IMG/VR virus record: IMGVR_UViG_3300021364_001330
Coordinates: 1 to 25,480 of that record
Direction: 5' to 3' (one strand)
DNA from: a virus
Length of the DNA: 25,480 nucleotides
Below the pieces are notes generated by a model. The model was not told the origin of the DNA, searched no databases, and was given only the letters and a program-made list of their open reading frames with translations. The number at the start of each line of letters is the position of its first letter. Position 1 is the stretch's first letter. Both the position numbers and the translations under genes were made by a program. Below, in pieces: positions 1 to 25,480 of this stretch.

Positions 1-1
1 A

Positions 2-1351
2 ACAGGAAACTCTGGAAACTGGAGACACAGATTACATTCAAATGGTAATGCTGAATCTACATCTTCAATGCGTGCTCCTATCTTCTATGACCGAAATGAT
101 ACCGGTTATTATCTAGACCAGAATTCAACAAGCAACTCTGCTCTTAGAATTAGAGGTGGTGCACTACACGGACCTAACCCATCTTGGGGTAGATATCTTG
201 CTGTTGGTACAAATGGTCACTGGTCTAGCTCTTACGCTTCGGTTGCAACAACTAATGGTAATCTTCACCTTGATTCGCAGGGTGGTCGCGACTTATATCT
301 TCAGTGGTATGTTGGAAGAACAGTTTATGTAAGTGGTTCTATTCAGGCTACAATTTACTACGATAGAAATAATACAGGTTATTATTCAGATCCGAATAGT
401 ACTTCAAGATTAAATCAGCTAAATGTAAACAGAATTAACTCACCATACGCTGGTGGAAACTCTGGTATTACAAGAAGTAGTTCACCATACTCATACGGCT
501 TCCAGGAATCTGGTAGTTGGAGTTATCCATATCCGGATATGGTATTCCAGTATCATACTGGTGTATCTATGGCAGCTAACCCATCGTATGGTGGTATTAG
601 ATTCTTTAATGACTATAATAGTGGAACTGTAAGATTCCAGGTTAATGGTTCTTCAAGTTATACATTTGCAAATACATGGCTCCAAGTTGGTGGTGGCGGT
701 GTCGGTATCTATGATGGATATAATGGTGCTCACTTCTATCCAAACAATGCTACAAACTATGGTTCTTGGAACTTCTTAGGTAGCAGAAGTGGCTATCGCG
801 GTATTGCCTTCTCTGATGCTGGATACGACCCACACTTAATGTGGGATAGCGGAGGTAATGGTGGCTGGTATCATGAAGATCTAGGTCGTTGGTTATTATA
901 TCATAACCGTAGCAGAAACTGTACTGGTGTTGCTTCATCAAGTACTGTGTCCGGTTATCGTATGAGAGTTAACGGTTCGCTTTACTGTAATGGTAATGTT
1001 GTTGCTTATTCTGATAGACGCAAGAAAAAGAATATCGTCACAATTGATAATGCTCTTGATAAAGTATTACAATTACGTGGTGTATATTATGAGAGAAAAG
1101 AAGATTTAGTTGACGAACGTGACGACCTATATAAAGGCAGACAATTAGGTATGATTGCTCAGGAGGTCGAAGAAATTGTACCTGAGGTTGTATCATATGC
1201 CGAAGAGCTTGATGAATATGCACTTGATTATCCTAAGATGGTCGGTCTACTTGTCGAGGCTCACAAAGACCAACAAGAGATTATAAATAACCAACAAGAA
1301 CAAATTGATGAATTAAAGAAACTTGTGAATACATTAATGGAGAAACTATAA
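2..1351 (+). CDS. Tail fibre protein, 3' part, with C-terminal S74-type chaperone
   Basis: The reading frame is open from the first bases of the window, so the gene begins upstream and the ATG at 68 is internal. Two copies of a repeat with core YDRNxTGYYxDxNSTS lie at about 74-148 and 347-421; such repeats recur in fibres of marine T4-like phages. The middle is rich in Gly, Ser, Tyr and Asn, as in beta-structured fibre shafts. The last 113 residues look like a Peptidase_S74 intramolecular chaperone. Its motif SDRRKKKNI starts at Ser codon 1010-1012 with Lys five residues on, matching the family's self-cleavage dyad (cut before Ser), and it ends in a Gln/Leu-rich coiled coil. It is probably a receptor-binding or side fibre that trimerises with the chaperone and then releases it. 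The fold call is firm; which T4 fibre it replaces is unknown. Confidence 0.9.
   Translation, partial: TGNSGNWRHRLHSNGNAESTSSMRAPIFYDRNDTGYYLDQNSTSNSALRIRGGALHGPNPSWGRYLAVGTNGHWSSSYASVATTNGNLHLDSQGGRDLYLQWYVGRTVYVSGSIQATIYYDRNNTGYYSDPNSTSRLNQLNVNRINSPYAGGNSGITRSSSPYSYGFQESGSWSYPYPDMVFQYHTGVSMAANPSYGGIRFFNDYNSGTVRFQVNGSSSYTFANTWLQVGGGGVGIYDGYNGAHFYPNNATNYGSWNFLGSRSGYRGIAFSDAGYDPHLMWDSGGNGGWYHEDLGRWLLYHNRSRNCTGVASSSTVSGYRMRVNGSLYCNGNVVAYSDRRKKKNIVTIDNALDKVLQLRGVYYERKEDLVDERDDLYKGRQLGMIAQEVEEIVPEVVSYAEELDEYALDYPKMVGLLVEAHKDQQEIINNQQEQIDELKKLVNTLMEKL
74..421 (+). repeat. Two-copy protein repeat in tail fibre (YDRNxTGYY)
   Basis: The translated segments at about 74-148 and 347-421 share the core YDRNxTGYYxDxNSTS, each followed by a short Leu/Arg/Asn stretch. 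The repeats are about 270 bases apart and differ in codon use, so they are diverged modules rather than a recent copy. More copies may lie upstream of the window. Confidence 0.75.
1282..1289 (+). promoter_or_regulatory. T4-type late promoter octamer inside tail fibre gene
   Basis: Exact TATAAATA, the T4 late (gp55 sigma) -10 element. It lies in the last codons of the fibre gene, 63 bases before the next start codon, and could drive 1353-2589. It lies in coding sequence, so a chance match is possible. Confidence 0.45.
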
Positions 1352-1352
1352 A

Positions 1353-1787
1353 ATGGCTTTAATTAAAGAATACGAAATACCAGGTACTGGTTTATCTGCA
1401 GCGAATGCTTATTTCGTTGTGACAGATGTAAAAGTACACAAAAGAATGCATGACTATAAAACACCTGTAGATACTTCTGACCCTACTGGTTATACAAACG
1501 GTGGAGTTTGGGACGAAGGAACTGAGGTTCACTGGAAAGCAGGTTATATTGGTCATATCTACTTAACTATTTGGGCTAGTAAAGAAGCTCGAGAAAATGG
1601 CCAGAAACCTATTGGTATGGCTGGTGTTGATGCAACTGAAGTAGAGGCCGAAGTACATATTGGTACAAAAGGACTTGACCACAGATGTGTATTTTTTGTT
1701 GATGTAGATTCTGCAGATAACTATATCACACAGGCTTATACATACCTCAAAACATTAGATTATTTTGAGGGTGCAACTGAGGATTAA
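1353..1787 (+). CDS. Hypothetical protein, probable fibre-associated virion protein
   Basis: A 144-residue protein starting one base after the fibre stop codon, so probably co-translated with it. No family is recognised with certainty. It has no signal peptide or membrane segment and reads as a soluble mixed alpha/beta protein: an N-terminal beta-like part with many Tyr, Trp, His and Gly, and a C-terminal stretch (VFFVDVDSADNYITQAYTYL) leading to an acidic tail. Position between a fibre gene and two small paralogues suggests an accessory tail or fibre protein. A possible late promoter lies upstream inside the fibre gene. Confidence 0.75.
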   Translation: MALIKEYEIPGTGLSAANAYFVVTDVKVHKRMHDYKTPVDTSDPTGYTNGGVWDEGTEVHWKAGYIGHIYLTIWASKEARENGQKPIGMAGVDATEVEAEVHIGTKGLDHRCVFFVDVDSADNYITQAYTYLKTLDYFEGATED

Positions 1788-1793
1788 TAAATA
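1786..1793 (+). promoter_or_regulatory. Near-consensus late promoter octamer (AATAAATA)
   Basis: One mismatch to TATAAATA. It overlaps the stop codon of the preceding gene and lies 32 bases before the next ATG, which is a usable spacing. A similar form recurs at 18628-18635. Confidence 0.4.
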
Positions 1794-1825
1794 TAACTAT
1801 CCAAATTAATTAACGGAGAAAAGAA

Positions 1826-2242
1826 ATGGCACTATCATATACATGGAAAATTACCGCCCTTAAGAAAAAGGACCAGGTAAATAGTGAAGGCGCAACACTC
1901 GAAGGTGCAGTGGTCCAAACTTATTGGGAAGCTGAAGGTACTGACGAGAGTGGAAATAAAGCATCGTTCCAAGGTGCAACTCCTTTTTCAGCAGAAAATG
2001 TTCCAGCTGGTTCATTTGTTGCTTTTGAGGAATTGACTGAGGAAAATGTTATTTCTTGGGTACAAAACATTGTTAATAATGACCCAGGTTATGCGGCTCA
2101 CATTGAAGAAAGAATTAGAGCTGAGATTGATAAAGAAGTCGTTGAAGATGTCACGGAAGGTTCACTTCCTTGGTCTGACGGTTCTGAAGTCACTCCAGAC
2201 CCTGAAGTTCTTGATTCTGAAGACGAAGAAGAAGTAGAATAA
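1826..2242 (+). CDS. Small phage protein, DUF7936-like, copy 1
   Basis: A 138-residue protein with a good ribosome site (GGAGAA) before its ATG. Residues 1-80 have the pattern Y-[TS]-W-x-I...DQVNS-[ED]-G-x-TLE-x-AVV...W...G-x-[DE]...FVAF-x-x-LTEE-x-VI-x-W, which I associate with phage domain DUF7936; function unknown. The C-terminal third is very acidic, with no similarity to known domains, and extends past the domain. It is a tandem paralogue of the next gene (2257-2589). Its place downstream of the fibre gene suggests a virion or fibre-assembly role, by position only. The family name is from memory; the paralogy is visible directly. Confidence 0.8.
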   Translation: MALSYTWKITALKKKDQVNSEGATLEGAVVQTYWEAEGTDESGNKASFQGATPFSAENVPAGSFVAFEELTEENVISWVQNIVNNDPGYAAHIEERIRAEIDKEVVEDVTEGSLPWSDGSEVTPDPEVLDSEDEEEVE

Positions 2243-2256
2243 TCTAGGAATAACAA

Positions 2257-2589
2257 ATGACCTATTCCTGGACCATTATAAAGTTTGAAACCAGAGACCA
2301 AGTCAATTCTGATGGCGTCACTTTGGAGAATGCTGTCGTCACTGTAAAGTGGAAACGCGACGGGGTTGATTCAAATGGTACAACAGGTTCAGTTTTGGGC
2401 TACACCGTTCTCTCAGCAGAGACTGTAGCCCAGAGCGATTTTGTTGCATTTGACTCTCTCACAGAAGAATTGGTTATCGGCTGGATTGAAAACTCACTTA
2501 GCGCGGAAAGATTGGCTGAATATAATACAGCAATTCAAGAGCAAATCAATAAACAATCTTCCACAGAGCGCACCCCGCCTTGGGCATAA
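2257..2589 (+). CDS. Small phage protein, DUF7936-like, copy 2
   Basis: A 110-residue paralogue of the preceding protein, 14 bases downstream of its stop, with a weak ribosome site (TAGGA). Shared blocks include the Y-x-W start, DQVNS-x-G-x-TLE-x-AVV, a central Lys/Arg-Trp strand, and FVAF-x-x-LTEE-x-VIGW. It lacks the long acidic C-terminal tail of copy 1 and ends in a short Gln/Ser/Pro tail. The two probably arose by tandem duplication and then diverged. Function unknown. It is the last gene before a sigma70-type promoter, so it closes the fibre-linked group. Confidence 0.8.
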   Translation: MTYSWTIIKFETRDQVNSDGVTLENAVVTVKWKRDGVDSNGTTGSVLGYTVLSAETVAQSDFVAFDSLTEELVIGWIENSLSAERLAEYNTAIQEQINKQSSTERTPPWA

Positions 2590-2595
2590 AAACGG

Positions 2596-2624
2596 TTGAC
2601 AACTGACATAAATAGTGTTATAAT
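2596..2624 (+). promoter_or_regulatory. Perfect sigma70-type promoter for glycan cassette
   Basis: TTGACA (2596-2601), a 17-base spacer and TATAAT (2619-2624): an exact consensus host-type promoter in a 76-base gap. A CATAAATA octamer (2607-2614), one mismatch from the late promoter, lies in the spacer, so dual control is possible. The leader contains TATATAATGGAG (2649-2660), found identically behind the promoter at 11902-11930. Confidence 0.85.
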
Positions 2625-2665
2625 ACACTTAAAATTTTAGAATATTTTTATATAATGGAGAAAAT

Positions 2666-3703
2666 ATGCATGATTTGCGCCACCATGGCCTTGTACATTA
2701 CGCCCTGAAAAGAGGCGGAAGTATCCATCCAATTACACTACCTAAGGAATTAACTGGCGAAACTGGGATTATGAATCCTTCCATTTACGTACATAATGGA
2801 AAGATTCTATTAAATGTTCGCCACGTCAATTATACACTTTACCATTCAGAAGGTAAAAAATTCCCACATACTTGGGGTCCTCTCCAATATATCCACCCAG
2901 AAAATGATGTATGTCTAGCGACACATAATGTAATGTGTGAGTTAGATACAAATATGAACATGCTCAGTGCTGGTCGTATCAAAATGAACCTGGATACAGG
3001 TGAACCAACTTGGAATTTTATCGGTTTAGAAGATGGTAGATTATTCTGTTGGGAAGACCGACGTTTCCTTTGTGGAGTTCGTAGAGATTGCTACGACGAT
3101 AAAGGTAAAGGTCGTATGGAAATGTGTGAAATAGAATTTATTGATGGTTTATGGCAGGAGGTTTCACGTAATCCTATACCGGCTCCTGGTGACGATGGCA
3201 CATATTGTGAAAAGAACTGGATGCCAATCCTTGATATGCCATGGCATTTTGTCAAATGGTGTAATCCAACCGAAGTCATTAAATACGATATTAACACAAG
3301 AACAACAACTACAGTTCACTTAGATGAGTCATCAAGAATAGATGCTCCACGTGATTATAGAGGTGGTTCACAAGTAGTTCCTATTGGTGATAATAAACGA
3401 CTTGCATTTACTCACGAGATTGATTTATTAAAAGACCCATTTTATAGAAAAGATGGTCATTATAACCATCGTATTCTTGTGTGGGACGAAGATTGGAATA
3501 TCATTCATAAAACAGAGGATTTCCATTTTATGGGAACTCAAATTGACCCAACCACAGGTTATGAATATAATATTGAATTTGTGACAGGTATGTGTTTTCT
3601 GAATGGAGATGTTTATATTAGTTATGGTTATCAAGATAATGGTACATTTATTTTGAAAATGCCAGAAAAAGTATTTTTTGATTTTGTAGGGAGGCTGGCA
3701 TAA
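2666..3703 (+). CDS. GH130/GH43-like beta-propeller protein, putative glycan enzyme
   Basis: A 345-residue protein reading as a five-bladed beta-propeller of the glycoside hydrolase/phosphorylase GH43/GH130 type. Visible landmarks are NPSI (37-40) with a following strand, LEDGRLFCWEDRRF (121-134), EKNWMPI (182-188), an RGGSQVVPI strand (232-240) and a last blade with DVYISYGYQDNG. The conserved acidic residues in EDGR and EKNW would face the central pocket if the fold is right. The exact sugar and reaction are not predictable; phage members of this group are often labelled only as glycosidase-like or glycosyltransferase-like. It is the first gene of a coupled cassette (TAATG overlap with the next gene) behind a consensus promoter, with a GGAG ribosome site. 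Confidence 0.65.
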   Translation: MHDLRHHGLVHYALKRGGSIHPITLPKELTGETGIMNPSIYVHNGKILLNVRHVNYTLYHSEGKKFPHTWGPLQYIHPENDVCLATHNVMCELDTNMNMLSAGRIKMNLDTGEPTWNFIGLEDGRLFCWEDRRFLCGVRRDCYDDKGKGRMEMCEIEFIDGLWQEVSRNPIPAPGDDGTYCEKNWMPILDMPWHFVKWCNPTEVIKYDINTRTTTTVHLDESSRIDAPRDYRGGSQVVPIGDNKRLAFTHEIDLLKDPFYRKDGHYNHRILVWDEDWNIIHKTEDFHFMGTQIDPTTGYEYNIEFVTGMCFLNGDVYISYGYQDNGTFILKMPEKVFFDFVGRLA

Positions 3704-4929
3704 TGTTGCAAGAGTTATTGAACAAACACTGTATGGACCCAAAAAATCCAGATAAAATATTTGATTTGGCAAAAGAATATGACCGACTTGAACAAGGAGC
3801 TATGGCCGTATCTTTATATCTTAAAGCGGCCGACCTTACAGAGGATAAATTATTACAATATAAATGTATGATTGGTATTGGCAATTGCTATTGGAGACAA
3901 GGTAATAGAACATATACAGTCGAAGGTGCATTTCAAGATGCTGCAGCTCTCATTCCGGAAAGACCTGAAGCACATTATTTCCTCGCTGGTCTTTGTGCTG
4001 AAAGACAATTATGGAAAGCCTCATATTTACATGCAAAATTAGCTAGACTATTTAATGTCAACGATGATATCGATGTAGGATATAAAGGTCGTAAGGCTTC
4101 TGCTGTACAGGAAGCAATTGCAAAATGGTATATTACTGGAACACAAGAAGGTAAACATGCCTTATTTGACCTTAAATTTAAATCTGTTCTGGACGATGAA
4201 CTATATAATAAGGTTAATACTCTATTAACAGGAATTTTTTATCCAGATACAATTCCATATTCTGTAAAAGATAGAGAAAGATTTAAATACCCATTCCCAG
4301 GTTTTGATACAATTCAAAAAAATTATTCTAAACATTTCCAAGATCTTTTTGTATTATCAGTACTGAATGGTAAACGAAATGGGACATATTTAGAGATTGG
4401 TTCCGGTGACCCGTTCGTGCATAACAATACAGCATTACTTGAAACTGAATTTGGTTGGAAAGGAATTTCGATTGACAACCAAGGTAGTTTGTGTTATAAT
4501 TTTAAAGAGAATAGAAATAATACAGTAATATGTGCTGATGCTACTGAAATCGGATATGCCGATTTATTTGACAAACATTGCATGGAGCCTGTAATTGATT
4601 ATTTACAAATAGATTGTGATGAACTTTCAGTTGATATTCTAGAAAAAATTCCATTTAATCAGTATGGGTTTAGAGTTATAACATTTGAACATGACAAATA
4701 CAGACTCGGCGATGAAATTAGAGATAAGGCTAGAGAACATTTAAGACAATTTGGGTATATTCCATTGGTGAATGATGTAGCCTTTACAGAGGAGTGTTCA
4801 TACGAGGATTGGTATGTACATCCAGCATTGGTAGATATTCCAGAGAAAATGAAAACTGATAAATCAGTAAATTTTGTATGGGAATATTTTATGGAAACTT
4901 TAACTGAAGAAAATGAGAGAAAATTATGA
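3703..4929 (+). CDS. TPR-like N-terminus fused to FkbM-type methyltransferase
   Basis: A 408-residue two-part protein. Residues 1-145 are helical with a spacing typical of tetratricopeptide repeats (alternating Ala/Leu/Tyr helices such as GIGNCYWRQGN and HYFLAGLCAERQLWKAS). Residues 210-400 fit an FkbM-family S-adenosylmethionine methyltransferase: motif I TYLEIGSGDPFVHNNT (228-243), an acidic residue after the second strand (SID, 256-258), CADA (277-280), and DYLQIDCDE (299-307). FkbM enzymes usually O-methylate sugars or polyketides. The TPR part may bind a partner or the substrate polymer. The gene overlaps its neighbours by TAATG (start) and ATGA (end), so the three are made together. Substrate unknown. 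Confidence 0.75.
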   Translation: MLQELLNKHCMDPKNPDKIFDLAKEYDRLEQGAMAVSLYLKAADLTEDKLLQYKCMIGIGNCYWRQGNRTYTVEGAFQDAAALIPERPEAHYFLAGLCAERQLWKASYLHAKLARLFNVNDDIDVGYKGRKASAVQEAIAKWYITGTQEGKHALFDLKFKSVLDDELYNKVNTLLTGIFYPDTIPYSVKDRERFKYPFPGFDTIQKNYSKHFQDLFVLSVLNGKRNGTYLEIGSGDPFVHNNTALLETEFGWKGISIDNQGSLCYNFKENRNNTVICADATEIGYADLFDKHCMEPVIDYLQIDCDELSVDILEKIPFNQYGFRVITFEHDKYRLGDEIRDKAREHLRQFGYIPLVNDVAFTEECSYEDWYVHPALVDIPEKMKTDKSVNFVWEYFMETLTEENERKL

Positions 4930-5678
4930 TAACTGTGGTCGCAACAGGTGGATTTGACCCGATTCATTCTGGTCACATTGAGTATTTAAAAGACGCAAGT
5001 ACATTTGGAACAAGACTAGTTGTAGGAGTAAATTCCGATAGCTGGTTAAAGCGAAAGAAAGGTAGATATTTTATGCCTTGGGAAGAACGTGCAGCCATTG
5101 TCGAAGCATTATCTTCTGTCGATAAAGTTCTATCGTTTGATGATAAAGATGATACTGCGATACATTGCTTGGAACAAGTTAAAACATTATATCCAAATGA
5201 TACTATTATATTCGTAAATGGTGGAGACAGAACATCAGATAATATTCCAGAAATGGCTGTGGAAGGTATTGAATTTGAGTTTGGAGTTGGTGGTGATAAT
5301 AAGAAAAATTCCTCCAGTTGGATTCTAAAAGAATGGGCACAACCTATGGTTAAGAGAGCATGGGGTAATTATACAGTATTACATAATGGTCCTTCATGGC
5401 AAGTAAAAGAATTACACTTCGAACCTGGAAATTCATTAAGCGACCAGCGACATTCAAATAGGTCAGAACATTGGCACGTTGTTGATGGTTCAATTCTTAT
5501 GGAATTGGATTATGGCATGAGAAAAACAGAGTCTCGTGTATATTGGGCTGGACAAAGTATTGATATTCCAAAAGGTGTTTGGCACAAAGCAACAAATGTA
5601 GGAACTGAACCTGCAAAAGTCATTGAAGTTTGGTTGGGTGATTATCTTTCCGAAGATGATATTGAGCGACGAGACTAA
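4926..5678 (+). CDS. Cytidylyltransferase-like domain fused to cupin (sugar isomerase-like)
   Basis: A 250-residue fusion. Residues 1-135 are a nucleotidyltransferase of the CTP_transf-like superfamily: GGFDPIHSGH (8-17) carries the HxGH signature, VNSD (35-38) the following strand, and NKKNSSSW (126-132 region) stands where the C-terminal Ser/Thr nucleotide-binding motif lies in RfaE/TagD relatives. Residues 140-250 are a cupin resembling the mannose-6-phosphate isomerase type II domain: RHSNRSEHWHVVDG (175-188) supplies the His/Glu metal ligands and PKGVWH (215-220) the last His. It may activate a sugar or polyol phosphate and isomerise or bind it. The ATGA overlap couples it to the methyltransferase. 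The domain calls are firm; the substrate is not known. Confidence 0.8.
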   Translation: MITVVATGGFDPIHSGHIEYLKDASTFGTRLVVGVNSDSWLKRKKGRYFMPWEERAAIVEALSSVDKVLSFDDKDDTAIHCLEQVKTLYPNDTIIFVNGGDRTSDNIPEMAVEGIEFEFGVGGDNKKNSSSWILKEWAQPMVKRAWGNYTVLHNGPSWQVKELHFEPGNSLSDQRHSNRSEHWHVVDGSILMELDYGMRKTESRVYWAGQSIDIPKGVWHKATNVGTEPAKVIEVWLGDYLSEDDIERRD

Positions 5679-5679
5679 G

Positions 5680-5687
5680 TATAAATA
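5680..5687 (+). promoter_or_regulatory. T4-type late promoter octamer
   Basis: Exact TATAAATA starting two bases after the stop of the cupin fusion gene and 31 bases before the ATG at 5719. It would restart late transcription for the virion-type genes after the sigma70-driven cassette. Confidence 0.7.
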
Positions 5688-5718
5688 ATCTTACAAAATA
5701 AATTATTGGGATTACGTA

Positions 5719-5985
5719 ATGGCTATTTCATTTACATCTTCATCAACATTTAATGTAAGCAATTCTAGTGCTATTGATAGCGCAAAATACATTGGTGTCA
5801 TAGAGGCTACACAAGATGGCGGAGAGGACATATTTTTTTCAACTGATAGTGCTGATATTTTTGTTGGAGATAATGGTACTTGTCAATTTTTAGTTGAACA
5901 ATTAGCTGGAACTTATAATTTTACAATTACAGCAACGAGTGCATCAGATATTGCAAGTCAAAACATTACAGTCACAGTAGTATAG
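5719..5985 (+). CDS. Small Ig/cadherin-like hypothetical protein
   Basis: An 88-residue protein, Ser/Thr/Ala-rich, with a single beta-sandwich look: alternating strands ending in TYNFTITATSASDIASQNITVTVV, a pattern common to Ig-like and cadherin-like domains that decorate phage tails and heads. No specific family is recognised. The start has only a weak ribosome site (TTGGGA) but follows a late promoter octamer at a suitable distance, and the next octamer begins directly after the stop codon. Probably a structural accessory protein, by position and composition. Confidence 0.65.
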   Translation: MAISFTSSSTFNVSNSSAIDSAKYIGVIEATQDGGEDIFFSTDSADIFVGDNGTCQFLVEQLAGTYNFTITATSASDIASQNITVTVV

Positions 5986-5993
5986 TATAAATA
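5986..5993 (+). promoter_or_regulatory. T4-type late promoter octamer
   Basis: Exact TATAAATA immediately after the TAG stop of the 88-residue gene and 33 bases before the ATG at 6027. The expected start of transcription is near 5999. Confidence 0.7.
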
Positions 5994-6026
5994 TAATAAT
6001 AACTGCTAATAGTCTAGGAGACGAAG

Positions 6027-7004
6027 ATGGCAATTCAAGTCAATGGCGTAAATGCCATAAACAATTCTAAAGTACTTCAAAACATTGCAAGAACGGATAA
6101 CTGTAGGTATGATAATTTCCATCCTGCAGGAATTGTTGATATGGGTACCAGTACAGTAATTACCAACGCGGACCCTGTTTTTTCTAAAACATTAACAGCA
6201 GATACAACTTTTACATATTCCGCCGTGTCATCATCACCGCAATCACAATTTCTTTTACATCTAGATTTGAGTGCTGATGGCTGGACTCCAACATTTCCAT
6301 CAGACTTTAATTTTCCAGCACCCCCAGCTTGGTCGTCTCATAGATATTGGATGATAACAGTATTTACCCGCGCTGGTGGGAAATTATGCACAGCACAAGG
6401 CTTTGATGAAGGTCCATATTCTGGTGCTGGTTTAGGTGGAAGTGGAGCATTTTTCACTTCTTCATGGACTACACCAAATCAATGGCGTACATTTGATTGG
6501 TTCTATTCTGGAAGCGGATTCCCAGAAACATATTGTTATGTTTCATTCCAGCATGATGCTGCAAATCAAAAAGTCAATGTCACTTATGCTCACGGCAACA
6601 GTAGTCAACCAACACAGTTTCAGCCCATCGTCGAAGTGACCTATGGTGGATTAAGCAATATTTCTACTGTTAGAGTTCAATATAATGTACAATCACAATC
6701 TTGTAGTGGAGATTGTAATCCAAGTAATTATGGATTCGGACCTACGCCAACATCGGACAACAAGCTTTCTGGTTCTTATTATACACTTTCTGGTTTAGGA
6801 ACACAAACATTTGGCTGGATGGCACAAGCAAACCCAAATTCATTTGCTACAAACGATACAAGCACAAATGCAGCTTTTAATTCAGCAAATCCAGATCTTC
6901 GCATTGAAATTGTTGATAGTGTAGAAGGAACATTTACTTCGACTTCTGAAATACCTGCTCCAATTAATTTAAGGGCATATATAGGTTCACAACCAATTGT
7001 ATAG
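6027..7004 (+). CDS. Virion-type paralogue family member A (RYW-motif protein)
   Basis: A 325-residue protein with a strong ribosome site (AGGAGA). It starts MAIQVNGVNAINNSKVL, an N-terminal module shared with the proteins at 7014 and 7732. A central motif with G-W-T-P-x-F-P...PAWSSHRYW (near residues 90-110) recurs in both relatives. The rest is rich in Gly, Ser, Asn, Thr and aromatic residues with little charge, as in fibre tips and adhesins. Cysteines cluster in QSCSGDCNPSN. No known enzyme motif, signal peptide or membrane span is seen. Likely a tail- or fibre-associated protein, perhaps displayed on the virion; this is inferred from composition, the late promoter and neighbours. Confidence 0.75.
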   Translation: MAIQVNGVNAINNSKVLQNIARTDNCRYDNFHPAGIVDMGTSTVITNADPVFSKTLTADTTFTYSAVSSSPQSQFLLHLDLSADGWTPTFPSDFNFPAPPAWSSHRYWMITVFTRAGGKLCTAQGFDEGPYSGAGLGGSGAFFTSSWTTPNQWRTFDWFYSGSGFPETYCYVSFQHDAANQKVNVTYAHGNSSQPTQFQPIVEVTYGGLSNISTVRVQYNVQSQSCSGDCNPSNYGFGPTPTSDNKLSGSYYTLSGLGTQTFGWMAQANPNSFATNDTSTNAAFNSANPDLRIEIVDSVEGTFTSTSEIPAPINLRAYIGSQPIV

Positions 7005-7013
7005 GTTTAAGAT

Positions 7014-7478
7014 ATGGCAATAAAAATCAATAATATTCGAGTGATAGGTTCTTATTCGACAGATATTAATCTATATGATTTGAACAATATGCAAGGGACA
7101 TATGAGGGTGTACCTAAACGAGGCTCTAGCGGTATAAGTCTTTCTGGTTCTTATGGTGGCATGGATTTTTCAGGGAATCATAAGGCAGCAATTTCTCAAG
7201 GTAATACCACAATTACTATGCCAAATTATTCCGGAGGCGCACCAAGATCTGGAGGTAATTCTGGTTCAAATTTAAACGCACACGCAGGTGGTGGTTGGTC
7301 AGCGTTCATTGATGTGAGTGTTAATGGTTATGACATTACATGGCCTACAGAATTTAAATGGCCTAATGATTCTGAACCAGATTGGACAACTGCAAGATAT
7401 TGGTATGTACACGCGGTTTGCTATTCAACAAGCATTATATTTGCTACTGCAACACCATTCGATGCACTTTCAACGTAG
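7014..7478 (+). CDS. Virion-type paralogue family member B, short form
   Basis: A 154-residue member of the three-gene family. It shares the start MAIKINNIRVIGS and the motif with W-P-T-E-F-K-W-P...P-D-W-T-T-A-R-Y-W. Between them lies a Gly/Ser-rich stretch (SGGAPRSGGNSGSN). It ends about 30 residues after the RYW motif, whereas the relatives continue for some 150-200 residues with a further beta-rich region, so this is a minimal or truncated form. The stop is followed within 9 bases by a separate gene with its own ATG, not by a frameshifted continuation of the relatives' C-terminus. It follows member A by 9 bases. Confidence 0.7.
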   Translation: MAIKINNIRVIGSYSTDINLYDLNNMQGTYEGVPKRGSSGISLSGSYGGMDFSGNHKAAISQGNTTITMPNYSGGAPRSGGNSGSNLNAHAGGGWSAFIDVSVNGYDITWPTEFKWPNDSEPDWTTARYWYVHAVCYSTSIIFATATPFDALST

Positions 7479-7486
7479 GATATAAG

Positions 7487-7732
7487 ATGGCTTTTACAGG
7501 AAACTCAATTAATATAGAATTTACACTTACAGATAACACAGGTAATACATCTCCTGTATACCAGTCTGTTAAGGAACTAGAACCGATTGATATGCCAGAC
7601 CAAATAAGTTTAATTAAAGACGTGGCAAAAGGAATTTTAACAAGTTCTGCAAATACAATTGTTTCGGTAGCATGGACACATACATGTGGTCAATGTGAGA
7701 CTAATGGTTTATTAGAAAGAGGTGGTGAATAA
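7487..7732 (+). CDS. Small hypothetical protein of the fibre-associated block
   Basis: An 81-residue protein. I chose the ATG at 7487 rather than one at 7382 in the same frame, because the earlier one lies inside the preceding gene, whereas 7487 has a ribosome site (TAGGA) and the protein begins MAFTGNSINIEF like its neighbours. The first half looks beta-stranded, followed by a short helix (QISLIKDVAKGILTSS) and a C-terminal pair of cysteines in THTCGQCETNG, which could bind a metal or form a disulfide. Its TAA overlaps the next ATG (TAATG), indicating coupled translation. Function unknown. Confidence 0.7.
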   Translation: MAFTGNSINIEFTLTDNTGNTSPVYQSVKELEPIDMPDQISLIKDVAKGILTSSANTIVSVAWTHTCGQCETNGLLERGGE

Positions 7733-8847
7733 TGGCTATTAAAATTAATGGTGATTTAATTATATCTAATACTAGAGATATGAGTGATATTACTATTGAC
7801 TATCAGCCAGATGTCAGTAGTGAAGGTATATTTGACCCATTTATTCTTACTCCTGAAGTAAATACTATTACAAGTACTATTAATATGGGCACATCATATA
7901 TGACTGGTGTAATGACCGCAAATACAACCTATACAATTACTGGTACTAATAATCTTGGTACTTGTTCTGTAGTAACGCTCGACACGACTACAACGGGCCA
8001 TACACCTAGTTTTCCTGATAATGTTTCTTGGGAAAGTAATATCGAGCCGACATGGAGTGATTGGAGATATTGGGTAATTACCATGGCTCAAGTTGCAAAT
8101 ACCGAAGTGAGAGCAGCAGCTGTTGGTTATATTTCAAACGCAACTACGCCAACTGAAACAATCGCTCTTGAAGGTACTAGTGCATCACCTGAAGCCTTTT
8201 TTGATAAAGCGGCATCTGATACCTACGATTTTGTTGCGGGTTGGACTTTTAATTCAGACGGAAATGTATACAAATACGAATATATTTACAACGTGGGTGG
8301 TCAAGGTACATATTTACATGATAGTACAACTTGGAATAATATTACCCCATCTCAAACATATTGGATTCAAGTAAATAATCATGATAGCAGAACCTTATCA
8401 GTAAGTGATAGTGACACTATTGGTGAATGGATTTCTTTGAGTTCTACTAGAACATTTAGATATAGGGACGGCCAAACTTTAAGCACATACGGCTCAAGAT
8501 ATGGGACAATGAAAGTAGATATCGCTGAAAGAGATTTTGGAACTGCGCAACATAGTACTTCCAGCCCTACATATTATTCAGCTACGGTAGGCTATCTAGA
8601 TGGAGAAGGATTCCCAGAAACAATACATAACGCTTATTGGAATGGTACTCTTGTTTACTCTGGTGGCCAAACCTCTACTACATCTCCAGGTGATATTTTT
8701 CTAGGTACTGATGGAAATTATTATCGTACAGGAAGTTTACAGCAGCAATTCGGAAATCCAACTACATATTCTTACGAAATACAACAAGCAACTTTTACCA
8801 TTCTGGCTACTGGTTATTATAGAGTTAATTGGGAGGGCAACGCATAA
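7732..8847 (+). CDS. Virion-type paralogue family member C (RYW-motif protein)
   Basis: A 371-residue member of the paralogue family: start MAIKINGDLIISNTRDM, and the motif H-T-P-S-F-P...W...P-T-W-S-D-W-R-Y-W around residues 88-111. The C-terminal two thirds are Thr/Ser/Tyr/Gly-rich and predicted to be beta-stranded, ending in a strand-turn segment (TFTILATGYYRVNWEG) typical of phage fibre or base-plate accessory domains. It is coupled to both neighbours by TAATG overlaps (7730-7734 and 8845-8849). Probably a fibre tip, adhesin or decoration protein; no catalytic motif is visible. Confidence 0.75.
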   Translation: MAIKINGDLIISNTRDMSDITIDYQPDVSSEGIFDPFILTPEVNTITSTINMGTSYMTGVMTANTTYTITGTNNLGTCSVVTLDTTTTGHTPSFPDNVSWESNIEPTWSDWRYWVITMAQVANTEVRAAAVGYISNATTPTETIALEGTSASPEAFFDKAASDTYDFVAGWTFNSDGNVYKYEYIYNVGGQGTYLHDSTTWNNITPSQTYWIQVNNHDSRTLSVSDSDTIGEWISLSSTRTFRYRDGQTLSTYGSRYGTMKVDIAERDFGTAQHSTSSPTYYSATVGYLDGEGFPETIHNAYWNGTLVYSGGQTSTTSPGDIFLGTDGNYYRTGSLQQQFGNPTTYSYEIQQATFTILATGYYRVNWEGNA

Positions 8848-9413
8848 TGCCATTACATTATCCACATTTATATCCCGCAATTACAGGCACAAATAAACCT
8901 GGTACATTAGGTGGTGTCGGAGGTACAGATATACCAGCTGGTACAACAACTGGTCGAATAGCTTCGAATGGCCGCGTATGTGAAGTGAGACACACGGAAG
9001 TTAGTAATGATGTAGAAGTTGTAGCATTTGCATCCGGTGTACTTACCGTAAGATCTGATGGTGCTAATTCTGGCTTTTCTGTATATGTTGAATCGTCTAA
9101 TGGAAATAGTGGAACTAGTTATTGGTATAATACTTCTGGTACCCAAACAATATTGCCTGACGATGCTACAGAACAGAAAATTTATGAAGAAAATACAGTG
9201 ACAGCAACTGAGGTATCGTTTGATGGTAGTAATTGGTACTCCTTTCCTAAAACAAAAACCTTCTCTACGGCGGCGATTTCAGATTTTGTTGGCTATACAG
9301 CTACCAGTACAGTCAACGATACAATACCAATTTATATTAGGGCGACAGGATATAATGATACATTGGTAGAAACATTTACATGCCGTGTTATAGCACAGGC
9401 AACAAGAACATAA
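8847..9413 (+). CDS. Hypothetical virion-type protein with Ig-like features
   Basis: A 188-residue protein. I chose the ATG at 8847 (TAATG overlap with the preceding stop) over an in-frame ATG at 8829 that lies inside the preceding gene. The N-terminus MPLHYPHLYPAITGTNKPG is Pro/Tyr/His-rich and could be an attachment peptide. The remainder is Ser/Thr/Val-rich and looks made of two beta-sandwich-like units (residues about 45-95 and 120-188). No family is recognised. It closes the accessory block just before gp13, so a neck, whisker or tail-decoration role is possible but not shown. Confidence 0.7.
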   Translation: MPLHYPHLYPAITGTNKPGTLGGVGGTDIPAGTTTGRIASNGRVCEVRHTEVSNDVEVVAFASGVLTVRSDGANSGFSVYVESSNGNSGTSYWYNTSGTQTILPDDATEQKIYEENTVTATEVSFDGSNWYSFPKTKTFSTAAISDFVGYTATSTVNDTIPIYIRATGYNDTLVETFTCRVIAQATRT

Positions 9414-9428
9414 TAAAGAGAAAGAAAA

Positions 9429-10388
9429 ATGGCACAACCAACATCAAGAACTGAATTTAAAGAATGGATACTCCGAAAGATTGGAGCACCAGTAATTCAG
9501 ATTAACGTTTCCGATGAGCAAGTTGATGACCGTATTGATGAAGCGGTAGATTTCTGGCGCGATTATCACTACAATGGAAGCCAATTAGTTTATTTAAAAC
9601 ACCAAATTACTGGTAGTAGTTTAACATTAACGGATGCAGACGCGGCTGATTTCCAAATAGGTGAAAAAATTACTGGTGGTACATCTGGTGCTTCAACTGT
9701 AATTACCGGCGATTCAACCGGACAAACATTAACATATCACTCATTATCAGATAATAATGCATTCCAGGCTGGCGAAGTTATTACTGGAGGTGCTTCTGGC
9801 CAACAAGGCACAATTGGTTCAATTACGAAAGGTGATAAAGAGAATGGATACATTACATTACCAGAACAACTTTTAGGTATTTCTGGAATCTTTAATCTTG
9901 AAACAAGTATTAGTACTGGTGGGGGAATCTTTAATGTTCAGTATCAATTCGTATTGAATAATTTAGAAGATATTACAGGCTATAATGTTTCAAATTACTA
10001 TATGGCAATGTCTCATTTAGAATTTTTACAAGAAATGCTAGTAGGTAAACCACACATTCGCTATAATAAGCACGTCAATCGTTTATATATCGATGCTGAT
10101 GCAAGTGCTTTAAGTGTGGGAAATTATATTATTGTAGAAGCTTACGATGTCATTGATGGCGATACATATTCAGATGTATGGTCCGATAGATGGCTACAAA
10201 ATTACGCTTCAGCATTAGTTAGAGAACAATGGGGATTGAATTTAACTAAATTTGATGGTATGCAATTAGTCGGTGGTGTGACATTTAATGGAGCAAATAT
10301 TCTTGCGGAAGCTAGGGAAGACCGACAGCGTATGGAGGAAGAAGCAATAACAACACTTCAACCTCTCAACTATAACTATATTGGGTAA
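9429..10388 (+). CDS. gp13: Head completion/neck protein gp13
   Basis: A 319-residue protein, close to T4 gp13 (309). The N-terminal block TSRTEFKEWILRKIGAPVI...DDRIDEAVDFWRDYHYNG is characteristic of the gp13 family in T4-like phages. A Gly/Thr-rich insertion at about residues 58-115 (two ITGG-type repeats, GEKITGGTSGA and GEVITGGASGQ) looks like an inserted small beta-domain repeated twice. The C-terminal part (YYMAMSHLEFLQEML...WGLNLTKFDGMQLVGGVTFNG) again matches the family. gp13 joins gp14 at the neck to seal the filled head and receive the tail. It is followed three bases later by gp14, as in T4. Confidence 0.88.
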   Translation: MAQPTSRTEFKEWILRKIGAPVIQINVSDEQVDDRIDEAVDFWRDYHYNGSQLVYLKHQITGSSLTLTDADAADFQIGEKITGGTSGASTVITGDSTGQTLTYHSLSDNNAFQAGEVITGGASGQQGTIGSITKGDKENGYITLPEQLLGISGIFNLETSISTGGGIFNVQYQFVLNNLEDITGYNVSNYYMAMSHLEFLQEMLVGKPHIRYNKHVNRLYIDADASALSVGNYIIVEAYDVIDGDTYSDVWSDRWLQNYASALVREQWGLNLTKFDGMQLVGGVTFNGANILAEAREDRQRMEEEAITTLQPLNYNYIG

Positions 10389-10391
10389 AAT

Positions 10392-11078
10392 ATGGCAACC
10401 AATGTCTTCTTCGATAACTATTCAAACTTCAATGAGCAACAGCTGATTGATGATTTAGTTATTGAAAGTATTAAAATGTATGGTGTGGATGTTATCTACA
10501 TCACTCGTATTGATGGAGCATTGGATAAAGTATTTAACGAAGATGACCTTCCATTATATAATGAAACATTTGAATTTGAAGCTTATGTTAAAAACGTAGA
10601 TGGATTTGAAGGCGAAGGTGATTTCCTATCCAAGTTTGGTCTACAAATACGAGACCAAATGACACTTACAGTTGCAAATAGAACATTCGAACGATTTGTC
10701 ACAAGAGAAGAAGGTACAATTATTCGTCCAAAAGAAGGCGATTTAATTTACTTCCCTCTATCAGAAAACATTTTTGAAATTAAATTTGTTGAAGATGAAA
10801 GCCTATTCTATCAATCAGGTGCTTTACAAGTATTTGATATGACTTGTGAATTGGCTGAATACACAGGTCAAAGACTACAAACTGGCCGTGATAACATTGA
10901 CACATATTTTGATGCATTTAATAGAGAAATACTCACATCGAATACAGCTACATTGAATGCTGTTGCTCAGGTTGACCCAATTGCTCGTAATTTAGTCTTT
11001 GAACAGGAAGGCGATGCAATTATTGACTTTAGTGAAATTGACCCATTCAGTGAAAACATTTACATCAACGACGATTAA
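10392..11078 (+). CDS. gp14: Neck protein gp14
   Basis: A 228-residue protein with the gp14 pattern: NEQQLIDDLVIESIKMYGVDVIYI at the start, then FEFEAYVKNVDGFEGEGDFLSKFGL, then FVTREEGTIIRPKEGDLIYFPL and FEIKFVEDESLFYQSG. T4 gp14 is 256 residues. With gp13 it completes the neck after packaging so that a tail can dock. It lies between gp13 and gp15 with 3- and 8-base gaps, as expected of a co-transcribed head-tail connector group. Confidence 0.9.
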   Translation: MATNVFFDNYSNFNEQQLIDDLVIESIKMYGVDVIYITRIDGALDKVFNEDDLPLYNETFEFEAYVKNVDGFEGEGDFLSKFGLQIRDQMTLTVANRTFERFVTREEGTIIRPKEGDLIYFPLSENIFEIKFVEDESLFYQSGALQVFDMTCELAEYTGQRLQTGRDNIDTYFDAFNREILTSNTATLNAVAQVDPIARNLVFEQEGDAIIDFSEIDPFSENIYINDD

Positions 11079-11086
11079 GGTATAAT

Positions 11087-11905
11087 ATGGGAATTGCAAA
11101 TTATTTTTACAACTCTACTTTGAGAAAATATGTTGCTCTATTCGGCACATACTTTAATCAGATGAAAATCCAAAGAGTGGATAATGATGGTACACTAATA
11201 CAGGATATGATTGTACCTATTTCATATGCTCCTTTCCAAAAGATTTTAGCTCGTGTGACACAAGACCCTAATTTTTTAAAGGGTGTAGCAATTAACCTGC
11301 CAAGAATGTCGTTTGAAATGACCAATATGTCATACGACCCAGAACGTAAGGTTGCTCCAACAAGAAAAGTAAGAAAAACTGGAGTTGATGTTGAAGGTGG
11401 TGGCAGACGATTCGTATATGCTGGAGTGCCATACAATTTAGATTTTTCATTGTACATTATGGCTAAATATAATGAAGACGCAGTAAAAATATTAGAACAA
11501 ATTTTACCATTCTTTAATCCAGAGTTTACAAGTACTGTGCGATTAATTGATGGTTTGGAACCAATGGATATACCTTTAATCCTGAATGATACAACATTTG
11601 AGGATTTATATGAAGGCGACTTCGAGGAAAGAAGAAGTGTTCTTTATACATTAAATTTCACAATGAAAGGTTGGTTCTTTGGGCCAGAAAGAGATAAGGC
11701 TGTTATTAAGTTTATAGATGTTCGTTATGCAACTGATACACCTTCCAACACATCGTTTGAAGAGTTTTATTCAGTGTCACCAGGTATGACTGCAAACAAC
11801 GAACCTACGACTGATAGAGCGTTAAGTATTGACTATAGTTTAATTGAATTTGATGATAATTGGGATTACGCAGAGGAAATTGCAAATACAGCACCTTCCG
11901 TTTGA
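11087..11905 (+). CDS. gp15: Tail sheath stabiliser/completion protein gp15
   Basis: A 272-residue protein, the same length as T4 gp15. The conserved N-terminus reads ANYFYNSTLRKYVALFGTYFNQ with IVPISYAPFQKILAR following; FVYAGVPYNLDFSLYIMAKYNEDAVKILEQILPFFNPEFT is the typical core. gp15 caps the sheath and forms the tail terminator that binds the neck. The stop codon TGA (11903-11905) lies within the -35 box of the promoter for the next gene. Confidence 0.92.
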   Translation: MGIANYFYNSTLRKYVALFGTYFNQMKIQRVDNDGTLIQDMIVPISYAPFQKILARVTQDPNFLKGVAINLPRMSFEMTNMSYDPERKVAPTRKVRKTGVDVEGGGRRFVYAGVPYNLDFSLYIMAKYNEDAVKILEQILPFFNPEFTSTVRLIDGLEPMDIPLILNDTTFEDLYEGDFEERRSVLYTLNFTMKGWFFGPERDKAVIKFIDVRYATDTPSNTSFEEFYSVSPGMTANNEPTTDRALSIDYSLIEFDDNWDYAEEIANTAPSV

Positions 11906-11930
11906 CATTTATAATTAAATATGTTATAAT
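11902..11930 (+). promoter_or_regulatory. Perfect sigma70-type promoter before cytidylyltransferase
   Basis: TTGACA (11902-11907) overlapping the gp15 stop codon, a 17-base spacer, and TATAAT (11925-11930). The leader contains TATATAATGGAG (11946-11957), the same 12 bases as behind the promoter at 2596-2624. It would let the next gene be read by host-type holoenzyme inside a late gene cluster. Confidence 0.85.
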
Positions 11931-11962
11931 GGAACATAGCAATTTTATATAATGGAGTAATT

Positions 11963-12388
11963 ATGAAAGTAGGATTTACAGCTAGTACATTTGATTTATT
12001 ACATGCTGGACATGTACAAATGTTAAGAGAGGCAAAAGAACAGTGTGACTATCTAATTTGTGGTTTACAAATGGACCCAAGCTCTGATAGGCCAGATAAA
12101 AATTCACCTGTTCAAACTGTGGTTGAAAGATATACTCAACTTAAGGCGGTAAGTTATGTTGATGAAATTATACCTTATTCAACCGAAAGGGATCTAGAAG
12201 ATATCCTTGAAATGTATACAATTCATGTTCGTATACTAGGAGAGGAATATCGCGATAAGGATTTCACAGGTAAAGATATATGCCGTAAACGAGATATAGA
12301 CCTTTACTTTAATAAGAGAGACCATCGCTTTAGTAGCAGTGGTTTGAGACAAAGAGTTTGCGATAAAGAAAAGGATTATGAGTACTAA
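11963..12388 (+). CDS. Glycerol-3-phosphate cytidylyltransferase-like enzyme (TagD-type)
   Basis: A 141-residue protein, near the usual length of TagD (about 130). FTASTFDLLHAGH (5-17) holds the HxGH nucleotide-binding signature, and HRFSSSGLRQRV (about 121-132) the C-terminal Arg-x-x-x-Ser-Ser-Ser motif that contacts CTP. Members make CDP-glycerol or related activated polyols from CTP and a polyol phosphate; the exact acceptor cannot be read from sequence. It sits between gp15 and gp16, in the middle of virion genes but behind its own consensus promoter and a GGAG ribosome site, and ends two bases before gp16. It shares a superfamily, not close sequence, with the N-terminal domain of the 4926-5678 protein. 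Confidence 0.85.
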   Translation: MKVGFTASTFDLLHAGHVQMLREAKEQCDYLICGLQMDPSSDRPDKNSPVQTVVERYTQLKAVSYVDEIIPYSTERDLEDILEMYTIHVRILGEEYRDKDFTGKDICRKRDIDLYFNKRDHRFSSSGLRQRVCDKEKDYEY

Positions 12389-12390
12389 TT

Positions 12391-12897
12391 ATGAGCGATG
12401 ATAAAATTGCACAAGCACTAAATATGAGGCCTTTGGAAGAAGCAGAGGAAGAAAAACAAGAAATTTTGGATGAACTCAATCCGGATAAATTACCCGATTT
12501 GCCGGCGAATGCATTTTCAACAAATGACGAAGTAGAAAATTTACCAGCAGAGACACCAGCTGGCGAATTAGTTCCAGCAGATGTACTCGCTGATGAAAAT
12601 TTAAAAGACATTGAACTTGCACGACGAAACATTGAAAATATTATTGGTTTAGGTGACGACGCAGTGAAGGAAATGGTTGAAATTGCAAAACAATCTGAAT
12701 CGCCTAGAGCATTTGAGGTTGTATCTCAATTAATGAAAACACTGCTTGACGCAAACAAAGATTATGTTGATATGTCAACCAAAAAGAGATATGCAAAGGA
12801 AGAACAGGCTCCTTCTACAAACGTCACAAATAATAATCTTATTGTATCAACAGCTGATTTACTTAAAATGATTAAGGACGATAATAGTAATGCCTGA
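12391..12897 (+). CDS. gp16: Terminase small subunit gp16
   Basis: A 168-residue protein (T4 gp16 is 164) directly before the large terminase. The N-terminus (DDKIAQALNMRPLEE) and the central helical segment (LARRNIENIIGLGDDAVKEMVEIAKQSESPRAFEVVSQLMKTLLDANKDYVDM) fit gp16 of T4-like phages, which forms a ring that recognises DNA and regulates gp17. The acidic linker at about residues 14-60 is rich in Glu, Asp, Pro and Ala. The last eight bases overlap the start of gp17, so the two subunits are translationally linked. Confidence 0.9.
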   Translation: MSDDKIAQALNMRPLEEAEEEKQEILDELNPDKLPDLPANAFSTNDEVENLPAETPAGELVPADVLADENLKDIELARRNIENIIGLGDDAVKEMVEIAKQSESPRAFEVVSQLMKTLLDANKDYVDMSTKKRYAKEEQAPSTNVTNNNLIVSTADLLKMIKDDNSNA

Positions 12898-14509
12898 TTT
12901 TATTAAAGGATATCTGGGCAACAATGACCTCAAAAGATCTGGCGAGGAAATTGAATTTACACCTGATATGCTTAAGGAATATGTGAAGTGTTCTAAGGAC
13001 CCAATATATTTCGCAGAAAATTACATTAAAATTGTACACGTAGATAAAGGTCTTGTAAACCTTGAGATGTATGATTATCAAAAAGAAATTACAGAAAAAA
13101 TTACGAACAATAGACGTGTTGCTGTATTAACAGCAAGACAGAGTGGAAAAACTACAACAGCAGTTGCAGTAATTTTACATTATATTTTATTTAATGAATT
13201 TAAAACAGTTGCTATTCTTGCAAACAAGGGTGATGCTGCAAGGGAAGTTCTTTCAAGAGTTCAACTTGCTTATGAAGCTTTACCTAAATGGATGCAACAG
13301 GGTATTGAGGAATGGAATAAAGGTAATATTACCTTGGAAAATGGCTGTAAAATATATGCGGGTACAACCACATCATCGGCCATTCGTGGTAAATCTATCA
13401 GTTTCCTCTATCTTGATGAGGTCGCGTTCATTGAAGGCTTTGATGAGTTTTTTGCTTCGGTATATCCGACAATCTCATCTGGTGATACCACAAAGCTCTT
13501 AATGACTTCTACACCAAACGGGTTAAACCATTTTTGGAAAACTTGTAAGGGTGCTGAAGAAAAGACCAATGGTTATGAATTTGTAAAGGTAATGTGGCAT
13601 GATGTTCCAGGCCGTGATGAAACATGGCGTAAGGAAACAATCGAAGCACTTGACCATGATGAAGAAAAGTTTAACCAAGAATACTGCTGTGAATTTATTG
13701 GAAGCTCTGGTACGCTGATTAGTGGTGCCAAATTAAAACAGCTTCTACATTCCAAACCATTGGTAGAAAAAGATAATATGTGCCAATATGAAGCAGTGAA
13801 GGAAGGTCATGCATATGTAATGACTGTCGACGTATCTCGGGGAAAAGGCCTCGATTATTCAACATTTACTGTGTTTGATGTGACTGAAATGCCTTATAAA
13901 CAGGTCGTTTGTTATAGAGATAATATGATAAGTCCTGTTGATTTCGCTTCAATTATATATAGAATAGGCCTAATGTATAATGAGAGTGCTATTCTGATTG
14001 AGGTTAACGATATCGGTGAACAGGTTTCTGATGTACTTTTAATGGACTACGGCTATGAAAATCTTCTATTCACCGAGAACGCTGGTCGTTCAGGAAAAAG
14101 AATATCAGGTGGATTTGGAAGAAGTGCTGACCATGGAATAAGAACAACAAAAAGTGTTAAACAAAAGGGTTGTTCTATACTAAAAATGCTGGTTGAACAA
14201 AATCAGATGATTTTAGTAGATTATAACACAATACAGGAGTTATCGCGATTTTCTAAAAAGGGATTTTCCTACGAAGCTGAACCTGGGTTTCATGATGATA
14301 TGGTCATGAATTTAGTCATCTTTGCATGGCTAACTGATGACAGATTTTTCAGAGAATTAACAGACATAAATACCTTGGCACAATTAAGAGAAAAGACCGA
14401 GGAACAGCTCAACGAGGATTTATTACCTTTTGGGTTTATTGATACAGGTGACGACATCGGCCAAGAAGGTGGATGGCAATCTGTACCTGGAAGAGCTTTT
14501 GAGGTATAG
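12890..14509 (+). CDS. gp17: Terminase large subunit gp17 (packaging ATPase/nuclease)
   Basis: A 539-residue protein, shorter than T4 gp17 (610) mainly at the ends. ATPase domain: Walker A TARQSGKTT (81-89), Walker B FLYLDE (172-177, catalytic Glu177), coupling motif LLMTSTPNG (203-211). RNase H-like nuclease domain: MTVDVSRGKGLDYS (Asp314), ILIEVNDIG (Glu371) and FHDDMVMN (Asp469/470), which supply the acidic metal-binding residues. It pumps DNA into the prohead through the portal and cuts the concatemer. The ATG overlaps gp16 by 8 bases. All catalytic residues appear intact. Confidence 0.97.
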   Translation: MPDFIKGYLGNNDLKRSGEEIEFTPDMLKEYVKCSKDPIYFAENYIKIVHVDKGLVNLEMYDYQKEITEKITNNRRVAVLTARQSGKTTTAVAVILHYILFNEFKTVAILANKGDAAREVLSRVQLAYEALPKWMQQGIEEWNKGNITLENGCKIYAGTTTSSAIRGKSISFLYLDEVAFIEGFDEFFASVYPTISSGDTTKLLMTSTPNGLNHFWKTCKGAEEKTNGYEFVKVMWHDVPGRDETWRKETIEALDHDEEKFNQEYCCEFIGSSGTLISGAKLKQLLHSKPLVEKDNMCQYEAVKEGHAYVMTVDVSRGKGLDYSTFTVFDVTEMPYKQVVCYRDNMISPVDFASIIYRIGLMYNESAILIEVNDIGEQVSDVLLMDYGYENLLFTENAGRSGKRISGGFGRSADHGIRTTKSVKQKGCSILKMLVEQNQMILVDYNTIQELSRFSKKGFSYEAEPGFHDDMVMNLVIFAWLTDDRFFRELTDINTLAQLREKTEEQLNEDLLPFGFIDTGDDIGQEGGWQSVPGRAFEV

Positions 14510-14520
14510 GCTCAACTTTT

Positions 14521-14528
14521 TATAAATA
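14521..14528 (+). promoter_or_regulatory. T4-type late promoter octamer before gp18
   Basis: Exact TATAAATA 11 bases after the gp17 stop, expected start near 14534, about 55 bases before the gp18 ATG. It would give the abundant sheath protein its own late transcript. Confidence 0.75.
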
Positions 14529-14589
14529 AAGAGTGATAACTAATTATAACAAATAGGTTTTAAATAGATAATATTAAAGGAGAAATAAT

Positions 14590-16503
14590 ATGGCTTTTTC
14601 CGTAAGTCCTTCCGTAATTGTTCGTGAAGTGGACGCATCAGCAGCGGTACCGGCCATCGCAACACCACCTGCAGCTATCGCTGGAGTGTTTAGATGGGGT
14701 CCTGTAGGCGAAGCAATTCTTGTTTCTTCGGAGAATGAACTAGTAAGTCGTTTTGGTGAACCAACCAATGATAACTATGAGACATTTTTCGTAGCAGCAG
14801 ATTACCTTTCATACGCTAATGCATTATATGTAGCTCGTGTTGATAACGGTGCAGTCGCAGCTTCTGCAAGCGATACTTCAAACGCAAATACACAACTACA
14901 CACTTTTGGTGGATTCGATGCTTTATATCCAGGCGCATTAGGTAATTCAATCGATGTTTCTTATTGTAAATCTGATGATTTTTCAGATGTATTAATTGAC
15001 GTTGGTGACATTACTGCTTCAAAAATCACTGGTAATACACAAATCTCTCAAACAATTTCATTTAATAGTTCAAGTGTGACCTTCGAGGTTGCTCCAGCTG
15101 AAAGAATTACAGTTGCAGATGTGAATGTTGGTGATTTAATTAGAATCGGTAATGATTCTGTTGGTTATCAAGAAATTCCAGTCTCTTCACTTTCTGAAAC
15201 AGCTTTGGATTCAGCAGGTGATGAAACTGCAAATAATGCATTAATCTCATCTTACGAGTATGTATTAACATTAAGCAATAACTATTTGCTTGCAGAAACA
15301 GACTTGAATAAACTTTCATTAGAAAGAAAATGGAAACATGCTGGTTTATTTGGTGTCGCTCCTCAATCTGGAAACTATCACATCGCAGTTATTGATGGTG
15401 ATGGTAGTATCGCAGGTGAATCTGGGGTAGCACTGGAAATTTACACAGACGTTTCAACAACATCAACAGCAAAAACATCAGATGGGTCAACAAACTATTA
15501 TAAAGATGTAATTGACCAAAGATCTGATTGGGTAAAAGTTGCAAATACTGCACACTTCGAAGCTCAAACACTAGCTTATGAAGATCTTGCAAATGGTACA
15601 GACGGTACTTCAGAAAGTGCTACTGGACTAGGTGCTCTTGCAGGAGGTTATGACCTCTTCGCAAATGATAATGAAATCGATGTTTCATTTGTTCTTCAAG
15701 GTAAAGGTGATAACTCAGGTAATGTTGCAAACTATATTATCAGTAATATTGCTGAGAGTAGAAAAGATTGTATCGCATTCATTTCACCTTCTAAGGAAGC
15801 TGTTGTTGACGAAAACAAAACAAACGCAAAACTTACAAATGTAATTGCATACAGAAATGCATTACAGAATAGTTCATACTTCTTTATGGACTCTGGATAC
15901 AAATATAGATACGACAAGTATAATGACACATACAGATATGTACCATTAAACGGGGACATGGCTGGTCTTGCTTCTCGTGTTGAACCTTATGAGTCTCCAG
16001 CTGGTTTCCGTAAGGGCGTAATTAAGAATGTTGTAAAACTTGCATTTAACCCAAGTAAAGCACAAAGGGACCAACTTTATAGTTCTGATGTTAACCCAGT
16101 AATGTCACAGGTAGGACAAGGCGTTGTTCTATTTGGGGATAAAACAGGATTAGGTTTACCAACTGCATTCTCTAGTATCAATGTTCGAAGATTGTTCATT
16201 GCAGTTGAGAAGGTAATTGCTAACACCGCTCAAACATTCCTATTCGAGTTGAATGATGAGTTCTCACAAACTCAATTCAAGAATATAGTGGAACCTTTCT
16301 TAAGAGATATTCAAGGAAGGAGAGGAATTATAGACTTCAGAGTTGTATCTGATAGTACTGTAAATACGCCAGCTATAGTGGACCAAGGTAAGTTTAGAGC
16401 TAATATCTTCATCAAACCTGCTAGAAGTATTAATGTAATTGAACTTACATTTGTTGCTACACGTAGCGGAATTGAATTTGAAGAGATTGTAGGTTCTCTA
16501 TAA
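14590..16503 (+). CDS. gp18: Contractile tail sheath protein gp18
   Basis: A 637-residue protein (T4 gp18 is 659). The N-terminus with SPSVIVREVD, AAIAGVFRWGPVGEAILVSSENELVSRFGEP and DYLSYANALYVARV is the classic phage sheath start. The C-terminal region (FRKGVIKNVVKLAFNPSKAQRDQLYSSDVNPV...GVVLFGDKTGL...INVRRLFIAVEKVI...FLFELND) forms the conserved core that contacts the tube. Subunits stack around gp19 and contract on infection. It has a strong AAGGAGAAA ribosome site and a late promoter octamer, fitting a highly expressed gene. Confidence 0.96.
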   Translation: MAFSVSPSVIVREVDASAAVPAIATPPAAIAGVFRWGPVGEAILVSSENELVSRFGEPTNDNYETFFVAADYLSYANALYVARVDNGAVAASASDTSNANTQLHTFGGFDALYPGALGNSIDVSYCKSDDFSDVLIDVGDITASKITGNTQISQTISFNSSSVTFEVAPAERITVADVNVGDLIRIGNDSVGYQEIPVSSLSETALDSAGDETANNALISSYEYVLTLSNNYLLAETDLNKLSLERKWKHAGLFGVAPQSGNYHIAVIDGDGSIAGESGVALEIYTDVSTTSTAKTSDGSTNYYKDVIDQRSDWVKVANTAHFEAQTLAYEDLANGTDGTSESATGLGALAGGYDLFANDNEIDVSFVLQGKGDNSGNVANYIISNIAESRKDCIAFISPSKEAVVDENKTNAKLTNVIAYRNALQNSSYFFMDSGYKYRYDKYNDTYRYVPLNGDMAGLASRVEPYESPAGFRKGVIKNVVKLAFNPSKAQRDQLYSSDVNPVMSQVGQGVVLFGDKTGLGLPTAFSSINVRRLFIAVEKVIANTAQTFLFELNDEFSQTQFKNIVEPFLRDIQGRRGIIDFRVVSDSTVNTPAIVDQGKFRANIFIKPARSINVIELTFVATRSGIEFEEIVGSL

Positions 16504-16506
16504 TAG

Positions 16507-16514
16507 GATAAATA
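16507..16514 (+). promoter_or_regulatory. Near-consensus late promoter octamer before gp19
   Basis: GATAAATA, one mismatch to TATAAATA, three bases after the gp18 stop and 28 bases before the gp19 ATG. Position matches the exact octamers before other virion genes. Confidence 0.55.
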
Positions 16515-16542
16515 ATTTTTAGAAATAATAGGAGAAACGAGA

Positions 16543-17076
16543 ATGGCATTTAATATTAACGAGTTTAAATCACAACTAGTAGGTGGTGGTGCTCGGTCTT
16601 CCCTTTTCCAAGTGCAGATACTCAATCCTGTGGCTCCTGAAGCAGATTTCAAAGTTCCGTTTATGGTTAGGGCTGGTGGAATTCCAGCCTCAAACATAGG
16701 TTCATTTGAGGTTCCTTACTTCGGTAGAAACATCAAATATGCTGGTGATAGAACATTTGATGACTGGACAGTCACAGTAATTAATGATGAGGATTTCATT
16801 GTAAGAAATGGCTTCGAGGCTTGGATGAACGCTATCAATACTCATGATAGTAATGTTCGTGCATTACCTCAGGACTACAAGTCCAATGCCGTTATTACAC
16901 AATATAGCAAAGATGGTGATGCTATCAGATCTTATGTATTTGAAGGCATGTATCCAACAACTATTGACCAGATCGACATGGATTGGTCAAACGTTGATGC
17001 TATAGAGGAATTCGGTGTGACATTTGCATACGACTTCTGGAGAGTTGAAGGCAGCACTGGAATTCCAACTACATAA
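16543..17076 (+). CDS. gp19: Tail tube protein gp19
   Basis: A 177-residue protein (T4 gp19 is 163) right after the sheath. The pattern MAFNINEFKSQLVGGGARSSLFQVQIL, VPFMVRAGGIPASNIGSFEVPYFGRNIKYAGDRTFDDWTVTVINDEDF and FEGMYPTTIDQIDMDWSN is that of phage tube proteins, which stack as hexamers to make the DNA channel and template sheath assembly. Ribosome site TAGGAGAAA. It is followed 17 bases later by the portal gene. Confidence 0.95.
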   Translation: MAFNINEFKSQLVGGGARSSLFQVQILNPVAPEADFKVPFMVRAGGIPASNIGSFEVPYFGRNIKYAGDRTFDDWTVTVINDEDFIVRNGFEAWMNAINTHDSNVRALPQDYKSNAVITQYSKDGDAIRSYVFEGMYPTTIDQIDMDWSNVDAIEEFGVTFAYDFWRVEGSTGIPTT

Positions 17077-17093
17077 TTTAAATAGGTGATATT

Positions 17094-18629
17094 TTGAAAA
17101 TTTTTGGCTTTGAAATAAAGAGGGCCGAAGATGAAATCGACAATATTCCGGTTTCATTTGCGGAGCCCCAAAATGATGATGGTGCAATTACAGTAGGTAA
17201 TGCGCTAGGTGGTTTTTATAATACAATTTTAGATATGGAAGGCTCTGCTAAAACAGAGTCTGAGTTAATTACTAGATATCGTCACATGGCGATGCAACCT
17301 GAGATTTCTCAGGCGATTGACGACATAGTCAACGAAGCAATTAGTATTGACACAAACGACCAAGTGGTAGAGATTGCTCTTAATGAGACAGACTTACCAG
17401 AAAAGGTTAGGAAGAAAATTGTTGATGAGTTTGATAACATACTAACGCTATTTGATTTTACAAATAACGCCTATGATATGTTTTATAAGTTCTATGTGGA
17501 CGGTAGATTAAATTATCACATTATTATTGATGATAATGATTTAAAGAAAGGAATTGTAGAATTAAGATATGTAGACCCTCGTAAGTTAAAACTTATTAGG
17601 GAAGTTGACAAAAAACAAAAAGATAAACACTCTGGTATTCCAACGAAAAGAGTTAAAAATGAATACTACATGTATTCAGATACTGGATTCCAGAATACAA
17701 GCACTGGAGGCGTAGGGTCGCCGGTTCCTGGTGGTACAACCGGGTTTAAAATTGCGAAGGACTCTATTGGTAGAGTGACTTCAGGATTGATGAATGAGAA
17801 TAATAGTTTAGTATTATCTCATTTACATCCAGCAATTAAGGCACTTAATCAGCTTCGTATGCTTGAGGACGCAACAGTCATTTATACTTTGACTCGCGCG
17901 CCAGAGAGAAGAATTTTTTATATTGATGTAGGTAATTTGCCTAAGAATAAGGCGGAACAATATCTTAGAGATATGATGGCCCGCCATAAAAATAAACTTC
18001 AGTATAATTCGTCAACAGGTGAAATTACAGATTCACGTAAAATGTTGACAATGACTGAAGATTTTTGGTTCCCTCGTAGAGGTGGCGAAAGGTCAACCGA
18101 GGTTGATACTTTAGCCGGAGGTGCAGCTCAAGCTTTAAGTACTGATGAGAACCTTCAGTATTTTCAGCGTAAGTTATATAAAGCACTGAAGGTACCTTTA
18201 ACAAGATTGGAACCAGAAACACAGGCAACTTTTGGACGTGCATCTGAAATTACTCGTGATGAACTAAAATTTGGTAAGTTCATACGTAGGGTAAGAACAA
18301 GATTTTCTTGGTTATTCAATATGGTACTTGAGAAACAATTGGTATTGAAAGGAATTTTAACACCAGAAGAGTTTAACGAAATCAGAAATCAAATTCGTTA
18401 TGACTTTGTAAAAGACAACTATTTCGAGGAACTTAAGGAAGCTGAGATATTAAGAGAAAGATTAACTACATTAAGAGACGTAGCTGATTACACTGGTAAG
18501 TATTTCTCTCATCAATGGATTGTGAAAAATGTTCTTCAAATGTCTGAAGAAAAGGCAAATGAAATGGAAGATGAGATTGAACAAGAAAGAAGAGCAGGCG
18601 CGTTTGATGATGAAGACCAAGGTTTTTAA
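17094..18629 (+). CDS. gp20: Portal vertex protein gp20
   Basis: A 511-residue protein (T4 gp20 is 524). The start codon is TTG (17094-17096): a good AGGTGAT ribosome site lies just upstream, no in-frame ATG is near, and the encoded MKIFGFEIKR start fits the family. Core blocks are LITRYRHMAMQPEISQAIDDIVNEAI, YVDPRKLKLIREV, MLEDATVIYTLTRAPERRIFYIDVGNLPKNKAEQYLRDMM and YFQRKLYKALKVPLTRLEPETQATFGRASEITRDELKFGKF. It forms the dodecameric portal for DNA entry and nucleates prohead assembly. The rare start codon may hold down its level relative to capsid genes, as suits a 12-copy protein; this is inference. Confidence 0.96.
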   Translation: MKIFGFEIKRAEDEIDNIPVSFAEPQNDDGAITVGNALGGFYNTILDMEGSAKTESELITRYRHMAMQPEISQAIDDIVNEAISIDTNDQVVEIALNETDLPEKVRKKIVDEFDNILTLFDFTNNAYDMFYKFYVDGRLNYHIIIDDNDLKKGIVELRYVDPRKLKLIREVDKKQKDKHSGIPTKRVKNEYYMYSDTGFQNTSTGGVGSPVPGGTTGFKIAKDSIGRVTSGLMNENNSLVLSHLHPAIKALNQLRMLEDATVIYTLTRAPERRIFYIDVGNLPKNKAEQYLRDMMARHKNKLQYNSSTGEITDSRKMLTMTEDFWFPRRGGERSTEVDTLAGGAAQALSTDENLQYFQRKLYKALKVPLTRLEPETQATFGRASEITRDELKFGKFIRRVRTRFSWLFNMVLEKQLVLKGILTPEEFNEIRNQIRYDFVKDNYFEELKEAEILRERLTTLRDVADYTGKYFSHQWIVKNVLQMSEEKANEMEDEIEQERRAGAFDDEDQGF

Positions 18630-18635
18630 TAAATA
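18628..18635 (+). promoter_or_regulatory. Near-consensus late promoter octamer (AATAAATA)
   Basis: One mismatch to TATAAATA, overlapping the portal stop codon and 27 bases before the ATG at 18663. Same variant and arrangement as at 1786-1793. Confidence 0.45.
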
Positions 18636-18662
18636 GATAATAGAATTAAATAGGGACTCAAT

Positions 18663-20246
18663 ATGAAACAATTTAAAGACATTCTCTCCGAGGTAGGCCA
18701 ACCAAAGGCGCCCGAAGAAAAGAGATTTAAAGACCAACATGAGATTGAGCGAATCGATCATCCTGTTGCTTTGGATTCTCAATTTACAGGCGACATTGAA
18801 GGTTTAACACCCAAGAAACGTCCGGCCGATAATGCTAAGGGAGACGATAAAAAAGCTTACGACCAAGCTTATAAAAAGAAAGTTTCTCAAACTCTACCAA
18901 AACGTGGCGTGACCATCGTTGCAGATGATGAAGATATTTCAGAAGACTGGGACGAAATGTTTGATGTAATTGCAGAAGAAATCTCAACTTATGACATTGA
19001 TTTAGATGAATTGTCAGAAGAAGAACTTGACGAGGTTATAGGACGTGCTGCAAGAGCAATCGGTAGAGGTATTAAAAGACAAACCATAGACAGATTTACA
19101 ACTTCTGGTAAAGCAGGTAGAGCTGAAAGACAAGCAGATAAGCTAGAAAAGAAAATAAAAGCTAAGGAACGCTTGAAAAAAGCTCAGGAAAGATTACAAA
19201 AGGCCAAAGACGCAATTCAAGCAGCTAAAGAAGCCGAACGAAATGCTGCAAGATCTGAAAGCGTTGATATTGAGCAAATGTCAATTACTGAAATCCTCGG
19301 TTTTAAAAACAAGAAACCTGAAGATAAATGGGACGACGAATACGATAAAATCATGGGTGATGAAGACCCTAATGATGCTCCAGAACAAGAAGAAGGTTAT
19401 GATGAATCAGCATGTGTTGAGGATATGATGAAACTTCATGCTTCTGGTTGTTCCAAACACGAAATGTATGAAAAAATCAAAGAAAAGTATGGCTGTTCAA
19501 AGTCAACTTTTGAAGGTTTATATGCTTCAAACTGTATGGGCGAAGATGAAAAAGTTGAGGAAGAAACTGAAACAGAAACTGAAACAGACTCAGCTGATAC
19601 TCTTGATGCTCAACCAGATGAAGCTCCAAAAGTAAAACAAGATAAACTATCACCTTCAGCTGTTGAAATCGGTGTGTCTGGTGGTAGAAAAATTAAAGTC
19701 ACATTTAAAGAAATGTTAGAAAAAATCAGTACAGAGGAAGAACTCTTGGAGAGTCCCCAAGAAGAAATTCCAATGATGATGAAACAATTACATTTCATTT
19801 GTTACGCCTCAGAAGAGATTAGTGAATATCTGAAGAGTGGTGTTGACCCAGAAGAGTGGTGGCAAAATAAACTTGCTGATGTATTCAGTAATGTTAAATC
19901 ACTCTACGCATGGTCAAAAGGAGACCAACTGGTAAATCCTGTAAAAAAGATTAGTGCGGCCGCAATGTTTGACAAGGCCGGTATGCTAGGATTTGCAGAG
20001 TCTACTGAAGAGCTTGAAGAGTCATCTGTAAAGTTTTCAGGTAATAAATTGAGAGCTAGAGCTGGTCAAGCAAAATTAGATAATGGTAAAAGAGTAAAGG
20101 TTGATAAACAAAAGGCTCAACTTTTAACTGATTTCTTTAAGCAATTAAAGCCAAAGGATGCCAAGGAAATGGCATCAAAATTAATGGCAGACGAGGACCA
20201 ATTTGATGAGGTCGTTCAGTTTGCAGAAATTACGCTAGGCGGATAA
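18663..20246 (+). CDS. Prohead-core-type protein in the gp67/gp68 position, enlarged
   Basis: A 527-residue, highly charged protein between portal and protease, where T4 has the small core proteins gp67 and gp68 (80 and 141 residues). The N-terminus KQFKDILSEVGQP contains LSE, a gp21 cleavage consensus ([LI]-x-E). Residues about 150-200 form a Lys/Ala/Glu coiled coil. Around residues 250-290 is a Cys module, C-x(3)-M-x-L-x-ASGCSKHEM...KYGC...LYASNC, with regular spacing. Glu/Thr repeats follow (ETETETET), and the C-terminal half (MLEKISTEEELL onward, with EEWWQNKLADVFSNVKSLYAW) looks like an ordered helical domain. It probably acts as a scaffold component cut by gp21. Assignment rests on position, composition and the cleavage motif. 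Confidence 0.65.
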   Translation: MKQFKDILSEVGQPKAPEEKRFKDQHEIERIDHPVALDSQFTGDIEGLTPKKRPADNAKGDDKKAYDQAYKKKVSQTLPKRGVTIVADDEDISEDWDEMFDVIAEEISTYDIDLDELSEEELDEVIGRAARAIGRGIKRQTIDRFTTSGKAGRAERQADKLEKKIKAKERLKKAQERLQKAKDAIQAAKEAERNAARSESVDIEQMSITEILGFKNKKPEDKWDDEYDKIMGDEDPNDAPEQEEGYDESACVEDMMKLHASGCSKHEMYEKIKEKYGCSKSTFEGLYASNCMGEDEKVEEETETETETDSADTLDAQPDEAPKVKQDKLSPSAVEIGVSGGRKIKVTFKEMLEKISTEEELLESPQEEIPMMMKQLHFICYASEEISEYLKSGVDPEEWWQNKLADVFSNVKSLYAWSKGDQLVNPVKKISAAAMFDKAGMLGFAESTEELEESSVKFSGNKLRARAGQAKLDNGKRVKVDKQKAQLLTDFFKQLKPKDAKEMASKLMADEDQFDEVVQFAEITLGG

Positions 20247-20251
20247 TAGTT

Positions 20252-20259
20252 TATAAATA
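20252..20259 (+). promoter_or_regulatory. T4-type late promoter octamer before gp21
   Basis: Exact TATAAATA five bases after the preceding stop; expected start near 20265, 18 bases before the gp21 ATG. Confidence 0.7.
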
Positions 20260-20282
20260 ATATTTAAATAGGTAATACCATT

Positions 20283-20966
20283 ATGAAACTTATATCAGAA
20301 TATACAGAAGATTGCGAAATCATCACAGAGGCTGCCGAGAATGGAAAGAAAACTCATTTCATCGAAGGTATCTTCATGCAAGGTGATATTAAAAATCGCA
20401 ATGGTAGAATTTACCCCTGCGAGACTCTTGAAAACGAAATGAAACGTTATGAAAATGATTTCATTAAAACAAAGAGAGCTTTAGGGGAACTAGGGCATCC
20501 CGATGGTCCAACAATCAACGGGGACCGTGTTTCACATTTAATAACAGAGATGAAACGCGACGGAAACAATTTTTACGGAAAGGCAAAAATCCTTTCAACT
20601 CCTATGGGAGAAATTGTAAAAACTTTTATAGACGAAGGTGTCAAGATTGGTGTTTCTACACGAGGTCTTGGTTCAGTAAAACAACTGAAAGATGGCGTAA
20701 TGCAAGTCCAAGATGACTTTCATTTATCTACAGTTGATATTGTGACAGACCCTTCCGCTCCAGATGCTTTTGTAAATGGCATTATGGAGAATAGAGAGTA
20801 TTACTACGATATCGCTTCTAATACTTGGAGAGCTCAACAGGTAGCTGATGTTATCGATGAGATTGTCGAAGAAGTAGAGAAAAAGGTAAATCGTGTAGTG
20901 CGCAAAATTGACGAAGATACGGCTACAAGAATGTTTGAAACATTTATCCGTACTTTAAGAAATTAA
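20283..20966 (+). CDS. gp21: Prohead core protease gp21
   Basis: A 227-residue protein (T4 gp21 is 212) of the prohead protease family. NRNGRIYPCETLENEM (38-53) is the usual N-terminal block; GELGHP (68-73) holds catalytic His72 and GVSTRG (123-128) catalytic Ser125, followed by DFHLSTVDIVTDPSAPDAFV, which is strongly conserved. It digests the scaffold and trims capsid proteins after [LI]-x-E before DNA packaging. It lies directly before its scaffold (gp22) and capsid (gp23) substrates, with its own late promoter octamer. Confidence 0.95.
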   Translation: MKLISEYTEDCEIITEAAENGKKTHFIEGIFMQGDIKNRNGRIYPCETLENEMKRYENDFIKTKRALGELGHPDGPTINGDRVSHLITEMKRDGNNFYGKAKILSTPMGEIVKTFIDEGVKIGVSTRGLGSVKQLKDGVMQVQDDFHLSTVDIVTDPSAPDAFVNGIMENREYYYDIASNTWRAQQVADVIDEIVEEVEKKVNRVVRKIDEDTATRMFETFIRTLRN

Positions 20967-20971
20967 CTTTT

Positions 20972-20979
20972 TATAAATA
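20972..20979 (+). promoter_or_regulatory. T4-type late promoter octamer before gp22
   Basis: Exact TATAAATA in the 75-base gap between gp21 and gp22; expected start near 20985, about 57 bases before the gp22 ATG. Confidence 0.75.
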
Positions 20980-21041
20980 AAAACAGTCAAATTATTGGTT
21001 TGTTAAAAATTATTGTTATAACATAATAAAGGAGAAAAATT

Positions 21042-22028
21042 ATGGCAGACGGAAAAGAATTCGTTGCTGATGACGGTATCTCAAAAGTACCTAATCCTAT
21101 TTCACCTGAAGGTGGAGAAGGCAAAAAGGACAAGTTGAAGAAAACCGCTGAAGATAAGCCTAAAGATGCAGTTGACCCTAAAAAGGTAGTTCCTGGCCAA
21201 GAAAAAGCCGGTGAACCAGTTCCTACTGCAGAAGATGTAGAAACAGAAGAAGTAGAAACTATTGAAGAAGTAGTTGTTGAATCTTCTATTGAATCAATCA
21301 TCGAAGGCGAAGACTTATCGGAAGAATTCAAAAGCAAAATCTCATTAGTTTTTGAAGCAGCTTTAAACGAAGAAGTTAACAAAAGAACAGAGTCCATCAA
21401 AGAAGAGCTTGAAGCTTCTTTAGATGAATCATTAAGTGAAGCAGTTGAATCCAGAATGGAAGAAATTGTTGAAAACGTAGATAAGTATCTTGACTACGTT
21501 GTTAATGAATGGACAAAAGAGAACGAAATTGCTATCGAAAGTGGTATCAAAGTAGAAATGGCAGAATCATTAATGTCAGGTCTTAAAGGATTATTCACAG
21601 AGCATAATATTGCTGTTGATGAATCTACTGTCGATGTTGTTTCTGAACTCGAAGCAAAAGTTTCTGACCTTGAGGAAAAGCACAATGAACTCGTAAATGA
21701 GAACATTGACCTTCAGAGAGTAATCTCTGGTTCTCAGGCAGGTAAAGTATTTGATGAAATCGCTGAAGGCTTATCTGAAAATCAGGTTGAGCGTTTAAAG
21801 GTTTTATCTGAAAAGCTTGATATTGAAGATTTAGAGTCTTATACTGAAAATCTTCAAGTAATTAAGGAGTCATTCTTCTCTAGCAAACCAGCTGTGGAAA
21901 CACAATCTGATTTACAAGAAGAAAATGACGAAATTATTCTAGATGAACAGGAAGTAGTTAAACCAGCTTCTGATTACTCATCTATTAATGCTCTCGTAGA
22001 GGCATTTAACACTAGAAAGAATAATTAA
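21042..22028 (+). CDS. gp22: Prohead core scaffold protein gp22
   Basis: A 328-residue acidic, helix-rich protein (T4 gp22 is 269) between protease and major capsid. The first 75 residues are Lys/Pro/Glu-rich and disordered-looking. Residues about 80-170 and 200-265 are coiled-coil type with heptad Leu/Val/Ile spacing (for example VSELEAKVSDLEEKHNELVN). The C-terminus YSSINALVEAFNTRKN is typical of gp22 relatives. Several [LI]-x-E sites (for example LSE) are potential gp21 cuts. It forms the inner scaffold of the prohead and is degraded before packaging. Ribosome site AAGGAGAAA is strong. Confidence 0.88.
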   Translation: MADGKEFVADDGISKVPNPISPEGGEGKKDKLKKTAEDKPKDAVDPKKVVPGQEKAGEPVPTAEDVETEEVETIEEVVVESSIESIIEGEDLSEEFKSKISLVFEAALNEEVNKRTESIKEELEASLDESLSEAVESRMEEIVENVDKYLDYVVNEWTKENEIAIESGIKVEMAESLMSGLKGLFTEHNIAVDESTVDVVSELEAKVSDLEEKHNELVNENIDLQRVISGSQAGKVFDEIAEGLSENQVERLKVLSEKLDIEDLESYTENLQVIKESFFSSKPAVETQSDLQEENDEIILDEQEVVKPASDYSSINALVEAFNTRKNN

Positions 22029-22085
22029 TTTTAACTTGGTTTTATTAATTAAATTAAATTAATTTTATTTTAAAGGAGATCCGAA

Positions 22086-23411
22086 ATGGATAATTACTCA
22101 AGACTAGTGGAAAAGTGGGGCCCTGTACTAGAGCACGAATCTTTTTCACCTATTAGTGACGCGCACAAAAGAGCTGTGACAGCTACTGTGCTCGAAAATA
22201 CTGAAAAGGCACTAATGGAATCTGGTGATTTATCAGCTAACATGACTTCACTTTTAAGTGAAGCATCACCGACTAACGATGCTGGAACAGGTGGCTTTAG
22301 TGGCCTATCTGGAAACGCTGCTGCTGGTCCGGTTGCTGGTTATGACCCAATTCTTATTTCTTTAGTGCGTAGAGCAGTTCCTAACCTAATTGCTTATGAC
22401 ATCTGTGGTGTTCAGCCTATGACTGGTCCTACAGGTCTAATCTTCGCAATGCGCGCAAGATATGGCTCTCAAGGTGGTGCTGAAGCCTTATTCAACGAAG
22501 CTGATACAGACTTCGCTGGAACAGGTACTCATGCAAACACATTGCCTAATGCTAATACTCAGTTAATTACAACTGGTACTGGCTTAGACACAGGTGATGC
22601 TGAGGCTCTAGGTGATGGCGTTGGTGCCGACTATGCTGAAATGGCATTCTCAATCGAGAAAGTGACTGTTTCTGCTAAGACTCGTGCCCTAAAGGCTGAA
22701 TACACAACTGAATTAGCTCAAGACCTTAAAGCTGTTCATGGCTTAGACGCTGAGACAGAATTGGCTAACATTCTTCAAACTGAAATCTTAACAGAAATCA
22801 ATAGAGAAGTTGTTAGAACAATTTATACATCTTCAGTAGTTGGTGCTGAGAACACAGCTTCTGCTGGCGTATTCGACTTAGATGTTGATGCAAATGGTAG
22901 ATGGTCTGTTGAGAAGTTCAAAGGCCTTATGTTCCAAATCGAGCAAGAAGCTAACGCTATTGCTAAAGGAACAAGAAGAGGTAAAGGAAACATCGTAATC
23001 TGTTCTTCAGACGTTGCTTCTGCTCTTCAAATGGCTGGTGTATTAGACTACGCTCCTGCTCTAAACTCTAACTCTCTAGAAGTTGATGACACAGGCAATA
23101 CTTTTGCTGGTGTTCTTAACGGAAGATTCAGAGTTTATGTTGACCCATTTGCTGGCGGAAACTACTTAGTAGTTGGTTATAAGGGTTCATCTGCATTTGA
23201 TGCAGGTTTATTCTACTGCCCATACGTACCATTACAAATGGTCCGTGCCGTTGGTGAAAATAGCTTCCAACCAAAAATTGGATTTAAGACTCGTTACGGA
23301 ATGGTTGCAAACCCATTCGCACAAGGTGATGTGTCTAGCCAAGGACTTGGTTCACTTGCTAACAACGTCAACAAATATTACCGCAAGGTCCGTGTCACGA
23401 ACCTCTTCTAG
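22086..23411 (+). CDS. gp23: Major capsid protein gp23
   Basis: A 441-residue HK97-fold capsid protein with unmistakable T4 gp23 blocks: LVRRAVPNLIAYDICGVQPM, FAMRARYGSQGG, TRALKAEYTTELAQDLKAVHGLDAE, ILTEINREVVR, GVLNGRFRVYVDPFAGGNY and FQPKIGFKTRYGM. T4 gp23 has 521 residues; most of the difference is in the stretch between ARYG and MAFSIEK, where T4 is about 65-70 residues longer. A likely gp21 cut is L57-S-E59/A60 (LLSEASP), near the T4 site after residue 65. The ribosome site AAAGGAGAT is excellent, and a strong terminator follows. No exact late octamer lies in the 57-base gap before it. Confidence 0.97.
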   Translation: MDNYSRLVEKWGPVLEHESFSPISDAHKRAVTATVLENTEKALMESGDLSANMTSLLSEASPTNDAGTGGFSGLSGNAAAGPVAGYDPILISLVRRAVPNLIAYDICGVQPMTGPTGLIFAMRARYGSQGGAEALFNEADTDFAGTGTHANTLPNANTQLITTGTGLDTGDAEALGDGVGADYAEMAFSIEKVTVSAKTRALKAEYTTELAQDLKAVHGLDAETELANILQTEILTEINREVVRTIYTSSVVGAENTASAGVFDLDVDANGRWSVEKFKGLMFQIEQEANAIAKGTRRGKGNIVICSSDVASALQMAGVLDYAPALNSNSLEVDDTGNTFAGVLNGRFRVYVDPFAGGNYLVVGYKGSSAFDAGLFYCPYVPLQMVRAVGENSFQPKIGFKTRYGMVANPFAQGDVSSQGLGSLANNVNKYYRKVRVTNLF

Positions 23412-23446
23412 GATCGTACACTTACTGAGAAGTAATAATAAAAAGA

Positions 23447-23463
23447 GTTTAGGTTCACTAAAC
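23447..23463 (+). other. Hairpin upstream of the gp23 terminator
   Basis: GTTTAG and CTAAAC (6 bp, loop GTTCA), with AAAG and CTTT able to extend the stem. It lies just before the terminator and may protect the capsid mRNA 3' end, or be a second part of the terminator. Confidence 0.5.
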
Positions 23464-23469
23464 CACTTT

Positions 23470-23497
23470 AAAGAGGCCTTCCGGGGCCTCTTTTTTT
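23470..23497 (+). terminator. Rho-independent terminator after gp23
   Basis: A 9-bp stem AAAGAGGCC/GGCCTCTTT with a 6-base loop (TTCCGG), followed by a run of seven T (23491-23497, the first three also closing the stem). This is the strongest terminator seen in the window and would end transcripts of the head genes. Confidence 0.9.
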
Positions 23498-23530
23498 ACA
23501 TAAAATTTATTGTTAACCTATTCTAAGTAG

Positions 23531-23538
23531 TATAAATA
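23531..23538 (+). promoter_or_regulatory. T4-type late promoter octamer abutting the NUMOD3 gene
   Basis: Exact TATAAATA. With T4 spacing (octamer at -13 to -6) transcription would start at 23544, the A of the ATG, predicting a leaderless mRNA. Confidence 0.6.
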
Positions 23539-23543
23539 AAAAT

Positions 23544-23993
23544 ATGAAAGATACTATTGCAGAATTTTTAAACATGACTCCTTTGAATATAGACCTTATT
23601 GGTCTTAAAATACCAGAGGACGCTAAATTCATCGGTGGGGTCCCACCAGTTGGTGGCATGCAGGGCCACACTCACTCGGATGAAGCAAAGCAACAAATAT
23701 CTGAAATCCAAAAGAAAAGATTTGCTGAAGGATTACATCCGTGGATAGGTAGATCTCATAATGATGAAAGTAAAAAGAAGATAAGTATGGCAAAGAAAGG
23801 TGTAAAATTATCTGAAGAACATAAAAAGAAAATCGGCAAAGGCCGAAAGGGTAAGGTTCAATCAGAAGAAACTAAAGCAAAAATTTCTGCGGCAATGAAA
23901 GGTAAATCTAATAAAAAGGGTTATAAATTAACTCAGGAACAAAGAGATAAGATTGCTGCTGCTAGAAGAGGGAAAAAATTCCCTCGTTCCTAA
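23544..23993 (+). CDS. NUMOD3-repeat DNA-binding protein without nuclease domain
   Basis: A 149-residue basic protein. From residue 46 there are about four NUMOD3-like units, each H/L-[ST]-x-E-x-K-x-K-I-[SG] followed by a K-G-[KR] turn: HSDEAKQQISEIQKKRF, HNDESKKKISMAKKG, LSEEHKKKIGKGRKG, QSEETKAKISAAMKG and LTQEQRDKIAAARRG. NUMOD3 modules bind DNA in phage homing endonucleases (GIY-YIG and HNH), but no GIY-YIG or HNH motif is present here. The N-terminus (MKDTIAEFLNMTPLNIDLIG) is unrelated. It may be a remnant of a free-standing homing endonuclease or a DNA-binding protein in its own right. No ribosome site precedes the ATG. The 3' end overlaps the convergent gene by 4 bases. Confidence 0.75.
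   Translation: MKDTIAEFLNMTPLNIDLIGLKIPEDAKFIGGVPPVGGMQGHTHSDEAKQQISEIQKKRFAEGLHPWIGRSHNDESKKKISMAKKGVKLSEEHKKKIGKGRKGKVQSEETKAKISAAMKGKSNKKGYKLTQEQRDKIAAARRGKKFPRS
23968..23985. other. Hairpin at convergent gene ends
   Basis: GAGGGAA and TTCCCTC form a 7-bp stem with an AAAA loop, at the end of the NUMOD3 gene where it meets the convergent minus-strand gene. No clear T run follows on either strand, so a terminator role is only possible. Confidence 0.4.
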
Positions 23994-24307
23994 TCCCAGA
24001 TAAAATTTTCCCAAGGTTCATAACAACCATCGCAACCGATAGCTGAATTATCACAACCTCTGTTATCGTCAAAAATCTCTAACTTGATTTTGTCAAACAT
24101 ATCTTTTGTCAGTTTGACCATATTGACATTTTCCATAAAGATACATGATTCATAATCAATAGACATAGGCTTTACGTCGATATGATTTTCGCCAAACTCT
24201 TTAATCATTCCAACATATCTCTTACCATTCAAGAAAAACTGACACTGTTCAAAAGTATCACCAAATGTTTCTTGACCAAGTTTAGTCCATTTTTCAAATA
24301 ATTTCAT
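23990..24307 (-). CDS. Hypothetical protein with C-terminal cysteines
   Basis: A 105-residue protein not recognised as any known family. It looks mixed alpha/beta, starting MKLFEKWTKLGQETFGDTFEQ. The last 25 residues contain three Cys (GCDNSAIGCDGCYEPW), which could bind a metal. Its ATG overlaps the TAA of the upstream gene (TAATG read on the minus strand), so the two are made together. Its TAG stop overlaps the stop of the convergent NUMOD3 gene. An early, non-virion role is suggested by strand and promoter. Confidence 0.7.
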   Translation of the reverse strand: MKLFEKWTKLGQETFGDTFEQCQFFLNGKRYVGMIKEFGENHIDVKPMSIDYESCIFMENVNMVKLTKDMFDKIKLEIFDDNRGCDNSAIGCDGCYEPWENFIWD

Positions 24308-24606
24308 TATGCAATCTCCTTATAACCAGCAGCTTTACCATAGAATCCTAAAGATTCTAGTTTTAAAACAATCTCGTTAAATGCAGCACCTTCGCTGTTT
24401 TGTGGATAGATACCGACTGTCATTGGGTCGTCGATAAACAATTGACAATTTTCCCAGATTGGGTTATTGGAAATGTAATCATTAATGATTTTCTTTCCTT
24501 TTTCAAAGAGATTCTCGTCTCTAGTTCTGACCTCGAAGTCAGTAATTTCATAACCGTCCATAGTCAAAGATGGTTCCGGTTGGTTTCCTAATATTCTTAT
24601 TTCCAT
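24307..24606 (-). CDS. Hypothetical early-type protein
   Basis: A 99-residue acidic protein (MEIRILGNQPEPSLTMDGYEITDFEV...). No family is recognised and no membrane segment is seen. It is the first gene of a two-gene minus-strand operon: a strong AGGAG ribosome site lies 6-7 bases before the ATG, and a consensus-like promoter lies 30-60 bases upstream. Opposite strand and host-type promoter are typical of early phage genes that act on the host, but its function cannot be inferred. Confidence 0.75.
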   Translation of the reverse strand: MEIRILGNQPEPSLTMDGYEITDFEVRTRDENLFEKGKKIINDYISNNPIWENCQLFIDDPMTVGIYPQNSEGAAFNEIVLKLESLGFYGKAAGYKEIA

Positions 24607-24637
24607 TTAAACTCCTTTTTTCCTAATTTATATAACC

Positions 24638-24666
24638 ATTATACCAAAATTGCTCGTTAAAGTCAA
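24638..24666 (-). promoter_or_regulatory. Sigma70-type promoter for minus-strand operon
   Basis: Read on the minus strand: TTGACT (24666-24661), a 17-base spacer, and TATAAT (24643-24638). One mismatch to consensus. The leader contains TATATAAAT, resembling the shared leader element of the two plus-strand promoters. Confidence 0.85.
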
Positions 24667-24713
24667 CACGTAGAACGAAAAAAGTGCGATTATTTTGCTT
24701 TAAAAAGAAAGGA

Positions 24714-24929
24714 TTATTTGTCGTAGTATGAGCGTACTAGATATACACGGATATATGCTAATACTGTCATTACAGCTGTGATAAGAACACTCAGCTTGAA
24801 AGGGTCTGTGATACCCATTATAGAAATGAATAACCACAAAAAGAAAAGATTTAAAGGATAATTAATAACGAGACCAGTACCTACTGTCATAGCGGTCTCT
24901 TTATGTTTTTGTTTTGTTCGTTGGTTCAT
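24714..24929 (-). CDS. Small two-helix membrane protein (DUF7220-like)
   Basis: A 71-residue protein starting at the ATG 24929. A longer reading up to 25112 is open but runs into the tRNA, and the ATG chosen overlaps the stop of the upstream microprotein (ATGA), implying coupled translation. A basic start (MNQRTKQKHKETA) is followed by two hydrophobic helices (about residues 15-40 and 45-65) and a basic end (RVYLVRSYYDK). The pattern GTGLVINYPLNL...IRVYLVRS recalls DUF7220 phage proteins, a name given from memory. Likely an inner-membrane protein; function unknown. Confidence 0.7.
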   Translation of the reverse strand: MNQRTKQKHKETAMTVGTGLVINYPLNLFFLWLFISIMGITDPFKLSVLITAVMTVLAYIRVYLVRSYYDK

Positions 24930-25060
24930 AATGCGGACCATATCAGATTTAAACAACCTTTGGTAAATGCTCCCTCGTACCAAAGTATTAACATTGCTAA
25001 AATTGTGATGGCTGTAAAACACCACACGATTTCTCTTATTAATTGTATCATATCTTTCAT
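24926..25060 (-). CDS. 44-residue membrane microprotein next to tRNA-Glu
   Basis: A short gene: MKDMIQLIREIV then one hydrophobic segment (WCFTAITILAMLILWY) and an ending EGAFTKGCLNLIWSAL. The stop TGA overlaps the start of the 71-residue membrane protein. The ATG lies only four bases after the CCA end of tRNA-Glu, so no ordinary leader exists and no ribosome site is visible; after tRNA 3' processing the message would begin about four bases before the ATG. Support comes from the overlap and a clean single-span membrane profile, but it could still be chance. Confidence 0.55.
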   Translation of the reverse strand: MKDMIQLIREIVWCFTAITILAMLILWYEGAFTKGCLNLIWSAL

Positions 25061-25064
25061 AATC

Positions 25065-25139
25065 TGGTAGCCCGTAGGAGAATCGAACTCCTGTTGCATG
25101 GATGAAAACCATGTGTCCTAACCACTAGACGAACGGGCC
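25065..25139 (-). tRNA. tRNA-Glu (anticodon TTC)
   Basis: A complete 75-base cloverleaf on the minus strand. Acceptor stem GGCCCGT/ACGGGCT (first pair G-U), D arm GTCTAGTGGTTAGGAC, anticodon stem CATGG/CCATG with loop TTTTCAT (anticodon TTC), T arm AGGAG-TTCGATT-CTCCT, and an encoded CCA end. It reads GAA, and GAG by wobble. Acidic proteins such as gp22 use many GAA codons, which may explain why the phage carries it. Confidence 0.95.
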
Positions 25140-25480
25140 AAAACAATCGGCGGACCTTCCATATACGCCCATCAAAGGTATGTCAAGATCCGCCTTGGTA
25201 TTGAACTTCTCACTCACAATCGTCATTTGTTATTTGAGCCGGTCTACCGGACCTGATGACTAATCAGGGATTTCAAACTACCTTAAAATCAAAATTTGGG
25301 GCGGTGGAATTTGTGTTAACGCAATTCGTTAAATAATGTGGAATTGTTAATCTTAAATTCCTGCCGCTACCCCGAGCTTTGAGCCCCTATTATTGAAACT
25401 CTTAAAAAATCGTAGGTACGTCTCTCGGACTTACATGGTACTCGTTAATCCCAGTCTCGGTTGTTACCGAAGTACTATCA
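25140..25480. other. Region rich in inverted repeats, no convincing gene
   Basis: No open frame of useful length is seen on either strand. Inverted repeats visible: GGCGGA/TCCGCC (25149-25154 with 25189-25194); CCGG/CCGG with loop TCTA (25239-25250); CCTGAT/ATCAGG with a 5-base loop (25252-25268); and a long stem in which GGG-GCGG-GGAATTT (25298-25312) pairs with AAATTCC-CCGC-CCC (25355-25372) with small internal bulges, enclosing TTAACG/CGTTAA (25316-25321 with 25327-25332). This density suggests a structured RNA, probably on the minus strand upstream of the tRNA, but no known RNA family is recognised. A minus-strand frame open from the window edge to a stop at 25402 could be the last 25 codons of another gene. 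Confidence 0.45.
25158..25186 (-). promoter_or_regulatory. Possible promoter for tRNA-Glu
   Basis: On the minus strand, TTGACA (25186-25181) with TATGGA at 17 bases or TATATG at 15 bases. The -35 is perfect, the -10 poor. It lies 20-45 bases before the tRNA and inside a possible hairpin (25149-25194). Confidence 0.35.

Follow-up and report, generated by a model that had tools for sequence, protein, structure and literature searches.

Three paralogous proteins with a predicted XD1-like module, probably virion appendages, in a hypervariable block upstream of gp13 of a marine T4-like phage

Pelagimyophages and cyanomyophages carry a host recognition cluster (HRC), which the available part of its description presents as a hypervariable region located before the neck genes (PMC7029224). 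In TSP4 of CBA120, residues 80-178 form the domain XD1, described as a spacer, and its homologues include gp9 of T4 and 6o38 (CpaA) (PMC8825819). In the T4 gene order the slot that corresponds to the one analysed here is occupied by genes 9-12 and wac, the latter adjoining gp13.

The complete IMG/VR record IMGVR_UViG_3300021364_001330 (25,480 bases, the whole stretch analysed, hereafter the window) comes from a marine T4-like bacteriophage, and its genes are ordered as in a T4-like myophage: the end of an S74-type tail-fibre gene (2-1351) is followed by several smaller genes and then by the gp13-gp23 homologues. Among named phages, its terminase is nearest to those of the Sinorhizobium phages phiN3 and phiM12 (58% identity). 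Two features of the HRC are present, the hypervariable region directly 5' of the neck genes and the tail-fibre genes (the upstream S74 gene, together with the tail-fibre PHROG matches of the family described below), and the locus as a whole resembles an HRC, a region type already known from the accessible part of that report (PMC7029224). VrlC, the other border of the HRC, was not found in the window, which begins inside the S74 fibre gene. In G001, a 156-kb relative, an upstream ORF of 1634 aa is dissimilar to the VrlC-like protein of phiM12; the giant S74 tail-fibre gene of the same relative (L011, L127) exceeds 3800 aa within the part read. Elsewhere in the window, two adjacent small proteins (1826-2242 and 2257-2589) look paralogous, the first matching DUF7936 and the second phrog_7802. 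A nucleotidyltransferase-like gene (11963-12388) whose protein is 100% identical to that of contig L017 lies between gp15 and gp16, and after gp23 there is a 149-aa Lys/Gly-rich repeat protein (23544-23993) that by eye resembles homing-endonuclease DNA-binding repeats. The features of the locus are the following.

5400..9413, + strand: hypervariable block, 87.8% nucleotide identity to contigs L017/L018 (flanks 98.6%)
5680..5687, + strand: TATAAATA, putative late promoter motif, 39 nt upstream of P0
5719..5985, + strand: P0, 88 aa, with a weak match to an Ig-like family (He_PIG), restricted to the closest relatives of the window
5986..5993, + strand: TATAAATA, putative late promoter motif, 41 nt upstream of P1
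6027..7004, + strand: P1, 325 aa, leader, XD1-like module and P1-type C-domain
6123..6407, + strand: predicted XD1-like beta-sandwich of P1, residues 33-127, matching XD1 of T4 gp9 and CBA120 TSP4
6423..7001, + strand: C-domain of P1, residues 133-325, portable; also ends Calx-beta-like stalks and other stems
7014..7478, + strand: P2, 154 aa, leader and module only
7487..7732, + strand: ORF of 81 aa without a family match, 97.5% conserved within the variable block
7732..8847, + strand: P3, 371 aa, leader, XD1-like module and P3-type C-domain
7840..8133, + strand: predicted XD1-like beta-sandwich of P3, residues 37-134, from structure matches
8158..8544, + strand: C-domain of P3, residues 143-271, Ig-like beta-sandwich in the model
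8545..8805, + strand: insertion of about 87 residues in P3, placed ahead of its conserved last strand and confined to the window and the closest relatives
8847..9413, + strand: 188-aa protein, slot directly 5' of gp13 (position of wac in T4)
9429..10388, + strand: homologue of the neck protein gp13, flanking the variable block on the right

An earlier note on this DNA had described three diverged paralogues starting at 6027, 7014 and 7732, and the ORFs have exactly the lengths it gave. We also found the MAI-x-[IV]-N start (MAIQVNG in P1, MAIKINN in P2 and MAIKING in P3) and the motif of Pro, Phe and Trp residues ending in RYW (TPTFPSDFNFPAPPAWSSHRYW, DITWPTEFKWPNDSEPDWTTARYW and TPSFPDNVSWESNIEPTWSDWRYW, respectively). 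Pairwise BLASTP within the window gave E values of 3e-6 (P1/P3), 2e-6 (P1/P2) and 6e-4 (P2/P3), and the profiles of the orthologue groups aligned over the N-terminal 130 residues or so with E values of 8e-43, 7e-34 and 5e-36 for the same pairs. Judged from their sequences, the similarity exceeds chance and the three are true paralogues. The C-terminal parts of P1 and P3 differ, as had been noted, because their profile alignment ends where the module ends, at about residue 132 of P1 and 141 of P3. The proposed search for further copies detected the family in many IMG/VR contigs and no fourth copy in the window.

The loci with both flanks in the IMG/VR scans (n=46, some of them overlapping pieces of one contig) carried three copies in 36 cases, two, four and five in one case each, and none in seven. 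The order was kept: fibre, four small or mid-size genes, o3703, RfaE-like gene, P1, P2, P3, variable gene and gp13. That the copies are fixed at three and differ in length suggests a separate role for each. The family profile had no match in the stretches covered of phiM12, Melnitz-3, P-TIM40, XG4 and RHph_I1_18, so the family is not general to T4-like phages. One locus (L075, IMGVR_UViG_3300002144_000157, 2980-8531) has two successive sets of P3, variable gene and gp13, whose copies are diverged (gp13 88% identical in nucleotides, P3 identical at 124 of 272 residues); this is either a tandem duplication of the cassette or an assembly chimera.

The motif TATAAATA, which we take to be the T4 late promoter consensus, has seven occurrences on the window's coding strand and none on the other strand, with 1.7 expected. 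Of 23 distinct regions upstream of P1 relatives, 17 had it 36-54 nt before the gene (1.6% expected); by strand, it was counted 64 times on the coding one versus 2 on the opposite one. P1 appears to head a late operon. Sigma-70-type promoters and terminators were found in the block at shuffle level only.

The nucleotide comparison gave 483 mismatches in 3969 positions of the block versus 174 in 12142 of the flanks (Fisher p 2e-160). Protein identity to the close relatives was 81% for P1, 68% for P2, 91% for P3 and 78% for the next gene, and 97-100% for most of the flanking genes. Considering that dS was raised in the block (0.17-0.51, versus 0.01-0.09 in the flanks), exchanged alleles are suggested rather than point changes under selection; with dN/dS below 1 throughout (0.33-0.79), the comparison points to allelic exchange and does not indicate positive selection. 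Other close contig pairs showed the same pattern of a variable block with conserved flanks. Such faster change in the block than in its neighbours would be expected of parts in contact with the host. The divergence is not the artefact of one assembly, since the same allele is present in L017 and L018, the window being taken as assembled. On L019 and L034, the labels o4926 arise from cross-matches to the nucleotidyltransferase that follows gp15, and they were excluded. A diversity-generating retroelement has no support in the window, where its pair of template and variable repeats was not found; a reverse transcriptase could lie beyond this fragment. As a caution, the adaptive mutations of one cyanophage were not concentrated in its hypervariable regions (PMC6224464).

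Among the relatives, the most variable slot was that of the 188-aa gene, located beyond the stretch covered by the earlier note. At the left edge, the RfaE-like adenylyltransferase (4926-5678) continues into a C-terminal half with a weak match to a PHROG of cysteine dioxygenase; the first half of the gene is conserved and the second, from about 5400, falls inside the block. At the right, gp13 of the window has 319 aa versus 247 aa in many relatives, and the additional stretch (residues 59-137, approximately) resembles tail-fibre repeats (phrog_9851).

The N-terminal residues shared by the three proteins, about 130, comprise a leader (MAIKI-x-G-x-x-VID) and a beta-sandwich that includes the RYW motif. 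A fuller form of the leader, MAIKI-x-G-x-x-VIDDSR-x-L-x-NI, also stands at the start of the CRP-6 tail fibre and of CRP-227 gp41, and the same MAIKI leader begins a long protein of the marine virus AG-345-L05; a simple pattern scan found it on no other protein of the related loci. The family profile matched fibres of CRP-603, CRP-4 and Salmonella phages, in which the beta-motif TFPSxVxWP...W occurs. It is near the C-terminus in these cultured-phage fibres, and the N-terminal module may therefore be something other than an anchor.

Structure prediction, one of the checks proposed, gave AlphaFold models with two beta-rich domains apiece for P1 (pLDDT 79.5) and P3 (pLDDT 73.6). In both models the module region (about 33-134) matched T4 gp9 (65-168), TSP4 (79-180), a KP1 baseplate protein and the Pa223 capsid spike, with a Z of 5.6-7.8. 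The model of P1 also matched 6o38. The fold match gains weight because P1 and P3 pick the identical set, and the module is likely XD1-like, a good match that, with Z below 8, falls short of proof. In BFVD, many of the named matches were tail-fibre or fibre proteins, and some were major tropism determinants.

None of the three proteins had a Pfam match above the cut-off, profile searches against PDB sequences returned no credible match, and tblastn of P1, P2 and P3 against 50,697 phage records gave no match at E 1. P1 and P3 of the window had no PHROG match at E 0.1. For the P2 type, 9 of 18 members matched phrog_19200 (virion structural; best 5e-8) over the motif region, and others had weak matches to the tail-fibre phrog_9017, 7760, 3904 and 22179; the best PHROG stretch shown for P2 covers residues 99-145 only. 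As far as these searches go, the new part is the protein family alone, lacking both a Pfam family and a full-length PHROG.

By profile comparison the C-domains of P1 and P3 are unrelated. The P1 C-domain also occurs without the module. In the slot before gp13 it closes proteins of 854-897 aa whose repeats, judged by eye, are Calx-beta-like, and it is further present in proteins of 588 aa and of 300-405 aa from other phages; the P3 C-domain had a single, weaker separate occurrence, in L068. From these occurrences, both are read as portable end domains. The earlier note had proposed a constant attachment module with variable tips, as in host-range cassettes, and we compared the tips among relatives. 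Within orthologues the C-parts were as conserved as the N-modules, in the close relatives (C-part and N-module identity of 83% and 78% in P1, 92% and 91% in P3) and in the orthologue groups (conservation of 0.45 vs 0.43 in P1 and 0.51 vs 0.48 in P3). P2, which consists of the N-module only, was the least conserved of the three. The three lengths represent paralogue types that are fixed and distinct from one another, and are not tip variants of one protein. What stands of the cassette is the bounded, fast-evolving block beside gp13 and the presence of the C-domains on other stems; the constant stem with a variable tip does not.

Taking these results together, we consider it reasonably probable that P1-P3 are late virion appendage proteins with an XD1-like stem, encoded in a fast-exchanging cassette, whose part in host contact is inferred. 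They are likely appendages of the virion surface (tail or neck), as small surface spikes or parts of fibres, and the tail-fibre PHROGs, the predicted fold, the late promoter and the gene position support as likely the virion-type character suggested before. The short leader would dock each chain on the virion, the beta-sandwich would act as a spacer, and the C-domains of P1 and P3 would make outward contact with a ligand of the host surface or with a partner fibre, P2 being a bare leader and spacer. The sharp identity boundaries and the raised dS suggest that homologous recombination may replace the whole block between conserved flanks; over longer times, the C-domains move between different stems, as their occurrences show, and the expected outcome would be a changed host recognition.

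An unlikely alternative is that the proteins are gp9-type connectors, trimers of the baseplate that hold the long (S74) fibres, with a C-domain that binds the fibre and not a receptor. The gene slot is that of T4 gene 9, with the S74 fibre gene upstream in the same order, and P3 (272-283 aa in most relatives) resembles gp9 (288 aa) in its arrangement of a leader, a middle part that is XD1-like and a beta-sandwich at the C-terminus. Residues 65-168 of gp9 (1qex) matched the models of P1 and P3 with a Z of 5.6-6.2, below 8, and an rmsd of 3.3-3.5 over 85-89 residues. However, a match to PF07880 (T4_gp9_10_N) was absent from P1-P3 and from the 33 P3-type members, hhalign against T4 gp9 gave probabilities of 0.1-9% across 7-29 columns, and the comparison with gp10 also gave nothing. 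Moreover, T4 needs one socket and here there are three differing paralogues, and the presence of the P1 C-domain on quite different stems would be odd for a dedicated fibre socket. G001 has a separate 629-aa T4_gp9_10_N protein, so P1-P3 need not replace gp9 or gp10.

We regard as improbable that they are whisker-like decoration fibres of the head, neck or collar rather than parts of the baseplate. In the Foldseek search of the PDB with P3 the top three rows were the Pa223 spike, a capsid protein that takes the first one, and TSP4; phrog_19200 belongs to the head and packaging category; and the genes are near gp13, which wac neighbours in T4. These head proteins among the top matches mean that the site on the virion is not fixed by the matches. 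The remaining ones, however, are tail fibres, a tailspike and baseplate proteins, and similarity to wac was absent (hhalign probability of 0.1% with the P2-type profile). Finally, non-virion late accessory factors, for instance superinfection-blocking proteins that are secreted or sit at the surface, would fit the RfaE-like sugar-nucleotide enzyme upstream and the proposal, in the accessible part of the HRC report, that some genes of such islands alter the host envelope (PMC7029224), but the resemblance to fibre and structural families of phages, the XD1-like fold and the stalk proteins beside gp13 to which the P1 C-domain is fused make this very improbable.

Within the reading of P1-P3 as surface appendages, it is a doubtful, speculative extension that the three co-assemble through their common stem into a hetero-branched adhesion complex in which P2 would be a hub or spacer without a tip and P1 and P3 the branches; if it were true, the phage would switch specificity by swapping the whole three-gene set. 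The leader, the XD1-like module and the two portable tips provide sequence anchors for a widespread unannotated family of uncultured marine T4-like phages, and the 4-kb block is marked as one that may determine or track the host. If the link to the host holds, typing of its alleles in metagenomes could help to sort phages by host.

By comparison with the HRC, as presented in the available part of its description (PMC7029224), the locus shares the hypervariable block and the fibre and sugar-related genes just 5' of the neck genes, and it differs in its compact family of three XD1-like paralogues, absent from that part. With XD1 of TSP4 and gp9 the proteins share a matching beta-sandwich of about 85-90 residues that is preceded by a short N-terminal segment and followed by further domains. 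They differ from gp9 and gp10 in that no sequence similarity was detected, and from TSP4 in that XD2/XD3 and the tailspike beta-helix are not seen and the leader is unlike the anchor described. A branched tailspike of the CBA120 type was also considered and rejected, the proteins having only 154-371 aa and the models of P1 and P3 being beta-sandwiches with no beta-helix. The Roseobacter phages CRP-603, CRP-4 and CRP-6 belong to other phage groups than the window; the fibres of the first two have the TFPSxVxWP beta-motif in common with it, near their C-terminus, and in CRP-6 the common MAIKI-x-G-x-x-VIDDSR leader heads a collagen-like fibre.
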